Origin: Pedobacter duraquae
Lineage (GTDB): Bacteria > Bacteroidota > Bacteroidia > Sphingobacteriales > Sphingobacteriaceae
Assembly: GCF_004362245.1 (NCBI RefSeq)
Contig: NZ_SNWM01000007.1
Span: 1 to 64,000, forward strand
DNA: 64,000 nt
Direction of reading: 5' to 3'
This document shows, piece by piece, positions 1 to 64,000 of this stretch. The position numbers were made by a program, and so were the translations under genes. The notes under the pieces are model-generated. The model saw only the letters and a list, made by a program, of their open reading frames with translations, was not told the DNA's origin and ran no database searches. The number at the start of each line of letters is the position of its first letter. Position 1 is the first letter of the stretch.

Positions 1-327
1 ATCTGGGGATCAGGATCACCGATGCGTGAGTTCCTTTTTGCTGATGATCTTGCTGATGCCTGCTATTTCCTGATGGACAGCTACAATGAGCCTACACTGA
101 TTAACATTGGTACTGGTGTAGATTTAACGATCAAAGACCTGGCTTTGTTGATCAAGAAGACTGTAGGTTACGAAGGTAACCTGGTATTTGACAGCACAAA
201 ACCTGATGGAACACCAAGAAAGCTGATGGATGTAACCAAACTGCATGACCTGGGCTGGAAACATCAGATTAACCTTGAGCAAGGCATCAAACTTGCTTAC
301 GAAGACTTCATCGAAAAGCATACATAA
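1..327 (+). CDS. fcl: GDP-L-fucose synthase, C-terminal part (partial)
   Basis: The reading frame is open from base 1 and ends in TAA at 327, so only about the last 108 residues are in the window. The segment SGSPMREFLFADDLAD followed by INIGTGVDLTIKDLA is characteristic of the C-terminal substrate-binding part of GDP-L-fucose synthase (short-chain dehydrogenase/epimerase fold), which converts GDP-4-keto-6-deoxymannose to GDP-L-fucose with NADPH. The catalytic Tyr/Lys region lies upstream, outside the window. The Met at base 22 is internal and is not the start. The protein is a cytosolic supplier of a nucleotide sugar for surface polysaccharide. The family call is firm because this region is well conserved. 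Confidence 0.9.
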   Translation: MWGSGSPMREFLFADDLADACYFLMDSYNEPTLINIGTGVDLTIKDLALLIKKTVGYEGNLVFDSTKPDGTPRKLMDVTKLHDLGWKHQINLEQGIKLAYEDFIEKHT

Positions 328-339
328 TATTTCCCTTAT

Positions 340-381
340 AGCTAAAGTTGATTACATTTGTTTGTAAAATCAACTTTAGCT
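340..381 (+). promoter_or_regulatory. Perfect 14-bp inverted repeat around the oxyR promoter
   Basis: Bases 340-353 (AGCTAAAGTTGATT) and 368-381 (AATCAACTTTAGCT) are perfect inverted copies separated by 14 bases. A Bacteroidota -7 box TACATTTG lies at 353-360, mostly inside the spacer, and the right arm ends one base before the ATG at 382. The arrangement suits an autoregulatory operator, or an mRNA hairpin over the start codon. This is inference from position and symmetry. Confidence 0.7.
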
Positions 382-1314
382 ATGACGCTTGTTCAACTAG
401 AATATGTTGTTGCCGTAGACACTTACAGAAGTTTTGTAGGTGCTGCAGAGAAATGTTTTGTTACTCAACCCACCTTGAGTATGCAAATTCAGAAACTTGA
501 AGAAATGCTGAACGTCAAACTTTTTGACCGTAGCAAACAACCTGTAGTACCCACTGAAATCGGATCTCAGATCATAGAACAGGCACGAATTATCTTGCAG
601 GAAAGTCAAAAAATCAAAGAAATAATTGACAGTCAGCAGCAAGAAATTGTAGGTGAGATTCGCATCGGCATTATTCCCACGGTTGCGCCCTATCTCCTCC
701 CGCAGGTTATCGCAGCTATGATGGATAAATACCCTGACTTGAATTTAAAGATTTGGGAATATACTACTGAGGATATAATTCATCATCTAAAAACAGGCAT
801 CCTGGATTGCGGCATTCTAGCTACGCCCTTGGGTGATCCTGCGATGTCTGAGATCCCACTGTACTACGAAAATTTTGTAACGTACATCAGCAAAAATAGC
901 CGTCTGTTTAAAAAGAAAGCGATCGACGCTGATGATCTGGAAGATGAAAATATTTGGTTATTAAATGAGGGACACTGCATGCGTTCCCAGGTTCTTAATA
1001 TTTGTCGGTCTACAAAGGATAACAGGATTCAGGGTCTCACTTACAATACGGGTAGCGTGGAGACACTAATCAGAATGGTTGACCGCAATGACGGCGCTAC
1101 CTTATTGCCGGAATTGGCTTTAGCGGAACTCAGTGTCAAACAACTCACTAAAGTTCGTTCGTTTAAATCACCTGAGCCAGTGAGAGAGATCAGTCTTGTA
1201 ACTCATAAGAACTTTATAAAGAAACGCATGCTTAACGCTTTGAAAGAACAAATTCTTGCTGTGATCCCTAAGGCAATGAAGCAACGTAAAAAGAAAGACG
1301 TAATCGGAATTTAA
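382..1314 (+). CDS. oxyR: LysR-family peroxide sensor OxyR
   Basis: A LysR-type transcription factor of 310 residues with an N-terminal winged helix (about residues 1-60; QPTLSMQIQKLE is the recognition helix region) and a C-terminal periplasmic-binding-like sensor domain. Cys199 and Cys208 in GHCMRSQVLNIC have the same x8 spacing, and by my count the same numbering, as the disulphide-forming cysteines of E. coli OxyR. This strongly suggests a hydrogen-peroxide sensor that activates catalase or peroxiredoxin genes. I chose ATG 382; the frame is open to a TTG at 358, but the LysR N-terminus fits 382. csaA follows 3 bases after the stop, so they may be co-transcribed. The peroxiredoxin and AhpD-like genes at 43.3-44.5 kb are possible targets. 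Confidence 0.92.
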   Translation: MTLVQLEYVVAVDTYRSFVGAAEKCFVTQPTLSMQIQKLEEMLNVKLFDRSKQPVVPTEIGSQIIEQARIILQESQKIKEIIDSQQQEIVGEIRIGIIPTVAPYLLPQVIAAMMDKYPDLNLKIWEYTTEDIIHHLKTGILDCGILATPLGDPAMSEIPLYYENFVTYISKNSRLFKKKAIDADDLEDENIWLLNEGHCMRSQVLNICRSTKDNRIQGLTYNTGSVETLIRMVDRNDGATLLPELALAELSVKQLTKVRSFKSPEPVREISLVTHKNFIKKRMLNALKEQILAVIPKAMKQRKKKDVIGI

Positions 1315-1317
1315 CAT

Positions 1318-1653
1318 ATGGAAGAAATCAGTTGGAGCGAGTTTGAACGCGTAGAATTAAGGGCAGGAACGATAATAGAGGTCTTTGATTTCCCTGAAGC
1401 CAGGAAACCCGCCTATAAGATCAAAGTCGACTTCGGAGAGTTTGGTATAAGAACAAGCTCAGCGCAAATCACAGTCCACTACAGCAAAGCGGAGTTACTG
1501 GGCCGTCAGGTTGTCGGTGTAATCAACTTCCCTAAAAAACAAATCGGAAAGTTCATGTCTGAATTTTTGGTTACGGGCTTCGCCGACGAGCAAGGTGCAA
1601 TTGTACTTACAATGATTGAACGCAAAGTTCCCAACGGGAGTAAACTGGTTTAA
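1318..1653 (+). CDS. csaA: CsaA-type tRNA-binding/chaperone protein
   Basis: A 111-residue protein consisting of a single OB-fold tRNA-binding domain of the CsaA family, similar to the C-terminal domain of bacterial MetRS and to Trbp111. Family hallmarks are the [14 protein letters not shown] start, the central SSAQITVHY strand and the [18 protein letters not shown] segment. B. subtilis CsaA is described as a chaperone with export-related activity and binds tRNA as a dimer; the role here is not shown by sequence. The length is normal for the family. The gene starts 3 bases after oxyR. Confidence 0.88.
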
Positions 1654-1661
1654 CATAACTG

Positions 1662-1669
1662 TATCTTTG
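1662..1669 (+). promoter_or_regulatory. -7 box TATCTTTG of tadA, nearly leaderless
   Basis: TATCTTTG matches the Bacteroidota -7 consensus TAnnTTTG. Only 4 bases separate it from the tadA ATG at 1674, so transcription should start at or beside the start codon. No clear -33 TTG is visible at the expected distance. Confidence 0.6.
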
Positions 1670-1673
1670 CATT

Positions 1674-2147
1674 ATGAGTTTTTATGATTTTTCTGAAACA
1701 CCAGACCTGGAAGTTGCCGATGTGCACTTTATGAAGCTGGCGCTGCAGGAAGCTGAGCATGCTTTTGCAGCACAAGAAATCCCAATTGGAGCAATTGTGG
1801 TTTGCAAGGGCCGAATTGTTGGCCGGGGGTACAATCTGACTGAGCAGTTAAACGATGTAACTGCGCACGCAGAGATGCAGGCTTTTACTGCGGCTAGTCA
1901 AACATTGGGAGGAAAGTACCTCAAAGATTGTACGCTGTATGTCACGATTGAACCCTGTGTAATGTGTGCCGGCGCCAGCTACTGGACACAAATTGGACGT
2001 ATTGTTTATGGGGCTTCGGAGCCTAAAAGAGGTTTTACCAGCAAGGGCGACACGTTATTACATCCAAAAACTATCGTGAAAGGCGGTGTTCTTGACGAGG
2101 AAGCGGCCAAATTGATGCGCCGTTTCTTTGCCGATAAGCGTGATTAA
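1674..2147 (+). CDS. tadA: tRNA-specific adenosine deaminase TadA
   Basis: A zinc-dependent deaminase of 157 residues that converts A34 of tRNA-Arg(ACG) to inosine. The cytidine-deaminase-like active site is complete: His65-Ala-Glu67 (AHAEMQA), with Glu67 as proton shuttle, and Cys95/Cys98 in PCVMC as zinc ligands. The length agrees with bacterial TadA. The N-terminus has about 15 extra residues before the first helix, as in many Bacteroidota homologues. It has its own promoter-like box directly before the ATG and reads in the same direction as sodA. A related nucleoside or guanine deaminase is less likely given the TadA-like C-terminus (KLMRRFFADKR). Confidence 0.92.
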   Translation: MSFYDFSETPDLEVADVHFMKLALQEAEHAFAAQEIPIGAIVVCKGRIVGRGYNLTEQLNDVTAHAEMQAFTAASQTLGGKYLKDCTLYVTIEPCVMCAGASYWTQIGRIVYGASEPKRGFTSKGDTLLHPKTIVKGGVLDEEAAKLMRRFFADKRD

Positions 2148-2184
2148 AGCCCAAAAAATGTGAACAATCTTTCCCTTTGAATGT

Positions 2185-2192
2185 TATATTTG
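2185..2192 (+). promoter_or_regulatory. -7 box TATATTTG of sodA
   Basis: TATATTTG matches TAnnTTTG. It lies 34 bases upstream of the sodA ATG, leaving a leader of roughly 30 nt. A TTTG at 2176-2179 is too close to serve as a -33 element. Confidence 0.5.
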
Positions 2193-2226
2193 TCTACAAA
2201 TTATTTAAACCTTAAATCATAATAGT

Positions 2227-2838
2227 ATGGCTTTTGAATTACCTGCGTTACATTACGCAACAGATGCACTGGAACCGCATATCGATAAAATGACCATGGA
2301 AATTCACCATGATAAGCATCACCAGGCTTACGTAACTAATTTAAATAAAGCACTGGAAGGAAAACCAGAAGCTTCTCAAAGCATAGAAGAAATCATCAAA
2401 CACATTGAAAAATTCCCTGCTGCAGTACGCAACAATGGCGGTGGACACTATAACCACTCTTTATTCTGGGAAGTTATCGGCCCAAACAAAGGTGGTGAGC
2501 CTACTGGCGCATTAGCTGAGGCTATTAAAGCTGCTTTTGGCTCTTTTGCCGATTTCAAAACTAAATTTGCTGAAGCTGGGGCTACACGTTTTGGTTCTGG
2601 ATGGGCTTGGTTAATTGTTACAGCTGACAAGAAACTTGCTGTGAGCTCTACACCAAATCAAGATAATCCTTTAATGAGTGTTGCTGAAGTAAAGGGCACA
2701 CCAGTGTTGGGTATGGACGTATGGGAACATGCTTATTACTTAAAATATCAAAACAGACGTCCTGACTATATCGCTGCATTCTGGAATGTAGTGAACTGGG
2801 ATGCTGTTGCAGAACGTTTCAAAAAAGCTACAGCTTAA
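2227..2838 (+). CDS. sodA: Superoxide dismutase, Mn/Fe family (Mn-type signature)
   Basis: A cytosolic superoxide dismutase of 203 residues with no signal peptide. The four metal ligands are His27, His77 ([11 protein letters not shown]), Asp164 and His168 ([13 protein letters not shown]). The glycine-rich [11 protein letters not shown] segment together with Gln145 (TPNQDNPLM) is the pattern usually seen in manganese enzymes rather than strict iron enzymes, though cambialistic use is possible. The gene stands alone, with its own promoter box upstream and a strong terminator hairpin downstream. It lies 0.9 kb from oxyR, so this end of the window is rich in oxidative-stress functions. Confidence 0.95.
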
Positions 2839-2859
2839 TTAAGCTTTAGAATACTTTAC

Positions 2860-2925
2860 AAACACCATTGTCCTTTGAGGGTTTCATATTAAATATGGCC
2901 ACGAAAAGACAATGGTGTTTTGCTT
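2860..2925 (+). terminator. Terminator of sodA
   Basis: A 13-bp perfect stem, AAACACCATTGTC (2860-2872) with GACAATGGTGTTT (2908-2920), is followed by a T-rich stretch. The 35-nt loop contains a second small hairpin (CATATT/AATATG). It separates sodA from the next gene. Confidence 0.75.
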
Positions 2926-2929
2926 TTAG

Positions 2930-2937
2930 TAACTTTG
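2930..2937 (+). promoter_or_regulatory. -7 box TAACTTTG of the rRNA methyltransferase, leaderless
   Basis: TAACTTTG lies 4 bases before the ATG at 2942. The predicted transcription start coincides with the start codon. Confidence 0.6.
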
Positions 2938-2941
2938 CCAA

Positions 2942-4129
2942 ATGGTTGAGATCATACTTAAAAAAGGCAAAGAAAAAGCAGTTCATCAGAAACACCCCTG
3001 GGTATTTTCCGGTGCGATAGATAAAGTTAAAGGCGATCCTGCAAATGGAGATGTTATCAGGCTTCTTGCTGCTGATAAAACTTTCCTGGCATATGGATAT
3101 TATAATGCACAATCCAGAGTAGCTGTTCGTTTGTTGGAATGGGATGAACAACGAATTATTAACAGGGACTGGTATGCAGAAAAACTGCATAAAGCTATCT
3201 CTTCAAGAGGCCACGTCCTTAGGGATTCTGAAACCGATACCTGCCGCCTCGTGTTTAGCGAAGCCGATTATCTACCTGGCCTGATTGTAGACCGATATGC
3301 TGATTTCCTCTCTTTACAAATTTTAAGTTCAGGCATAGAAAATGTCAAGGATGATATCATTGACATACTCCGTTCAGCCTTAAATCCAAAAGGAATTTTC
3401 GATAAAAGTGATGCTACTGCTCGGGATCACGAAAATCTGGAAGCTAAACAAGGTTTACTATGGGGAGAACTCCCTCCAGAGTTTATCGCTGTAAAAGAAA
3501 ATGGCATTAATTATCACATTAACATTGTTAACGGACAGAAGTCTGGATTTTATTGCGATCAACGCGACAACCGTCAAATTCTTGCTGAATATACAAAAGA
3601 CAAAAAAGTATTAGATTGCTTCTGTTATAGCGGCGGTTTTTCATTGAACAGCCTAAGACACGGTGCAAGTCATGTAACAAGCGTAGACAGCTCCGCATTA
3701 GCGCTGGAGACACTTCAGCATAACATTCAACTCAATGGATTTGACATACAACAAAATACCAGCGTTCAGGCGGATGTAAACAAACAACTGCGTAAATTTA
3801 AAGACGAAGGTCATCTTTTTGATGTCGTTGTTCTTGACCCACCAAAATATGCCCCTTCTCGTTCAGCACTGGATCGTGCTGCGAGGGCCTACAAGGATCT
3901 AAATAGACTAGGTATGGCGTTACTGCCTCCGGGTGGCCTTTTAGCTACATTTTCTTGTTCCGGTGCAGTAGACATAGAAACATTCAAGCAAATCATCGCG
4001 TGGGCCGCACTTGATGCCGGAAGGGAAGTACAGATCGTAAAACAGTTTACTCAACCGGAAGATCACCCCGTTAGAATTTCCTTCCCTGAAGGAGAGTACT
4101 TAAAAGGCCTGCTATTACGTGTGTTATAG
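2942..4129 (+). CDS. rlmI: 23S rRNA (cytosine-5) methyltransferase, RlmI-like
   Basis: A SAM-dependent methyltransferase of 395 residues with an N-terminal PUA domain (about 1-75, GKEKAVHQKHPWVFSGAI) and a C-terminal Rossmann methyltransferase domain. The SAM-binding loop is VLDCFCYSGGFSLNSL and the DPPKY motif (VLDPPKYAPS) marks the active site; FSCSGAV supplies a further cysteine. The domain order and length match RlmI (YccW), which modifies C1962 of 23S rRNA in E. coli. The -7 box 4 bases before the ATG fixes the start. The 3' end overlaps the convergent small membrane-protein gene by 6 bases. Confidence 0.87.
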   Translation: MVEIILKKGKEKAVHQKHPWVFSGAIDKVKGDPANGDVIRLLAADKTFLAYGYYNAQSRVAVRLLEWDEQRIINRDWYAEKLHKAISSRGHVLRDSETDTCRLVFSEADYLPGLIVDRYADFLSLQILSSGIENVKDDIIDILRSALNPKGIFDKSDATARDHENLEAKQGLLWGELPPEFIAVKENGINYHINIVNGQKSGFYCDQRDNRQILAEYTKDKKVLDCFCYSGGFSLNSLRHGASHVTSVDSSALALETLQHNIQLNGFDIQQNTSVQADVNKQLRKFKDEGHLFDVVVLDPPKYAPSRSALDRAARAYKDLNRLGMALLPPGGLLATFSCSGAVDIETFKQIIAWAALDAGREVQIVKQFTQPEDHPVRISFPEGEYLKGLLLRVL

Positions 4130-4360
4130 CTCTTCTTTTTCGTAAGCTCCGGTGATGGCGTAATAGCCGAATATCACCAGGCCTGCACTTATCGGAATAA
4201 ATATGAACAGGATAATTCCCCATTGCAGCGCAGTGTTGGTTTGTGCAATGCCTGGTTCTGCTAATCTGGTCTTTTCAATAGCCTGTATAAACAGGAAAAC
4301 GACAGCTGCTGGACCAAGAAGGATCCAGCACAATCCCAGTGCTTTTTTTAACTTGTTCAT
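4124..4360 (-). CDS. Small two-helix membrane protein (DUF6814-like)
   Basis: A 78-residue protein with two predicted transmembrane helices, about residues 8-26 (LGLCWILLGPAAVVFLF) and 46-67 (WGIILFIFIPISAGLVIFGYY), and a short charged tail. It resembles the small proteins annotated DUF6814 that sit beside MHS-type transporters in Bacteroidota; that name is from memory. Its ATG is 5 bases after the stop of the transporter gene, so the two are almost certainly co-transcribed. It may be an accessory subunit of the transporter. The molecular function is unknown. Confidence 0.75.
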   Translation of the reverse strand: MNKLKKALGLCWILLGPAAVVFLFIQAIEKTRLAEPGIAQTNTALQWGIILFIFIPISAGLVIFGYYAITGAYEKEEL

Positions 4361-4365
4361 TTCAA

Positions 4366-5898
4366 TTACGTGTTTGATTCTGTGATTTCGCCATGGTCTG
4401 GCTTCTGATTAGATAAGTAGATGGCGCCGATGACAAAACTCAATGCCGCAATCCCGATCGGATACCAGAGCCCCGTAAGCGGCGTTGACCCAGGGAAACT
4501 TGCAATAAGCGTTGCAACAAAAGGCACCAGTCCGCCAAAGACTCCGTTTCCTACATGATAGGGTAACGACATAGACGTGTACCTGATTTTTGTTGGAAAT
4601 AACTCTACTAAAAATGCTGCAATTGGCCCATACACCATGGTAACCAACAAGATTTGAAAAAAGACCAAGCCAACAAACTTCCAGAATGTTGTTGTAGAAA
4701 GCTTCTTGTCTTTCATAAGTTCAGTGGAATCAAGCACCTTTCCGTTAGCAGTTTTAGTCAAAGATTTTATGCTCGTAAAAGAAGCACCATTAACCAAAAC
4801 AACTGTACTTTTTTGTGTAATAAGACTGTCTCCCGCCTGCACTTCCTTAGCAATCACGGGTACGGAGACTGATTTGACATCTTGTTGGGTGATCTGACTA
4901 AAATCAGTATCATCAAGAAATATCTGATAAATAGGTCTGTAAAAGATAATGCCTAAAAGCATTCCCGAAAGCATGATCCATTTTCGACCAACCTTGTCAC
5001 TCCAGGATCCAAAAATCACAAAGAATGGTGTGGCGAATACTATTCCCCAAAGCAAGATATATCTGGAATCATTAAAATCAAGTTTACACGTGTTTTCCAG
5101 GAACGATTGCGCATAAAATTGCCCCGTGTACCAGATTACCCCCTGTCCCATCGTTGCTCCAAACAGCGCAAGCAATACCATTTTAAAATTAGCTTTCTTG
5201 CTAAAGCTTTCTTTGAGTGGATTCTTTGAAACCTTCCCTTCGGCTTTTAGCTTTGTGAACATCGGTGATTCATGCATCTTCATACGAATATAGATAGACA
5301 CCCCCACTAACAGAATCGATAGCAAAAAAGGAATTCGCCAACCCCAGGCAGCAAAATCAGAAGCACCAATTAAATTCTTTGTTAGCACGATAACACCGAG
5401 CGACAGGAAAAGGCCTCCCGTTGCTGTAGTCTGGATCCAACTGGTGAAATAACCCCTACGGTTCACTGGGGCATGTTCTGCGACATATGTAGCAGCACCT
5501 CCATATTCTCCTCCTAAAGCCAATCCCTGAACCAGCCTTAACAGCAATACCAACAAGGGAGCAGCATAGCCGATACTAGAGTAAGAAGGGATAAGTCCGA
5601 TCAGGAATGTAGACCCTCCCATCAGCACAAGTGTAAGTAGAAAAGTATATTTCCGTCCAATAAGGTCGCCTAAACGTCCGAACACCAGCGCGCCGAATGG
5701 CCTGACGATAAAGCCGGCAGCAAAAATCGCCAGTGTATTGATCAGCGCAGATGCACCCGCATCTGCAGGAAATAGTTGTGCGCCAATGATAGTAGCAAGA
5801 CTACCAAAAATATAAAAATCATACCATTCAATCAGTGTGCCAAGAGAGGAGGCACCGATCACTTTGAAAATATTGTTCTTTCCAGATTCCGGGTTCAT
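4366..5898 (-). CDS. MFS transporter, metabolite:H+ symporter family
   Basis: A 510-residue inner-membrane transporter of the MHS branch (ProP/ShiA/KgtP-like). Signatures are SLGTLIEWYDFYIFG at the start, RPFGALVFGRLGDLIGRK in loop 2-3 and RLVQGLALGGEYGGAATYVAEHAP. Members import organic acids, betaine or shikimate with protons; the substrate cannot be told here. At 510 residues it is longer than the usual 420-450: about 75 hydrophilic residues (roughly 328-403) are inserted between predicted helices 9 and 10, on the periplasmic side. A long imperfect hairpin abuts the start codon (5901-5942). The small membrane gene follows directly. Confidence 0.88.
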   Translation of the reverse strand: MNPESGKNNIFKVIGASSLGTLIEWYDFYIFGSLATIIGAQLFPADAGASALINTLAIFAAGFIVRPFGALVFGRLGDLIGRKYTFLLTLVLMGGSTFLIGLIPSYSSIGYAAPLLVLLLRLVQGLALGGEYGGAATYVAEHAPVNRRGYFTSWIQTTATGGLFLSLGVIVLTKNLIGASDFAAWGWRIPFLLSILLVGVSIYIRMKMHESPMFTKLKAEGKVSKNPLKESFSKKANFKMVLLALFGATMGQGVIWYTGQFYAQSFLENTCKLDFNDSRYILLWGIVFATPFFVIFGSWSDKVGRKWIMLSGMLLGIIFYRPIYQIFLDDTDFSQITQQDVKSVSVPVIAKEVQAGDSLITQKSTVVLVNGASFTSIKSLTKTANGKVLDSTELMKDKKLSTTTFWKFVGLVFFQILLVTMVYGPIAAFLVELFPTKIRYTSMSLPYHVGNGVFGGLVPFVATLIASFPGSTPLTGLWYPIGIAALSFVIGAIYLSNQKPDHGEITESNT

Positions 5899-5900
5899 AA

Positions 5901-5942
5901 GAGGTTAAATATTTGGCTTTTATAAAGCTACAATATAACCTC
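5901..5942 (-). promoter_or_regulatory. Inverted repeat in the leader of the MHS transporter gene
   Basis: GAGGTTA (5901-5907) and TAACCTC (5936-5942) form the outer stem, and GCTTT/AAAGC can form the inner stem. The structure ends 2 bases before the ATG (5896-5898). It may be an operator or a translational control hairpin; nothing more can be said from sequence. Confidence 0.4.
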
Positions 5943-5974
5943 AATGATTCACATTTTTTAAAATATTGTAATTT

Positions 5975-7036
5975 TTATTCCTCTTCCCTAAAGAAAACTT
6001 TGTAATAGTTCATCGCTTTACCATCGTCGTATCCCTTTTCAATAAGTTCCTTATCACCATGGATATAGATATGGAAGTTCTTATCAAGCTTAAGTACGCT
6101 TTTAAACACCCGTGCCTGCTTTTTCACCGCCGCACTGGAGATATCGAATGTGTCAGCTATCGTAGCGTCAAACTCTTCTTCGTAGCTCTTTTTATAATTT
6201 TTAAATGATGCAATCCCTTCTTCGTTAGCGATTACCTCATTAGCAAACTCATCAATATCAAAGCTTTCCTTTTCTTTGAAATACTTCATTGACTTATTAA
6301 GTAAGTCAATTTTGTCTGCTTTAGAGATATCAAAATCCTCATCCAACTTCTCAGTCACAAAGTTCTTATACACACCCAGAATATTGTTTGTCTGATTAAA
6401 GTTATCATTCCTAACCTTAAGCTTCAGGAAATCATCCTTCCAGTACACTGCCTCTGCACTTCTATTTGTTTGATCAATGACCGCCACCTTATATCCTTCC
6501 GCTGCATCAGTGTTAAAGATCAGACATCCTTTATCCAACTTACTGATATTAATTGCTTCTTCCTCATAGCTCATGTTGAATCCAGCCTGTTCAGGATATA
6601 CTTTGAGGTATGTTTCTTTAGTCTCTGACTTAAAAATACCAATGGCGTCATGGAGATCGCCCTCGATCTGAACATTCTCAAAATAGGCAACATACAGTTC
6701 ACCCGCCTTAATTTTAGGATGATTTGAAAGATCATAGAGGTATTTAGCCAGTTGCTGACTATTCTCATGAAAGTGTTCACCATTCTCAAAAACATCATGC
6801 ACAAAATGATAAACCTCATTGAGATTCAAATCCTCATTAGGATGCATAAACCGATAGATCTCGGTCGTTTTCTGATATGGACTCAGAAAATAACTGATTA
6901 GGATATTTTTTAAGGACTCGTCCTGGATATTTAAAGACTGTTCTGAAAGGACATAAAATTCATCCTGCGCTTTATTACCCACCCTGTGGATGGAAAGTTC
7001 AGCCAAGGTGGCTTCAAAAAAAGAAATCATGGACAA
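5975..7036 (-). CDS. Nucleoid-associated protein, NdpA/YejK family
   Basis: A 353-residue cytosolic protein recognisable as the 37-kDa nucleoid-associated family (Pfam NA37; E. coli YejK). Supporting segments are the N-terminal IHRVGNKAQDEFYVLSEQ, the central YVAYFENVQIEGDLHDAIGIFKSE, and the C-terminal KNFHIYIHGDKELIEKGYD. The family binds nucleoids, but its detailed function is poorly understood. It is acidic overall (many Asp/Glu), which is unusual for a simple DNA-coating protein. It lies 5 bases upstream of terC and probably shares its transcript. Confidence 0.82.
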   Translation of the reverse strand: MSMISFFEATLAELSIHRVGNKAQDEFYVLSEQSLNIQDESLKNILISYFLSPYQKTTEIYRFMHPNEDLNLNEVYHFVHDVFENGEHFHENSQQLAKYLYDLSNHPKIKAGELYVAYFENVQIEGDLHDAIGIFKSETKETYLKVYPEQAGFNMSYEEEAINISKLDKGCLIFNTDAAEGYKVAVIDQTNRSAEAVYWKDDFLKLKVRNDNFNQTNNILGVYKNFVTEKLDEDFDISKADKIDLLNKSMKYFKEKESFDIDEFANEVIANEEGIASFKNYKKSYEEEFDATIADTFDISSAAVKKQARVFKSVLKLDKNFHIYIHGDKELIEKGYDDGKAMNYYKVFFREEE

Positions 7037-7041
7037 AAGTA

Positions 7042-7827
7042 CTAAACCTTATTCTTTTCCGGGGACTCTCTTAACTTTATCGGCTTTTTTCCCTTGTTTT
7101 TCATTTTTAAGTTGAGCAACTCTACAAGGACAGAGAAAGCCATAGCAAAATAGATATAGCCTTTAGGAATATGTTGATCCAATCCCTCTGCAAGCAGCGA
7201 AACGCCAATAAGTAATAAAAATGATAGGGCAAGCATTTTAACCGTTGGGTGTTTGTTAACAAATCCACTAATGGCCCCGGCAGAGATCATCATAATAATC
7301 ACCGCAATAACAACTGCTGCGATCATAATCTCAACATGATCCGCCATACCCACAGCGGTAATTACAGAATCCAGGGAGAAAACAATATCCAACAGTAAGA
7401 TCTGTATCAGGACACCACTAAATGTATAAACTTTAACATTACCGGCTTCTTCTTCTTCCCCTTCCAGCTTCAAATGGATTTCATGCGTACTTTTGTAAAT
7501 CAGGAACAAGCCACCCACAATCAGGATCAAATCTCTTCCCGAGATGGCTAGCTTTTCAAGCCACTCTTTATTATCCAGTTTAATTAATTCGCCTAGATTA
7601 AACAGAGTGGCTGTTAATGTCATAACCCAACTTAACGAAAGCAGCAGCAAAATCCTGGTAATCATAGCTAACCCTAAGCCCCACTGGCGCCCACTTTTCT
7701 GTTTTTCTTCTGGCAGTTTAGAAGACAAGATCGAAATGAAAATAATATTATCAATCCCCAAGACGATCTCTAATAAGGTTAGCGTAATTAATGAGATCCA
7801 GGTTTCGGGTTGTGATAAGATTTCCAT
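7042..7827 (-). CDS. TerC-family integral membrane protein
   Basis: A 261-residue protein with about seven transmembrane helices and the TerC signatures LEIVLGIDNIIFISIL at the N-terminus and LLDIVFSLDSVITAVGMAD in the middle, each carrying conserved intramembrane acidic residues. TerC/Alx/YkoY-type proteins are linked to tellurite resistance and to manganese export coupled to secretion; which applies here is unknown. A central hydrophilic loop (KLEGEEEEAGNVK) and a basic C-terminus (KMKNKGKKPIK) are cytosolic by the positive-inside rule. It follows the nucleoid-associated gene by 5 bases. Confidence 0.88.
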   Translation of the reverse strand: MEILSQPETWISLITLTLLEIVLGIDNIIFISILSSKLPEEKQKSGRQWGLGLAMITRILLLLSLSWVMTLTATLFNLGELIKLDNKEWLEKLAISGRDLILIVGGLFLIYKSTHEIHLKLEGEEEEAGNVKVYTFSGVLIQILLLDIVFSLDSVITAVGMADHVEIMIAAVVIAVIIMMISAGAISGFVNKHPTVKMLALSFLLLIGVSLLAEGLDQHIPKGYIYFAMAFSVLVELLNLKMKNKGKKPIKLRESPEKNKV

Positions 7828-7846
7828 AGTGATATACTCGCTAATA

Positions 7847-7881
7847 TAAAAAAGCTTGCTGAATTACTCAACAAGCTTTAA
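7847..7881 (-). terminator. Terminator of the sigma/anti-sigma/repeat-protein operon
   Basis: On the minus strand an AAAGCTTG...CAAGCTTT stem, extended by about four pairs with one G-U, is followed by a T-run. It lies directly after the stop at 7901. Confidence 0.65.
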
Positions 7882-7900
7882 CATATATTGTTCTGAAAGG

Positions 7901-9184
7901 TTATTTAAAGGTAACAGATCCATACTCCGCTTTAATCCTAACCACATTTGTCCCACCACTACCAATCTTGCCAACATAATTTTTTTCCCTGGAACTCCTG
8001 TCTTCATCATCACCTGTCAGCTTCGCCGAAACTCCCGCGCCAAATCTAAAACTGGCATAAGAAGTTTGAACATCTACATTTGCATTATACCGCTCTGCGA
8101 AGTTGAACGACATCGATACGTATTCACAATCCGCGGTAAGTCTTTTAACACCCTCCCCAACTGTCCCAATAATTAGGTTGTTGTACTGCATATTGAAGCT
8201 TGCATCTCCATTTAGTTGACCAATATTGACTCCTGTATATTGCGCATCGACTTTAATACTGCCCACACTGGTAATATCAAGACTTCCATATTGCTGATTA
8301 ACAATTGCACCGTTTCTCTTAACCGAACCAATCTTCACTTTGATGTACTGAGCATCCAAATTAAGGCTTCCAACACTACCAATGGTCAATCCCTGGCCGT
8401 ATTGCTGTTCAATAACTGCTTCCCCTGTTATACTTGTGATATCTACTTTTGTATACTGTGCATTCAAATTCAGTGTTCCTATCGTTCCCAATACTACACC
8501 TGCTCCGTATTGGTGTTTAATCGTTGCCTTAGTCGCCTCGGCAACATTCATCTTTCCATACTGCACAGAAAGATAATTGTTACTGCTGCTCAACTTTCCG
8601 ACAATCAGATTTCCGTATTGAACTTTAGCTGAAAGCGCAGCATCGAAATCTCCCATTGTTACATTCCCGTACTGTTGAGACACCGTTAATGCATTTGTTG
8701 CCGGCATGTAAATAACATAGTCAACTTTAACCTCCTGTCTCGACTTCCGCCCATTTCTTATAAAGTTACCCCAACGCGAATTTTCTTCATCTATCCGCGT
8801 TTTGAATGTAACTAAGTCACCTGCTTTACCAGCTTCAATCACCACCTGATCAAGCAACTTTTTAGCATCACTACTGCTAAATGCCCTGATTGACACCTCA
8901 GCCTTTACCTCTCTTTTATCCCAGGTTTTTATGGTGATCGACCCAAACTGATTACTTACGCTTATTTTGTCTGATTGATCAATAGCGAATGCTCTGCTAA
9001 ATGTTTTCGATACGTCGCCTTCTTCAGGCTGAGTAACCGAAGCAGTTATCTGTCCATCTGCGCTTGCCATGGCATTCGCAGGCGCATTTGTATTCAGGGC
9101 ATATTGAGGCGCATTCGTATTAAGCTGTTGCGCTCCGGCACATAAGCCGCAGCCTAGCAGAAGTATGATGATTAACTGCTTCAT
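7901..9184 (-). CDS. Secreted Gln-Tyr repeat protein, DUF4097-like
   Basis: A 427-residue protein with a signal peptide (MKQLIIILLLGCGLCAGAQ). After a linker, SNQFGSITIKTWDK (about 77-90) is the entry to a DUF4097/putative-adhesin-type beta domain. From residue 171 a Gln-Tyr pair recurs at 171, 189, 208, 225, 243, 261, 279, 298, 315 and 333, a period of 17-19 residues, with related Tyr positions near 355 and 376. This suggests a beta-solenoid with a stacked Gln/Tyr ladder. It overlaps the anti-sigma gene by 4 bases (ATGA) and is the last gene of the sigma operon, so it is probably part of the envelope function that the sigma factor controls. Ligand and function are unknown. Confidence 0.8.
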   Translation of the reverse strand: MKQLIIILLLGCGLCAGAQQLNTNAPQYALNTNAPANAMASADGQITASVTQPEEGDVSKTFSRAFAIDQSDKISVSNQFGSITIKTWDKREVKAEVSIRAFSSSDAKKLLDQVVIEAGKAGDLVTFKTRIDEENSRWGNFIRNGRKSRQEVKVDYVIYMPATNALTVSQQYGNVTMGDFDAALSAKVQYGNLIVGKLSSSNNYLSVQYGKMNVAEATKATIKHQYGAGVVLGTIGTLNLNAQYTKVDITSITGEAVIEQQYGQGLTIGSVGSLNLDAQYIKVKIGSVKRNGAIVNQQYGSLDITSVGSIKVDAQYTGVNIGQLNGDASFNMQYNNLIIGTVGEGVKRLTADCEYVSMSFNFAERYNANVDVQTSYASFRFGAGVSAKLTGDDEDRSSREKNYVGKIGSGGTNVVRIKAEYGSVTFK

Positions 9185-9708
9185 ATTTGATTATCTTTTT
9201 TAAATTGTTGAACTTGATTAATAATAGTAAGCTGCTGCGAGATCAGTTGCAGTTGTAATTCTAAATTTTTTACCATTGCCTTTACCACAAGTTTCTGGTT
9301 AGGGCTATTCGGTAACTCCCGTTTCAAAGATTTATAGTCACCATCCAGCTTTTCAAGATCTGTAGAAAACTTCTGATAGAGTTCAGGGTTGTCCTTTGCA
9401 AACACCTCAAGGCTATCTCTTTTCTCTTCTATCAGACTGGCGAAACGCATCTCTTTCTTTGCATAAGCCGGGTTAACCTCTGCGATAATACCATTCGTTG
9501 ACCTGGCTTTAGTCGTGTAGAAAAACATAATACTACAGATCAGCAGCAACGAAGCCGCAATACCAATCCATACCTGCAACTTAACGGGTTGTGTTATTTT
9601 TTTTTTATTTAACTCGGCATCGATTTTTGCCCATAATGCCGCTCCCGGCTCCGCTGTATCAAAAGCTTTCTTGTTAGTTTTGATGTACTCTTCAATTTTG
9701 TTACTCAT
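9181..9708 (-). CDS. Putative membrane anti-sigma factor
   Basis: A 175-residue protein with one transmembrane helix (about 46-65, WIGIAASLLLICSIMFFY), a short cytosolic N-terminal part (MSNKIEEYIKTNKKAFDTAEPG) and a C-terminal periplasmic part rich in Leu, Gln and Lys that is probably helical. Placement directly after an ECF sigma gene, with an 8-base overlap, and the single-helix topology are typical of anti-sigma factors. No ZAS motif (HxxxCxxC) is present, so it is not a zinc anti-sigma factor. The role is inferred from context and topology. Confidence 0.7.
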   Translation of the reverse strand: MSNKIEEYIKTNKKAFDTAEPGAALWAKIDAELNKKKITQPVKLQVWIGIAASLLLICSIMFFYTTKARSTNGIIAEVNPAYAKKEMRFASLIEEKRDSLEVFAKDNPELYQKFSTDLEKLDGDYKSLKRELPNSPNQKLVVKAMVKNLELQLQLISQQLTIINQVQQFKKDNQI

Positions 9709-10255
9709 CCTGTGCTCCTTTCTTTTCCAGTAAACGGTGTAATTTTTGTTTGGCCCGCATGTATTGGGATCTTGAAGTATTCTCCGAAATTTTTAAGATA
9801 TGGGCGATCTCTTCATGGTCATATCCTTCAAATAAATATAACGTAAGCACAATCCTGTACCCGTCGGCCAGCTTCGCTATTGCTGCTTTTACGGCCTCAA
9901 TCTTCAGTTCCAGATCTTCTTCATCTCCCTTTTGCTCGTCAGCAACATCAACATCATCAATAGAAACAAATTCCGCCTTCCTTTTGCGCAGATAGTTTAT
10001 CGATTTATTTATTACGATCTGCTTTAACCACAATCCGAAGGTCGTGTCTCCCCTGAAATCTTTAACCCTGCCAAAGGCATCCAAAAAAGCCTCCTGTAAA
10101 ACATCTTCGGCCTCTGCCTCATGGTTTACAATTCGGAGTGCAATATTGAACATTGCTTTTGAGTACAATTTGTAAATCTCAAATTGTGCACTACGGCTGC
10201 CCTTTCTGCATTCGTTGACCAGGTCAATGTTTTTGTCTATGTATACAGCTTCCAA
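9701..10255 (-). CDS. ECF RNA polymerase sigma factor
   Basis: A 184-residue sigma-70 family protein with region 2 (about 25-90; NIALRIVNHEAEAEDVLQEAFLDAFGRV, then LWLKQIVINKSINYLRKRK) and region 4 (about 125-180; YDHEEIAHILKISENTSRSQYMRAKQKLH) as helix-turn-helix. There is no N-terminal region 1, as expected for ECF sigma factors. It heads a three-gene operon with a membrane anti-sigma factor and the Gln-Tyr repeat protein, an arrangement suited to an envelope signal. It diverges from aspS across 147 bases. The inducing signal is unknown. Confidence 0.92.
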   Translation of the reverse strand: MEAVYIDKNIDLVNECRKGSRSAQFEIYKLYSKAMFNIALRIVNHEAEAEDVLQEAFLDAFGRVKDFRGDTTFGLWLKQIVINKSINYLRKRKAEFVSIDDVDVADEQKGDEEDLELKIEAVKAAIAKLADGYRIVLTLYLFEGYDHEEIAHILKISENTSRSQYMRAKQKLHRLLEKKGAQDE

Positions 10256-10375
10256 TGTTTTTGTAATTCGATATAAAGGACAGGCAAAATTCCCAAACGT
10301 TGCATCAATATGAAAAAAAAATATGATATCACGCTGTAAATTAGATTAGGGCAGAAATATGTGGCTCAAAATGAA

Positions 10376-10383
10376 TATTTTTG
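10376..10383 (+). promoter_or_regulatory. -7 box TATTTTTG of aspS
   Basis: TATTTTTG matches TAnnTTTG and lies 19 bases before the chosen aspS ATG at 10403. It supports that start over the in-frame codon at 10361, which would lie upstream of the transcript. Confidence 0.5.
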
Positions 10384-10402
10384 CGCCCTAATACTTTTTA
10401 CC

Positions 10403-12151
10403 ATGCTAAGAACAACTACATGCGGAGCACTTACCATTGCCAACTTAGGCGAAAGTGTAATCCTGTGCGGATGGGTACAAAAATCAAGAGACCTTGGAGG
10501 AATGACCTTTATTGATATACGTGACCGATATGGAATCACCCAGCTCGTATTTAATATGGACGACAACAAGGAATTATGTGAATCGGCGAGAAGCCTCGGT
10601 CGCGAATTCGTGATCAAAGCATCTGGACTTGTTGTAGAACGTTCAAATAAGAATTTGAAAATGCCAACCGGAGAGGTCGAGATAAAGATCACCGCGCTTG
10701 AAATATTAAATGCAGCCAAGCTGCCTCCTTTTTTAATTGATGACGAAACAGATGGCGGAGATGATTTAAGGATGAAATACCGTTATCTGGATCTCCGCAG
10801 AAACCCGATCAGGAATAATATGATTCTGCGTCACAGGATGGCTCAAAGTGTACGTCGTTATCTTGATGGTCTCGACTTCATCGAAGTAGAAACACCGGTG
10901 CTGATCAAATCTACTCCAGAGGGCGCACGAGATTTTGTTGTTCCAAGTAGAATGAATGCTGGGGAATTTTATGCGCTTCCACAATCTCCTCAAACCTTTA
11001 AGCAATTATTAATGGTTTCTGGTTTTGACCGTTATTTTCAGATCGTGAAGTGTTTCAGAGATGAAGATTTACGTGCCGACAGACAGCCAGAATTCACGCA
11101 GATTGACTGCGAAATGTCTTTTATTGAGCAGGAAGATATCTTAAACACATTTGAAGGGTTGATTCGTCTGTTATTTAAAGACTTAAAGGGCATAGACCTT
11201 CCAGAAGTACCAAGAATGCAATACGCTGATGCTATGCGACTATACGGATCAGATAAGCCTGATACCCGTTTCGACATGGCTTTTGTAGACTTAACAAATC
11301 TTGTAAAAGGACATCAGTTCCCGGTGTTTGAGCAGGCAGAGCTCGTCATTGGCATTAACGCAAAGGGATCTGCACATTATACCAGGAAACAGATTGATGA
11401 GCTTACAGAGTTTATTAAACGCCCGCAAATCGGTGCAACTGGCCTTATCTATTACAGACATAATGAAGATGGTACTATTAAATCATCTGTGGACAAGTTT
11501 TATGATGAAACTCAATTAAAGGTATGGGCTGAGTTGATGCAGTCTGAGCCTGGTGACTTGGTGCTCATTATGGCTGGCGGAACCGATAAAGTCCGTAAAC
11601 AACTCAGTGAGTTAAGGCTGGAGATGGGAACGCGTTTAGGCTTAAGAGACAAGAATAAATTTAGCGCCTTATGGGTACTTGATTTTCCGTTATTGGAATG
11701 GGATGAAGAGAGCGAGCGCTACCACGCCATGCACCATCCCTTTACATCCCCTAAACCTGAAGATATTGCGCTATTGGATACCAATCCGGGCGATGTACGG
11801 GCTAATGCCTATGATATGGTAGTGAATGGTACAGAAATTGGCGGCGGCTCTATTCGTATCCATGACCGTACATTACAAGCGCTGATGTTCAAACACCTTG
11901 GCTTCAGTGCTGAAGAAGCTCAAAAGCAATTTGGATTTCTGATGGATGCCTTTGAATTTGGAGCACCTCCACATGGTGGAATTGCATTTGGTTTTGACCG
12001 CTTATGTTCTATATTTGCTGGTCTGGATAGCATCCGTGATGTAATTGCCTTTCCGAAAAATAATTCAGGCAGAGATGTGATGATCGATAGTCCATCTACA
12101 ATAGATGAAAAGCAACTCAAGGAGTTGCAGATTAAAACAGATCTGAGATAA
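10403..12151 (+). CDS. aspS: Aspartyl-tRNA synthetase
   Basis: A class II aminoacyl-tRNA synthetase of 582 residues in the bacterial-type layout: N-terminal OB-fold anticodon-binding domain (about 1-110, [24 protein letters not shown]), catalytic core with motif 2 ([18 protein letters not shown]) and motif 3 ([15 protein letters not shown]), and the inserted GAD domain (about 285-420). It charges tRNA-Asp. I chose ATG 10403 because homologues begin with MLRTTTCG-like sequence and the -7 box sits between the longer alternative start and this one. Length is normal for the family. A strong terminator follows. Confidence 0.96.
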
Positions 12152-12154
12152 CAC

Positions 12155-12187
12155 AAAAAAGGAGCAAATTTAATTTGCTCCTTTTTT
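12155..12187. terminator. Bidirectional terminator between aspS and 12191-12637
   Basis: A 15-bp stem AAAAAAGGAGCAAAT / ATTTGCTCCTTTTTT with a 3-nt loop, with an A-run on one side and a T-run on the other, sits between two convergent genes and can stop transcription from both sides. Confidence 0.85.
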
Positions 12188-12190
12188 TAT

Positions 12191-12637
12191 TTAATACGTT
12201 TCGCTGTCTGGTGGAATACCATAATCTACATAACCAACCGGTTTTACTTTTTTCTTTTTATCGCCGCCGAACCACGATTTCACAGAATTGAATATTGCTG
12301 ACAAATGCTCTGCATCAAGCGTTTTTCCAACTTTGCTTGTAGCCAGCCCGACAAGTGTCTTGGTAATAAAACCAGATCCCCTGAATAGTGTACTGTTCAT
12401 CAACACTGGAAGCACCAGAGACATCACTTTACTGCTGATGTTCAGTTTATCGTCCACTTTTAAAAGAGAAGAAGGAGTAGCATATTTTTTGATCAGTGCT
12501 CCTAACGTAAATTGCTTCACATAAAGCTTTGAATCTTCGACGATCAATTTACCCTGGCTGTTATATACGGCCTTTAGTTCAGCGATCCTGCCTTGCAGCT
12601 CCTCCAGATTCTGAATGTTATATCTTTTCCTCATCAC
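12191..12637 (-). CDS. Hypothetical protein of the YtxH/holin-like cluster
   Basis: A 148-residue protein of no family I can name. It begins with a short coiled-coil-like helix (LEELQGRIAELKAVY), has a central hydrophobic stretch (KVMSLVLPVLMNSTLF) followed by a Gly/Thr-rich segment (GFITKTLVGLATSKVGK), and ends in a lysine cluster (GGDKKKKVKP) and an acidic tail. No signal peptide or clear transmembrane helix. Its start overlaps the holin-like gene by 20 bases, so it is co-expressed with the two envelope-stress-type genes before it. It may be membrane-associated. Confidence 0.7.
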   Translation of the reverse strand: MMRKRYNIQNLEELQGRIAELKAVYNSQGKLIVEDSKLYVKQFTLGALIKKYATPSSLLKVDDKLNISSKVMSLVLPVLMNSTLFRGSGFITKTLVGLATSKVGKTLDAEHLSAIFNSVKSWFGGDKKKKVKPVGYVDYGIPPDSETY

Positions 12638-13004
12638 CTTCCTCCTTATCAGCTAATTTGTTGAAATATTTTCTAATGGCGAAGTTGATAATAGCCTTCT
12701 CAATAAATCTATCTTTTGTCAGGTAAACAATAATTGCCAGAGCAATGTAGATCAGCGATACGCAACCGAAGCCTTTCGTGTAACTATGGAACAAGTCAGA
12801 AAGAAACAAAGCAAGTGTAAACGTGCCAAATAAGAACGCAAGTACAAAGCAGATGATTACAGCAGCGTTAGTAACCAGATCGGCGAAGATCTTGGATACT
12901 TTCTCTACCAGATACAATCGGGTATATTCGACCCGGGTATCGAGATAAGACTTAGCTTCTGAAATAATATCTTCCAGATGTTTTTCTTTATTTTCCTGCA
13001 TCAT
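12618..13004 (-). CDS. Phage-holin-family membrane protein
   Basis: About 128 residues with two close transmembrane helices (IFADLVTNAAVIICFVLAFLF, then a second around FGCVSLIYIALAIIVYL), a charged N-terminal helix (EAKSYLDTRVEYTRLYLVEKV) and a charged tail. This fits the chromosomal phage_holin_3_6/YqjE-type superfamily, which is usually not viral and is found with YtxH and YqjD-like stress proteins. I place the start at ATG 13004 (or 13001); a longer frame from 13067 would overlap the ytxH-like gene by 41 bases. A lysis role is not implied. Confidence 0.78.
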   Translation of the reverse strand: MMQENKEKHLEDIISEAKSYLDTRVEYTRLYLVEKVSKIFADLVTNAAVIICFVLAFLFGTFTLALFLSDLFHSYTKGFGCVSLIYIALAIIVYLTKDRFIEKAIINFAIRKYFNKLADKEEGDEEKI

Positions 13005-13026
13005 AGTAAAATTAAATAAACACTGG

Positions 13027-13293
13027 TTAAGCGTGTTCAGTATCGTCAACAAATTCGTCTTCTGCATCCCTTAAACGGGTCTTAACAGAACTTACAACTT
13101 TATCTTTAAGATTAGTTAAGTTATCAATTTCGTCTGCAGCTCTTTCTTTGATTGAATCACCCAGATCTTTTAAAGACTGACTTAATCTGTCGCGGGTTTC
13201 ACTACCTTTTTCAGGCGCAAACAGCAATCCTAACGCAGCTCCTGCCGCCAATCCAGCCAAAAGGCCTACTAATACTTTTGAATTATCATTCAT
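13027..13293 (-). CDS. YtxH domain-containing protein
   Basis: An 88-residue protein with an N-terminal glycine/alanine-rich transmembrane segment (VLVGLLAGLAAGAALGLLFAP) followed directly by the EKGSETRDRLSQSL signature of the YtxH family, then an amphipathic acidic/basic helix. Homologues are general-stress membrane proteins of unknown biochemical role, often induced by osmotic or desiccation stress. It is the first gene of a run with the holin-like and hypothetical genes; the AI-2E-family gene lies 34 bases upstream on the same strand. Confidence 0.85.
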   Translation of the reverse strand: MNDNSKVLVGLLAGLAAGAALGLLFAPEKGSETRDRLSQSLKDLGDSIKERAADEIDNLTNLKDKVVSSVKTRLRDAEDEFVDDTEHA

Positions 13294-13327
13294 AACACTT
13301 AGATTTTTTGCAATTGTTTATTCATTA

Positions 13328-14380
13328 TCATAACTCTCCCTCTTCTGGAATTGTTTTAATTCTTTCCAATCTGTCTGATGCCATAGCGCTTGTTTCATAT
13401 ATCCGGACCAATAAAATAAAATATGAGAGCAATAATGGACCAAATACCAGCCCCAAGATTCCAAAGAGAGGAATCCCTATAACTACGCCGATTACCGTAA
13501 TAATAGGGTGAATATCGCCAACCTTTTTGGCTATCATAAATCTTAGGACATTGTCGATGTTTAAAATAACTACAAAACCAAAGATGATCATCGCCCAGCC
13601 AGCAAAATTATGTCCGTTGGCGATCTGCAGCAATGCTGCCGGAACAAAAATAATAGGCGGACCTAAAACCGGAATAAAGCAGATGAAGGTGGTGATTACG
13701 CCCCAGAAAAATGGATCATTATATCCTAGCACAAAAAAAGATAAACTGACCATAGAACCCTGCACTACGCATATTAGGCCTTGACCAACTACGTTGGCGA
13801 AAGTAGTGTTCTTCATTTCTTCGGCAAAGCGCAACGCATTCTGCTCCCTGAATGGAGCGTATTTTAACATCGCCGATTCAAACGTTTCGTGTTCAATCAA
13901 CATGAAATACAGCATGAAATACATGAGGATTAAACCAAAAACTATATCAAACGCACCCGAAATTATAGAAGGAAATAACTCCGTTGCCCAAGTACCTGCT
14001 TTTCGCAAACCGTCTTCGAGGAGACTCTGAATATTGCTCCCTACAGGAATCAAATGCTTGAGCTTAAAAAACATATTCTTGTAGTAAATCTGATCATTCT
14101 GCAACTCCGTAATCTTACTGATTACCATGCTGCTTAACCCATAAAACGGGAGGATGATGAGAACAATCGAAGTTAGCAGAAGAAGAATTACGGCAAGCCG
14201 TTTGTTCCACCGCCTGTCTATTACCAGATATAGAAATGCTGGCCGAAGTATCGTATACAAAACCAGTGTACTCAGAATTGCACTAAAGATTCCAAGCAAC
14301 GACCAGGCAATCAAGCATCCCAGGGCAACAATAATGACCAGTATTATATTATTACGCTGCTTATACGAAAGAAGAGACAT
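13328..14380 (-). CDS. AI-2E family transporter / permease
   Basis: A 350-residue polytopic membrane protein with about eight helices and the family pattern: two N-terminal hairpins, a soluble middle part (about 75-145), and C-terminal GVITTFICFIPVLGPPIIFVPAALLQI plus PIITVIGVVIGIPLFGILGLVFGPLLLSYF. The superfamily includes TqsA (AI-2 export) and Na+/H+ antiporters, so the name does not settle the substrate. It lies 9 bases after the NtrC-type regulator, which suggests joint transcription or control by that regulator. Confidence 0.86.
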   Translation of the reverse strand: MSLLSYKQRNNIILVIIVALGCLIAWSLLGIFSAILSTLVLYTILRPAFLYLVIDRRWNKRLAVILLLLTSIVLIILPFYGLSSMVISKITELQNDQIYYKNMFFKLKHLIPVGSNIQSLLEDGLRKAGTWATELFPSIISGAFDIVFGLILMYFMLYFMLIEHETFESAMLKYAPFREQNALRFAEEMKNTTFANVVGQGLICVVQGSMVSLSFFVLGYNDPFFWGVITTFICFIPVLGPPIIFVPAALLQIANGHNFAGWAMIIFGFVVILNIDNVLRFMIAKKVGDIHPIITVIGVVIGIPLFGILGLVFGPLLLSYFILLVRIYETSAMASDRLERIKTIPEEGEL

Positions 14381-14389
14381 GAAAAAATA

Positions 14390-15796
14390 TTAGGTGTCCA
14401 GATTTATTGCTTTCATCTTATTGTATAATGTCTTTCTATCTATATTCAAAATCTTTGCTGCCTTCGTTTTATTGAAGTTTACCTCTCTCAACACATTCAA
14501 TATCGCCTCATATTCGGCCTCAAGCGCAGCATTCTTCAAATCCCGGGGTTTTTCTACAGTTCTTTGCATAGAACTTTCCATAACGGCGCTCTTTGCGTAA
14601 GTAGAAATTTCCAGTGGAAGCGCCTTGAGCTGAATTTCCTGTGTTTCGGTGAGCAACGTTGCCCGCCTAACCACGTTCTTTAGCTCCCGTACATTCCCCG
14701 GCCAGTTATAAGTAAGAAAACAATCTTCAACTTCTGATGAAAAACTCAGAACGTTTTTATTGACCTCTTTGTTTGCCAGTTCAAGAAATGTCTGAGCAAA
14801 TATCATAATATCTTTTCCGCGTTGGCTCAAAGGCGGTAAGCTGATAGAAAATTCGTTAAATCGATGATATAAATCCTCTCTGAATTTTCCCTTTTGAATT
14901 GCATTTCCCAGGTTTTCATTAGTAGCTACAATAATCCGGACATCAAGCTCAATCTCTTTTGTACTGCCGATTCGTTTAATTTTTCGCTCTTGCACAGTCC
15001 TTAAAAGTGCCGCCTGAATATCATATGAAAGATTACCTACCTCATCAAGAAATAAAGTGCCGCCGTTAGCCATTTCAAAATGACCAATTTTGGTATATAA
15101 GGCCCCTGTGAAAGATCCTTTCTCATGTCCAAAAAATTCACTTCCCGCGAGTTCCTTTGTAAGAGAACCACAGTCCATCGCAATAAAAGGATTGTCCTTG
15201 CGCGGACTGTTTTCATGAATAGCCTTGGCGACCGATTCTTTACCTGTTCCGCTTTCGCCAGTTAAAATAACACTGTAGGTGGTTGGAGCTACCAGCTGAA
15301 TCTGTTTAAGGAGCTCTTTAGACGCACTACTTTGTCCCGCCACAAAATTCGCATCCTGCAAATACGTTGCTTTCGCAGCTTTCCCTTTTTGCAATTCCTG
15401 CGCGGAACGCTCATTGGTATCCGCATTTAGCGCCTGCTGCGTATCGATTGCTTTATTAATAGTGTTCAATATTTCATCAGGATACAAAGGCTTTGTAATA
15501 TAATCGTAAGCGCCAAGCTTGATCAGTTCCACCGCCAACTTGATATCTGAATAACCAGTAATGATAATTACACCAGTAGCAGGATGACTTTCTTTAATCT
15601 TAATTAACAGCTCCCGTCCGTCTGTATCTTCCAGTCGGTAATCGCAAAGCACCAAGTCATAGCTACTCTTACCCAGGTACTCTAATGCCGACAGGCCATT
15701 AATAGCAGTATCAACGGTGAATCCGTTTCTGGTCAAAAACTTAGAAAGCAACAATCCTATATTGACTTCATCGTCAATGATTAATATTTTTCTCAT
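14390..15796 (-). CDS. Sigma-54-dependent response regulator, NtrC family
   Basis: A 468-residue regulator with receiver domain (about 1-120; LIIDDE acidic pocket, phosphoacceptor Asp in LVLCDYRLEDTDG, Lys in TKPLYP), AAA+ sigma-54 activation domain (about 160-390; Walker A GESGTGKES, GSFTGA loop instead of the canonical GAFTGA, Walker B GGTLFLDEVG) and Fis-type helix-turn-helix (NKTKAAKILNIDRKTLYNKM). It activates RpoN promoters when phosphorylated. I chose ATG 15796 over an upstream TTG at 15802. No cognate kinase is adjacent, so it is an orphan here. Confidence 0.93.
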   Translation of the reverse strand: MRKILIIDDEVNIGLLLSKFLTRNGFTVDTAINGLSALEYLGKSSYDLVLCDYRLEDTDGRELLIKIKESHPATGVIIITGYSDIKLAVELIKLGAYDYITKPLYPDEILNTINKAIDTQQALNADTNERSAQELQKGKAAKATYLQDANFVAGQSSASKELLKQIQLVAPTTYSVILTGESGTGKESVAKAIHENSPRKDNPFIAMDCGSLTKELAGSEFFGHEKGSFTGALYTKIGHFEMANGGTLFLDEVGNLSYDIQAALLRTVQERKIKRIGSTKEIELDVRIIVATNENLGNAIQKGKFREDLYHRFNEFSISLPPLSQRGKDIMIFAQTFLELANKEVNKNVLSFSSEVEDCFLTYNWPGNVRELKNVVRRATLLTETQEIQLKALPLEISTYAKSAVMESSMQRTVEKPRDLKNAALEAEYEAILNVLREVNFNKTKAAKILNIDRKTLYNKMKAINLDT

Positions 15797-15900
15797 ACGC
15801 AAAGGGGATGCATTATTTTTAATGAGATAAATATATAAAAAAAACGTCAGTGGGCAATATTTTCTACAGTTTTAATGAACTTCGAAATTTATTACTGTCA

Positions 15901-16683
15901 CTATTTTCCAGTAAATACTGCTTTTCTCTTTTGCAAAAATGCGGCAACACCTTCTTTGAAGTCAGCGGTATCAAAACACTTACCAAATTCGTTGATCTCA
16001 AGTTCCAGTCCACTAGCCTGATCATGATGTACGGCATTTGTTGCTTTGATTGCGCTAGCTATTGCCAAAGGCGCACGTTGTTTTATTTTCGTTAAAATTT
16101 CTTCAGCTTTCGTGAGCAGATCACCAGCAGGAACAGCGTGATTCGCCAGTCCAATCTCAACTGCACGCTCGGCAGTGATCATATCTGCCGTAGCAATCAT
16201 TTCGAAGGCCCTACCTTTACCAACTAACTGAGTAAGCCTTTGCGTACCCCCATAACCTGGAATTAGTCCCAATGTTACTTCAGGCAAACCTAATTTTGCA
16301 AAGCTTGAAACAACCCGTATATGACAGGCCATAGCAAGTTCAAGTCCGCCACCCAACGCGAAACCATTAACAGCGGCGAGAAACGGCTTTGATGAATTTT
16401 CTATCGCGTTAAACACCTTTTCTTGCCCCTCTCGTGCTAGCGCCTCGCCTTCCGAAGATCCAAAAGAAGAAAATTCAGAGATATCTGCTCCGGCAACGAA
16501 GGCTTTCTCTCCGGCTCCTGTTAATAAGACCGCGAGGATTTCCGGCGTATTGTTTGCAATAGCTATTGCATCAGCTAACTCAGCTAATGTTGCTTTGTTC
16601 AGTGCATTAAGTTTTTCTGGCCTGTTGATAGTCAGGTATAAAATGTTTTCTTTTATTACCGACAAAATGTTCTGATAATCCAT
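15901..16683 (-). CDS. Enoyl-CoA hydratase/isomerase family protein
   Basis: A crotonase-fold protein of 260 residues. Both catalytic glutamates of true hydratases are present, in GFALGGGLELAMAC and LPEVTLGLIPGYGGTQRL, and the oxyanion-hole segment is AFVAGADISEF. It probably hydrates short-chain 2-enoyl-CoA in fatty-acid or amino-acid degradation. It follows the B12-binding protein gene by 2 bases, which links it to acyl-CoA rearrangement chemistry. The exact chain length is not predictable. Confidence 0.88.
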   Translation of the reverse strand: MDYQNILSVIKENILYLTINRPEKLNALNKATLAELADAIAIANNTPEILAVLLTGAGEKAFVAGADISEFSSFGSSEGEALAREGQEKVFNAIENSSKPFLAAVNGFALGGGLELAMACHIRVVSSFAKLGLPEVTLGLIPGYGGTQRLTQLVGKGRAFEMIATADMITAERAVEIGLANHAVPAGDLLTKAEEILTKIKQRAPLAIASAIKATNAVHHDQASGLELEINEFGKCFDTADFKEGVAAFLQKRKAVFTGK

Positions 16684-16685
16684 AC

Positions 16686-17105
16686 TTAAAAGTTTCTATT
16701 TTCTATAACCCAGTCCTGTATGTAAGTGATGATGCTTTGCATACTTGTTCCAGGAGCAAATAATTCGCCAACGCCAATTTCTTTCAATTTTAACATATCT
16801 ACTTCGGGAATGATACCTCCACCGGTAAGCAATACGTCTGTCACGTGCTTTTCCTTCATAATTGTTATTATTTTAGGAAAAACTGTCATATGGGCACCTG
16901 ATAAGATGGAGATTCCAATTGCATCTACATCCTCCTGCAATGCAGTGTTGACTACCATTTCAGGAGTTTGCCGGAGTCCTGTATAAATCACCTCCATCCC
17001 GGCATCCCTCAGCGAGGTTGCAATCACTTTGGCTCCGCGGTCGTGACCGTCTAGCCCAACTTTGGCGACTAAAACCCTGATGGGTCTGTTCAACGTTTTA
17101 CTCAT
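16686..17105 (-). CDS. Stand-alone B12-binding subunit, methylmalonyl-CoA mutase C-terminal type
   Basis: A 139-residue protein that is only a cobalamin-binding Rossmann-like domain. The [11 protein letters not shown] segment carries the DxHxxG motif whose His coordinates cobalt; SILSGAHM and [12 protein letters not shown] are the SxL and GG motifs. It matches the C-terminal domain of methylmalonyl-CoA mutase (McmA2-like). The large catalytic TIM-barrel subunit is not in the window. The downstream crotonase gene suggests propionate or branched-chain acyl-CoA metabolism. Confidence 0.9.
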
Positions 17106-17156
17106 AAATTATAAGAATAGTCAATGGTAAATGTAACTAAATTAGCGGTTTTTCAT

Positions 17157-17164
17157 TAACTTTG
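17157..17164 (+). promoter_or_regulatory. -7 box TAACTTTG of glnS
   Basis: TAACTTTG matches TAnnTTTG and lies 19 bases before the glnS ATG. No -33 TTG is evident. Confidence 0.5.
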
Positions 17165-17183
17165 AGGTAAATTAACAGTTTTT

Positions 17184-18845
17184 ATGAGTGAGGAAAGATC
17201 ATTGAACTTCATTGAGGAGATCATTGAAAACGATTTAAAAAGCGGAAAATACAAAACCTTAATTACGCGTTTCCCCCCGGAGCCTAATGGTTATTTACAC
17301 ATTGGACATGCCAAAGCGATATGCCTGAATTTCGGACTAACAAAAAAGTATGGCGGATACACCAATCTGCGCTTTGATGATACGAATCCGGTAACGGAGA
17401 AAACAGAATATGTAGACAGTCAGCAAGCCGACATCAAGTGGCTTGGCTTCCAATGGGAGAACGAATTATACACATCCGATTATTTCGACACCCTGTACAA
17501 CTACGCGGTAAAACTAGTTGAAAATGGTCTGGCTTATGTTGATGAAAGTTCGGCAGATGAAATTGCACGTCTTAAAGGCACGCCAACAGAGCCCGGAACG
17601 GATAGCCCTCACAGAAGTCGAAGCATAGCAGAAAACCTGGATATTTTTACGCGCATGAAAAATGGCGAATTTGCTGACGGCGCGTATACGCTACGTGCAA
17701 AAATCGATATGAGCAGCCCTAATATGCTTATGCGCGATCCGATCGTTTACCGGATTAAACACGCAGATCACCACCGCACAGGAAGCACCTGGTGTATTTA
17801 TCCAATGTATGACTTTGCCCACGGACAAAGCGACAGTATTGAAGAAATAACACACTCCATTTGTACGCTTGAATACGTATCGCACAGAGAACTGTACGAT
17901 TGGTTTATCGCACAACTAAATATTTTCCCGTCACACCAATACGAGTTTGCACGGCTCAATCTTACGTATACCGTAATGAGTAAACGCAAGCTTTTGCAAC
18001 TGGTTAATGAAGGTCTTGTTAGCGGATGGAATGATCCACGCATGCCTACCATCAGTGGATTAAGAAGAAGAGGATACACGCCTGAAAGCATTCGCGAATT
18101 CTGCGAAAGAATTGGCATTGCTAAAAGGGAAAATCTGATCGAACTAAGCCTGCTTGAGTTTTGCGTAAGGGAAGACCTGAATAAGACTTCAACCCGTGTA
18201 ATGGCCGTTTTAGACCCGATCAAAATGGTGATTACCAATTATCCTGAAGGACGATCGGAAGTATTAATCGGAGAAAATAATCCAGAAGCAGAAGATAAAG
18301 GTGGCAGTCGTGAAATCCCTTTCAGTAAAGAGCTTTGGATTGAACGCGAGGACTTCATGGAAGTTCCAGCAAAAAAATGGTTCAGACTCGCTCCTGGGGC
18401 AACAGTCCGCTTGAAACACGCCTACATCGTTAAATGTGAGGACTTTATTAAAGATGAAAGCGGCATAGTTACAGAGATCCATTGCACGTATTATCCAGAA
18501 TCAAAAAGCGGCGAAGACACAAGCGGCATTAATGTTAAAGGCACCATCCACTGGGTAAGCAAAGCCCATGCTAAAGTTGCGGAAGTCCGTTTGTACGACA
18601 GGTTATTTACCTCAGAATCTCCCGATAGCGAGGAAGGTGATTTTAAAGATTACCTAAATCCAAACAGCATGGAGGTAATAAAGGAAGCATACATCGAGCC
18701 ATACCTTGCAGATGCGACCCTCGATACCCGCTATCAATTTATAAGAAAGGGTTATTTTACCCTCGATACAGACTCAACTCCGGAGCACCTCGTATTTAAC
18801 AGGACCGTTTCGCTGAAAGACGCCTGGTCAAAAGGCAATAAATAG
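17184..18845 (+). CDS. glnS: Glutaminyl-tRNA synthetase
   Basis: A class I synthetase of 553 residues that charges tRNA-Gln directly. The HIGH motif is at residues 39-42 ([16 protein letters not shown]), the KMSKS equivalent is VMSKRKL near residue 264, and [15 protein letters not shown] is typical of GlnRS rather than GluRS. The C-terminal half (about 340-553) is the two-beta-barrel anticodon-binding domain. Length equals the E. coli enzyme. gltX at 29.4-30.9 kb is the separate GluRS, so both routes are distinct in this organism. A strong terminator follows. Confidence 0.96.
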
Positions 18846-18849
18846 ATAT

Positions 18850-18881
18850 AAAAAACCGGCTGATTAATGAGCCGGTTTTTT
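18850..18881. terminator. Bidirectional terminator between glnS and the amidase gene
   Basis: A stem AAAAAACCGGCT / AGCCGGTTTTTT with an 8-nt loop lies between two convergent stop codons. Confidence 0.85.
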
Positions 18882-18885
18882 TATG

Positions 18886-19719
18886 CTATAGATATTTTGG
18901 ATACAAATTATACAGGATCAGCTTGTCAGCTGCAGTGATTGTCGGCGTAATATCTGTCTGCACAAAATGCCTTTTAAAAGCTGTAACTGCCGCAGCCAGA
19001 TTACTGGTATCATAACCAATTAACCTCAACGCAATCACGGGATCGAAAGTTGCAGGCGGCATTTTTAAGATTTGGTCATACCACAATCCGAATCCTTTTT
19101 CTGCCAGCACTTTCCACGGAAACCTGTTCGGATCAGGCTTTCTCTTAGGGGCTATATCAGCATGACCAATAAAGTTAGCCGTTGGAATATTATATTTCTT
19201 TTTAAGCGTCCCCAATAGCCCTAGCAGGCTTCTAATCTGAGCATCCGAATAAGGCTCATCGCCGTTATTATCTAATTCGATTCCAATGGAAGAAGAATTA
19301 AGGTCAGTATCATTACCCCATTTTGCTACGCCGGCGTGCTGTGCCCTTAAATAATCATTAACCATTTGGACAACCTTTCCGTTGCGGCTCACCACATAAT
19401 GGGCGCTAACGGCAGTACGCGTTAATGTGAAAGTCTTAATCGTCTCATCCAGCGACCCTTGAGCAGTATGGTGTATAATTACAAAATTTGGTTTTCGAAT
19501 ACCAAAATTAACCGAACCTGTGAAGGATTGCAAATCGGTGCTTACAGAATCGATGTGCTGATTAACAGGAGGTATTGACTTTATCGTTTCTGCAAAGCCT
19601 TTGGCTTGATTTTTATAGACTTTATTTGTTGCAGCATATTTGCTTCCGGCACAGCCGAAAAGAAATAGCATAGGGACAATTAAACTCTTCGGATTGAATG
19701 GTTTTAATGAATAGAACAT
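18886..19719 (-). CDS. N-acetylmuramoyl-L-alanine amidase, lipoprotein
   Basis: A 277-residue amidase_2 (AmpD-like/PGRP fold) enzyme that cleaves the bond between MurNAc and L-Ala in peptidoglycan or its fragments. The zinc site is readable as FVIIHHTAQGS (first His), NFIGHADIAPKRKPDP (second His and Asp). The N-terminus is a lipoprotein signal ending in LFLFGCAGSK, so the mature enzyme should be anchored by Cys23 in a membrane and face the periplasm. A C-terminal extension of about 60 residues (IALRLIGYDTSNLAAAVTAF) resembles a peptidoglycan-binding helical repeat. Confidence 0.88.
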   Translation of the reverse strand: MFYSLKPFNPKSLIVPMLFLFGCAGSKYAATNKVYKNQAKGFAETIKSIPPVNQHIDSVSTDLQSFTGSVNFGIRKPNFVIIHHTAQGSLDETIKTFTLTRTAVSAHYVVSRNGKVVQMVNDYLRAQHAGVAKWGNDTDLNSSSIGIELDNNGDEPYSDAQIRSLLGLLGTLKKKYNIPTANFIGHADIAPKRKPDPNRFPWKVLAEKGFGLWYDQILKMPPATFDPVIALRLIGYDTSNLAAAVTAFKRHFVQTDITPTITAADKLILYNLYPKYL

Positions 19720-19805
19720 AGTGATTGATAATTATGGTGAAATTACTAATATTTACCCAAAAGCACTCAGCAAGACAAACTTTATGAGTCCGCTGCATTT
19801 TTTAC

Positions 19806-19813
19806 TAATTTTG
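19806..19813 (+). promoter_or_regulatory. -7 box TAATTTTG of the M49-like gene
   Basis: TAATTTTG matches TAnnTTTG and lies 23 bases before the ATG at 19837. Confidence 0.45.
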
Positions 19814-19836
19814 CCACAAATCAGAAATATATACCA

Positions 19837-21519
19837 ATGACCGCTATTCGCAAATCTTCTCTCTTCCTTACTGGATGTATAATTGTTGCAGGCCTTGCCT
19901 CTTGCACCAATACCAACACTGATGGTGTGGTTACCACGGCCAAAACTGTGATCCTCCCAGACAGCATGCAACAATATGTAAACAGCAGGTTGAGGATTTA
20001 CGAAACTGTACGTCTTACCACAAATCTGAACAACCTGACTAACAGCGAACGCAAAATTTTGCCGCTATTGGTTCAGGCCGCGCAGATTATGGATGAACTA
20101 TATTGGAAACAAACTTACCCGCAAAGAGATAGCCTGCTCAATACTGTTAAAGACGAGCGGACAAAAAGTTTCATCAAAATAAATTATGGACCCTGGGACA
20201 GATTAAACGACAACAAAGCTTTTATTAGTGGAGTTGGTGCTAAACCTGATGGTGCTACATTTTATCCTGCGGGGATGACTAAAGCAGACCTGGAAAAATC
20301 GACATTAAAAGATAAATTTGGACAGTATTCTGTAGTAAAAAAAGACTCTACAGGTGCTCTTTATACAGTTCCCTACCATGTGCTTTTTGCTGTAGAATTA
20401 CAAAAAGCATCAAATTTATTAAAGCAAGCAGCTTTACTTGCTGAAGACAGTGGATTGAAAAAATACCTTAACCTACGCGCAGATGCACTTGTAACAGACG
20501 ATTTTACAGCCAGCGACTATGCGTGGCTTGACATGAAGAATAACGGACTGGACATTATTATCGGTCCGATTGAGAACTATGAGGATAAAGTTTTTAATGC
20601 CCGGGCAGCATATGAATCATATGTTCTGGTAAAAGATAAAGATTGGAGCAAAAGATTAGCAAAGTACGTTAAAATGCTACCAGATCTACAAAAAGGGCTC
20701 CCAGTTCCAGCAAAATACAAAAATGAAACACCAGGCTCAGACTCAGAGCTCAACGCATATGACGTGGTTTACTACGCAGGAGATTGCAATGCGGGCGCTA
20801 AGACGATTGCAGTAAACCTGCCGAACGACGAAGTCATCCAACAGAAAAAAGGGACTCGTCGCTCGCAACTAAAAAATGCCATGAAAGCTAAATTTGAGAA
20901 AATTCTGGTGCCTATTGCAAAAGAGTTAATAGATCAACAGCAAATTAGCTATGTGAAATTTGATGCCTTTTTCGCAAACGTGATGTTTCATGAAGTGGCA
21001 CACGGATTAGGTATTAAAAAGACAGTGACAGGAAAAGGTTTTGTTAAGGACGCCCTTAAAGAGCAATATTCATGGCTGGAAGAAGGAAAAGCAGACATCC
21101 TGGGCCTCTATATGGTGACCGGCCTGCTTAAAAAAGGTGAATTAAACGGCGACATTAAGGAATACTACACAACGTTCATGGCTGGATTGTTGCGCTCTGT
21201 GCGTTTCGGTGCTGCTGATGCCCATGGTCAGGCGAACATGCAATGTTTTAACTATTTCGCCGATAAGCAAGCTTTCGTGAGAACGTCCAATGGAACTTAC
21301 AAAGTGGATTTTGCGAAATTTGCGGACGCTATGAACGGCCTGAGCAACATGATCATTACGCTTCAAGGAAATGGCGATAGAATGGCTGTAGAAAAAGCAA
21401 GAAAAGAAAATGCAGTAATTTCTCCTGAATTAAAATCAGATCTTGAAAGGTTAAGCAAAAAAGGAATTCCTGTAGATATCGTGTTCGAACAAGGTGTAGA
21501 CGTTCTTGGCGGATTATAG
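19837..21519 (+). CDS. M49-like zinc peptidase lipoprotein
   Basis: A 560-residue protein with a lipoprotein signal (LTGCIIVAGLASCTNT; lipid-modified Cys probably the second). It resembles the dipeptidyl-peptidase III-related family of Bacteroidota. The probable zinc site is FHEVAHGLG, with the second ligand region in EEGKADILGLY about 50 residues later. Classical DPP III has the longer HExxGH motif; here it is plain HExxH. Substrate is unknown; it should act outside the cytoplasm. The 3' end overlaps the convergent receiver gene by 6 bases, both stops lying in TTATAG. Confidence 0.78.
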   Translation: MTAIRKSSLFLTGCIIVAGLASCTNTNTDGVVTTAKTVILPDSMQQYVNSRLRIYETVRLTTNLNNLTNSERKILPLLVQAAQIMDELYWKQTYPQRDSLLNTVKDERTKSFIKINYGPWDRLNDNKAFISGVGAKPDGATFYPAGMTKADLEKSTLKDKFGQYSVVKKDSTGALYTVPYHVLFAVELQKASNLLKQAALLAEDSGLKKYLNLRADALVTDDFTASDYAWLDMKNNGLDIIIGPIENYEDKVFNARAAYESYVLVKDKDWSKRLAKYVKMLPDLQKGLPVPAKYKNETPGSDSELNAYDVVYYAGDCNAGAKTIAVNLPNDEVIQQKKGTRRSQLKNAMKAKFEKILVPIAKELIDQQQISYVKFDAFFANVMFHEVAHGLGIKKTVTGKGFVKDALKEQYSWLEEGKADILGLYMVTGLLKKGELNGDIKEYYTTFMAGLLRSVRFGAADAHGQANMQCFNYFADKQAFVRTSNGTYKVDFAKFADAMNGLSNMIITLQGNGDRMAVEKARKENAVISPELKSDLERLSKKGIPVDIVFEQGVDVLGGL

Positions 21520-21876
21520 ATACTTTTTGATAATCTCTTCCAATTCTGCTATATCAAACGGTTTAGATAAGTAACCGTCAGCTCCGGCCTGATCGGCTAG
21601 GGATTTAACGTCGTTGTTTGCCGAGAAATAAATTACAGGTATTTTATTCAATGTTTCGTGGGCCTTCAGTTCTCGTGTTGCATCAATTCCACCTACATCA
21701 GGAAGCCAGTTATCCATGAAAATGATATCCGGCATGTAAGCTGATACCTGGTCAACAATATCATTCGACGTAGAGGATGTTTTTATCTCATATCCGGCAT
21801 CTTCTAAGATGATCGTACATAATTCCAGGATGTCTACATTGTCGTCAAATACGAATACTTTTTTTGCTTGATTCAT
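21514..21876 (-). CDS. Single-domain response regulator
   Basis: A 120-residue receiver domain with no output domain. The acidic pocket is FVFDDNVD, the phosphoacceptor Asp is in IIFMDNWLPDVGG, and the conserved Lys is in YLSKPFD. It probably works as a phosphate shuttle or by protein-protein contact. It is the last gene of the six-gene signalling cluster on the minus strand (transcribed from 28418 to 21514), 11 bases after cheB. Confidence 0.9.
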   Translation of the reverse strand: MNQAKKVFVFDDNVDILELCTIILEDAGYEIKTSSTSNDIVDQVSAYMPDIIFMDNWLPDVGGIDATRELKAHETLNKIPVIYFSANNDVKSLADQAGADGYLSKPFDIAELEEIIKKYL

Positions 21877-21887
21877 GGTAATGGTTT

Positions 21888-22454
21888 TTATTCTGATAAT
21901 AAATTTATAAATGGTGCCATATCTTCTATTTTGAGCGCGTAGTCAATATCTACATGTAGCGCTGCCTGGGCAGGCATATATGCAACCTGGGCAGTTAGTG
22001 GATCCTGAATCAATGTAATTCCTCCATAATCCTTTACCGTCTTTAACCCATTTACCCCATCGGCATTTGACCCAGATAACAGCAAACAAGCAAGCTTATC
22101 CCCATATACTTCCGCAGCGGTTTGGAAAGTAACATCTATCGCTGGTCTCGAATAGTTTACTTTTTCGGAATAGTCTAGTGAAAAAGTCTGATCCTGTTCA
22201 ATCAACAAATGATAATCCGAAGGGGCAACATAAATTGTTCCAGCTACCAAAGGCTCTTTTTCGTCTACTTCTTTCACAACAAGTTTAGTTTTTCCAGATA
22301 ACAAGTCCGGTAATAAAGAATCAGCTCCGTGCTTGCGGTGGACCACAATGATTACAGGAAAAGACAATGAATTACTAAGATTGGGAAGCACCTTCAACAG
22401 TACATCGAGACTTCCTGCAGAGCCTCCAATAACCAACGCCTTACATTTTTCCAT
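21888..22454 (-). CDS. CheB-type methylesterase domain protein
   Basis: A 188-residue protein equal to the catalytic domain of CheB, without a receiver domain. The catalytic triad can be seen as Ser in IGGSAGSLDVL, His in VVHRKHGADSLLPDLL and Asp in LLSGSNADGVNG. CheB removes methyl groups from glutamates of chemoreceptors. No MCP, CheA or CheW is in the window, so the substrate here is probably not a classical chemoreceptor; a neighbouring kinase coiled coil is one candidate (inference). The start codon overlaps the cheR stop by 1 base. Confidence 0.9.
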   Translation of the reverse strand: MEKCKALVIGGSAGSLDVLLKVLPNLSNSLSFPVIIVVHRKHGADSLLPDLLSGKTKLVVKEVDEKEPLVAGTIYVAPSDYHLLIEQDQTFSLDYSEKVNYSRPAIDVTFQTAAEVYGDKLACLLLSGSNADGVNGLKTVKDYGGITLIQDPLTAQVAYMPAQAALHVDIDYALKIEDMAPFINLLSE

Positions 22455-23281
22455 TAACTAACTTTCCTCCAGATTTTTTCCAGTGGCAGACGCTTGTATT
22501 TCTTTGCGACAGAAGTAAAGTCGAGCGTCTCCTTGGTTCCCAAAGCAAGATAGCCGAGATCCTCCAAACTTTCATCAAATAAATTCAAAACTTTCTGCTG
22601 CAGATCCCTGTCAAAATAGATTAATACATTCCTGCACAGAATCAATTGAAATTCATTAAAGGAGTGGTCAGAGACAAGGTTGTGAGTCGAAAAAATAATT
22701 TTATGCTTCAGCTCTTCATCAAATTTCGCCAGCGAATATTTTGCAGTATAATAACTGGAAAAGTCTTTAGTCCCACCAGACAAAATGTAGTTTTCAGAAT
22801 ATTGTTTCATCTGACTCAAGCTGAACATTCCCTGCGCTGCCTTCTCAAGAACAGTTGGATTTAAATCCGTTGCATAAATAAGCGATTTATGCAGGAGGTT
22901 CAGCTCCTTGAGAATAATAGACATCGAAAATGCCTCTTCTCCTGTAGAGCAGCCTGCCAGCCAAATTCTGATAAAGGGATAAGTACCAAGTTTAGGTAAT
23001 ACCTCATTGCGCAAGGTTTTAAAAAAACCAGGATCCCTGAACATCTCCGTTACGTTTACCGTAATTTGTTCTACAAAGCGCTTGAAATAAACTTGATCGT
23101 TGATAATCTTAAACCTGAACTCCGCAAAGCTGACCGCTTTATCCAGCATATATAATCTAAGTACCCTTCTTTTGATAGATGCCTTAGAATATCCCGTAAA
23201 ATCATACCCATAATGCTCCAATAAATCTGAAAGCAAAATTTCCACCTGTTCCTCACTAATTACCGGTAAATCCAAAAGCAT
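22454..23281 (-). CDS. CheR-type protein-glutamate methyltransferase
   Basis: A 275-residue SAM-dependent methyltransferase with the N-terminal CheR helical domain (about 1-70, YDFTGYSKASIKRRV) and the catalytic domain with SAM-binding IWLAGCSTGEEAFS and the FQLILCRNVLIYFD motif. All usual CheR signatures are intact, so activity is likely. It overlaps the CheB-like gene by 1 base and follows a receiver gene by 8 bases. As with CheB, the target is not a chemoreceptor encoded here. Confidence 0.92.
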   Translation of the reverse strand: MLLDLPVISEEQVEILLSDLLEHYGYDFTGYSKASIKRRVLRLYMLDKAVSFAEFRFKIINDQVYFKRFVEQITVNVTEMFRDPGFFKTLRNEVLPKLGTYPFIRIWLAGCSTGEEAFSMSIILKELNLLHKSLIYATDLNPTVLEKAAQGMFSLSQMKQYSENYILSGGTKDFSSYYTAKYSLAKFDEELKHKIIFSTHNLVSDHSFNEFQLILCRNVLIYFDRDLQQKVLNLFDESLEDLGYLALGTKETLDFTSVAKKYKRLPLEKIWRKVS

Positions 23282-23289
23282 TAACTTGT

Positions 23290-23658
23290 TTAAATATATT
23301 TTGTCAGTAAGCCAGTTAGCGTATCAACGTTGATGGGTTTGGAAACGTAACCAACTGCACCTGCTTCTAAACAACGTTCTCTATCACCAACCATTGCCTG
23401 GGCTGTTACAGCGATAACTGGAATGCCACTTAGCGTCTCATCTTCCCTCATTTTGGCCATCGCCTGATAACCATCCATACCCGGCATCATCATATCCATC
23501 AGCACAACAGCAATATCTGCATTCTGTTTTAGCAAATGCAAACCATCCTCTCCGCTGGTAGCAGACAGGCACTCGTATTTCCGGGCTTTTAGCACGGCAG
23601 ATAATGCAAAGATGTTTCTATTGTCATCATCTATAATCAAAATTCTACCTTTAGTCAT
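23290..23658 (-). CDS. Single-domain response regulator, REC3-like
   Basis: A 122-residue receiver domain (acidic pocket ILIIDDDNRNIFAL, phosphoacceptor Asp in VVLMDMMMPGMDGY, Lys in YVSKPIN). It is strikingly similar to the third receiver of the hybrid kinase encoded just upstream: both share DDxxRNIF, VVLMDMMMPxMDGY and a GDRE+C..AGA.xY.SKP stretch. This suggests a local duplication or a shared phosphodonor. It lies 24 bases after the hybrid-kinase stop. Confidence 0.92.
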   Translation of the reverse strand: MTKGRILIIDDDNRNIFALSAVLKARKYECLSATSGEDGLHLLKQNADIAVVLMDMMMPGMDGYQAMAKMREDETLSGIPVIAVTAQAMVGDRERCLEAGAVGYVSKPINVDTLTGLLTKYI

Positions 23659-23682
23659 AACTCTACAGTAATTTATGATGCA

Positions 23683-26600
23683 TTAAACTTTATCGTATAA
23701 CCAAACTCTCAATAACGAGATCAGCTGATCAACGTCCACTGGTTTTGAAATGTAATCTGATGCGCCTGCGGCAATACATTTTTCCCGGTCTCCCATCATC
23801 GCCTTTGCTGTTACAGCAAGAATTGGCAAATTGCGGTATGCCGGGTTCTTCCTTATTTCTTTTGTGCTTTCATATCCGTCCATCTCAGGCATCATCATGT
23901 CCATTAACACAACATCTACCGCCGGGTTATCTTTAAGCACCTGTAGCGCCTCCTTTCCGTCTGTAGCTGCTAATACTTTCATCTTATGTTGCTCCAACGC
24001 TTTGGTAAGCGAGAAAATGTTCCTGACGTCATCGTCGGCGATCAGTACCGTTTTGTTATTAAGCACCTCGTACAATCCGCCCAGTCGCTCTGACACTGGC
24101 TTTTTGTTTTTTTCTTCGGTTTGATTTTCTTCCACAAGATGCAGAAATAAACCCGCCTCATCCAAAATGCGCTGGTAAGAATGTGCCGTTTTCACAACAA
24201 TGGAATCAGCATATTGCTTGATTTTGTTTTCCTCTCCTTTAGATAGATTTTTTCCCGTAAAAATAATGATCGGGAGGTTCTCAAGACCTTTAGTTTTCTT
24301 AATTGTTTCTAAAGTCTCGTAAGCATTTTTATCTGGAATACCCATGTCAAGTATAACACAGTCTACTTCTTTCTTATTCAGAGCCCCTATGCTTTGGCTA
24401 ACGTTGTTCGCTACCTCAGTCTGAATATTATAATTACTAAGGAAATAGCTCAATGCTTCTGCATGCTGCCGATTTTCCTCTACGATAAGTACCTTTTTTG
24501 GATGCCTGCTCAAAGCATCTTCCAGTTTCTGAAAGATTTGACGCATATGTTCCAGTGCTACGGGTTTATTGATGAAATCAACTGCCCCTTTTAACAAGCT
24601 TTCCTTCTTAACCTCCAGCGATGACATAATATGAACCGGAATCGGGCGGGTAGCCGGGTTAGATTTTAATTCTTCCATAACCTGCCAGCCATCTTTAATT
24701 GGCAACTGTATATCAAGTAGTATGGCTAACGGCTTATAGTGGTTGGCCAGTTCTATTCCAACGTCACCCCTTACTGCATTGATACCTTTGTAGCCGCGTT
24801 TACGCGTAAAATCCAAAAGCGTTTTTGCAAAAGCGGTATCATCTTCTATGATAAGAATGATTTTATCCCCAGGCTTAATGTCCGCTCTATCGTCATGTAT
24901 CTCCTGAGGAATACGGTCAACCGTAAAACGTTCAGGGAGTTTGCTAAGCGGTGCCGAAGGCTGGACTTCACTGAGTTTAATCAGTTCCACTTGCTGTTGA
25001 TTTTCAGCCTCCATCGTGGCCGCCCGATCCAATGGCAGAATCAAGGTGAATTCACTACCTACATTTTCCTTACTGGTAAGTTCAATCTCTCCGCCGAGAA
25101 GCTTAGCAAGCTCACGACTGATTGACAAGCCAAGCCCTGTGCCACCAAATCGACGCCTCGTTGACCCGTCCGCCTGCTGAAAGGCCTCAAACACAAGATC
25201 TTGTTTATTAGAAGCGATACCAATGCCGGTATCCGTAACCTTAAACAAGATCATTTTTGCTGTTTCGTCCGGATGGATAGTCAGACTCACCTGGCCCTCA
25301 GTTGTAAATTTAATTGCATTAGATAACAGATTCTTAAGAATCTGTTCCAGTCGCATTTTATCCGTATTCAAGGTGTCCAGCTCTGGTACAACTTCAATAA
25401 ACAATTTCAACTTTTTATTGTTCGCAATTGGATTGAAAAGCGACCGCATGTCTGTCGATACTTCCGTCAAACTAACATCAGTGAAGTCCAGTGTCATTTT
25501 GCCTGCCTCGATCTTCGATAGATCAAGAATTTCGTCGATCAGTCCCAGCAATCCTTGTCCCGAACTTTGAATCACTTCCGCATACTCTATGTATTCAGGG
25601 TCAAGTTCTTTATTTTCAGACATCAACTTAGACAAAAGTAAAATTGAGTTAAGCGGTGTTCGTAGTTCGTGCGACATATTAGCCAGGAATTCAGACTTGT
25701 ATTTTGTACTCTGTTCCAACTGCTCTGCCTTCTGTTGAATATCAAGATTCCGCTCCTGAATCAACTGATTTTTCTCTTCAAGTAAACTGGTGCGCTCTTC
25801 AAGCTCCTGGTTACTCTGTAAAAGCTCTTCCTGTTGTACCCGCAACTCTTCTTCTGATGTCTGGATTTTTTGGCTCTGCGCTTCGAGTTCTGCGTTTAAA
25901 CCTTCCAATTCACTGTGCTGTGCCTGAAGTTCTTCTGCCTGTGCCTGTGTTTCCTCAAGGAATTCTTGTAGCTTTTTCCTATTCTGCGATACGTGGATAG
26001 CAACTCCAATATTATTAGCGATGCTGTTTAAAAACTCTAGTTGTAATGGTGTATAGGCACTGATGGATCCAAATTCCATCACGCCAACGACGGCGAGATT
26101 TCTAAAAATAGGTACTGCAACAACATTTTTAGGCGTCGTATGTCCACTGGCATAGCTGATAGTTAGTTTGCCCTCAGGAATATCATTGAGTAACATCTGT
26201 TTACCTGATTCAGCTGCCTGACCTGTAATGCCTACACCTAATTTAATGATTTCTCTTTTTTGTGTGTCTTCCAAAGCATAGCTCCCTGCAAGACGTAAAT
26301 CCTTATCTTCCAGCAAATAAAAGGCTGCAACCTGACTTTTAGTATGTTCTACGATATTTTCTAAAATATCTCCTGCCAATTCAGAAACTGATTTCTCGCC
26401 AACCATCTTATCATTCAGGTTAGCAATTCCCGCTTGTAACCACTCTTTATCACCGAGCAGCGAAAATGAGTACTGCAGAGATTCCGCCATGGCATTCAGG
26501 TACCCCGCCAAACTTCCAAGGCCATCGGCTGTACCCTCCTCCAAACGGATACTATAGTTACCAGCGGAGATTTGACTTGCCAATCCCTGAATCACTTCTA

Positions 26601-27276
26601 TGCGATGATCTACCTCCTCATTTTTATCTTGTAAAGCTTGTTGTAACTTCATCCGAGCATTAAAATCCGTGGAGACTTTTCTATAAAAGAAGAACGTGAT
26701 GAGTAGTGAACAGACCGCCGCCAAAATAATTAGGGTCGGTGTGTAAGATGCCAGCTTGTTCAGGTCGGCTGTGCGCAGTTCAAGCAACCTGGTTTCCTCT
26801 GTCTGCATGTTCTTTGATATAAGCCTTGCCGAATCCATGTAATCCTTACCCGACAACAGCTCGGCCACACTCACATTTCCGCCACGCTCTTTAACACGGA
26901 TCGTGCTTTCGATGATGGTTAGCCTTCTCTCAATGATATCCTGCAGTTTCTTTGCATTACGCTGCTGTAAAGGATTGTCAACCGTCTGCTCTGATACATC
27001 GTTTAGTAATCCGAGGGCCTTTTCTTTTGCCCCATTATAAGGCTCAAGGAATATCTTATCGCCACTTAGCAAATAGCCTCTTTGACCGGTTTCAGCATCT
27101 TTAAGCGTTGACAAAATACCATCAGTTTTTGTAATCACATCATTACTATGTGCGACAAGATCTGCACTTTTAATCAGATTCCTAATACTGATGTAAGAAG
27201 CTAGAGAACTGACAAAAAGTATTAATAACGAAAGCCCTAAACCAATACGAAGGTTCTTTTTTAGAGATTTTTGCAT
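23683..27276 (-). CDS. Hybrid sensor histidine kinase with three receivers
   Basis: A 1197-residue inner-membrane kinase. In order: TM1 (about 11-30), CHASE3-type periplasmic domain (about 35-175, KDAETGQRGYLLSG), TM2 (179-198), HAMP-like linker, GAF domain (about 290-430), a long Glu/Gln-rich coiled coil (about 430-530), HisKA with phospho-His near 536 (FLANMSHELRTPLNS), HATPase (about 640-755, GTGLGLSISRELAKLLGG), then three receivers starting near 807, 929 and 1072. REC1 and REC3 have the full acidic-pocket/Asp/Lys set; REC2 begins VLIVEENRQ and its Lys region (SIVVKTAHSY) is atypical. CheB, CheR and two receivers are encoded in the same operon. Confidence 0.93.
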   Translation of the reverse strand: MQKSLKKNLRIGLGLSLLILFVSSLASYISIRNLIKSADLVAHSNDVITKTDGILSTLKDAETGQRGYLLSGDKIFLEPYNGAKEKALGLLNDVSEQTVDNPLQQRNAKKLQDIIERRLTIIESTIRVKERGGNVSVAELLSGKDYMDSARLISKNMQTEETRLLELRTADLNKLASYTPTLIILAAVCSLLITFFFYRKVSTDFNARMKLQQALQDKNEEVDHRIEVIQGLASQISAGNYSIRLEEGTADGLGSLAGYLNAMAESLQYSFSLLGDKEWLQAGIANLNDKMVGEKSVSELAGDILENIVEHTKSQVAAFYLLEDKDLRLAGSYALEDTQKREIIKLGVGITGQAAESGKQMLLNDIPEGKLTISYASGHTTPKNVVAVPIFRNLAVVGVMEFGSISAYTPLQLEFLNSIANNIGVAIHVSQNRKKLQEFLEETQAQAEELQAQHSELEGLNAELEAQSQKIQTSEEELRVQQEELLQSNQELEERTSLLEEKNQLIQERNLDIQQKAEQLEQSTKYKSEFLANMSHELRTPLNSILLLSKLMSENKELDPEYIEYAEVIQSSGQGLLGLIDEILDLSKIEAGKMTLDFTDVSLTEVSTDMRSLFNPIANNKKLKLFIEVVPELDTLNTDKMRLEQILKNLLSNAIKFTTEGQVSLTIHPDETAKMILFKVTDTGIGIASNKQDLVFEAFQQADGSTRRRFGGTGLGLSISRELAKLLGGEIELTSKENVGSEFTLILPLDRAATMEAENQQQVELIKLSEVQPSAPLSKLPERFTVDRIPQEIHDDRADIKPGDKIILIIEDDTAFAKTLLDFTRKRGYKGINAVRGDVGIELANHYKPLAILLDIQLPIKDGWQVMEELKSNPATRPIPVHIMSSLEVKKESLLKGAVDFINKPVALEHMRQIFQKLEDALSRHPKKVLIVEENRQHAEALSYFLSNYNIQTEVANNVSQSIGALNKKEVDCVILDMGIPDKNAYETLETIKKTKGLENLPIIIFTGKNLSKGEENKIKQYADSIVVKTAHSYQRILDEAGLFLHLVEENQTEEKNKKPVSERLGGLYEVLNNKTVLIADDDVRNIFSLTKALEQHKMKVLAATDGKEALQVLKDNPAVDVVLMDMMMPEMDGYESTKEIRKNPAYRNLPILAVTAKAMMGDREKCIAAGASDYISKPVDVDQLISLLRVWLYDKV

Positions 27277-27293
27277 AGTATAATAATATAATA

Positions 27294-28418
27294 TTAATCT
27301 GGATCTGTAGGTGAAATCAAGGGAATATGGAAATAAAACTCCGACCCTTCTCCAATCGCGCTCTTTACACCAACCTCACCTCCATGTCTGCGGATGATCT
27401 CAGCCGATATATACAGGCCGATGCCAAGACCCTGGAAATGGATTGCCGTTTCCTCTACCCGGTAAAATTTGTCAAAAACACTTTTCTGCTGCTCAGTATC
27501 TATACCGATGCCATAATCTTTTACCCCAACATATACGCCGGCGTTTTCAAAACGAACAACAATCTTAATTTCTGAAGTTCCCGGAGAATATTTCATTGCA
27601 TTTGTGAGAAAATTTATGATAACCTGCTCAATACGCATTTCATCACCAAATATCTCTTGTGGGGCGTGCCCTTCTTTAAGAATATGAAATTCAGGATTAC
27701 TCTGATGCATAATCTCGATGATACTATCGAGTAAATCATCCATAACAAAGTTCTTCTTATTGAATTTAAGTTTTCCGCTTTCTATTTTAGAGATATCGAG
27801 CAGGTCAGCAATTAAGTCATTCAATTTTTCCAACTGAACTTCTGCTTTTTGTAAGTGCTTCTTAACCGTTTCAAGATCACCTTTATCAATGCTTCTACCT
27901 AATAATTGAACATATCCTTTTACACTTGTTAAAGGGGTTTTTAGTTCGTGACTGGCAATACTGATAAACTCATCTTTTTTGTGTTCTGCTTTCTTTCTGA
28001 ACTCAATTTCGTCCATTAAAGCTTTTTGAATTTCAATTAACTTTCTGCTTTGCTCGTAGATTCTATAGAAGGTTTTGACTTTGAGCAATAGAATCCCCAT
28101 GTCTACAGGCTTGGTAATATAATCAAGTCCACCGGAAGAATACCCCTTGGTAATAAACTTCAATTCTGTGTTTGCCGCGGACAGGAAAATAATAGCGGTT
28201 TCCTTTGCTTTACTATAGCCAGAAATAGCTTCCGCTACTTCAAACCCATCCATACCCGGCATCTGTACATCAAGAATAATCAGCACATATTCATTTTTCA
28301 ATACTTTCTTTAATGCTTCTTCTCCGGAGGAAGCGGTATCTACTTCAAAATCATGCTTCTCAAGAACCTTTTTTAATGAGATTAGGTTCTCGGGGGTATC
28401 ATCTACGATTAGGATCAT
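27294..28418 (-). CDS. Receiver-histidine kinase (REC-HisKA-HATPase)
   Basis: A 374-residue cytosolic protein with an N-terminal receiver (about 1-118; ILIVDDTPENL, Asp in LIILDVQMPGMDG, Lys in YITKPVD), a short coiled coil, HisKA with phospho-His in ISIASHELKTPLTSV near residue 156, and HATPase (about 255-370; DYGIGID, GLGIGLYIS). No transmembrane helix, so it must receive its signal from another kinase or an internal cue. It is the first gene of the cluster; the hybrid kinase follows by 17 bases. Confidence 0.93.
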   Translation of the reverse strand: MILIVDDTPENLISLKKVLEKHDFEVDTASSGEEALKKVLKNEYVLIILDVQMPGMDGFEVAEAISGYSKAKETAIIFLSAANTELKFITKGYSSGGLDYITKPVDMGILLLKVKTFYRIYEQSRKLIEIQKALMDEIEFRKKAEHKKDEFISIASHELKTPLTSVKGYVQLLGRSIDKGDLETVKKHLQKAEVQLEKLNDLIADLLDISKIESGKLKFNKKNFVMDDLLDSIIEIMHQSNPEFHILKEGHAPQEIFGDEMRIEQVIINFLTNAMKYSPGTSEIKIVVRFENAGVYVGVKDYGIGIDTEQQKSVFDKFYRVEETAIHFQGLGIGLYISAEIIRRHGGEVGVKSAIGEGSEFYFHIPLISPTDPD

Positions 28419-28538
28419 TATCTATATTAAATAGGCTGCATTACAAAAGCCAAATTTGTTTAATTTATATCTAAGTTATAGAACTTTAAAGAATATTATC
28501 GTTCATAGGTCAATTTGTCCGTTAAAACTATTGCCGAC

Positions 28539-29378
28539 TTAAAGCTCTTTTGAGTTGAAAGTGTCTCCCTGATTGATATCACCAGTTTCATATCCCTTTT
28601 TGAACCAATACATTCGTTGCGCAGAAGTACCGTGGGTAAAAGAATCGGGCACAACTTGTCCCTGCGCTTGTTTTTGCAATTTATCGTCTCCAATAGCATT
28701 TGCAGCCGTTAAAGCTTCGTCAATATCTCCAGGATCAAGCCTGAAATTCTGTAGTTTTTGGGCATCATGTGCCCATAAACCGGCAAAGAAATCAGCTTGT
28801 AACTCTAATTTTACAGAAAGTTTGTTGTATTCCACTTCGCTCAGCTGACTACGGTAGCGATCCATTTTCTCAGTAATACCCAGAAGATTCTGAACATGAT
28901 GTCCAACCTCATGCGCAATTACATAAGCTTGGGCAAAATCTCCGGCAGCACCAAAACGATTTTTAAGTTCATCGTAAAAACTCAGGTCGATGTATACGTG
29001 TTGATCTCCAGGGCAATAAAATGGTCCCACAGCAGAACTCGCGTTACCACAGGCGGAATTCACGCCATCATCAAAAAGTGTCAGTGTTGGCGATTCATAA
29101 TTTTTTCCCATTTCCTGGAATTTAGCTATCCACACTGAATCTGTGGATTCAAGGATATTTGACACCCACCTTCCTTTAGCATCAGTTGGTACACCCCGCT
29201 TACCAGATGTAGGCGCCTGTTCACCAACAGGGAGCTGACTAACTAAGCCGGTAAAGTCTTTGCCAAAAAGAAGACCAAGTACCACGAGAATTATTCCAAC
29301 GCCGCCACCTACCATGGTGCCGCCGCCCATACCTCTTCTATCGTCTACATTGCCGCTGCCTTTACCGAACCATTGCAT
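28539..29378 (-). CDS. Neutral zinc metallopeptidase, YpfJ family
   Basis: A 279-residue membrane-anchored protein of the YpfJ/KPN_02809 family. The N-terminus (MQWFGKGSGNVDDRRG) is followed by one Gly-rich transmembrane helix (about 23-42, VGGGVGIILVVLGLLFG). The active-site helix is IAHEVGHHVQNLLG (HExxH), with downstream LELQADFFAGLWAH and RMYWFKKGYETGD, both family hallmarks. The proteolytic role is predicted from the motif; substrates are unknown. It lies 7 bases downstream of gltX and is probably co-transcribed with it. Confidence 0.9.
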   Translation of the reverse strand: MQWFGKGSGNVDDRRGMGGGTMVGGGVGIILVVLGLLFGKDFTGLVSQLPVGEQAPTSGKRGVPTDAKGRWVSNILESTDSVWIAKFQEMGKNYESPTLTLFDDGVNSACGNASSAVGPFYCPGDQHVYIDLSFYDELKNRFGAAGDFAQAYVIAHEVGHHVQNLLGITEKMDRYRSQLSEVEYNKLSVKLELQADFFAGLWAHDAQKLQNFRLDPGDIDEALTAANAIGDDKLQKQAQGQVVPDSFTHGTSAQRMYWFKKGYETGDINQGDTFNSKEL

Positions 29379-29385
29379 ATTTTAT

Positions 29386-30897
29386 CTAATTAAATTGTTG
29401 TATCGCCGCGCGGATCCTTAAGGCTGTTTCGGTTTTACCCAATAATACAGCTATATCAAATACCCCTGGCCCAAATTTCCCTCCCACAAGCATAATACGG
29501 AATGGAAGCATCAGTTCTCCAGATTTAAGTTGCTGCTCAGTCGCCAAAGCCTTAAAAGAGGTTTCCAGGTCTACGGCAGATTCATCTGTTAATAGTGGAA
29601 TAAATGCTTCAAAAAACGCTGCCTTCTCTTCAGTCCATTTCGGTTTTACAGCAGGCAGATCATACTCAGTAGGAGAAACAAAGAAATAGCTACTTTGTGT
29701 TACAAAATCTGACAATAAATTGCAGCGATCCTTAACCAGGTTAACTACAGCACTTAAGCGATCCGTATTTGTGATGGGAATGCCCGACATTTCGAAACTT
29801 TTTTTCACGTATGGCAGTAATTTTCCCGCATCTGCATTTTTGATCCATTCGTGGTTGTACCACTTTGCTTTTTCAAAATCAAATTTCGCTCCTGCCTTAC
29901 TAATCCGATCCAGGGAAAATTTACTTATAAGTTCTTCAAGCGTAAATATCTCCTGGTCGGTGCCGTCATTCCAACCTAACATGGCCAGTAAATTCACAAA
30001 AGCTTCTGGCATGAAACCCAGCTCCTTAAATCCTTTGGTAACATCACCTGTCTTAGGATCCGTCCAGTTCTGCGCATAAACCGGAAATCCGAGCCTATCG
30101 CCATCCCTTTTGCTAAGCTTGCCATTCCCATCTGGTTTAAGGATTAAGGGTAAATGCACCCATGCAGGCATGTCATCACCCCAGCCTAGGTAACGCCATA
30201 ATAATACATGGATTGGTGCAGACGGGAGCCATTCTTCGCCTCTGAAGACATGCGAAATCTCCATCTCCCTGTCATCAGCAACAACTGCCAAATGGTACGT
30301 CGGCATTCCATCTGCCTTTAATAAAACTTTATCGTCAACCAGATTAGTATCAAAACTTACATGTCCACGAATCAGATCGACAAAAGAAACCTGCTCATCT
30401 GACGGCATTTTTATTCGCACAACATAGGGTGCATCCGACTCAAGCAAGCTATTTACTTCTTGTTCAGTAAGGGTAAGTGAATTACGCATACCCATGCGGC
30501 TGCGCTGCCCGTATAAAAAATTCGGTTCTTCTTTTCTTTTGGCATCCAGTTCTTCAGGGGTATCGAATGCGTAATACGCATAACCATCTGCCAATAGCTG
30601 ATCTGCATATTGTTTATAGTTTGCCTTGCGCTCACTTTGCCTGTAAGGGGCAAACGGACCTCCAGCCTGTGGACTTTCGTCAGGTACAATTCCACACCAT
30701 TCCAGACAGGATACGATATATTCCTCTGCTCCGGCAACAAAACGATTCTGATCCGTGTCCTCAACACGCAAAATAAACGTACCATTGTTCTGCTTCGCAA
30801 ACAAATAGTTGAACAGGGCAGTTCTTACACCACCTAAATGAAGGCCTCCTGTGGGACTTGGGGCAAATCTTACTCTTACTCTTACTTTCTTTTCCAT
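29386..30897 (-). CDS. gltX: Glutamyl-tRNA synthetase
   Basis: A class I synthetase of 503 residues charging tRNA-Glu. The HIGH equivalent is RFAPSPTGGLHLGG and the KMSKS equivalent is GKLSKRDGDRLGF near residue 263. I place the start at ATG 30897 (MEKKVRVRVRF): a longer frame to 30999 runs across the promoter and into the divergent kinase gene, and the -7 box at 30908-30915 would lie inside it. The first residues encode a Val-Arg repeat from three tandem GTAAGA hexamers. Length is normal with this start. Confidence 0.95.
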   Translation of the reverse strand: MEKKVRVRVRFAPSPTGGLHLGGVRTALFNYLFAKQNNGTFILRVEDTDQNRFVAGAEEYIVSCLEWCGIVPDESPQAGGPFAPYRQSERKANYKQYADQLLADGYAYYAFDTPEELDAKRKEEPNFLYGQRSRMGMRNSLTLTEQEVNSLLESDAPYVVRIKMPSDEQVSFVDLIRGHVSFDTNLVDDKVLLKADGMPTYHLAVVADDREMEISHVFRGEEWLPSAPIHVLLWRYLGWGDDMPAWVHLPLILKPDGNGKLSKRDGDRLGFPVYAQNWTDPKTGDVTKGFKELGFMPEAFVNLLAMLGWNDGTDQEIFTLEELISKFSLDRISKAGAKFDFEKAKWYNHEWIKNADAGKLLPYVKKSFEMSGIPITNTDRLSAVVNLVKDRCNLLSDFVTQSSYFFVSPTEYDLPAVKPKWTEEKAAFFEAFIPLLTDESAVDLETSFKALATEQQLKSGELMLPFRIMLVGGKFGPGVFDIAVLLGKTETALRIRAAIQQFN

Positions 30898-30907
30898 ATT
30901 CGTGACG

Positions 30908-30915
30908 CAAAGATA
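30908..30915 (-). promoter_or_regulatory. -7 box TATCTTTG of gltX, short leader
   Basis: The minus-strand TATCTTTG matches TAnnTTTG and lies 10 bases before the gltX ATG (30895-30897), giving a leader of only about 5 nt. Confidence 0.55.
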
Positions 30916-30943
30916 TATAATTTGTAATTTGCCATCACATACT

Positions 30944-32155
30944 ATGAATCCGTACGAAAAAAAACGCCGCTGGAAAATATTTTTGCTCGTCTTTGCCATA
31001 ATTATAGGTACAGCATCCGTCTTTTATACCGATTTTTTTGTCAAGAAAATGGAGTTAGAGGAAAAGGCGCAGTTCCTGCTTTGGGTAAAAAGTATGGAGC
31101 GCTCTTCCGAAATATTCAATGATTCTCCAGATGCGATTGTACTAAACAGTGTTACTGAAAATAATACTACGCCGATCATCCTCACAGACACTTTGGGAAA
31201 AGAGATTAAAGCGTTTTTACGCCTCGATAGCACCAAAACAAATTATCCCGAAGCCTCAGCAAACCTCACATACGATCCTGCTTATTTCCAACGTGAGCTG
31301 AGACGCATGAAAAGACAGCATGCACCGCTAAAAATGACCTATTTTGGCGAAAAAATGTTGGTATACTATAAGGATTCTTTTATTCTAACCCAATTGCGTT
31401 ATTTTCCATATATTCAGCTTAGCGTGATTGCGCTGTTTCTAATCACCGCCTACGTTGCCTTTAGTTCCGCCCGTAAGGCAGAGCAGGATCAGGTGTGGGT
31501 AGGTCTGGCTAAAGAAACAGCACACCAACTCGGCACACCAATCTCTTCACTTATGGCTTGGGTAGAGCTCATCAAGTCACGATTCGATGCAGAAAATGAC
31601 CCACTAGTTGCAGAAATGGAAAATGATATCAAAAGACTCGAGGTAATTACCGACAGGTTCTCAAAGATCGGCTCTAAACCGGTTTTAGAAGATCACGTGG
31701 TGTATGTAGTAGTCAGCAATTTCATCGATTACTTCAAACTGCGCACATCAGATAAAGTTAAATTCATCATTACAGGTGATGATCAGGTCCGTGCAATGTT
31801 AAACGTACCTTTATTTGATTGGGTTACAGAAAACCTCCTTAAAAATGCAGCGAACGCCATTGCAAACGAAGGTACGATTACCGTCGACATTATTGAGCAC
31901 CTTGCAAAAGAAGAGGTCTATATCGACGTGACGGATACTGGCAAAGGTATTCCCCGGTCTAAATTTGACGCGGTGTTCCAGCCCGGGTATACAACCCGAA
32001 AACGGGGCTGGGGTCTAGGGCTGTCGTTAACAAAAAGAATCGTACAGAATTACCATAGTGGGCAAATTTTTGTCAAAGACTCTGAACTTGGCAAAGGAAC
32101 AACCTTCCGAATTATTTTAAAAAGCAGTTTAACCTATGAACCGACCATTACCTAA
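30944..32155 (+). CDS. Membrane sensor histidine kinase with HQLGTP H-box
   Basis: A 403-residue kinase with two transmembrane helices (about 10-29 and 156-173) around a periplasmic sensor of about 125 residues, no HAMP domain, then the kinase core. The phospho-His is His194 in KETAHQLGTPISSLMAW, so the usual HELRTP is replaced by HQLGTP. N box NLLKNAANAI, G1 DTGKGIP and G2 RGWGLGLSLTKRI are intact. I chose ATG 30944 (MNPYEKKRR) because the longer frame would begin inside gltX. No response regulator is adjacent; dinB overlaps by 20 bases. Confidence 0.88.
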   Translation: MNPYEKKRRWKIFLLVFAIIIGTASVFYTDFFVKKMELEEKAQFLLWVKSMERSSEIFNDSPDAIVLNSVTENNTTPIILTDTLGKEIKAFLRLDSTKTNYPEASANLTYDPAYFQRELRRMKRQHAPLKMTYFGEKMLVYYKDSFILTQLRYFPYIQLSVIALFLITAYVAFSSARKAEQDQVWVGLAKETAHQLGTPISSLMAWVELIKSRFDAENDPLVAEMENDIKRLEVITDRFSKIGSKPVLEDHVVYVVVSNFIDYFKLRTSDKVKFIITGDDQVRAMLNVPLFDWVTENLLKNAANAIANEGTITVDIIEHLAKEEVYIDVTDTGKGIPRSKFDAVFQPGYTTRKRGWGLGLSLTKRIVQNYHSGQIFVKDSELGKGTTFRIILKSSLTYEPTIT

Positions 32156-32639
32156 TGAATACCCGCAATGGGCTGAGCGATATATCAGCCTAGTAGAAGA
32201 CGATGTATTAGAGATATTAGAGAGACAGGCGTTTGAATTTCCCGAATATATTAATAGTCTGGTAGAAAAAGCCGACTATGCCTATGCGCCCGGCAAATGG
32301 ACACTGAAGCAATTGTTTGGACACATGATCGATACTGAGCGGGTATTCGCATTCCGCATAACAGCCTTCGCAAGAGGAGAGAAAAATGCTATCCCCGGTT
32401 TTGACGAAGATGAGTATGTCGCAAATGCGCACTTTGCTGACCGCAGTCTGTTTAGCTTGTCTGAAGAATTCGGACTGCTCCGCAAGTCGAACCTCTATTT
32501 GTTTAAATCGCTCAATGAGGCTGAATTAGGCAACGTCGGCAATGCCTCCGGCAGAGACATCAGTGTAAAAGCTATCCTATTCGTCACTGCCGGCCACGTA
32601 ATTCACCACACACAGATTATTAAAGAACGGTATTTGTAA
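32136..32639 (+). CDS. DinB-family protein
   Basis: A 167-residue four-helix-bundle protein of the DinB/YfiT superfamily. The probable metal-binding histidines lie in LKQLFGHMIDTERVF and AGHVIHHTQIIKERYL. Superfamily members are metal-dependent and include bacillithiol/mycothiol S-transferases and maleylpyruvate isomerases; the substrate here is not predictable. It begins 20 bases inside the kinase gene and its stop overlaps the ATG of the thioesterase (TAATG), so the three form an operon. Confidence 0.88.
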   Translation: MNRPLPNEYPQWAERYISLVEDDVLEILERQAFEFPEYINSLVEKADYAYAPGKWTLKQLFGHMIDTERVFAFRITAFARGEKNAIPGFDEDEYVANAHFADRSLFSLSEEFGLLRKSNLYLFKSLNEAELGNVGNASGRDISVKAILFVTAGHVIHHTQIIKERYL

Positions 32640-33067
32640 TGTGGCATCTAACCCGTACCCCAGAAGAACTCAATTCGTGGCCGAGCAAACATATTGGTAC
32701 TTTGCTTGGGATACAGTTCACAGAAATAACGAATGATTCTATCTCTGCAACCATGCCAGTGGATGAACGTACACATCAACCATTCGGCATCCTTCATGGT
32801 GGTGCTTCTGTAGTCCTCGCAGAAACTTTGGGAAGTATCGCTTCCTACCTAAGTATCGACCCTGAAAAATATATCGCCGTAGGACTGGAAGTTAATGCCA
32901 ACCACCTGCGTGCTGTGAAAAACGGCAAAGTAACTGGCATCTGCAAACCGATCCATATAGGTGCCAAAACGCATGTCTGGGAAATAAGACTCTACACAGA
33001 TCAAAACAAGTTAAGCTGTATCAGCCGTCTTACTGTAGCGATTCTACCTAAACCGCAAGAAAAATAA
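32639..33067 (+). CDS. Hotdog-fold thioesterase, PaaI/MenI family
   Basis: A 142-residue single-domain hotdog protein. The signature GILHGGASVVLAETLGSIAS contains the catalytic Glu on the hotdog helix, and HQPFGILHGG matches PaaI/MenI (YdiI) thioesterases that hydrolyse acyl- or aroyl-CoA such as DHNA-CoA in menaquinone synthesis. Which CoA ester is used cannot be said; a MenI role is reasonable because Bacteroidota use menaquinone (inference). It overlaps the DinB stop by 1 base. Confidence 0.87.
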   Translation: MWHLTRTPEELNSWPSKHIGTLLGIQFTEITNDSISATMPVDERTHQPFGILHGGASVVLAETLGSIASYLSIDPEKYIAVGLEVNANHLRAVKNGKVTGICKPIHIGAKTHVWEIRLYTDQNKLSCISRLTVAILPKPQEK

Positions 33068-33171
33068 AATATTTCCATATCAAGGTGTAACCTCTTAAAA
33101 TTTGATGTCGTCATAGTACATAGAACACAAGTTCAACAGAACATAAATTTTAACATTTAACACTAAATATC

Positions 33172-33528
33172 ATGGAAGAGCTAATCCCAATTACATTATT
33201 TATCAGCGGTTTTGCCCTGGTCTTCGGCATAAGATATTTCTCAAATAAAGAAAAAATGGCGATGATTGAAAGAGGAATAGACCCAGGCATTAGAAGAGCC
33301 GGACAATCTGCCCCTAAACCATTTTTGAGTTTAAAGTTTGGCCTTTTATTGGTTGGCCTAGGTTTAGGAATCATAGTTGCATTATTTACTGTACTGGGTA
33401 CAGGTATGGGCGACGACGAGGCTGTAGCGGTATATTTTGGCTCTATCAGCCTTTTTGGTGGATTTGGATTGATTGGATCGTATGCAGTAGAAAAAAACTG
33501 GCTGGACAAAAATCCGGATAAACTGTAA
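33172..33528 (+). CDS. Small membrane protein, DUF6249-like
   Basis: A 118-residue protein with an N-terminal transmembrane helix (about 5-21), a cytosolic linker (NKEKMAMIERGIDPGIRR), and two further helices (about 51-72 and 80-100). The EKMAMIERGIDP motif is common in small Bacteroidota membrane proteins annotated DUF6249 (from memory), usually next to an ECF sigma factor, as here. The function is unknown. A hairpin terminator separates it from the sigma gene, so coupling is loose. Confidence 0.8.
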   Translation: MEELIPITLFISGFALVFGIRYFSNKEKMAMIERGIDPGIRRAGQSAPKPFLSLKFGLLLVGLGLGIIVALFTVLGTGMGDDEAVAVYFGSISLFGGFGLIGSYAVEKNWLDKNPDKL

Positions 33529-33538
33529 ACACGCCTGA

Positions 33539-33565
33539 CTGGTCCGGTCATCCGGACCAGATTTT
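33539..33565 (+). terminator. Terminator after the DUF6249-like gene
   Basis: A stem CTGGTCCGG / CCGGACCAG with a TCAT loop is followed by ATTTTATC. The T-run is short, so termination may be partial. Confidence 0.6.
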
Positions 33566-33609
33566 ATCATCTCAATCTACACAACTAAATTAAAGCGTTA
33601 CATTGTATC

Positions 33610-34191
33610 ATGAAGCAAGAGCTCAGTGACTTAGCACTAATTACAATGATCCTGGAGGGTAATACCGCTGCTTATGCGCAGCTGGTAAAGCGGCATCAGC
33701 GGTTTGTATTTACGCTAGCCATGCGCTTCGCTAAAAGTAGAGAAGATGCTGAAGAAATTTCGCAGGATTGCTTCGTGAAAGCTTACAGGGCATTAGGTAC
33801 TTTTAAGCAAGATGCCAAGTTTACCACCTGGCTATACGCAATCACCTATACAACAGCAATGACCTTCCTCAGGAAAAAAAGGCTTGATATCGCTTCGATA
33901 GACGATGAGGGGGCTGCTATACAGCTGGAGAATCATATATCCGACTATAATGCCAACACAATCGAAAAGACGTCAGGTCATGCTTATCTAAACCAGGCTA
34001 TCGGAATGCTGTTACCCGATGATGCAGCTATTATTACATTGTTTTATAAGGGAGAACAAAGTCTGGAAGAAATAGGCCAGGCGCTAAACATGGAAAGCAA
34101 TACCATCAAGGTAAAATTACACCGTGCACGCGCAAGGCTAAAAGAGAAATTACAATATTTATTAAAAGATGAAGTTAAGGAATTGATATGA
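33610..34191 (+). CDS. ECF RNA polymerase sigma factor (second module)
   Basis: A 193-residue sigma factor with region 2 (about 20-90; LVKRHQRFVFTLAMRF, AEEISQDCFVKAYRAL, TWLYAITYTTAMTFLRKKR) and region 4 (about 135-185; EQSLEEIGQALNMESNTIKVKLHRARARLKEKL). It has no region 1. The downstream membrane protein overlaps it by 4 bases and probably acts as the anti-sigma factor. This module is separate from the one at 7.9-10.3 kb and differs in the partner protein. Confidence 0.93.
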   Translation: MKQELSDLALITMILEGNTAAYAQLVKRHQRFVFTLAMRFAKSREDAEEISQDCFVKAYRALGTFKQDAKFTTWLYAITYTTAMTFLRKKRLDIASIDDEGAAIQLENHISDYNANTIEKTSGHAYLNQAIGMLLPDDAAIITLFYKGEQSLEEIGQALNMESNTIKVKLHRARARLKEKLQYLLKDEVKELI

Positions 34192-34670
34192 AAAGCATAG
34201 ACGAACAAATCTGGGATTACATCGACAATACATGCAGTCAGGAAGAAAAGCTTATTGTAGCCGCCAAAATCGCTTCAGACGAGACTTATAGCACAGTCTA
34301 TGCTGAATTGCTGCAGATTCATCAGCTATTGGATGCCGAACAGCTTGATGAACCCTCCATGTCCTTTACGAGAAATGTAATGGATCTTGTTCAATTGGAA
34401 ATCGCACCGATTTCTTTAAAAACAAAAGTTGACAAACGCATCATCTACGCGATAACTGCTGTTTTTGTATTACTACTCATCTACATTGTTTGTTATGCAG
34501 CTGCACATGGAACTTATACCGTAGCCGATTTTAAACTGCCAAAAATGCAAATCAGTTTCGATATCTCACAATATATTACGCCATTGTTTATGAAGATATT
34601 TTTATTCGTAGACGTCGTACTTGGACTGATCTACCTGGATGGTTTTATTCGCAGAAAAAGTCTACGCTAA
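34188..34670 (+). CDS. Putative anti-sigma factor, two-helix membrane protein
   Basis: A 160-residue protein with a cytosolic N-terminal part (about 1-80) that resembles a zinc-less anti-sigma helical domain (IDEQIWDYIDNTCSQEEK), then two transmembrane helices (about 86-106 and 132-152). Its ATG overlaps the sigma stop (ATGA). No HxxxCxxC zinc motif. The anti-sigma role rests on position and topology. A strong terminator follows directly after the stop codon. Confidence 0.72.
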   Translation: MKSIDEQIWDYIDNTCSQEEKLIVAAKIASDETYSTVYAELLQIHQLLDAEQLDEPSMSFTRNVMDLVQLEIAPISLKTKVDKRIIYAITAVFVLLLIYIVCYAAAHGTYTVADFKLPKMQISFDISQYITPLFMKIFLFVDVVLGLIYLDGFIRRKSLR

Positions 34671-34706
34671 AAAAAAGGAGTCTTGCGCTTGCAAGACTCC
34701 TTTTTT
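34671..34706. terminator. Bidirectional terminator after the second sigma module
   Basis: A 16-bp stem AAAAAAGGAGTCTTGC / GCAAGACTCCTTTTTT with a GCTT loop lies between the anti-sigma gene and the convergent DUF2911 gene. Confidence 0.88.
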
Positions 34707-34722
34707 ACATGTTTTGTATCTC

Positions 34723-35286
34723 TTATTTAAACTGAATCGGTAATGCCACCGCTGTTTTATCCCAACCGATGTTTAGTGTTGCTCCATCAGCAGCTGGTGT
34801 AAACACCATTGACAGATTTTCTACAACGCCATCAAGTGCCTTAACAGGTACATCTACGCGAACGATATCCTTAGCTTCATCATAAGTATATGCACCCCAA
34901 TGGTCAGTATCCTTACTAATAATGATAGTCCATTTATCTTTATTAGGAATTGCAAACAGCCCATAACTTCCGGCAGCTATCTGCATCCCACCAACCGTAA
35001 CTGGTTTAAAGAATTTAATTTCAGTGCTTTCATTTGCCCCCAAACGGTAAACCTTACCAAAACCTTCAAGAGCACCGAAGATTTCACGATCCTTTTTTGC
35101 AGGCCGTGAATAGGTAACCTTGGCAATAGCCAAAACCGGACCGCCCTTAACAGCTTTCTGAGTTGCATTTACCGGAAAGTAAGCCAAATCTGCTGGACTT
35201 GGATCTAATGGTGGGAATTTTACATCCTGTGCATTTACCGCAATAGCAAAGCATGCAAGCGCAATAATTATACTTAATTTTTTCAT
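34723..35286 (-). CDS. DUF2911 secreted protein
   Basis: A 187-residue protein with a signal peptide (MKKLSIIIALACFAIAVNAQ) and a single DUF2911 domain. Hallmarks are the SPADLAYFP start, the YSRPAKKDREIFG segment, VYRLGANESTEIKFFKPV and the FAIPNKDKWTIIISKDTDHWGAY core. The family is common in Bacteroidota, predicted to be periplasmic or surface-exposed and beta-rich; its function is unknown. It is monocistronic, with the shared terminator downstream. Confidence 0.9.
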   Translation of the reverse strand: MKKLSIIIALACFAIAVNAQDVKFPPLDPSPADLAYFPVNATQKAVKGGPVLAIAKVTYSRPAKKDREIFGALEGFGKVYRLGANESTEIKFFKPVTVGGMQIAAGSYGLFAIPNKDKWTIIISKDTDHWGAYTYDEAKDIVRVDVPVKALDGVVENLSMVFTPAADGATLNIGWDKTAVALPIQFK

Positions 35287-35313
35287 CCTTGGTCTATTTT
35301 TTCGTCCGGAATT

Positions 35314-35496
35314 TTAGTATGAACGACCTTTGACAATACTATTCAGGAATACTGCGCCGAAAATCAGACCCAAAATACCACCGAATAACGACCATAAAAA
35401 GCTACCTGATATACTCGCAGCTATCAAGATACCCGAGAAAAGACCTAGAACGCCGTAAACCCAGTTAAAATTCTGTTTGTTTTCTTCTTTAATCAT
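35314..35496 (-). CDS. Small membrane protein, unknown
   Basis: A 60-residue protein with two glycine-rich transmembrane segments (about 14-30, VYGVLGLFSGILIAASI, and 33-51, LWSLFGGILGLIFGAVF) and a basic tail. I do not recognise a family. A -7 box (minus-strand TACCTTTG at 35517-35524), 20 bases before the ATG, supports it as a real gene. It may be co-transcribed with the DUF2911 gene 27 bases downstream. Confidence 0.65.
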   Translation of the reverse strand: MIKEENKQNFNWVYGVLGLFSGILIAASISGSFLWSLFGGILGLIFGAVFLNSIVKGRSY

Positions 35497-35516
35497 GTCA
35501 ATAAAATCTTATGCTT

Positions 35517-35524
35517 CAAAGGTA
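35517..35524 (-). promoter_or_regulatory. -7 box TACCTTTG before the small membrane protein
   Basis: The minus-strand TACCTTTG lies 20 bases before the ATG at 35496. No clear -33 element. Confidence 0.5.
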
Positions 35525-35682
35525 TTGAAATATTTTAAAATCGCTTCATTTCCAGCATAAACTCCGACGATCTTCTAAAAAAATAAGATCAGCTGCTTAA
35601 ATATCCATACAATTAGTGTAGTATGTCTTCCCCTGTCAGATTTCTGTCATCATAAAGCATGTCATTAAAATTTTCTTATAAC

Positions 35683-35706
35683 TAATCAATCGATTGATTA
35701 ATTTTG
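35683..35706 (+). promoter_or_regulatory. 18-bp palindromic operator overlapping the tetR promoter
   Basis: TAATCAATCGATTGATTA (35683-35700) is a perfect 18-bp palindrome. Its last two bases are the first two of the -7 box TAATTTTG (35699-35706), 16 bases before the tetR ATG. A bound TetR dimer would block polymerase, so this is the likely autorepression site for the efflux operon. Confidence 0.8.
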
Positions 35707-35722
35707 TGCCATCAAAAAAGAA

Positions 35723-36343
35723 ATGGAAAAACCAGATAAAAGAACAAGCATTCTAACAGCAGCCGAAAAGTTATTTTCGGAGCTGGGCTATGAGGGCACG
35801 TCTACGCGTCAGATAGCAAAGGAAGCAGGTGCTAATATGGCTATGATCAATTATTATTTTGGATCAAAGGATGGTGTATTCCTCGAAATTATGTCCAATA
35901 GGATCGAAGGTTTTAGTGCACAATTGGCCATCATCAATCAGGAAAAAATCTCTGTACTAGAAAAACTAATGCAGGTAATTGAACAATATGCCCGCCGGAT
36001 ACTGGACAATATAGCCTTTCATCGGATGATGCATCGCGAGCTTTCCCTCTCTCAACGCCCAGAGATTTACTGTCGCTTAAAAGATTCTATGACAGGAAAC
36101 CTAAATGTGATTGAACAGATTGTAAACGAAGGGATATCAAGTGGCATGTTTAGAAAGGTAGATGTGCGCATGGTAATCGCAACAATTATGGGTACCATCA
36201 CTAATGTGGCAATTTCGCCGTCCAAGATTACGGCCGGATCTAAACTCGATATCAACATACCTGCTGATAAAGACATCCTTACTGAAAGGCTGATCACCTA
36301 TTTAAAAGATCTTATAACAACGTATTTAACACCCCAAAAATGA
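35723..36343 (+). CDS. TetR/AcrR-family repressor of the efflux operon
   Basis: A 206-residue regulator with an N-terminal helix-turn-helix (about 10-55; ILTAAEKLFSELGYEGTSTRQIAKEAGANMAMINYYF in two parts) and a C-terminal ligand-binding helical domain with the TetR_C_33-like pattern. It is the first gene of a TetR-TolC-HlyD-MFS operon; its stop overlaps the ATG of the outer-membrane gene (ATGA). The palindrome across its promoter suggests autoregulation, relieved by the pump's substrate. The ligand is unknown. Confidence 0.92.
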   Translation: MEKPDKRTSILTAAEKLFSELGYEGTSTRQIAKEAGANMAMINYYFGSKDGVFLEIMSNRIEGFSAQLAIINQEKISVLEKLMQVIEQYARRILDNIAFHRMMHRELSLSQRPEIYCRLKDSMTGNLNVIEQIVNEGISSGMFRKVDVRMVIATIMGTITNVAISPSKITAGSKLDINIPADKDILTERLITYLKDLITTYLTPQK

Positions 36344-37656
36344 TACACAAACCAATTAAATTAAGCTTTCTCGCTCTTCTCCTGCCGGGAATGCTGTATG
36401 CTCAAAATGTTAAAAAACTAAGTCTGCAGGAAGCTGTGCAACTTGGCATAGCAAACAGCAAAAATTTGAAGCTTTCTCAAAATAAAATCGATGAGGCCGT
36501 AGCCAGGCTTAATGTTGTTAAAGACAATGTCCTGCCTAGCGCCAGTGCTTCGTTCATTTATAACCATGCCGAGATTCCAACAAACACATTAAGTATCGGC
36601 GGCGGCGATCCAATCCATTTACCCAAACGTGCTGACGCATTTGTTGGAACCGCAGCAGTAGAAGAAGTTATATATGGTGGCGGAAGATTAAAACTCGCTA
36701 CAGAATCTACCCGCCTGCTTACAGAAGTTGCCAAGTTAGATGCAGACAAAGATCAGGAAGAAATCAGCTATGTAGTAATTAACACCTATTATTCCCTATA
36801 TAAAATAGCGCAGAGTAAAAAGGTTATTGCGCAGAATCTGGATGCTATTGCAAGTCAGCTAAAACAAGCCCAACGTTTCTTCGAGCAAGGTATTGTGACC
36901 AAAAATGATGTACTAAGATTTCAACTGCAGCAAGCAAACGTAACACTTACACAACTCGAAGCAGAAAACAACCGCAAGATCATCAACTACAATCTGGATA
37001 TTCTTTTGGGTCTTCCGGAAAATACAGACGTAGAAATTACTGAGCCAGATAATGGTATAAAAACAGTTCACCCTTTAAATAGCTATGTAGACATGGGCCT
37101 AAGTACAAGGCAAGAGCTTAGACAACTGGATCTAAGAAACCAGGTTGCGGAGGTGAATGTAAAATCCATTAAGGCGAATACACTCCCTACAGTTGGTGTT
37201 GGTGCTAATTTATATTACATCAATCCAAGTGGCGGTTTCATACCTCCGGCAAATCAATTTATTGTTCCGGTAACCCTTGGCGCAACGGTTTCATGGAACA
37301 TCGGAACCTTGTGGAACAATAAAAATAAAGTCTCTGAGGCCCGCGTGCAGCAAAAAAGCGTAGTTCTCGAAAAAGATGTTCAGTCTGATAACGTAAAAAC
37401 AGAAATCAACAGAAACTACCAAAACTACCAGTTAGCGGTCAACAAAATCCAAATTCTGGAAACTTCAATAGCGCAAGCATCGGAAAATGACAGATTACTC
37501 GAATCCAAGTACAAAAACAACGTGGCTTCAGCAATAGACAGGATCGACGCAGAAACCTTGCTTTACCAGTCTAAGATTAATCTGGAAATCGCTAAAGCAG
37601 ATGCAGGCCTTGCCTACTATACATTATTAAAATCAACAGGAAAAATTTCTCAATAA
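36340..37656 (+). CDS. TolC-family outer-membrane efflux channel
   Basis: A 438-residue protein with a signal peptide (LSFLALLLPGMLYAQN) and two outer_membrane_efflux repeats (about 30-215 and 235-435), starting LSLQEAVQLGIANSKNLKLSQNKIDEA. It forms the outer-membrane channel of a tripartite pump with the HlyD-family adaptor and the DHA2 transporter encoded next. There is no lipobox, so it is not lipid-anchored. The start overlaps tetR by 4 bases. Confidence 0.92.
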   Translation: MIHKPIKLSFLALLLPGMLYAQNVKKLSLQEAVQLGIANSKNLKLSQNKIDEAVARLNVVKDNVLPSASASFIYNHAEIPTNTLSIGGGDPIHLPKRADAFVGTAAVEEVIYGGGRLKLATESTRLLTEVAKLDADKDQEEISYVVINTYYSLYKIAQSKKVIAQNLDAIASQLKQAQRFFEQGIVTKNDVLRFQLQQANVTLTQLEAENNRKIINYNLDILLGLPENTDVEITEPDNGIKTVHPLNSYVDMGLSTRQELRQLDLRNQVAEVNVKSIKANTLPTVGVGANLYYINPSGGFIPPANQFIVPVTLGATVSWNIGTLWNNKNKVSEARVQQKSVVLEKDVQSDNVKTEINRNYQNYQLAVNKIQILETSIAQASENDRLLESKYKNNVASAIDRIDAETLLYQSKINLEIAKADAGLAYYTLLKSTGKISQ

Positions 37657-37671
37657 ATAACACAAACAGCA

Positions 37672-38721
37672 ATGACTACTGAAATTGAAACAAAAAAGAA
37701 AAGCAAAGTCGTACCCATCATATTAGCGGTACTGGTTATTGCGGGCGCCATCTTCGGTGTTAAAGAATATTTATATTATAGTAAACATGTGGATACAGAT
37801 GATGCCCAGATTGATGGCGACATCAGCCCTGTAGTTGCACGTGTTGGTGGTTACGTGAATCAAATCATGTTTGAAGAGAACACGCGTGTTACTGAAGGCC
37901 AGGTATTGGTGAAATTGGACGACAGCGATTTCAAGGTAAAGCTTGAACAAGCCGAGGCCGGACAAAAAGGCGCAAGTGCAGGTGTTGGCGTATCACAGTC
38001 TCAAATTGCAGCAACAGCAGCAAATACGAGCACTGCCAAAGCCAATATCGAAGCTGCAAGGGTTAAACTATCCCTCGCACAAAAGGATTATGACCGCTAT
38101 GCTAATCTAGTAAAGGACGGTTCGATTACACAACAGCAATTTGATCAGGCTAAGGCTGAAAAAGAAGCTGCGCAAGCCGCATACACCGCTACAAAAGATC
38201 AATACGAAGCAGCAGTTAAACAAGTGGGAACTACGCAGTCTCAACTTGCTGTAAGCAGTAATGGAGTGTCACAGCGCCAGTCAGATGTAGATTTTGCCAA
38301 ATTACAATTGTCATATACAGATATCAAATCACCAGCAACGGGTATCGTTTCTAAAAAGAATGTGCAAAAAGGACAATTGGTGCAAGCCGGGCAGTCTCTT
38401 TTCTCAATTGTAAATGAAGGCAGTCTTTACGTGACTGCAAACTTCAAAGAAACACAGTTGGAAGATATCCGTGCCGGACTGAAAGTGGAGGTAGAAGTAG
38501 ATGCTTATCCTAATGAAAAAATTGAAGGCGAAGTATATAATTTCTCTCCAACAACTGGTGCCAAAGGTTCATTACTTCCCCCAGATAACGCTACTGGTAA
38601 CTTTGTAAAAGTAGTTCAACGTATCCCTGTAAAAATCAAAATTACAAAAGCTTCAAAAGCTATGCTCGACAAAATCCGTCCGGGTATGAGCGTTAAAGTT
38701 TCTGTTTCTATAAAAGACTAA
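37672..38721 (+). CDS. HlyD/EmrA-family membrane fusion protein
   Basis: A 349-residue periplasmic adaptor with an N-terminal transmembrane anchor (about 13-31), the split lipoyl domain (DTDDAQIDGDISPVVARVGGYVNQI and LSYTDIKSPATGIVSKKNV), a long helical hairpin between them (about 85-205, Ala/Gln-rich), and the C-terminal beta-barrel. The TDDAQIDG motif is typical of EmrA. It couples the inner-membrane transporter to the TolC-type channel. It lies 15 bases after the tolC-like gene and 5 before the MFS gene. Confidence 0.93.
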   Translation: MTTEIETKKKSKVVPIILAVLVIAGAIFGVKEYLYYSKHVDTDDAQIDGDISPVVARVGGYVNQIMFEENTRVTEGQVLVKLDDSDFKVKLEQAEAGQKGASAGVGVSQSQIAATAANTSTAKANIEAARVKLSLAQKDYDRYANLVKDGSITQQQFDQAKAEKEAAQAAYTATKDQYEAAVKQVGTTQSQLAVSSNGVSQRQSDVDFAKLQLSYTDIKSPATGIVSKKNVQKGQLVQAGQSLFSIVNEGSLYVTANFKETQLEDIRAGLKVEVEVDAYPNEKIEGEVYNFSPTTGAKGSLLPPDNATGNFVKVVQRIPVKIKITKASKAMLDKIRPGMSVKVSVSIKD

Positions 38722-38726
38722 TCAAA

Positions 38727-40274
38727 ATGGCCGAGCAAGGTTTAAAAAAGTGGATCATTACATTTACGGTAATCACAGCATCCTTATTGGAGCTTATAGA
38801 TACCACTATCGTAAACGTAGCGCTACCACAGATCCAGGGTAACCTGGGCGCAACCCTTGAGGATGTTGCCTGGTTATCTACCGGTTACGCCGTAGCAAAT
38901 GTTATCGTACTACCCATGTCGGGCTGGTTAGGTAGCCGCTTCGGGCGTAAAAATTATTTTCTTACTTCCATCATAGTGTTTACCATTGCTTCTTTTTTAT
39001 GTGGTAACGCAACAAGTCTTGAAGAGCTTGTACTCTTCCGGGTTTTGCAGGGTATCGCAGGAGGTGGTCTGATCTCCACTGCACAGGCTATATTGATCGA
39101 AACTTGGCCAAGAGAAGATGTTGGTATCGCTACTGCCCTGTTTGGTCTTGGAGCCGTAGTAGGCCCAACTGTAGGGCCAACCATTGGTGGATATATCCTT
39201 GATATCAGTTCATGGCCATGGATTTTCTACGTAAATATTCCCGTCGGGATCCTTGCAGCCTATCTCACGATAACTTTTGTCCGAACGACGCCGAAAGATG
39301 GGCAGGGTAAGCCCGTAGATTGGTGGGGAATCGGCCTCCTGGCTGTTGCAATTGGTAGTTTGCAGACAGTTTTGGAAAAAGGAGAAAGTGAAGACTGGTT
39401 TTCGACAGCCTATATCACTGTACTTTCAGTATCATCTATCCTGGGAATCTTCCTCTTTATATGGAGAGAGATGAGCACAGATCATCCAATTGTGAACTTT
39501 AAAATCATGAGACATCGCAGTTTTGCAGTCGGAATGTTTACCTCTTTCGTACTCGGCTTCGGGCTTTATGGATCAGTGTTTGTTTTTCCGATCTTCTGTC
39601 AAAACCTGCTTGGATTTTCGGCACTGCAAACTGGAGAACTCCTTTTCCCGGGTGGATTATGTACTATCGTAATGATGCCTTTTATTGGGATCATGCTTAA
39701 GAAAGGCATACCTGCACAATTTATGGCAACTATTGGGATGTTCCTGTTCTTTGTATTCTGTAGTATGCTGAGCAAGTCGACGCTTGCTTCGGGTACCAGC
39801 GACTTCTTTTTGCCTTTGGTGATCAGAGGTGTCGGTATGGCACTCCTGTTTGTTCCATTAACCACTTTAGCGATCCAAGACCTTAAAGGTCCTGAAATTG
39901 GTCAGGGTTCTGGTTTGAATAACATGATGAGACAACTGGGAGGCTCATTTGGTATTGCCGCTTTAACAACGCTGATACATGTTCGCCAGGGCTTTCACAG
40001 AAGCAATTTACTCACCAACGTGAATGAGTACAATCCGGCCTTTACAGAGCGCTTCAATGCATTTATCCATAATTTTATGGGTAAAGGTTATACTTATCTG
40101 GATGCCAAATTAATGGCTACGAAAGCCATCGAAGGAACCGTACTCAAACAAACATTGCTGTTAACGTACAATGATGCTTATTGGGTAGCTGGACTGATCA
40201 TGTTATGTTCAATCCCATTATTATACCTTCAGAAATTCAAAAAGAATGTTGACATTCCTGCTGATGTACATTAA
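38727..40274 (+). CDS. DHA2-family MFS multidrug transporter, EmrB-like
   Basis: A 515-residue transporter with 14 predicted helices (DHA2 family). Signatures are the motif LDTTIVNVALPQIQ-like segment written here as ELIDTTIVNVALPQIQ, GSRFGRKNYFL (motif A) and GAVVGPTVGPTIGGYI (motif C, antiporter). It is the proton-driven inner-membrane part of the tripartite pump. It ends the operon before a strong terminator. Substrates are probably hydrophobic drugs or toxic acids, not further defined. Confidence 0.93.
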   Translation: MAEQGLKKWIITFTVITASLLELIDTTIVNVALPQIQGNLGATLEDVAWLSTGYAVANVIVLPMSGWLGSRFGRKNYFLTSIIVFTIASFLCGNATSLEELVLFRVLQGIAGGGLISTAQAILIETWPREDVGIATALFGLGAVVGPTVGPTIGGYILDISSWPWIFYVNIPVGILAAYLTITFVRTTPKDGQGKPVDWWGIGLLAVAIGSLQTVLEKGESEDWFSTAYITVLSVSSILGIFLFIWREMSTDHPIVNFKIMRHRSFAVGMFTSFVLGFGLYGSVFVFPIFCQNLLGFSALQTGELLFPGGLCTIVMMPFIGIMLKKGIPAQFMATIGMFLFFVFCSMLSKSTLASGTSDFFLPLVIRGVGMALLFVPLTTLAIQDLKGPEIGQGSGLNNMMRQLGGSFGIAALTTLIHVRQGFHRSNLLTNVNEYNPAFTERFNAFIHNFMGKGYTYLDAKLMATKAIEGTVLKQTLLLTYNDAYWVAGLIMLCSIPLLYLQKFKKNVDIPADVH

Positions 40275-40291
40275 ACTCGGTTTTAATAAAT

Positions 40292-40334
40292 AAAAATGGT
40301 CTGGACATAGATAATGTTCAGACCATTTTTTTTC
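40292..40334 (+). terminator. Terminator of the efflux operon
   Basis: A near-perfect 16-bp stem AAAAATGGTCTGGACA / TGTTCAGACCATTTTT, with one mismatch, is followed by more T. Confidence 0.88.
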
Positions 40335-40430
40335 ATGTCTGAACCATCTTTAGAAACGAAAGTCATCGATTATTTAACTGGGAATATTGCATCACAGCTT
40401 TCACTATAGCGTACAAGATAGCGCAAATCA

Positions 40431-40464
40431 AAAAAGGTTGCCCCTCCATAAAGGCAACCTTTTC
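40431..40464 (+). terminator. Second hairpin with T-run, no gene directly upstream
   Basis: A 12-bp stem AAAAAGGTTGCC / GGCAACCTTTTC with a 10-nt loop has the shape of an intrinsic terminator. It lies 97 bases after the previous terminator. It may end an unrecognised short transcript or be a backup. Confidence 0.55.
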
Positions 40465-40649
40465 TTTCCAAAAAAAATCAACAATTAATTAAAATCAGTA
40501 ATGAACCTGTCTTAACAGATGTTTAAATATTCTTTAAACTTACGAAAGCAAGATAACGATTTTCCCGTGAAGGCCAAAATTTTTTGGATGCATATATCCC
40601 TATTCTAAATGATTTTTCCTAGCTTGAGGCCGGAAAATAACCATTTATT

Positions 40650-43238
40650 ATGACCCAGAAACCGCGAGCCACCGGACAAAAAGAGTTGACCTTCAATAAT
40701 GAAGTCGTCTCCCGATTCGAACTCTACAACAGTTTATTTCTTACGCTGCCCTTTTATAAGATCAAAGACACAGGCACGCTGCTCCCCCTTTTTATCAAGC
40801 ATTGCGAAGATGGAGTAAAGGAGCGCGGAAAGCCCCTCGATATCATCAATTCATTTTTCGAAAAATATACGCAGGATAATGACCCCAAGGAAATCATAGA
40901 TCTCCTTTTTCGTTTTATCCAATATATTGAGCGTCAGGTTGTGTTGTTTGATGCTGTAGAAGATGCATCTTTCAATAAATTGAATAGTCCTGATGATCAA
41001 AGTTCACTCCACTCCTATTTGTCAAAAGGTATAGACAACAAGATCCTTAAAAATAAAATAGAGAAGCTGATAGACGAGTTTTCTCTCCGTCTGGTTCTTA
41101 CAGCCCATCCAACACAATTCTATCCCGGAAGCGTACTTTCAATCATTACCGACTTAACCTCTGCGCTGAAAATAAATGACGTTTCGACCATCAACCAGTT
41201 GCTTCAGCAATTGGGGAAAACACCATTTTTTAATAAGAAGTCCCCAACTCCTGTTGATGAGGCCTTAAGTCTTGCCTGGTATCTCGAAAACGTATTCTAT
41301 TTCGCCGCAGCAAATATCCAGGCAGACGTAGACCATAGTCTCGACGAATTTAACATAGCTTCCCGAAAGATTATCGAGCTGGGCTTCTGGCCGGGTGGAG
41401 ATCGCGATGGAAATCCAAATGTCCATGCCGATGCCACCATACAGGTAGCAAAAATGCTGAGACAGATCCTTTTCCGTTGCTATTACCGGGATTTTAGAAA
41501 CCTGAAAAGAAGGATAACCTTCAGGGGTGTTGAAGATACCATAGCCGAGGTGCACGACATCTTATATAATAATGCATTCGACACCAGCATCGTTCCAGAA
41601 AACATCAGCGTTTTTCTGCTCGAAAAACTCAATGATATCAAGAACACCCTGATTGAAAATCATGACGGCCTGTTTTCAGGTGTTGTGGACGACCTGATCA
41701 GGAAAGTCAACCTTTTTGGTAGTCACTTTGCTTCATTGGACATCAGGCAGGATAGTCGCGTTCTTCGTGATGTCCATGCTTATTGCAGAAGAAGCAAACC
41801 CATCGTATCTATATTCCCCGAAAATTACGACGACCTGGAAGAAACTGAGAAAATCAGCTTGCTTTCGTTCAAAAGCGCAAAAGTCACCTATACAGAAGAG
41901 GCTGACGGACTTATTGATGATACCTTACAGACCATTGCCGAAATTAAACAGATTCAGGAAAGCAATGGCGAACTGGCCTGCCATCGATTTATTATTTCTA
42001 ACTGTCAGCAAGCACTTGACATTCTTCAACTTATAGAGCTTTTCCTATGGAATGGCTGGGACGAGGAAAAATTGACCATCGACTTCGTGCCTTTGTTTGA
42101 AACAGTCCATGATCTGGCTGGTGCCGGGGAAATCATGGAAACACTGTATACTCATCCCTTTTATATAAAGCACCTGGAAAGCCGGGGCTTTAAACAAGAT
42201 ATCATGTTAGGGTTCTCAGATAGCACTAAAGATGGTGGTTATCTGATGGCAAATTGGTCAATTTTTAACGCTAAGGTGGCGTTAACTACGGTGGCTGAAA
42301 AACATAACATCAAGCTTGCGTTTTTCGACGGTCGCGGTGGCCCCCCATCACGTGGCGGAGGGAAAACACACCGCTTCTATGCTTCTATGGGTAAGGAAAT
42401 TGCTAATACCAACATTCAACTCACTATTCAGGGACAGACCATCAGTTCGCAATATGGGTCTATAGACAGCGCTGGCTTTAATATGGAGCAGTTGATCAAT
42501 GCCGGGATATCTGCAGGGATCAGAGAAAAGCATAATATCCTGCTTGATCCCCTGCATAAAGATGTTCTAGATAATATGGCCGCCGACAGCTACGACGCTT
42601 TTGTCGCACTCAGAAAACATCCGCTGTTTTTAAGCTACCTCGAGAAATTTTCACCACTTACTTTGTTGTCTAAAATTACCATCAGCAGCAGACCGGTTAA
42701 AAGGAGCTCAGGCGAACAACTTAAGCTCGAAGACCTCAGGGCAATCAGCTTTGTAACGGCCTGGAGCCAGCTCAAACAAAACATCCCGGGCTTTTATGGT
42801 ATCGGAACTGCCTTAAAAAATCAGGAAGACCAGGGAAACTGGTCCAATATTCATAAAACCTATCAGGAATCAGGATATTTCAAAACTATCATCGAAAACT
42901 GTATGATGTCGATGAGCAAGACAGATTTTGCAATCACGGCGCACTTCGCTGCCGACGAAACCTACGGAGATTTCTGGACTATGCTACACAACGAATTTGA
43001 GCTCTCTAAGACTATGCTATTGAAATTGGCGGGGCATGATTCCCTGATGGAAAATTACCCCGTAGAGAAGCGATCTATCGCCGTGAGGGAAAAAATAGTA
43101 CTTCCATTGGTGTTGATCCAACATTATGCGCTAGGGCAATTGCAGCATCAGCTAGATGATGATCAGCAGAATGCCTATGAAAAGCTGGCAATCCGGACTG
43201 TATATGGTATCGTAAATGCAGGGCGAAATCTCGCTTAA
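40650..43238 (+). CDS. ppc: Phosphoenolpyruvate carboxylase
   Basis: An 862-residue enzyme that makes oxaloacetate from PEP and bicarbonate, an anaplerotic step. Conserved blocks are LVLTAHPTQFYPGS (catalytic His), GFWPGGDRDGNPNV, LGFSDSTKDGGYLMANWS and IQGQTISSQYGS. The mobile loop is FFDGRGGPPSRGGGKTHRF, where most enzymes have FHGRGGxVGRGGGP; I recall this variant as common in Bacteroidota. The C-terminus is GRNLA instead of the usual RNTG. Length is in the family range. It is monocistronic. Confidence 0.93.
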   Translation: MTQKPRATGQKELTFNNEVVSRFELYNSLFLTLPFYKIKDTGTLLPLFIKHCEDGVKERGKPLDIINSFFEKYTQDNDPKEIIDLLFRFIQYIERQVVLFDAVEDASFNKLNSPDDQSSLHSYLSKGIDNKILKNKIEKLIDEFSLRLVLTAHPTQFYPGSVLSIITDLTSALKINDVSTINQLLQQLGKTPFFNKKSPTPVDEALSLAWYLENVFYFAAANIQADVDHSLDEFNIASRKIIELGFWPGGDRDGNPNVHADATIQVAKMLRQILFRCYYRDFRNLKRRITFRGVEDTIAEVHDILYNNAFDTSIVPENISVFLLEKLNDIKNTLIENHDGLFSGVVDDLIRKVNLFGSHFASLDIRQDSRVLRDVHAYCRRSKPIVSIFPENYDDLEETEKISLLSFKSAKVTYTEEADGLIDDTLQTIAEIKQIQESNGELACHRFIISNCQQALDILQLIELFLWNGWDEEKLTIDFVPLFETVHDLAGAGEIMETLYTHPFYIKHLESRGFKQDIMLGFSDSTKDGGYLMANWSIFNAKVALTTVAEKHNIKLAFFDGRGGPPSRGGGKTHRFYASMGKEIANTNIQLTIQGQTISSQYGSIDSAGFNMEQLINAGISAGIREKHNILLDPLHKDVLDNMAADSYDAFVALRKHPLFLSYLEKFSPLTLLSKITISSRPVKRSSGEQLKLEDLRAISFVTAWSQLKQNIPGFYGIGTALKNQEDQGNWSNIHKTYQESGYFKTIIENCMMSMSKTDFAITAHFAADETYGDFWTMLHNEFELSKTMLLKLAGHDSLMENYPVEKRSIAVREKIVLPLVLIQHYALGQLQHQLDDDQQNAYEKLAIRTVYGIVNAGRNLA

Positions 43239-43243
43239 AGGCA

Positions 43244-43284
43244 AAAAAACGGGCTTACCGAATCTATCAGTAAGCCCGTTTTTT
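43244..43284. terminator. Bidirectional terminator between ppc and the AhpD-like gene
   Basis: A stem AAAAAACGGGCTTAC / GTAAGCCCGTTTTTT with a loop of about 10 nt lies between convergent stop codons. Confidence 0.87.
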
Positions 43285-43292
43285 AAACAGGA

Positions 43293-43877
43293 TTAGTACA
43301 GAACTTTGCCCGCTGAAGTAACTATTGAAGCTATTCTTACGGCGTCAAATACACGCTCTTCTGTGGCACCAAGCCCAAGAATAGATTTTTCATGTGCATT
43401 AACGCACATTTCACATCCATTAACGGCAGAAACAGCCAGACTCATTAATTCAAAAAATTCTTTTCCAGTTACAGGATTACTCATTAATTGCATCCTTACA
43501 CGTGCTGGAATCTGTGTATATTTTTCTTTTCCGGTAAAATGACGGAAACGGTAAAACACATTATTTAATGCCAATAAAGAAGCACAACCAACGGATTCCC
43601 CAATTTCCGCTTCAGTAGCATCCTTTGAAAGGGCAAGCTTTTCGAAAAACTCAGTTAGTACCTTATTATTGTTATTTACAGCGATGCTCAAAGCGAGTAA
43701 TGCACACTCTTTCTCCGTCATATGATTCGAAGTAAATGTACTGCTAAAATTAAGTTTAAGGTCGCGTACGTATCTTGAATTACCTTTTTCCAATAAATAA
43801 AGGCTTTCATTTCTATAGTCGGCATCCAGACCTACAATCGCTAATAATTCTTGTATTCCTTCTGTGATTTCACTCAT
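43293..43877 (-). CDS. AhpD-like alkylhydroperoxidase (carboxymuconolactone decarboxylase family)
   Basis: A 194-residue all-helical protein of the AhpD/CMD family. The redox CxxC is Cys155/Cys158 in NGCEMCVNAHEKSI, followed by His162, as in M. tuberculosis AhpD, which reduces AhpC. The peroxiredoxin gene lies 74 bases upstream on the same strand, although a terminator-like hairpin lies between them. The probable role is regeneration of the peroxiredoxin in place of AhpF. The disulphide motif and gene pairing make the call likely. Confidence 0.88.
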   Translation of the reverse strand: MSEITEGIQELLAIVGLDADYRNESLYLLEKGNSRYVRDLKLNFSSTFTSNHMTEKECALLALSIAVNNNNKVLTEFFEKLALSKDATEAEIGESVGCASLLALNNVFYRFRHFTGKEKYTQIPARVRMQLMSNPVTGKEFFELMSLAVSAVNGCEMCVNAHEKSILGLGATEERVFDAVRIASIVTSAGKVLY

Positions 43878-43894
43878 GATTTTAAAAATTTAGG

Positions 43895-43931
43895 ATAAAA
43901 AAAATCCCTGCAAAAATGCATTTCACAGGGA
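43895..43931 (-). terminator. Terminator or attenuator between peroxiredoxin and AhpD-like genes
   Basis: On the minus strand TCCCTG and CAGGGA form a stem around a small GCA/TGC stem, followed by an eight-base T-run. The 6-bp stem is short, so partial read-through is likely. Confidence 0.5.
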
Positions 43932-43951
43932 CAATGGGTTTACAGAATAGA

Positions 43952-44497
43952 TTAAACTGTTAAAGTCTCCTGACCTTTTTCCCAGTTGCAAGGGCAAAGT
44001 TCGTCAGTTTGCAAAGCATCAAGTACACGCAAAACTTCTTTTACGTTTCTACCAACGCTTAGATCATTTGCACTTACCCAACGTACAATACCTTGTGGAT
44101 CTACGATGATTGTTGCACGGTAAGCAATTTTTTCAGTTGGCTCTAAAATATCCAAAGCTTCAGCTAAAGATTTAGAAGTATCAGCAAGCATAGGAAATTT
44201 CAACCCACGAAGATCATCGTGGTTATGTCTCCATGCAAGGTGAACGTTTTCTGAATCTGTAGATGCACCAATCAATTTAGTATCACGGTCGCGGAACTCG
44301 CTGTAATTTGCATTAAATTCAGCAATCTCAGTTGGGCACACAAAAGTGAAATCTTTTGGCCACCAGAACATACAGGTCCACTCGTTATTATCATTGATCA
44401 TAGAATCAGAGTTGATTGTTTCAAACTCTTTGCCTTTCTCAATACTTACTACAGCTGTTTTCGAAAATGAAGGGAATTGTTGACCTAAGTTTATCAT
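43952..44497 (-). CDS. AhpC-type 2-Cys peroxiredoxin
   Basis: A 181-residue thioredoxin-fold peroxidase. The peroxidatic cysteine is Cys54 in PKDFTFVCPTEIAEF and the C-terminal DELCPCNWEKG supplies the resolving cysteine. It reduces hydrogen and organic peroxides. I chose ATG 44497 (MINLGQQFPSF); the frame is open upstream, but the -7 box lies in that stretch. The AhpD-like gene downstream is its likely reductant. The promoter is one of the best in the window, and OxyR, encoded at the left end, is a plausible activator (inference). Confidence 0.93.
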   Translation of the reverse strand: MINLGQQFPSFSKTAVVSIEKGKEFETINSDSMINDNNEWTCMFWWPKDFTFVCPTEIAEFNANYSEFRDRDTKLIGASTDSENVHLAWRHNHDDLRGLKFPMLADTSKSLAEALDILEPTEKIAYRATIIVDPQGIVRWVSANDLSVGRNVKEVLRVLDALQTDELCPCNWEKGQETLTV

Positions 44498-44518
44498 GTT
44501 TTTTATTTTTTTCTGCCG

Positions 44519-44549
44519 CAAAGGTACGCCTATACCGCCTCAATTACAA
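44519..44549 (-). promoter_or_regulatory. Promoter of the peroxiredoxin gene, TTG-N20-TACCTTTG
   Basis: On the minus strand the -7 box TACCTTTG (44519-44526) is preceded by TTG (44547-44549) at a spacing of 20 bases, the expected Bacteroidota -33/-7 layout. It is 21 bases before the ATG. Confidence 0.65.
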
Positions 44550-44632
44550 CCCTGCGCATGAAAATGATGATATCAATTGTTTATGGGCATATAGACTGAA
44601 TCTATACCACCCATAAACAAATTAGATTATAA

Positions 44633-47002
44633 CTATTGTTTATTCTTCAACGTTGTTTCGAATAATTTGAATATTCGCTTGTATTCATCGGTCCAGCTAC
44701 TCGGTTCAGTAAACCCATGGTCTTCTACAGGATACACAGCAAGTTCCCAGTTATTTTTACCAAGCTCAATCAGTCGTTGCGATAACCTCACAATATCCTG
44801 AAAATGTACATTTACATCTACCATACCGTGTGCCATCAGTAAATTTCCCTTTAAACCACTAGCAAAATTGATAGGCGAACTGCGTTGGTATGCAATCTCA
44901 TCATTGAAAGGCTCGTTAAGTATATTCGCTGTGTACCCATGGTTGTAATGCGCCCAGTCAGTAACAGACCTCAACCCTGCTCCACTAGCAAAAACTTCTG
45001 GTTCTTTAAACAGGCCCATCAGTGTAATGAAACCGCCATAAGACCCCCCGTATAAACCAACGTGTTTTGGATTAACACCGTATTTCTCAACGAGTAATTT
45101 AACGCCATCTACCTGGTCTGTGAGGTCTTTACCACCCATAAACCTATAAATACCTGTGCGGTGATCTCTACCATAGCCAGAACTTCCGGTGTAATCTATA
45201 TCAATTACCGTATAGCCATTGTCGGCCAAAAAGTTGTTAAACATATATTCTCTGGAATATTGGCTCCACCAATAGTGCACATTCTGGAGGTAGCCTGCTC
45301 CATGCACAAACACCACAGCCGGGTGGTTAGCATCAGGCGTTTTAGCAGGATATATTCGCGCGTAAACATCTGCTCCATATCGATTTTTGAAAGAAACCAT
45401 TTCCGGCTGACGCCATGCATACGATTTAAATTCTGCAGAAGTTGAATTTGTGATTTGAACCGCCTTCGCGCCTGGCTGATTTGGCTGCACATACAGTTCC
45501 CATGGCTTATCCATATAGGAATAATTGATCGCCAGCCATTTCTCATCAGGGGAAAGCGTGATCTCATTTCCGCCTTTCGTGGACGTGATCTGTACCGGCT
45601 CACCACCATCTACACTAAGCTTGTAGAAGTGGGTAATGCCAGGATGTTCTTTATTGGCCGTGAAATAAAAGGTTTTTTTATCTTTCGAAAGTTGAAGCGT
45701 TTGAACTTCCCATTTTCCAGATGTGAGTTGCTTTTTTTGTCCGCTTGCCATATTGGCAATATATAGATGGGAATAACCACTGGCTTCACTCTGATAATAT
45801 AGTCTGTTGTTATCTATCCAACCTACATTTCTGGAGCCAATGCCTGGTCCGCCAATCCAGGCCTCATCCCGTTGACGGTCTATGATCGTTAAGTTACCAG
45901 TTGCTGCATCCATTTTCAGGATCCAAAGGTCCTTGTTATCCAACGATTCTCCTACCACCACAGCTGTTGTGCCGTTTGCATTCCAAATTGCGTCAGAAAG
46001 CCTTATTTTGCGGTCTTCATTCTTCTTGGTTCGTTCAGCCAACTGTTTTGGGTAGTCTTTCAAATAGTCTGGCAGATCCTTAATACCGGGGATCTGCGCA
46101 ACATGTACTTTATACGAACTGTCCTTTTTATTATCATATACAAAGTTTTCATAAGAAGCCATAGCCTCACCTACTTTGGTCCGACCAGGAATATCCTCGG
46201 TATAACCTGATGCCGTTACATAATTGGGAACTACCGTACGTGTCGCTAACGCCGCTGGGGTTACCAGCTGATAAGTGATGTAACGCCCATCCGGACTCAC
46301 ACCAAGACCCGTTAACACTTTATCGTCTAAATAAATTGCCTTCATTGATTCTGCAGTGCCGCTCCTTGCAAACCGGCCGAAACGACCACCGCCACCTGTT
46401 TGGCGGACGGGGTTTTTGATGATATCGAACAACTGGCTTTGCTCTGTTTTAAGCCAGCTGTCTTGTTCAGAAACAGGCTTACGCTCTACCACTACCGGAC
46501 GCTTACCTCTAACAAAGTTACTTAACTGCACTAATTCATTGGTTTTCAGGTCAAGGCTAAATATATTGTCGCCCTTCTGAAAATACACATCCCCGTTAAA
46601 CAAGAAACCAGGATTGCTTTCCCTTTCTACAGTACGCATCAGCCTTTGTACCTTCTTTGTCTTAACATTGAGCAGATATACGTCGCCGTCCTTCTCCGCC
46701 ACACCCATAGTTTTATCTGCAGTAAAACGATAGATAGAGCCGATAGCTTTTTTTAACAGAGAGTCAGCAGACTTCTCATATTTCATTGTACCAACTTGCA
46801 ACGCATACAGGGGCTGTTCCTTTTTATTTTCGGGATTCCAGTTAAAAAACACCGTCTTACTATCGTCCGACCACCTGTAAGCCGAAGGCGCAACGCCAAT
46901 CCATTTCTGGTCGCGCATGATTTTCTCCACCGTTAGCGGAGCCAGCTGCTGCGCTTGTACTGCCGAAGCAGTTAATAAAAATAAACCTAATATTCTTTTC
47001 AT
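44633..47002 (-). CDS. S9-family prolyl oligopeptidase, DPP IV-like, secreted
   Basis: A 789-residue protein with a signal peptide (MKRILGLFLLTASAVQAQ), an N-terminal eight-bladed beta-propeller domain (about 30-500) and a C-terminal alpha/beta hydrolase. The nucleophile Ser is in LYGGSYGGFITLMG and the His in YPVEDHGFTEPSSW. It probably removes dipeptides or oligopeptides outside the cytoplasm. It begins exactly 1 base after the stop of the M14 carboxypeptidase gene, so the two peptidases and the upstream M14 relative form one operon. Confidence 0.93.
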   Translation of the reverse strand: MKRILGLFLLTASAVQAQQLAPLTVEKIMRDQKWIGVAPSAYRWSDDSKTVFFNWNPENKKEQPLYALQVGTMKYEKSADSLLKKAIGSIYRFTADKTMGVAEKDGDVYLLNVKTKKVQRLMRTVERESNPGFLFNGDVYFQKGDNIFSLDLKTNELVQLSNFVRGKRPVVVERKPVSEQDSWLKTEQSQLFDIIKNPVRQTGGGGRFGRFARSGTAESMKAIYLDDKVLTGLGVSPDGRYITYQLVTPAALATRTVVPNYVTASGYTEDIPGRTKVGEAMASYENFVYDNKKDSSYKVHVAQIPGIKDLPDYLKDYPKQLAERTKKNEDRKIRLSDAIWNANGTTAVVVGESLDNKDLWILKMDAATGNLTIIDRQRDEAWIGGPGIGSRNVGWIDNNRLYYQSEASGYSHLYIANMASGQKKQLTSGKWEVQTLQLSKDKKTFYFTANKEHPGITHFYKLSVDGGEPVQITSTKGGNEITLSPDEKWLAINYSYMDKPWELYVQPNQPGAKAVQITNSTSAEFKSYAWRQPEMVSFKNRYGADVYARIYPAKTPDANHPAVVFVHGAGYLQNVHYWWSQYSREYMFNNFLADNGYTVIDIDYTGSSGYGRDHRTGIYRFMGGKDLTDQVDGVKLLVEKYGVNPKHVGLYGGSYGGFITLMGLFKEPEVFASGAGLRSVTDWAHYNHGYTANILNEPFNDEIAYQRSSPINFASGLKGNLLMAHGMVDVNVHFQDIVRLSQRLIELGKNNWELAVYPVEDHGFTEPSSWTDEYKRIFKLFETTLKNKQ

Positions 47003-48730
47003 TTAATTTGTTTTTGAGGCTTCGCCTCCTTTTTTACTCGATACTTGCACAGTGTATTTTGCACCACCCTGGACCACCCAGCGTACGGTAACAAAGCCAT
47101 TCCCCGGGATGTTCGCGACCTTAATATGTGCAGCGTCGTTAGCTTGTTCTCTAGTGATGTTCAGATCCCTGTTTTCTACAATCATACCGGCGATTACTTT
47201 TCCTCCCGACAAGCTGATCACATCTGGGATCTCAATGTTGTTCTTTAAATCCTGACTAGAGTGCGTTGGAATCATGCGGTCGTTAGATACAATCGCAGTT
47301 ACCTGATTTAAGCCCGAACCCAGATCTTTAACCTCAATTTCTCCGACGGCAAGATTTGGCGTATTGTATGCATGGTAAACGCTGAATGACATATTGCGGT
47401 GTGCATCACTTTCCAGCAGGAAGCCGGGATGCAAACGGGTGTAGGTTTTCTTGAAACCGCCAATCTCAATATCACCGTACTGAGGGTGTTTAAATGGATG
47501 CCAATCGACAAATGCATCCTTCATCAATAAATCACGGTCAAACTTGTAGGTTTGGGATTGTCCATCCTCGTTTGGCTTATTGTACATGGAATAATCTGTC
47601 CAAAGCTCATTGGAGAATGTGTAGATTCCACGCCCCCCATAGAACCAATCAAGTTCTCCCCCAAATACAGAATAAAGATCTTTGTATACTACCAGATAAC
47701 GATAACCAGGAAGCATTTCTTCTCCCTTTTTTCCTAACGCATCGTATACCCGAACATCTTGTGCATTGTAGGTATCAATATCTTCCATCGCACCTGGCCC
47801 CCTCAGGATCTGACCACCATTGTTGTGGTAAGATTGTGCCGCAGCAATGTTTGGATGCTTCATCACGAAATCAGAAACTGCTCTGTTCTCAGGAATTGAA
47901 AAAGGATATTTGTAAGCGCCGCCTTGAATATAGTTTGGTTGCCAGTTCCATCCCCAGTCTCTGTTAGGATCATATGCCCCTTCACCGTCTTCATTAACAA
48001 ATCCATCACCATCGTTATCAATACCTTCAGATCCAAGCAATTCATATTCGCCCTTTTCTTCAGGACCAACCAAAATCATGCGTCTTGGATCTGTAGGATC
48101 TGCTTTAAATTTACCTGTTGCACTTTTTCTACGCATCATTACGATATGTCCATCTCCATCTAAGTCATCAAATCCATCTTCATTCACCTTTCCATCGCGG
48201 TCATTATCAATAGGAATTAATCCTGTTCTTGGTGAATGAGCAGTGTTTGGTGAATGAATGAAGCTATCCCTAGCATCAGGATTAATGGTCGGCGCAATGT
48301 AAAAGGTCTTCTCCGATAGCAGAGACTGGATACTTTTGTTACCCTGCGCAAACATTTCCGTTAGATACCACGCGGTGTACATCGCAAACTCGCTACCTTG
48401 GATCTCATTGGAGTGGATGTTACCATCGATATACATAGCCGGTTTTTTATCAGCCTTCCCAACTTTTGAATTGGTTATTGTCATTACCCAAAGATCCTTA
48501 CCCAGGTACGACTTGCCCATAGACTCAAGCTTAACAAGATCCGGGTGTGCCTGGGCAATTTTTTTAACCATATCTGTCAAACCTGCATAATCGTAATAGC
48601 GGTTCCAGCTTATTGGTACTTTGGGGTTAAATGGACTGCCTACGGCAGCAATAACGTTTTCTGGTTTTTGTGCGTTAACCAGTTGCCCACACAACACGAG
48701 GGCTGTAAATAGAATATATTTAATCTTCAT
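47003..48730 (-). CDS. M14-family zinc carboxypeptidase, secreted, with Ca-binding-like insert
   Basis: A 575-residue protein with a signal peptide (MKIKYILFTALVLCGQLVNAQ). The M14 active site is complete: His106 and Glu109 (DGNIHSNEIQG), His302 (QSYHNNGGQ), substrate Arg257 (DPNRDWGWNW) and catalytic Glu375 (YTFSNELW). Two acidic loops, DNDRDGKVNEDG at 175-186 with DLDGDG at 189-194, and DNDGDGFVNEDG at 238-249, look like EF-hand/thrombospondin-type calcium sites inserted in the peptidase domain. I chose ATG 48730 because the signal peptide begins there. It lies 10 bases after the paralogue's stop. Confidence 0.92.
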   Translation of the reverse strand: MKIKYILFTALVLCGQLVNAQKPENVIAAVGSPFNPKVPISWNRYYDYAGLTDMVKKIAQAHPDLVKLESMGKSYLGKDLWVMTITNSKVGKADKKPAMYIDGNIHSNEIQGSEFAMYTAWYLTEMFAQGNKSIQSLLSEKTFYIAPTINPDARDSFIHSPNTAHSPRTGLIPIDNDRDGKVNEDGFDDLDGDGHIVMMRRKSATGKFKADPTDPRRMILVGPEEKGEYELLGSEGIDNDGDGFVNEDGEGAYDPNRDWGWNWQPNYIQGGAYKYPFSIPENRAVSDFVMKHPNIAAAQSYHNNGGQILRGPGAMEDIDTYNAQDVRVYDALGKKGEEMLPGYRYLVVYKDLYSVFGGELDWFYGGRGIYTFSNELWTDYSMYNKPNEDGQSQTYKFDRDLLMKDAFVDWHPFKHPQYGDIEIGGFKKTYTRLHPGFLLESDAHRNMSFSVYHAYNTPNLAVGEIEVKDLGSGLNQVTAIVSNDRMIPTHSSQDLKNNIEIPDVISLSGGKVIAGMIVENRDLNITREQANDAAHIKVANIPGNGFVTVRWVVQGGAKYTVQVSSKKGGEASKTN

Positions 48731-48740
48731 GTCTGTTTGC

Positions 48741-50381
48741 TTAGAGGGTGAGGTCAACTGTCTTATTTCCTGAAGAAGGGCTGCCTGCATAAACTGCAAC
48801 TTTGCCGCTTCCTTTAATTAACCAGGTCAGCTCGGTGAAATCCCTTCCCGGGATCGCATCGAGTGTCTGATACTGCCTGCCGCTAACTACTGACTGGCCG
48901 CTGGCAAGCGTCATTCTTACAGAAATCTTTTTCAGAAAATAGCTCTTTTCTCCAACCTTAGTCAGGGTAGGCAGGATACCAGCGTTCATCACTTTCATCG
49001 TTATACGCGTCAAGCCTTCTCCTAACTTGTCCGTTTTTACACCAACCAGATCGATGGATGGCGCCATAGCTGATAATGCCAGAATGAAGTTGGTATGCTT
49101 GCTCACAATTGGATCCACCAACTTATAAGGTGGATTAATCAGTACATAGGGATCAAGTCCTCCTACTTCAACAGTTTGGCCTGGGAAATCCGGATGATTT
49201 ACAGCCTTCCACTCGGTAAAGGTGTTGGTTATTCCCTGTGTTGCTGCCCAACGCAAATAAGCAGGGACGGCATCCTCAACGCTAAATGCTTTTTCTTTCT
49301 TGGTTGTGTCTGGGCGAGCCTTAGGAACCCACCATCCCGGTGTACTAAAACTTAAGCGACCATAGTGAAAATATCCCCATTGCGAGAAGTCTCCACTTTC
49401 CGGAGTAACTTTTGGAGCATCTTTGGTACCTGTAATTTTATTGTATTTCTCAGAAACCAGCGCATTCGCCTTAACATCCTGATCATACCATCCGGTAATG
49501 ATTCTTTTGCTTATACCCATTGGATTAAAAACAACTGGCGTAGATAAGTTATTAGCCGGACCAAAACTGACAAGTGCGTAAACATTGGACGCGTCAAAAA
49601 GAAAGTCAAAAAGCGCTCTGTTTTCTTTTTCAGATACCGCATACTCCCCGGCCCCGGCAACGAAATTTTTAAAGTTATAACTGGAATTTCTGTTAAAGCT
49701 GATCCCGCCGTCGCCATCTTCATTAAATGCCCCGTCTTTGTCGTTGTCGATTCCTTCACGAAGGAGTTTGTATTTTCCCGTTTCTCCTTTTGCTGCATCG
49801 GCAAGCACCAGGGATCGGTTGTCATCAGGATTCAACTTATATGTGCCTGTAGGATCAAGTACGCGCATCGAGGTGATTTTTCCGTTTCCATCAAGATCGT
49901 CATACCCATCTTCATTAACTTTTCCATCCCTGTCATCGTCTGTGGGTGTACCGTTCCCGCTGCGCTCATACTTAATTTTACCAAAATATTGCTCCGTGGC
50001 ATCAGGGCTCATGTTTGGAAAGACATAGTAAGTCTGCGCAGTCAGAATCTTTTTCAAACTGTCGGCAGGTAGCGCCATCAACTTCTCAGCAAAACCGAGA
50101 GCCATTTCAACACCTAACAGATGCTTGCCATCCACACCACCAACAACAGCGATAGCTGGCTTCATCTGGGTGTCCCCGGTGCCCAGCGTAAGCATCCAGA
50201 CATCTTTGCCTGTCACAGTTTTAGTAAGTACTTTTGCTTTTAGGTATTGTGGAAATTTCTTTGCCAGGGCATCCACCCGCCCGGTTAATTGTGCATTTGT
50301 GCTATAGTCTGTTTGCGACTGGGCAAAGCCGGTACCGGCCAGACAAAGCATAAAGAGATTTAGGAGGTAAAGTTTCTTCAT
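48741..50381 (-). CDS. M14-like pseudo-carboxypeptidase, secreted
   Basis: A 546-residue paralogue of the next gene, with signal peptide (MKKLYLLNLFMLCLAGTGFAQ) and the same acidic loops (DDDRDGKVNEDG at about 148-159, DNDKDGAFNEDG at 212-223). The catalytic set is gone: the His/Glu pair is Asp84/His87 (GGVDGKHLLGVE), the third His is Gly274 (VSFGPANN) and the catalytic Glu is Pro in LSFSTPGWW. It is therefore likely non-enzymatic, perhaps a binding partner of its active paralogue. The operon begins here. A C-terminal beta domain (about 420-546) is shared with the active protein. Confidence 0.88.
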   Translation of the reverse strand: MKKLYLLNLFMLCLAGTGFAQSQTDYSTNAQLTGRVDALAKKFPQYLKAKVLTKTVTGKDVWMLTLGTGDTQMKPAIAVVGGVDGKHLLGVEMALGFAEKLMALPADSLKKILTAQTYYVFPNMSPDATEQYFGKIKYERSGNGTPTDDDRDGKVNEDGYDDLDGNGKITSMRVLDPTGTYKLNPDDNRSLVLADAAKGETGKYKLLREGIDNDKDGAFNEDGDGGISFNRNSSYNFKNFVAGAGEYAVSEKENRALFDFLFDASNVYALVSFGPANNLSTPVVFNPMGISKRIITGWYDQDVKANALVSEKYNKITGTKDAPKVTPESGDFSQWGYFHYGRLSFSTPGWWVPKARPDTTKKEKAFSVEDAVPAYLRWAATQGITNTFTEWKAVNHPDFPGQTVEVGGLDPYVLINPPYKLVDPIVSKHTNFILALSAMAPSIDLVGVKTDKLGEGLTRITMKVMNAGILPTLTKVGEKSYFLKKISVRMTLASGQSVVSGRQYQTLDAIPGRDFTELTWLIKGSGKVAVYAGSPSSGNKTVDLTL

Positions 50382-50482
50382 GTTAATTTAGGTTATGCCT
50401 GCAATTTATAAAAAAAACAAAGGCATAATCTAAAGTAAAACAAGGTTTTACAAATGTTACAGTGTGTCTGTGCATCAGTATA

Positions 50483-51613
50483 TCAGCGTGTTATCCTACC
50501 AGACTTATCTGTTCCAACATCAGCCGGTTTCAGATAGGCATTCACCAGGATACTAAAAGCTGTTCTCGATATCGGTTTTGTGTAATCTAGTGGGCCTTCA
50601 AGTTTAAAATCAATGTCCCATCTTTTTTCCAGGACCATACGGACGGCATCTTCAGATTTGTTACCCACATAACACACCAATGCAATAGTTTTAGCCAGAG
50701 TCATGGTACCGGCCCCATTATCGTCAAACCAGATTTGGGCTTTATAAAAAAGATCCTTTAGGGGTTGTTTCACCTCTTCTATCTGGACTGGCTGGCGGGG
50801 CTTAAAAAATAGATTTCCATCCTGAACCACTGGCTTTAGTACACCCATTAGTGTTAAGTTTTGGACTGCCCGCCAGGTGCTATCACTCGGACTGACATCT
50901 GTCAATGGCACCAATGCCATTTTGAAACCTAGCAACTCACCCTGAATCCTTTTAACATTCGACAGACTGGTTTTAGTTTTAAAAAATGCAGCATATGCCG
51001 CAATAGCTCCAGCGGCCTGAGCGGCTTGTATTTCTGTAAAGGGGACATATACCGCATTTTCCTTTTCAGGACTGAGAAAATCTCGCAGCGTAAAAAATGT
51101 CGCTGTTGTTTTTTTGCCGGAATAGTAAATTCCAGAGCCCAAACTTGTCCGATATTCCATTGCGGTATAATCAATTGGCAAAGGCTGATTTAGAGATGGA
51201 GTACTGCTAACAGCGACTTTCGCCCTGAGATCTCTTCCATCTGCCAATCTAACTTTCCAGCCACTTCCGGAAGATAATAGCATAAAGGGTTCCTGGACCT
51301 GAATCAGGCTGAGGTTTTTTGTAGAGTCGAGCCACTTTTCAATAATATAATCTGTCTGTGCTGTAGTCGCAGTGCCTTTCGTTTTTTTTAACAGTTCAGC
51401 AGCGATTCCCGAAGGGAGATTGACATCGAGCTGGCCGACAGGAAAATTCCCTGGGCTATATAAAAATATGGTTTTTACTGCCGAGGAGGCAGACTGTAAT
51501 GCTGCAGCCCAGTTTTCCCTTCCGGTAACCAGTACATCGGTTTTTATTTTCTGTGCTTTCAGGCCTAAAAAGCCAAAGATACAGATCAGCAAAAGCAGAC
51601 TCTTTTTTATCAT
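50483..51613 (-). CDS. Degenerate FAD-dependent-oxidoreductase-like secreted protein
   Basis: A 376-residue protein with a signal peptide (MIKKSLLLLICIFGFLGLKAQ). The next residues, KIKTDVLVTGRENWAAALQSASSAVKT in two parts, align with the start of secreted FAD_oxidored proteins (DVLVIGGGxxGVAAA) but lack the GxGxxG glycines, so FAD binding by this site is unlikely. The C-terminal QAAGAIAAYAAFFK segment matches the usual AGxAAA helix of that family, while the middle part is much shortened. A -7 box (minus strand 51632-51639) precedes the ATG. It is separated from the M14 operon by 101 bases. Function unknown. Confidence 0.65.
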   Translation of the reverse strand: MIKKSLLLLICIFGFLGLKAQKIKTDVLVTGRENWAAALQSASSAVKTIFLYSPGNFPVGQLDVNLPSGIAAELLKKTKGTATTAQTDYIIEKWLDSTKNLSLIQVQEPFMLLSSGSGWKVRLADGRDLRAKVAVSSTPSLNQPLPIDYTAMEYRTSLGSGIYYSGKKTTATFFTLRDFLSPEKENAVYVPFTEIQAAQAAGAIAAYAAFFKTKTSLSNVKRIQGELLGFKMALVPLTDVSPSDSTWRAVQNLTLMGVLKPVVQDGNLFFKPRQPVQIEEVKQPLKDLFYKAQIWFDDNGAGTMTLAKTIALVCYVGNKSEDAVRMVLEKRWDIDFKLEGPLDYTKPISRTAFSILVNAYLKPADVGTDKSGRITR

Positions 51614-51631
51614 TTGTGTACCCCTAAAACA

Positions 51632-51639
51632 CAAATTTA
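51632..51639 (-). promoter_or_regulatory. -7 box TAAATTTG overlapping the dioxygenase stop codon
   Basis: The minus-strand TAAATTTG matches TAnnTTTG; its first three bases are the TAA stop of the upstream dioxygenase gene. It lies 18 bases before the ATG at 51613. Confidence 0.5.
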
Positions 51640-52464
51640 GCCAATTTTTACCGATGTCATGGTAAGTGAGCCTCCAATTGCTTTGTCATTAAAAATAGAA
51701 ACTTGCTCATGATCTTGTTTCAGCCCCAACGTGTACATCAGGGGAAGGTAATGCTCTGGTGTGGGTATAGCGAGCATAGCCTCTTTACCAAGATTTTGGT
51801 AACGCATCAATGGTTGATAATCACCATCAAGAATTAAGCGCTTAAATGTATCATTCATCTGTAAAGCCCAGTCATAACCACCTCCATTTATCATTTCCCA
51901 ACTGATCATACGTAAGTTATGCACCATATTTCCACTGCCCAAGATAAGCACGCCCTGCTTACGCAACTGGTATAATTCCCTAGCCAGTTCGTAATGCGCC
52001 CTGCCGTCTTTGGTATAATCAATGCTGAGTTGCAGCACGGGGATGTTGGCATCAGGATACATGTGCCTTACAACCGTCCATGCACCATGATCAAGGCCCC
52101 AGTCGTGATGATCGGGTGTAATAATCGTATCCTGAACAATTCTTACTGTTTCGGCAGCAAGGGCCGGACTCCCCGGAGCTGGATAAACAACATCAAATAA
52201 CTCCTGCGGAAAGCCCCCGAAATCATGTATAGTTTCAGGAAAATCCATAGCCGTAATAAAAGTCCCTTTTGTAAACCAATGGGCAGACACAACAAGAACT
52301 GCAGAAGGAAGGGGAATATCTCGTGCTATGGCCGCCCATTGCCGACTAAATTCATTATCTTCAATACCATTCATTGGGGAACCATGCCCGATAAAAAGTG
52401 CTGGCATAACTGTCCCTGTTACAGGATTTAACGGTATTTGCTGAAATTGTGATCTTAAAGACAT
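51637..52464 (-). CDS. DODA-type extradiol dioxygenase (YgiD family)
   Basis: A 275-residue enzyme of the class III extradiol ring-cleavage superfamily. Metal-binding His residues lie in ALFIGHGSPMNGI, VVSAHWFTKG and GNMVHNLRMIS, the pattern of 4,5-DOPA dioxygenase extradiol. It probably uses zinc or iron; the physiological substrate in bacteria is unclear. Length fits the family. The last codon forms part of the next gene's promoter box. It has no evident operon partner. Confidence 0.88.
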   Translation of the reverse strand: MSLRSQFQQIPLNPVTGTVMPALFIGHGSPMNGIEDNEFSRQWAAIARDIPLPSAVLVVSAHWFTKGTFITAMDFPETIHDFGGFPQELFDVVYPAPGSPALAAETVRIVQDTIITPDHHDWGLDHGAWTVVRHMYPDANIPVLQLSIDYTKDGRAHYELARELYQLRKQGVLILGSGNMVHNLRMISWEMINGGGYDWALQMNDTFKRLILDGDYQPLMRYQNLGKEAMLAIPTPEHYLPLMYTLGLKQDHEQVSIFNDKAIGGSLTMTSVKIG

Positions 52465-52536
52465 CGTAACTTAATTTAATCATCAAATTTAGCGATAACC
52501 TCCCTTTCAAAAGCTTGACATAAGGTAAGAAATAAG

Positions 52537-53343
52537 CTATTTCAACACATTAAAAAAGTTAAACTCCACCCTGGCCAAATACATATTCTTCAAATACCTA
52601 TCGCACATATTTCCAGCGATTTGAAAGCGGTAACCGAGGTCTACCCGCGTACGGCTGTTAATGACTGTTTGTATAGCTGGTGCAAAGTCCAAATACGCCT
52701 TCCCATCGGATGGATCCGTTTTTCCAAGTACTTCAAAATAAACATTAAAGTTAGGCTGGCTGTAGTTTTTATAAACGACAGGCAGAACAAGGTAACCAGA
52801 CGACAAACTATATCCGATCATATCATCCGCGCTATTCATCTGTCCATTATACCGATTTTGGCCGAAGGCTCTTGTATAACTTATATTGGCAGAAAGGGCC
52901 AGTTTATGCAGCAGCTGCGTGAAGATTAATCCGCCCTGTGTTCCACTATTATCTCCTTCCAAATTTATATCAGAAGAAGGAAATGTCCGTCTACTCTGAC
53001 TGATACGTAGAAATGCGGCGGCTCGACTGTGTTTACGCGTACCATCGACCGAATAAAACCTGTACTTCCCATATAAACTAGCGCCTTCAACTCTGTAACG
53101 CCCATCCATATCAGAAAAGAAACCTTGTGCGTGAAACATCAGCTTTCTATTAACTCCAATCATTACTTCTGGAATTGTTCTACTGCTCCATTGGCTTCCC
53201 GTTGTTCCTTCATGCGTAAGTCGGACACCTATGGATCGCGCAGGCATATTGCTTGCAGGCTCTGTAAATACATACAACTCCTGCGCATAGATGCTTTTGG
53301 TCATCATAACCAGAAGCAACATGCACATATATTTTCTCATCAT
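52537..53343 (-). CDS. Putative outer-membrane beta-barrel protein of the metal-handling trio
   Basis: A 268-residue protein with a signal peptide (KYMCMLLLVMMTKSIYAQ) followed by alternating polar/hydrophobic strands rich in aromatic residues (LYGKYRFYSV, AAFLRISQS, VDLGYRFQI) and ending in Phe-rich VEFNFFNVLK, as beta-barrels do. No family name can be given. Its ATG overlaps the stop of the HMA-domain gene by 1 base, so the two proteins are made from one transcript. It may be the outer-membrane part of a metal system (inference from its neighbours). Confidence 0.72.
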   Translation of the reverse strand: MMRKYMCMLLLVMMTKSIYAQELYVFTEPASNMPARSIGVRLTHEGTTGSQWSSRTIPEVMIGVNRKLMFHAQGFFSDMDGRYRVEGASLYGKYRFYSVDGTRKHSRAAAFLRISQSRRTFPSSDINLEGDNSGTQGGLIFTQLLHKLALSANISYTRAFGQNRYNGQMNSADDMIGYSLSSGYLVLPVVYKNYSQPNFNVYFEVLGKTDPSDGKAYLDFAPAIQTVINSRTRVDLGYRFQIAGNMCDRYLKNMYLARVEFNFFNVLK

Positions 53344-53879
53344 TAAATACTGAGGTGATATACGCGTGTCTTGCGCCCATTTATCACTGCTGTCCCGCTG
53401 GCATACGAATCCACTTTCAGCGTGTTCACGTTCTTTTTAAATGTACTTCCAGGCACAAAATTCTTATCAATTACGGTAGCCTTAATTGGGCCTGATAAAA
53501 TTTTTCTGTCGGAATTCGTTAACTGATATACATTTCCATCTACTGTCGCGCGACCATCCCGATCCACCGCAACCGCATTGAAATTAAATGTAGCGCTAAG
53601 TTTTCCTATAGAAAAACCGGCATCTTCAACTTTTTTCCTGATCAGGTCGATATTTACATTTTTATCTTTCTTGAAATTAATTGTAAATAAATTCTGATTC
53701 AGGTCTGTGCTGATGCTGTTGATAAAGTCAAGACTTTTTAATGCCGTTTCTGTTGCTTTGGAACACATGGAACAGGTAAGACCGGTTACCTGAATTTCGG
53801 CGTTCGAAATTTGTTGGGCCTTGCCCGGAAAGCCCATAAACAGGCCGAATGCTGTTAAAAGAAAAATATATGTTTTCAT
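53343..53879 (-). CDS. Secreted heavy-metal-associated (HMA) domain protein
   Basis: A 178-residue protein with signal peptide (MKTYIFLLTAFGLFMGFPGKAQ). The first domain (about 22-90) is an HMA fold with the metal-binding CxxC in VTGLTCSMCSKATETAL. The second half (about 95-178, beta-rich) is unassigned. HMA domains usually act in the cytosol; here it is exported, so it would bind copper or a similar ion in the periplasm. I chose ATG 53879 because the signal peptide begins there. The barrel gene follows with 1-base overlap; the HYC_CC_PP gene lies 69 bases upstream. Confidence 0.87.
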   Translation of the reverse strand: MKTYIFLLTAFGLFMGFPGKAQQISNAEIQVTGLTCSMCSKATETALKSLDFINSISTDLNQNLFTINFKKDKNVNIDLIRKKVEDAGFSIGKLSATFNFNAVAVDRDGRATVDGNVYQLTNSDRKILSGPIKATVIDKNFVPGSTFKKNVNTLKVDSYASGTAVINGRKTRVYHLSI

Positions 53880-53948
53880 AAAAACTGGAATAAAATTAAA
53901 ATTCAATCAAAAAATATTGCCTTAAGCAATAGCATGAGTGTATTATTC

Positions 53949-54347
53949 CTAATTCCTGAAAACGCAATGAAGTACGTACGCGGATACTTTTCCCGACGGC
54001 GGTGGAACATGCAGTGCAACATAGTCAAACAATCTTGGCATCAAGAGATTCAACAACCTGCTCACCATCGGAGAAAATAAAAGTGAAAGACTAAGGCTCT
54101 TTGGAACAACCGTTTTGACACTAGATTGGTGACTATCCGTTACTTTAACGTCTACCGCAGTATTCTTACAGCATTTGTTTTCAGTTGTCTTCTTTTCTGC
54201 TGATTTACACATCTTACATCCAGCAGTTTGTGTAAATCCAATTGCATCCAGCTTATTGCCGCAAAAATGCAGACTTAGCGCAATGCCCATTACACTAAAA
54301 AGGTAAAGGACACATAAACTCAGTGCTATTTTTTTTCGGCTATGCAT
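53949..54347 (-). CDS. HYC_CC_PP family protein
   Basis: A 132-residue protein with an N-terminal membrane or signal segment (about 8-25) followed by LSLHFCGNKL, a cysteine cluster (GCKMCKSAEKK, NKCCKN) and HVPPPSG near the end. These three features are the HYC, CC and PP marks of the family. A metal-binding role, perhaps copper, is likely from the cysteines and neighbouring HMA gene, but not proven. The promoter box lies 7 bases upstream, so the mRNA is nearly leaderless. Confidence 0.82.
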   Translation of the reverse strand: MHSRKKIALSLCVLYLFSVMGIALSLHFCGNKLDAIGFTQTAGCKMCKSAEKKTTENKCCKNTAVDVKVTDSHQSSVKTVVPKSLSLSLLFSPMVSRLLNLLMPRLFDYVALHVPPPSGKVSAYVLHCVFRN

Positions 54348-54354
54348 TACGCCG

Positions 54355-54362
54355 CAAAATTA
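54355..54362 (-). promoter_or_regulatory. -7 box TAATTTTG of the HYC_CC_PP gene, nearly leaderless
   Basis: The minus-strand TAATTTTG lies 7 bases before the ATG at 54345-54347. Confidence 0.5.
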
Positions 54363-54460
54363 TATATTATTCTGCAATAAAACAGCAGTAAAGAACATTA
54401 GTCCGCAAACGTTTTTTTGCCGACAAGGGAATTAATTTATCTTAGCAAAAACTTAATACA

Positions 54461-55177
54461 ATGAAAAGACTCCTGTCTCTCCTTTTGGTTTGTTGTTCAC
54501 TTTATAGTTTCGCTGCAAAGCCTAAACATAAGTTTGTACGGGTCAAGACAGATTTTGGCGAACTCACCATCATGCTCTACAATGAAACACCGCTCCATCG
54601 CGATAACTTTCTGAAACTTGCTAAAGCTCACTTTTATGACGGAACACTATTTCACCGGGTAATTGAAAAATTCATGATTCAGGGTGGAGACCCCCAATCT
54701 AAAAACGCGATGAAAGGGGCCGCATTGGGCGATGGCGATGTGGGTTATACCATTCCAGCAGAATTTCGGGATAGCATTTTCCACCAAAAGGGTGCCTTAG
54801 CGGCAGCCCGGGATAACAACCCTGAAAAGGCAAGCAGTGGATGTCAGTTCTATATTGTTCAAGGAAAGTTATACTCAGATTCAACACTCAGCGTTGTAGA
54901 AAAAAACAGGTTGAAGTTCCGGCTCCCGGAATGGGAACGCGAAATCTATAAAACAATTGGCGGTGCCCCGCATCTCGACAAGAATTATACTGTTTATGGT
55001 ATGGTAGTCAAGGGCATTCCAACGATAGATCAGATCGCTTCAGTTAAAAAAGATACGTCCGACAGACCTTTAGACGATGTAAAAATGACCGTTACGATTC
55101 TAAAACGCCGGGCATCAAAAAAACTAGAGAAAGAACTCGAAATCACAGATGGCTCCTTCCATCTCAAGAGCTTATAA
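54461..55177 (+). CDS. Peptidyl-prolyl cis-trans isomerase, cyclophilin type, exported
   Basis: A 238-residue protein with a signal peptide (MKRLLSLLLVCCSLYSFAAK) and a single cyclophilin domain (about 25-215). The catalytic region FHRVIEKFMIQGGDPQS and the SSGCQFYIVQGK strand are typical; VYGMVVKGIPTIDQIA is the standard end. It assists protein folding in the periplasm. The cysteine in VCCSLYSFA is within the signal and could allow lipid attachment, but no good lipobox is seen. xth follows 3 bases later. Confidence 0.92.
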   Translation: MKRLLSLLLVCCSLYSFAAKPKHKFVRVKTDFGELTIMLYNETPLHRDNFLKLAKAHFYDGTLFHRVIEKFMIQGGDPQSKNAMKGAALGDGDVGYTIPAEFRDSIFHQKGALAAARDNNPEKASSGCQFYIVQGKLYSDSTLSVVEKNRLKFRLPEWEREIYKTIGGAPHLDKNYTVYGMVVKGIPTIDQIASVKKDTSDRPLDDVKMTVTILKRRASKKLEKELEITDGSFHLKSL

Positions 55178-55180
55178 ATT

Positions 55181-55954
55181 ATGAAAATTATCTCCTACAA
55201 TGTAAATGGCATCCGTTCTGCCTCTACAAAAAACTTCTTCTGCTGGCTACAATCCACTGATGCAGATATGGTCTGCATGCAGGAAGTCAAAGCACTTCCG
55301 GTACAAATCCCTGAAATTATTGCGCTAATTGAACAACTGGGTTATCATCACTACTGGTTTCCAGCAGAGAAAAAGGGATACAGCGGAGTCGCGATTTTGA
55401 CTAAAATTAAACCCAATCATGTCGAATACGGTTGTGGTGAAGAATGGATCGATATGGAAGGCCGTATTTTACGGGCCGATTTTGACACCTTTTCTTTAAT
55501 GAGTGTATATCTTCCATCGGGCTCCAGTGGCGATGAGCGTCAGGTAAAAAAATACGCATTCATGAAATTTTTCGACGGCTATATCGATGACCTTAGAAAA
55601 GAACATCCAAATCTCATTATCTCCGGCGATTACAACATTTGCCACACGTCAATGGACATCCATAATCCGAAATCAAACGCCAATTCGTCGGGATTTTTAC
55701 CTGAAGAGCGGGAATGGATGGAGTTATTTCTGAATCGTGGATTTATTGACACATTCCGCCATTTCAATAAAGACCCGCACAACTATACCTGGTGGAGTTT
55801 CAGGGCCAACTCAAGAGCAAAGAACCTGGGCTGGCGTATCGACTATCATCTGGCAACAGTCCCTATGCTAGAGCGACTTAAGCGCGTCATTATCCTACCT
55901 GATGCTATCCATTCTGATCACTGCCCGGTATTGCTCGAGCTTAATCCCGCCTGA
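55181..55954 (+). CDS. xth: Exodeoxyribonuclease III / AP endonuclease
   Basis: A 257-residue Mg2+-dependent DNA-repair nuclease of the EEP family. Active-site segments are SYNVNGIRSA (Asn), CMQEVKA (Glu), YSGVAIL, SGDYNICHTSMDIHN (Asp/Asn), WRIDYHLA (Asp) and SDHCPV (His). It cuts at abasic sites and removes 3'-blocking groups. Length is as expected. Its TGA overlaps the hutI ATG by 1 base, so translation is probably coupled, although the functions are unrelated. Confidence 0.94.
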   Translation: MKIISYNVNGIRSASTKNFFCWLQSTDADMVCMQEVKALPVQIPEIIALIEQLGYHHYWFPAEKKGYSGVAILTKIKPNHVEYGCGEEWIDMEGRILRADFDTFSLMSVYLPSGSSGDERQVKKYAFMKFFDGYIDDLRKEHPNLIISGDYNICHTSMDIHNPKSNANSSGFLPEEREWMELFLNRGFIDTFRHFNKDPHNYTWWSFRANSRAKNLGWRIDYHLATVPMLERLKRVIILPDAIHSDHCPVLLELNPA

Positions 55955-57198
55955 TGAAACCTCTGCTGATCCGCGACATTGGAATATTGGCTGGCATACA
56001 TCCTGAAGGGACAGCTGTGTTACAGGGTAGTATGATGGCCAATTTGCCTGTCCTTAATGATGCCTGGCTGCTATGTGCAAATGGGTTTATTCTGGATTTC
56101 GGCAATATGAACAACATCCCCACTCAACTGCCACCTGATACAAACATTTTTTCTGTCAATGGTGGAGCCATTTTCCCTTCCTGGTGCGACTCACATTCAC
56201 ACATTGTTTTTGCCGCTTCGCGTGAGGAGGAGTTTGTGATGAAAATTAAGGGAAAAAGCTATGAAGAGATCGCAGCAAATGGGGGCGGAATCCTTAATTC
56301 TGCAGAAAAAATGCAAACGGCAGATGAATCAGAGCTTTATGATGCCGCGTTTGCCAGGTTAAATGACATGATCGGACAAGGTACCGGCGCCCTGGAAATC
56401 AAAAGCGGCTACGGACTCACTTTGGAGAGCGAACTTAAAATGCTGCGCGTCATCAAAAGACTCAAAGAAAACTCACCAATCCCGATCAAAGCGACCTTAT
56501 TGGCGGCACACACCTATCCCCTGGCATACAAGGAAAGCCATCAGGCCTACATCAGCATGATTGTTGAAGAGCTCCTGCCAGCAGTCTATCAAGAAGGTCT
56601 GGCAGATTATTTTGACGTTTTCTGTGAAAAAGGATTTTTCTCAGTCGAAGAAACAGATCAACTGCTCGCCGCCGCAGCGCACTACGGACTAAAGCCAAAA
56701 ATTCACGCCAATCAGTTATCGGTTTCCGGTGGCGTAGAAATTGCCCTCAAACACAAAGCGATATCGGTGGATCATTTAGAAGCCACAGATGCGCTTGTTA
56801 TAGGCAGCATGACCAACCATTATACAATTGCGACCTTACTGCCTTCATGCTCTTTATTTCTACGTATACCCTATGCCAACGCCCGTGGATTAATCGACGC
56901 AAATATTCCAGTTGCCATTGCGTCAGATTATAATCCAGGGTCTACGCCTTCGGGAAACATGAACCTGGTAGTTTCGCTCGCCTGTATCAACCTGCGGATG
57001 CTCCCTGAAGAATCAATCAACGCCGCCACAATAAATGGCGCTGCGGCAATGGAGCTAGGTCATGAATTAGGCAGTATAACTAAGGGAAAAAGAGCTAATT
57101 TTTTTATTACACGCACTTTAAGCAGTATCGCATTTTTACCCTATAGCTTTGGCCAATCTCAAATTGAACATATCGTTCTTAATGGTGAATTCTACTAA
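55954..57198 (+). CDS. hutI: Imidazolonepropionase
   Basis: A 414-residue zinc/iron-dependent amidohydrolase of histidine degradation: it opens 4-imidazolone-5-propionate to N-formimino-L-glutamate. Metal ligands appear in CDSHSHIVFA (HxH) and later HANQLSV, SVDHLEAT and IASDYNPGSTPSGNM. The length and the TPSGN signature match HutI. HutH and HutU are not in the window, so the pathway is split. It overlaps xth and hutG by 1 base at each end. Confidence 0.93.
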   Translation: MKPLLIRDIGILAGIHPEGTAVLQGSMMANLPVLNDAWLLCANGFILDFGNMNNIPTQLPPDTNIFSVNGGAIFPSWCDSHSHIVFAASREEEFVMKIKGKSYEEIAANGGGILNSAEKMQTADESELYDAAFARLNDMIGQGTGALEIKSGYGLTLESELKMLRVIKRLKENSPIPIKATLLAAHTYPLAYKESHQAYISMIVEELLPAVYQEGLADYFDVFCEKGFFSVEETDQLLAAAAHYGLKPKIHANQLSVSGGVEIALKHKAISVDHLEATDALVIGSMTNHYTIATLLPSCSLFLRIPYANARGLIDANIPVAIASDYNPGSTPSGNMNLVVSLACINLRMLPEESINAATINGAAAMELGHELGSITKGKRANFFITRTLSSIAFLPYSFGQSQIEHIVLNGEFY

Positions 57199-58175
57199 TG
57201 GAAGGTTTTAAACGTTATCAAAAAGAAGACATCGCCGCTTTCGTGAACGTTCGTGATGGGGAAATCCGACTCGGACAGCAGATCGCCTATCTTAACGCAG
57301 GGCAGGAACTGGAATCATCACCTGCTAAATTTGTGTTGCTTGGGATCCCGGAAGATATTGGCATTTCTGCAAATTACGGCATAAGAGGTAGCTCAACAGC
57401 CTGGAACGCGACTTTAAATGCATTATTAAATACACAAAGCAATAGCTTTTTTTCAGGAGAAGACCTCCTTCTACTCGGCCATTTTGAATTCTATCTGCCA
57501 ACAGATTCCTCCAGAGTACTGCAAATGGAAAAAGTTGCCTGGATTGATGAACAAATCTATCCACTGATCAGACGGATTGTTACCGCTGGAAAAATACCCG
57601 TCGTCATAGGTGGTGGTCATAACAATGCCTATCCCATCATCAAAGGAACGTCAATTGCTTTAGACCAAAAAATCAATGTAGTTAATATCGACGCTCATGC
57701 AGACTTAAGAACATTGGACGGCAGACATAGTGGGAATGGCTTAAGTTATGCGCTTAGCGCCGGTTATTTAGCTAAATACGGGGTATTTGGACTACAGCAG
57801 AATTACCTGAATAGCTTTATGCTCAACACCATCATGCAGAACAGCAACATAAGCGTGAAATATTTCGAAGATCTTTTGCTCACACCAGATATTGGTGCTT
57901 CTTTTAAAGTATTTGTCGAGGACATGGAACATCCTCTAGGGTTAGAGATAGACATGGACACAATTATGGGCGTGTTATCAAGTGCAGCCACGCCAAGTGG
58001 AATCCACTTAAACACACTCAGAGCCATTTTGCTTTCCCTGGATAAAAAATGCAATTATCTTCATATCTGCGAAGCTGCTGCGACGCTGATAGACGGCCGA
58101 CAAGACTTACAGACAGGTAAAACAATCAGCTACCTGATCACAGATTTCATTAAATCACAGCGGTCTAAGTATTAA
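57198..58175 (+). CDS. hutG: Formimidoylglutamase (arginase family)
   Basis: A 325-residue manganese enzyme of the arginase/agmatinase fold. Metal sites can be read as VIGGGHNNAYPI, VVNIDAHADLRTLDGRHSG and LEIDMDTIMG. Next to hutI it most likely converts formimino-glutamate to glutamate and formamide. Its 3' end overlaps the convergent folate cyclo-ligase gene by 11 bases. The length is typical. Confidence 0.88.
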   Translation: MEGFKRYQKEDIAAFVNVRDGEIRLGQQIAYLNAGQELESSPAKFVLLGIPEDIGISANYGIRGSSTAWNATLNALLNTQSNSFFSGEDLLLLGHFEFYLPTDSSRVLQMEKVAWIDEQIYPLIRRIVTAGKIPVVIGGGHNNAYPIIKGTSIALDQKINVVNIDAHADLRTLDGRHSGNGLSYALSAGYLAKYGVFGLQQNYLNSFMLNTIMQNSNISVKYFEDLLLTPDIGASFKVFVEDMEHPLGLEIDMDTIMGVLSSAATPSGIHLNTLRAILLSLDKKCNYLHICEAAATLIDGRQDLQTGKTISYLITDFIKSQRSKY

Positions 58176-58731
58176 AATAATAGATTTTATCAGGAGTAAT
58201 ACAAAGATCCAGTCTGACATCAAGGGCGTCAACATCCGAAATTTCGTCGACAGCCTCAAAAAAAGAAAGCCCCACCTTTAGCGCATCCGAGCCCTCAAGA
58301 AATCGATCGTAAAATCCTTTCCCATACCCTACCCGATATCCACACTTATCAAAAGCAAGTAACGGAACAACTACAAGATCAATCAACCCCTTGTAAACTT
58401 CTTCAGAACGCGGCTCCAGAATATTGAAGGTACTCTTCTCCAGATAGTCCATACCTCGCCATTCATGATGCGTCATCAAAGCCGTCCTAAAATCGGCTTT
58501 CGGAACCAGTATTTTGATATGTGGATGATGATTTTTGAGCCAATTTATACATTGGAACGTGTCAGGCTCAGCCTTCTCAGCAATAGGAAGGAAAATATGC
58601 AATACGCTGATTGCACTAAAATCAAGTTTAGAAAAGCGCTGTAACAATTGCTCGTTTAATCGTTTAATCGCACTAGGATCGATCAATCGCCGCTCTGTCA
58701 TCGCCTGTTTTCTAAGTTCAGATTTGTTCAT
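58165..58731 (-). CDS. 5-formyltetrahydrofolate cyclo-ligase
   Basis: A 188-residue ATP-dependent enzyme that recycles 5-formyl-THF to 5,10-methenyl-THF. The C-terminal VPLLAFDKCGYRVGYGKGFYDRFL (in two parts) is the family hallmark, as is the basic N-terminal KSELRKQAMTERR. I chose ATG 58731, not an upstream start, because the -7 box lies 6 bases before it and the longer N-terminus is not family-like. It converges on hutG with an 11-base overlap. Confidence 0.92.
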   Translation of the reverse strand: MNKSELRKQAMTERRLIDPSAIKRLNEQLLQRFSKLDFSAISVLHIFLPIAEKAEPDTFQCINWLKNHHPHIKILVPKADFRTALMTHHEWRGMDYLEKSTFNILEPRSEEVYKGLIDLVVVPLLAFDKCGYRVGYGKGFYDRFLEGSDALKVGLSFFEAVDEISDVDALDVRLDLCITPDKIYYFNT

Positions 58732-58737
58732 CAGAAA

Positions 58738-58745
58738 CAAAGTTA
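58738..58745 (-). promoter_or_regulatory. -7 box TAACTTTG of the folate cyclo-ligase gene, leaderless
   Basis: The minus-strand TAACTTTG lies 6 bases before the ATG, right after the efp terminator's T-run. Confidence 0.55.
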
Positions 58746-58779
58746 AAAAAAGATGGCTTCGGGAACCACTCCGAAGCCA
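58746..58779 (-). terminator. Terminator of efp
   Basis: On the minus strand TGGCTTCGG (from 58779) pairs with CCGAAGCCA, followed by a T-run (58746-58752). Confidence 0.78.
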
Positions 58780-58816
58780 CAATCAACCTAAACCTAAAAC
58801 TAAACTATGAAAATTC

Positions 58817-59377
58817 TTATTTTACTCTTTCTATATAATCTCCTGTGCGCGTGTCAACCTTAACTTTATCGCCGTGGTTAACAAACAAAGGAACTTTAAT
58901 CTCTACTCCTGTTTCAACAGTCGCATATTTTAATGCGTTCGTTGAAGTATCGCCTTTTACAGCTGGCTCTGTATAAGTTATCTCAAGCTCCACGTGTGCA
59001 GGTGTCTGCGCCATGATAGGCTCTTCACTTTCAAAAGCAACAATAACATTCATACCTTCTTTTAAGAATTTAACGCTATCCCCAAATAAAGCTTTAGGAA
59101 TGTTAAATTGTTCAAAAGACGTATTATCCATAACAACAAGGAAATCTCCGTCTTCATATAGGTATTGATAATCGTTCGTTTCTACACGACAGATCGTTAC
59201 TTCTTCATCAGTACGAAACCTGTATTCTACCAGCTTGTTGGACTTGATGTTTCTCATCCTTGCCTGATAAAATGCTCTTAGGTTTCCTGGAGTACGGTGA
59301 AGAAACTCCTCAACCTGTACCAATTCTCCGTTAAAACGAAGGATATTACCACTTTTTACTTCAGATGCTTTTGCCAT
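58817..59377 (-). CDS. efp: Elongation factor P with Asn at the modification site
   Basis: A 186-residue three-domain EF-P (KOW-like N-terminus, two OB folds) that relieves ribosome stalling at polyproline. The tip loop reads HRTPGNLRAFYQARMRN, where E. coli has VKPGKGQAF: Asn32 replaces the Lys34 that is lysylated, and the next residues are LR instead of GQ. Arg (rhamnosylated in other groups) is likewise not at that site. The C-terminal GDKVKVDTRTGDYIERVK is canonical. It has a full promoter of its own (59422-59452). Confidence 0.93.
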   Translation of the reverse strand: MAKASEVKSGNILRFNGELVQVEEFLHRTPGNLRAFYQARMRNIKSNKLVEYRFRTDEEVTICRVETNDYQYLYEDGDFLVVMDNTSFEQFNIPKALFGDSVKFLKEGMNVIVAFESEEPIMAQTPAHVELEITYTEPAVKGDTSTNALKYATVETGVEIKVPLFVNHGDKVKVDTRTGDYIERVK

Positions 59378-59421
59378 TTTACTTGAAATTGTGTCTAAAC
59401 TTTCGACCCGATTTCGTGCCG

Positions 59422-59452
59422 CAAAGGTAAAGACTATTTTTGAATTCTACAA
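59422..59452 (-). promoter_or_regulatory. Promoter of efp, TTG-N20-TACCTTTG
   Basis: On the minus strand TTG (59450-59452) and TACCTTTG (59422-59429) are 20 bases apart, matching the Bacteroidota -33/-7 layout. The leader is about 40 nt. Confidence 0.65.
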
Positions 59453-59465
59453 TAGTAAATATAAT

Positions 59466-60083
59466 TTATTTTTTATAATCCGTTATGGACACGAACTGGT
59501 CGCAAAAACCATACTCTACCTCTTGGTTAGAACCCACAATTACGAGCCTGTTTGTCGTGAAATCTGAGATCAGTTGCTGGTACCAATCTATCCCCTGTAC
59601 ATCGAGATTTGATGTTGGCTCGTCAAGCACCAGCATCGGTGTATCCGAGCAACAGGCTAATGCCAGTTTGGTTCTTTGCTTCATGCCCGATGAGAAATAT
59701 TTCAACGCCTTATCCTGAGCTTTTGTTAGCCCGAGCAACTCCAAGATCCCACTTTCCGGAACCGAAGGGTGTATGTTTTTAAATCTGAAGTGAAAATCTA
59801 TCGTTTCCTGAAGCGTAAATTCTTCGATAAGATCAAGATACGGTGCGGCAAAACTAACGTATTTATAAATCTCGTCAACGGGAATTTCATGCGCCTCTGT
59901 GTAAGTAACCCCACCCTCGGAAGTTGAAAGATTGCCCAGGACCAAACTCAATAGGGTTGATTTACCAGAACCATTTGGTCCAAGCACAGCATACCTGCCA
60001 CCGGATGCAAACGTATAGTTTACGTGCCTGAAGATCCATTCCTGGTTAAACCTGCGCCCTGCATTTTTAAGCTCGATCAGCAT
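59466..60083 (-). CDS. Lone ABC-transporter ATPase with atypical Q- and H-loops
   Basis: A 205-residue ATPase subunit. Walker A is GPNGSGKSTLL, the signature is YFSSGMKQRTKLALA instead of LSGGQ, and Walker B is MLVLDEPTSNLD. The Q-loop region reads VSFAAPYLDLIEE with no Gln, and the H-loop reads IVGSNQEVEYGFCD with Asn in place of the switch His. No permease is adjacent. It follows lpxA by 11 bases and probably belongs to the lipid A operon. A transport or non-transport role cannot be decided. Confidence 0.87.
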   Translation of the reverse strand: MLIELKNAGRRFNQEWIFRHVNYTFASGGRYAVLGPNGSGKSTLLSLVLGNLSTSEGGVTYTEAHEIPVDEIYKYVSFAAPYLDLIEEFTLQETIDFHFRFKNIHPSVPESGILELLGLTKAQDKALKYFSSGMKQRTKLALACCSDTPMLVLDEPTSNLDVQGIDWYQQLISDFTTNRLVIVGSNQEVEYGFCDQFVSITDYKK

Positions 60084-60094
60084 ACTACACGAGT

Positions 60095-60880
60095 TTAGCT
60101 ACCAGAGCCGTAACCTTTCATTACACCACGATTTGAATTTCTAATGAAATCAACAATTTCATCACGGATTTCCGTTGGTGCAAATTCAGCCTCAATCATG
60201 TCTAGTGCTTTGGTTACATTATTATGTTTTACAAAAAGAACTCTGTAAATCTCCTGAATTTCATTGATTTTTTCCGAAGGAAATCCCCTTCTTCTTAAAC
60301 CTACCGAGTTAATTCCGGCATACGATAGAGGCTCTCTAGCCGCCTTTACATACGGAGGAACGTCTTTTCTCACCAATGAACCTCCGGTGATGAAAGCGTG
60401 AGACCCAACCTTAACAAATTGATGGATTGCTACCAAGCCCGCCAGAACAACATAATTTCCAATGGTAATATGTCCCGCCAGAGTTGTGCTGTTTGAAAAG
60501 ATACAATAATCACCAACTTCGCAATCGTGCGCAATATGAGAATAAGCCTGAATCAGGCAATTGCTGCCGATAACGGTTTTCCACTTGTCTTTCGTGCCTC
60601 TGTTAATGGTAACGCATTCGCGGATCGTCGTGTTATCACCGATCTCAGCCGTAGTTACCTCGCCGGCAAACTTCAGGTCCTGCGGTATTCCCGAGATCAC
60701 TGAGCCTGGAAATACCCTGCAGTTCTTACCAATTCGGGCACCGTCCATAATCACGACGTTGGAACCGATCCAGGTGCCTTCACCAATTTCAACATCTTTG
60801 TGTATCACCGCGAACGGCTCAATCACAACATTATCAGCAATCTTAGCTTGTGGATGTATATACGCTAGGGGTTGTATCAT
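60095..60880 (-). CDS. lpxA: UDP-N-acetylglucosamine acyltransferase
   Basis: A 261-residue left-handed beta-helix enzyme, first step of lipid A synthesis: it transfers a hydroxyacyl chain from ACP to UDP-GlcNAc. Hexapeptide repeats run from YIHPQAKIADNVVIEPFAVI onward, the catalytic His is in YSHIAHDCEVGDYCIFSN, and the C-terminal helical domain (about 190-261) is present. Its ATG overlaps the lpxC/fabZ stop by 4 bases. It is part of the lpxD-lpxC/fabZ-lpxA operon. Confidence 0.95.
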   Translation of the reverse strand: MIQPLAYIHPQAKIADNVVIEPFAVIHKDVEIGEGTWIGSNVVIMDGARIGKNCRVFPGSVISGIPQDLKFAGEVTTAEIGDNTTIRECVTINRGTKDKWKTVIGSNCLIQAYSHIAHDCEVGDYCIFSNSTTLAGHITIGNYVVLAGLVAIHQFVKVGSHAFITGGSLVRKDVPPYVKAAREPLSYAGINSVGLRRRGFPSEKINEIQEIYRVLFVKHNNVTKALDMIEAEFAPTEIRDEIVDFIRNSNRGVMKGYGSGS

Positions 60881-62289
60881 GATACGCGGTCGCTTTCTTT
60901 AACTTTTGTAATTTGTGCCATCATCTCTGCCTCAACAACAACCTTCTCACCAACCATGCCAACACCCTTCATTTGGGCGATGCCACGTCTGATAGGCTCC
61001 ATCAAATCACATCTGAAAACTATGGTATCACCAGGTAGAACTTGAGCTCTGAACCTGACATTGTCGATTTTTAAAAAGTAGGTAAGGTAATTTCTGGGAT
61101 CGGGAACAGTACTCAAAACCAATATACCTCCTGTTTGTGCCATCGCCTCAATCTGGATAACACCAGGCATAACCGGCGCTCCTGGAAAATGTCCTTTGAA
61201 AAATTCTTCGTTCATGGTGACATTTTTCACACCAACAACATGCGTTTTAGAAAGTTCCAGGATCTTGTCGATGAACAGGAATGGCTGTCTGTGTGGCAGA
61301 ATATCCATGATTTGCATCACATCGTAGAGCGGTTTCACAGCAGGATCGTACACATGCTGGATTTTCTTATTCTTCTCTTTCTTAATGGCTGCCTTTATCT
61401 TTTTAGCAAAAGCCACATTAGCAGCGTGACCCGGACGGGCAGCCATAATATGCCCTTTCAGGTGTACGCCTACCAAAGCAAGGTCGCCGATCATATCCAA
61501 TAATTTATGACGGGCAGGCTCATTTTGATACCGCAGCTCCATATTGTTTAAAATTCCCTGAGGGGCAACATCTATAGCTGATCTTTTAAAGATTTTAGCC
61601 AGATGATCCAACTCTTCACGGGTAACTTCCTTATCTACAATAACAATGGCATTATTCAAATCTCCACCTTTAATCAGGTTGTTCTGTAGCTGATATTCAA
61701 GCTCGTGCAGAAAACAAAACGTACGACATGATGCTATCTCTTTTTTAAATTCAGCAATACTCGATATCCCGGCATGCTGACTGCCTAGTACCGGAGAATT
61801 ATAATCAATCATACAGGTGAACCTGTAATCATCAAGCGGCATCGCAACGATTTCAACCTTTCTATCTGGCTCGGTATAGGTGATATTGTGTGGGATTTGG
61901 AAATATTCGCGGTCCACGCTTTGTAGTACAAATCCAACAGATTCCAGCGCCTCAAGAAACAGAATTGCACTGCCATCCATTATTGGTGTCTCAGGACCAT
62001 CGAGCTTAATCAGCACATTATCAAGGTCCATTCCTACCAACGAAGCCATCACGTGTTCTACTGTACTTACGCTTGCGCCGTTCTGCGAAATTGTTGTACC
62101 TCGTGCCGTGTCAGTCACGTTGTCGCAATCTGCGTCAATAATCGGCTGATCAGGCAGGTCAGTACGCTGAAACTTAAAGCCATGGTTTTCTGGTGCCGGA
62201 CAAAACGTTAGTGTAACGTTTGCCCCCGTATGTAAACCAACTCCCTGTACAGAAATCTCGCCTTTTATCGTTTTTTGTTTAACGTTCAT
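60877..62289 (-). CDS. lpxC/fabZ: Bifunctional LpxC deacetylase / FabZ dehydratase
   Basis: A 470-residue fusion. The N-terminal LpxC part (about 1-300) deacetylates UDP-3-O-acyl-GlcNAc; zinc ligands are His79 (STVEHVMASL) and the pair in HKLLDMIGDLALVG. The C-terminal FabZ part (about 320-470) is a hotdog (3R)-hydroxyacyl-ACP dehydratase with catalytic His in ILPHRQPFLFIDKI and Glu in FPGAPVMPGVIQIEAMAQ. This fusion is characteristic of Bacteroidota. It overlaps lpxD by 11 and lpxA by 4 bases. Confidence 0.96.
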   Translation of the reverse strand: MNVKQKTIKGEISVQGVGLHTGANVTLTFCPAPENHGFKFQRTDLPDQPIIDADCDNVTDTARGTTISQNGASVSTVEHVMASLVGMDLDNVLIKLDGPETPIMDGSAILFLEALESVGFVLQSVDREYFQIPHNITYTEPDRKVEIVAMPLDDYRFTCMIDYNSPVLGSQHAGISSIAEFKKEIASCRTFCFLHELEYQLQNNLIKGGDLNNAIVIVDKEVTREELDHLAKIFKRSAIDVAPQGILNNMELRYQNEPARHKLLDMIGDLALVGVHLKGHIMAARPGHAANVAFAKKIKAAIKKEKNKKIQHVYDPAVKPLYDVMQIMDILPHRQPFLFIDKILELSKTHVVGVKNVTMNEEFFKGHFPGAPVMPGVIQIEAMAQTGGILVLSTVPDPRNYLTYFLKIDNVRFRAQVLPGDTIVFRCDLMEPIRRGIAQMKGVGMVGEKVVVEAEMMAQITKVKESDRVS

Positions 62290-63364
62290 TGTTATTAGGT
62301 AATGTAATACTTTGTTCTATAATTGCATTAAGCTTTACAATCGTTGCCTCCAGGGCCGCAATACGCTTCTCTACGTTTGGCAATTGTTTAAAGATCACAG
62401 AAGCGCGCATCCAGTCGCGCAAAGGCTGTGCCGGACTTCCATGCCATTGTTTGTTTTCTTCTGCGATGCTGAAGTTAATTCCCGCCTGTGCACCGATCTG
62501 TGTGCCCTTCGCCAGTGATAAATGTCCCGCTATACCAACTTGTCCGCCAATAACAGAATTTCCACCCAGTTTAGAGCTTCCGGAAATACCCGACTGCGCT
62601 GCTACAACACTGTGTTCGCCAACGTCAACATTATGGGCAATCTGAATCAGGTTGTCAAGTTTTACGCCCTTACGGATATAAGTAGATCCCATTGTAGCAC
62701 GGTCTATCGCCGTATTGGAGCCGATTTCGACGTCATCTTCGATAACAACATTTCCAATCTGTGGAATTTTCGAATATGTGCCGTCGGGTTGCGGTGCAAA
62801 GCCAAATCCATCGCTGCCAATAACGGTATTGGAATGGATAATAACGCGGTTCCCAACAACAGATCTATTGTAAATCTTGACTCCGGGGTGCAATGCAGAA
62901 TCGGTACCAATTTCTACACCGTAGCCCACGTATACCTGTGCTGAAATCCTTGTGTTATCACCAATAACAGCATGCTCAGAAATATAGGAGAAGGCTCCAA
63001 TGTATACATTTTTGCCAATTTTAGCTGATGGATGAACAAAACTAGGCTCCTCAATGCCGGTCTGCTCTGTTGCCTGATTTAGAACTTCATTGTACTTCTC
63101 CAGCAATACAGAAAAAGCGCTATAAGGGTCTTTTACTTTTATTAAAGTAGCTTTAAAAGGTTGGCTAGGCACAAAGTCAGCACCAACAATTACAACCGAT
63201 GCTTCTGTGGTATACAAGTAGTTTTCGTACTTCGGGTTTGACAAAAAACATAAAGCACCAGCCTTACCATTCTCTATTTTAGAAAGCTCGCCTACCTGGA
63301 TGTTTTCGTCACCCTCAATAGTACCACTTAAGATTTCGCTGATCTGCTTCGCAGTGAATTGCAT
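62279..63364 (-). CDS. lpxD: UDP-3-O-acylglucosamine N-acyltransferase
   Basis: A 361-residue enzyme with an N-terminal uridine-binding domain (about 1-100), a left-handed beta-helix of hexapeptide repeats (about 105-310) and a C-terminal helix (about 320-361) for acyl-carrier-protein contact. The catalytic His is in IQIAHNVDVGEHSVVAAQ. It adds the second acyl chain in lipid A synthesis. It is the first gene of the lpx operon. 127 bases without an evident gene separate it from the HD-domain gene upstream. Confidence 0.94.
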   Translation of the reverse strand: MQFTAKQISEILSGTIEGDENIQVGELSKIENGKAGALCFLSNPKYENYLYTTEASVVIVGADFVPSQPFKATLIKVKDPYSAFSVLLEKYNEVLNQATEQTGIEEPSFVHPSAKIGKNVYIGAFSYISEHAVIGDNTRISAQVYVGYGVEIGTDSALHPGVKIYNRSVVGNRVIIHSNTVIGSDGFGFAPQPDGTYSKIPQIGNVVIEDDVEIGSNTAIDRATMGSTYIRKGVKLDNLIQIAHNVDVGEHSVVAAQSGISGSSKLGGNSVIGGQVGIAGHLSLAKGTQIGAQAGINFSIAEENKQWHGSPAQPLRDWMRASVIFKQLPNVEKRIAALEATIVKLNAIIEQSITLPNNNER

Positions 63365-63491
63365 TTTACAAAGTTATATGTTAAATCGATATGAACAAAT
63401 TCGCCTTTTTAGGATCTGTTCCTTTCTCTGGCCTTCAAACGTTTCAAACGCTAAAAACGCTATTAAAAACCAAATTAAATGTTAAATAATG

Positions 63492-64000
63492 CTAAATGAT
63501 GCGTGGATAGCATAAAATATGCTTCTTAACAGTTCTATCCAAAGATTCTAAGTTAGATAAATCCGATGCTTTTGCAATATCTATGATGGTATTGTTCTTT
63601 AATAAAATGTTAATATTGCTATTACCCGCATTATAAGCTCTGTTCATAATAGCAGCTGTAAACACAAAGTATGAGGCATCAGCTCCCGAGATATTGTAAG
63701 TCGCAGCTGTATTTTCCTTAAGAAGTAGCATTCGCGCTTCATCAGGAGCTTCATTTGTAATTTCAATTTTATAGAGATTTCTTCTTGTAAGCATCGTACA
63801 CAACTGGGATAAAATCTTATCGTCATGTTGCGTCCATACTTTTACCGCGGTAAAAATATCCTGATCATCCAACCTTGAAAATTGTTCTAAATGTACCGGG
63901 TCAGCAAAAAAAGCTTTTTCAGATACTGTATTTTTTAGAAAATGAGCCAACGCGGGGCTTGCAAACAATTCAGCTCCCTGCAGACTAAGATTTTTCGCTC
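63492..64000 (-). CDS. HD-domain phosphohydrolase, C-terminal part (partial)
   Basis: The frame is open to the window edge at 64000, so the start lies outside. The visible 169 or so residues (AKNLSLQGAELFASPALAHFL, then LDDQDIFTAVKVWTQHDDKILSQLCTML in two parts) match the C-terminal part of HD-superfamily phosphohydrolases found in Bacteroidota. The catalytic HD motif is not in the window. The codon at 63966-63968 is an internal TTG, not a start. The family is inferred from the tail only. Confidence 0.72.
   Translation of the reverse strand, partial: AKNLSLQGAELFASPALAHFLKNTVSEKAFFADPVHLEQFSRLDDQDIFTAVKVWTQHDDKILSQLCTMLTRRNLYKIEITNEAPDEARMLLLKENTAATYNISGADASYFVFTAAIMNRAYNAGNSNINILLKNNTIIDIAKASDLSNLESLDRTVKKHILCYPRII

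Follow-up and report, generated by a model that had tools for sequence, protein, structure and literature searches.

A secreted M14 carboxypeptidase homologue without catalytic residues, inherited with its active paralogue across Bacteroidota

Why does the soil bacterium Pedobacter duraquae encode, immediately ahead of an intact secreted zinc carboxypeptidase, a homologue of that enzyme from which the catalytic residues have gone? The two genes lie on the reverse strand of the window, by which we mean the whole stretch of 64,000 nucleotides that was analysed (contig NZ_SNWM01000007.1). The first gene of the pair, here termed DEAD (48741..50381), starts with ATG and encodes 546 aa, beginning with a signal peptide of the FAQ cleavage type (MKKLYLLNLFMLCLAGTGFAQ, 50319..50381). 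The second, termed ACT (47003..48730, 575 aa), begins 10 nt past the DEAD stop; its start was placed at MKIK, and the listed open reading frame of 598 aa begins at a TTG further upstream. Both products match PF00246 (Peptidase_M14), DEAD with an E-value of 1.8e-11 (44.7 bits vs a cut-off of 21.6) and ACT with an E-value of 7.7e-36, and by homology and fold DEAD is a member of the M14 family.

A preliminary description of the locus, made from the sequence of the window, had set out the loss of the zinc ligands and of the catalytic Glu residue by residue, and in an alignment of 223 sequences this account proved exact. ACT retains the zinc-binding HSNE (48404..48415), the third zinc ligand H302 (47825..47827) and the catalytic E375 (47606..47608), all on the reverse strand. 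The corresponding changes in DEAD are H106 to D84, E109 to H87, H302 to G274 and E375 to P348, and they fall in three reverse-strand loops: the former HxxE loop GGVDGKHLLG (50112..50141, with the codons D84-H87 at 50121-50132), the former third-ligand loop SFGPANNLS (49542..49568) and the former catalytic-Glu loop FHYGRLSFSTPGWW (49329..49370). Two catalytic residues beyond those in the preliminary description are also lost: in the CPT profile alignment the equivalent of R127 is V/I and that of Y248 is P. The CPA numbering of DEAD positions was transferred through this alignment and, in part, from what is generally known of CPA and CPT. Judged by its sequence, DEAD is an M14 carboxypeptidase homologue that lacks residues expected in a competent M14 peptidase: all three zinc ligands and the catalytic Glu, as well as the oxyanion Arg and the counterpart of Tyr248.

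To collect orthologues, bacterial and archaeal species genomes were scanned with patterns that avoid the catalytic motifs, which yielded 80 loci; together with the family genomes these made 111 orthologous loci (some of them present in both collections), which fall into about 55 independent clusters when grouped at 80% identity. All 111 belong to Bacteroidota, and the taxa with the pair include Pedobacter, Parapedobacter, Sediminibacterium and other Chitinophagaceae, Cellulophaga, Polaribacter, Rufibacter, Cyclobacteriaceae and Bacteroidales MAGs. The four catalytic positions that make up HxxE...H and the general base E270 are lost in every DEAD copy (111/111), and because identical losses are fixed in all orthologues, chance is excluded. 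The letters found instead are E/D/S/M/A/Q/L at position 84, H/L/Y/Q/N/R at 87, G/S/N at 274 and P/Q/H at 348; divergent DEAD proteins have likewise lost all four, with other letters (EIGD, ESSR, EQSY, ERSN, EDEP, ADTP). No DEAD orthologue with a full HxxE was found among the 111 orthologues, those divergent members whose catalytic loops could be read and the copies of genomes G643 and G665. Among the relatives of ACT, HxxE is present in 112/112 and the remaining two catalytic residues in 111/112, the last one having an unread residue.

Might the old pocket house another kind of metal site, or another catalysis, built on a swapped E/D-x-x-H motif and H339? Position 84 is E/D in 102/111 orthologues, position 87 is H in 94/111 and the conservation of H339 is 0.99, as such a site would have it. 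However, the other members have K/S/M/A/Q/L at 84 and L/Y/Q/N/R/I/S at 87, the R127 and Y248 equivalents are lost as well and no invariant replacement ligand set was seen, and we consider this explanation very improbable. Counting divergent DEAD proteins, the old ligand positions range over E/D/S/M/A/Q/L/K (84) and H/L/Y/Q/N/R/I/S/D (87), and no conserved alternative zinc site was found at the old place in the 111 orthologues and the divergent members. Given this variation, a zinc site rebuilt there as a conserved feature finds no support and is rejected.

The fold, the signal peptide and both acidic loops had been described as kept in DEAD, and all three were confirmed. An AlphaFold2 model of DEAD built from 65 orthologues (mean pLDDT 88, pTM 0.89) matched carboxypeptidase T of Thermoactinomyces, an M14 enzyme, in a fold search (Z 28.7, 286 residues, 3.0 A), so that DEAD presents itself as a carboxypeptidase fold without catalytic residues. 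Carboxypeptidase T is the closest solved fold of DEAD and also the best profile match of ACT; unlike the pair it is a single active enzyme, at 15% identity, and has neither the DxDxDG insert loops nor the extra C-terminal domain. The C-terminal part of DEAD (approximately residues 440-546) is predicted to form a separate beta-rich domain, which the fold search barely touched. The model of ACT was mediocre (pLDDT 74) and carries no weight in our arguments. The two DxDxDG loops, on the reverse strand at 49881..49940 (acidic loop 1, DDDRDGKVNEDGYDDLDGNG) and 49716..49748 (acidic loop 2, DNDKDGAFNED) in DEAD, show little or no variation in either DEAD or ACT: most acidic positions of loop 1 are invariant in both, and loop 2 is invariant in both clades and is the conservation maximum of DEAD. 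They look like calcium loops and probably bind calcium.

The former active-site loops of DEAD bear a new conserved signature (GGV[ED]GxHLLG / SFGPANN / FHYGRxSFSTPGWW), and the pocket therefore looks rebuilt. Conservation of these loops is 0.776 vs 0.667 in the rest of the domain, a difference that is suggestive only, with 23 of 394 circular shifts as high. The effective number of sequences, approximately 28-55, is too low for an analysis of residue coevolution between DEAD and ACT. Conserved new pocket loops would also suit a separate periplasmic binding protein, the pocket of which takes a ligand (peptide C-termini or a cell-wall fragment, for example) in the same pathway as ACT and with no stable complex between the two. 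The carboxylate-binding pair partly survives, the N144 equivalent being retained in 104/111 DEAD proteins and the R145 position being K/R in 111/111, and a lipobox-like signal is seen in 12/111 DEAD vs 2/112 ACT. Against this explanation, the complete co-occurrence and the congruent trees described below are stronger than is usual for proteins that act independently, and we regard it as unlikely, though by no means negligible.

The two genes were found to be inherited together. In Sphingobacteriaceae DEAD occurs in 41 of 251 genomes and ACT in the identical 41. A sample of 395 Bacteroidota genomes contained 37 with ACT (not counting a third M14 lineage with far lower scores), 36 of which have DEAD; in the sole exception, G381, a contig begins right at the ACT gene. 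In another family (92 genomes) DEAD is present in 19 and ACT in 18, and the contig with the unpaired DEAD, in G643, ends just past that gene. The apparent cases of solo DEAD or solo ACT are explained by contig ends, and apart from these the genes always co-occur. Presence is patchy within families, and the pair therefore seems to be gained or lost as a unit. Gene order is fixed as well, DEAD lying immediately 5′ of ACT on the same strand at all of the orthologous loci (107/107 of those for which order was scored), with a median gap of 13 nt.

From its upstream position DEAD would be made first, and the only Pfam domain of ACT is Peptidase_M14, with no recognisable pro-domain. Both observations are compatible with DEAD being an inhibitor or safety partner that silences ACT on its way to where it acts, in the manner of a pro-domain derived from the enzyme's own fold. 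Yet if the periplasmic peptidase does no harm, its inhibitor would be expected to disappear from some genomes, and ACT without DEAD was encountered only at contig ends, which makes this role improbable. The only genome seen with the two genes apart is G437, where they sit on different contigs (L153 and L154) and DEAD has the unusual residue set E, D, E, P; physical adjacency can thus be lost and is not strictly required. No natural fusion of DEAD and ACT was seen among the frames listed.

An S9/DPP IV-like peptidase gene (44633..47002, reverse strand; PF00326, PF00930) lies directly 3′ of ACT, and the preliminary description had joined it with DEAD and ACT in one operon. The S9 gene is linked to the pair in only 15 of the 80 species-genome loci, all of Pedobacter type, which rules out the three-gene operon as a functional unit. 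The gene upstream of the pair (50483-51613, reverse strand), a relative of FAD-dependent oxidoreductases with no Pfam match, likewise accompanies the pair in Pedobacter-type loci only, and no neighbour apart from DEAD and ACT themselves is conserved across loci. Most Pedobacter homologues of this upstream gene keep the nucleotide-binding GNGNxA, which has degraded to GRENWA in the window, so that the gene may encode another dead enzyme, one confined to this strain.

How old is the association? DEAD had been called a twin of the active enzyme, a term that does not hold: the two are only 32% identical and, on alignment, are old paralogues and no recent twins. In a maximum-likelihood tree DEAD forms one clade (support 99/97) and ACT another (100/99), and the intact outgroups (the third M14 lineage of Bacteroidota and the solo enzyme of a haloarchaeon) are placed on the side of ACT. 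The simplest history is then a single loss of catalysis, on the stem of DEAD. The two histories agree closely, as 17 of 18 well-supported DEAD splits are also found in the ACT tree and the distances correlate with a Mantel r of 0.87 (0.46 being the highest value in 999 permutations). One genus has a pair of a distinct type (L025-L031), which in the DEAD tree and the ACT tree alike clusters with L155 of another family, as though both genes had moved together.

Selection on DEAD is strong and purifying, though weaker than on ACT, dN/dS in close pairs being 0.02-0.10 for DEAD and mostly 0.006-0.06 for ACT. DEAD is also the faster of the two, by 1.34 times in mean tree distance and by roughly 1-8 times in dN/dS of close pairs, which fits a partner role but also a separate binding role. 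That DEAD is a decaying duplicate without function is suggested by the loss of catalytic residues and by nothing else, and we give it practically no credence: the low dN/dS, the conservation throughout the phylum and the open frames without internal stops in the listed genomes refute it, and together with the 32% identity they rule out a recent twin. With its M14 fold, its lost catalytic residues and a gene maintained by selection, DEAD has the properties of an M14 pseudopeptidase, and the comparative data strongly bear out the earlier picture, in which a secreted pseudo-enzyme is maintained next to an active relative.

The reading that we favour, as probable though far from certain, is that DEAD serves as the non-catalytic subunit of a calcium-stabilised M14 peptidase of the periplasm that is encoded by two genes. 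It accounts best for the complete co-occurrence, the fixed order, the tight spacing, the congruent trees and a fold that is dead yet selected, and also for the single origin of DEAD, the conservation of the pair alone while neighbours change and the conserved old loops. The ancestor of the pair would have been duplicated early in Bacteroidota, whereupon the ACT copy retained the zinc site and the DEAD copy lost all catalytic residues once, its old pocket being rebuilt as a binding surface. Translated from one message and exported together, the two would probably form a heteromer, in which DEAD may fold or position ACT, or hold the substrate for it. The binding or regulatory role for which the preliminary description argued is plausible on these grounds; we infer the physical complex, the direction of help, the binding of calcium and the substrate. 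The broader proposition, that M14 complexes of this kind are obligate throughout Bacteroidota and that the live subunit requires a homologous dead one with a rebuilt pocket, we hold to be slightly better than an even bet.

Several observations count against the two-subunit reading, among them the separation of the genes in G437, the faster evolution of DEAD, the lack of a fusion among the listed frames and the haloarchaeal solo relative; to our knowledge, M14 enzymes of known structure also work without a homologous dead subunit. The search beyond Bacteroidota with both profiles covered plasmid records only. The full-length relative from Halomontanus rarus (WP_276256041.1) aligns over 96% of DEAD with 24.6% identity and obtains the same score from either profile; unlike DEAD it keeps HxRE, H and E, and no paralogue is adjacent. 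Since this relative has no partner gene nearby, the fold needs no partner in principle. The haloarchaeal plasmid gene (L166:5983-7617) is intact and solo, encodes no evident signal peptide and is surrounded by amidohydrolase, dehydrogenase and ABC transporter genes.

Knowledge of pseudopeptidases is most advanced for animals and yeast, in which it is difficult to establish what they partner with. M14 pseudopeptidases have been reviewed from vertebrates, Drosophila and yeast and keep part of the zinc set: AEBP1, CPXM1, CPXM2 and Ecm14 retain H69 and E72, and CPD-III retains H69 (2024 review, PMC11266112). AEBP1/ACLP, CPXM1, CPXM2, CPD domain III and Ecm14 resemble DEAD in being secreted M14 folds that have lost catalytic residues, and CPD-III also in its place beside active domains. 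DEAD differs from these eukaryotic proteins in having lost H69, E72, R127, H196, Y248 and E270 altogether, and the reviewed examples include no bacterial protein and none whose own gene invariably accompanies that of a single active paralogue (PMC11266112). The precedent for the two-subunit logic comes from M16B peptidases, in which active and inactive homologous subunits are combined, some from neighbouring genes, as in mitochondrial processing peptidase alpha/beta, SPH2681/SPH2682, TTHA1264/TTHA1265 and AlbF/AlbE (PMC12731061). Like DEAD and ACT, these subunits are of similar size, and TTHA1264 and TTHA1265 are adjacent genes; the comparison is one of logic only, as the fold and peptidase family are unrelated (DEAD has neither the M16 fold nor HxxEH, and its only Pfam match is Peptidase_M14) and the M16B complex is solved, while that of DEAD and ACT is a proposal. 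In the largely open-access literature searched, neither a pair with an M14 pseudopeptidase in bacteria nor an obligate two-subunit arrangement in the M14 family was found described, and there was nothing relevant on a zinc carboxypeptidase in Pedobacter.

For DEAD the genome itself names the partner, an adjacent gene from which it is almost never separated in the whole phylum (about 55 independent clusters), and inheritance as an inseparable pair points to the dead copy as a partner that the live one needs. A clean test of the service of a dead enzyme to a live one becomes possible in bacteria that are harmless and culturable. Going by their residues, many Bacteroidota entries named 'M14 family zinc carboxypeptidase' could not be peptidases, and re-annotation seems due.

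Two further variations on the M14 theme were seen. In the third Bacteroidota lineage (L158, L160, L161, L164 and L165) HxxE and the catalytic Glu are present, and in these alignments the third-ligand column holds Asp (NSMDT); either His has been exchanged for Asp as the ligand, or the sequences are misaligned locally. One family has the pair expanded to DEAD-ACT-ACT (L151 in G363 and L159 in G569), DEAD being split across two frames in G363 and cut by the contig start in G569. Of the ACT copies in G569, one carries L at the third-ligand column and may be on its way to becoming a second dead copy.
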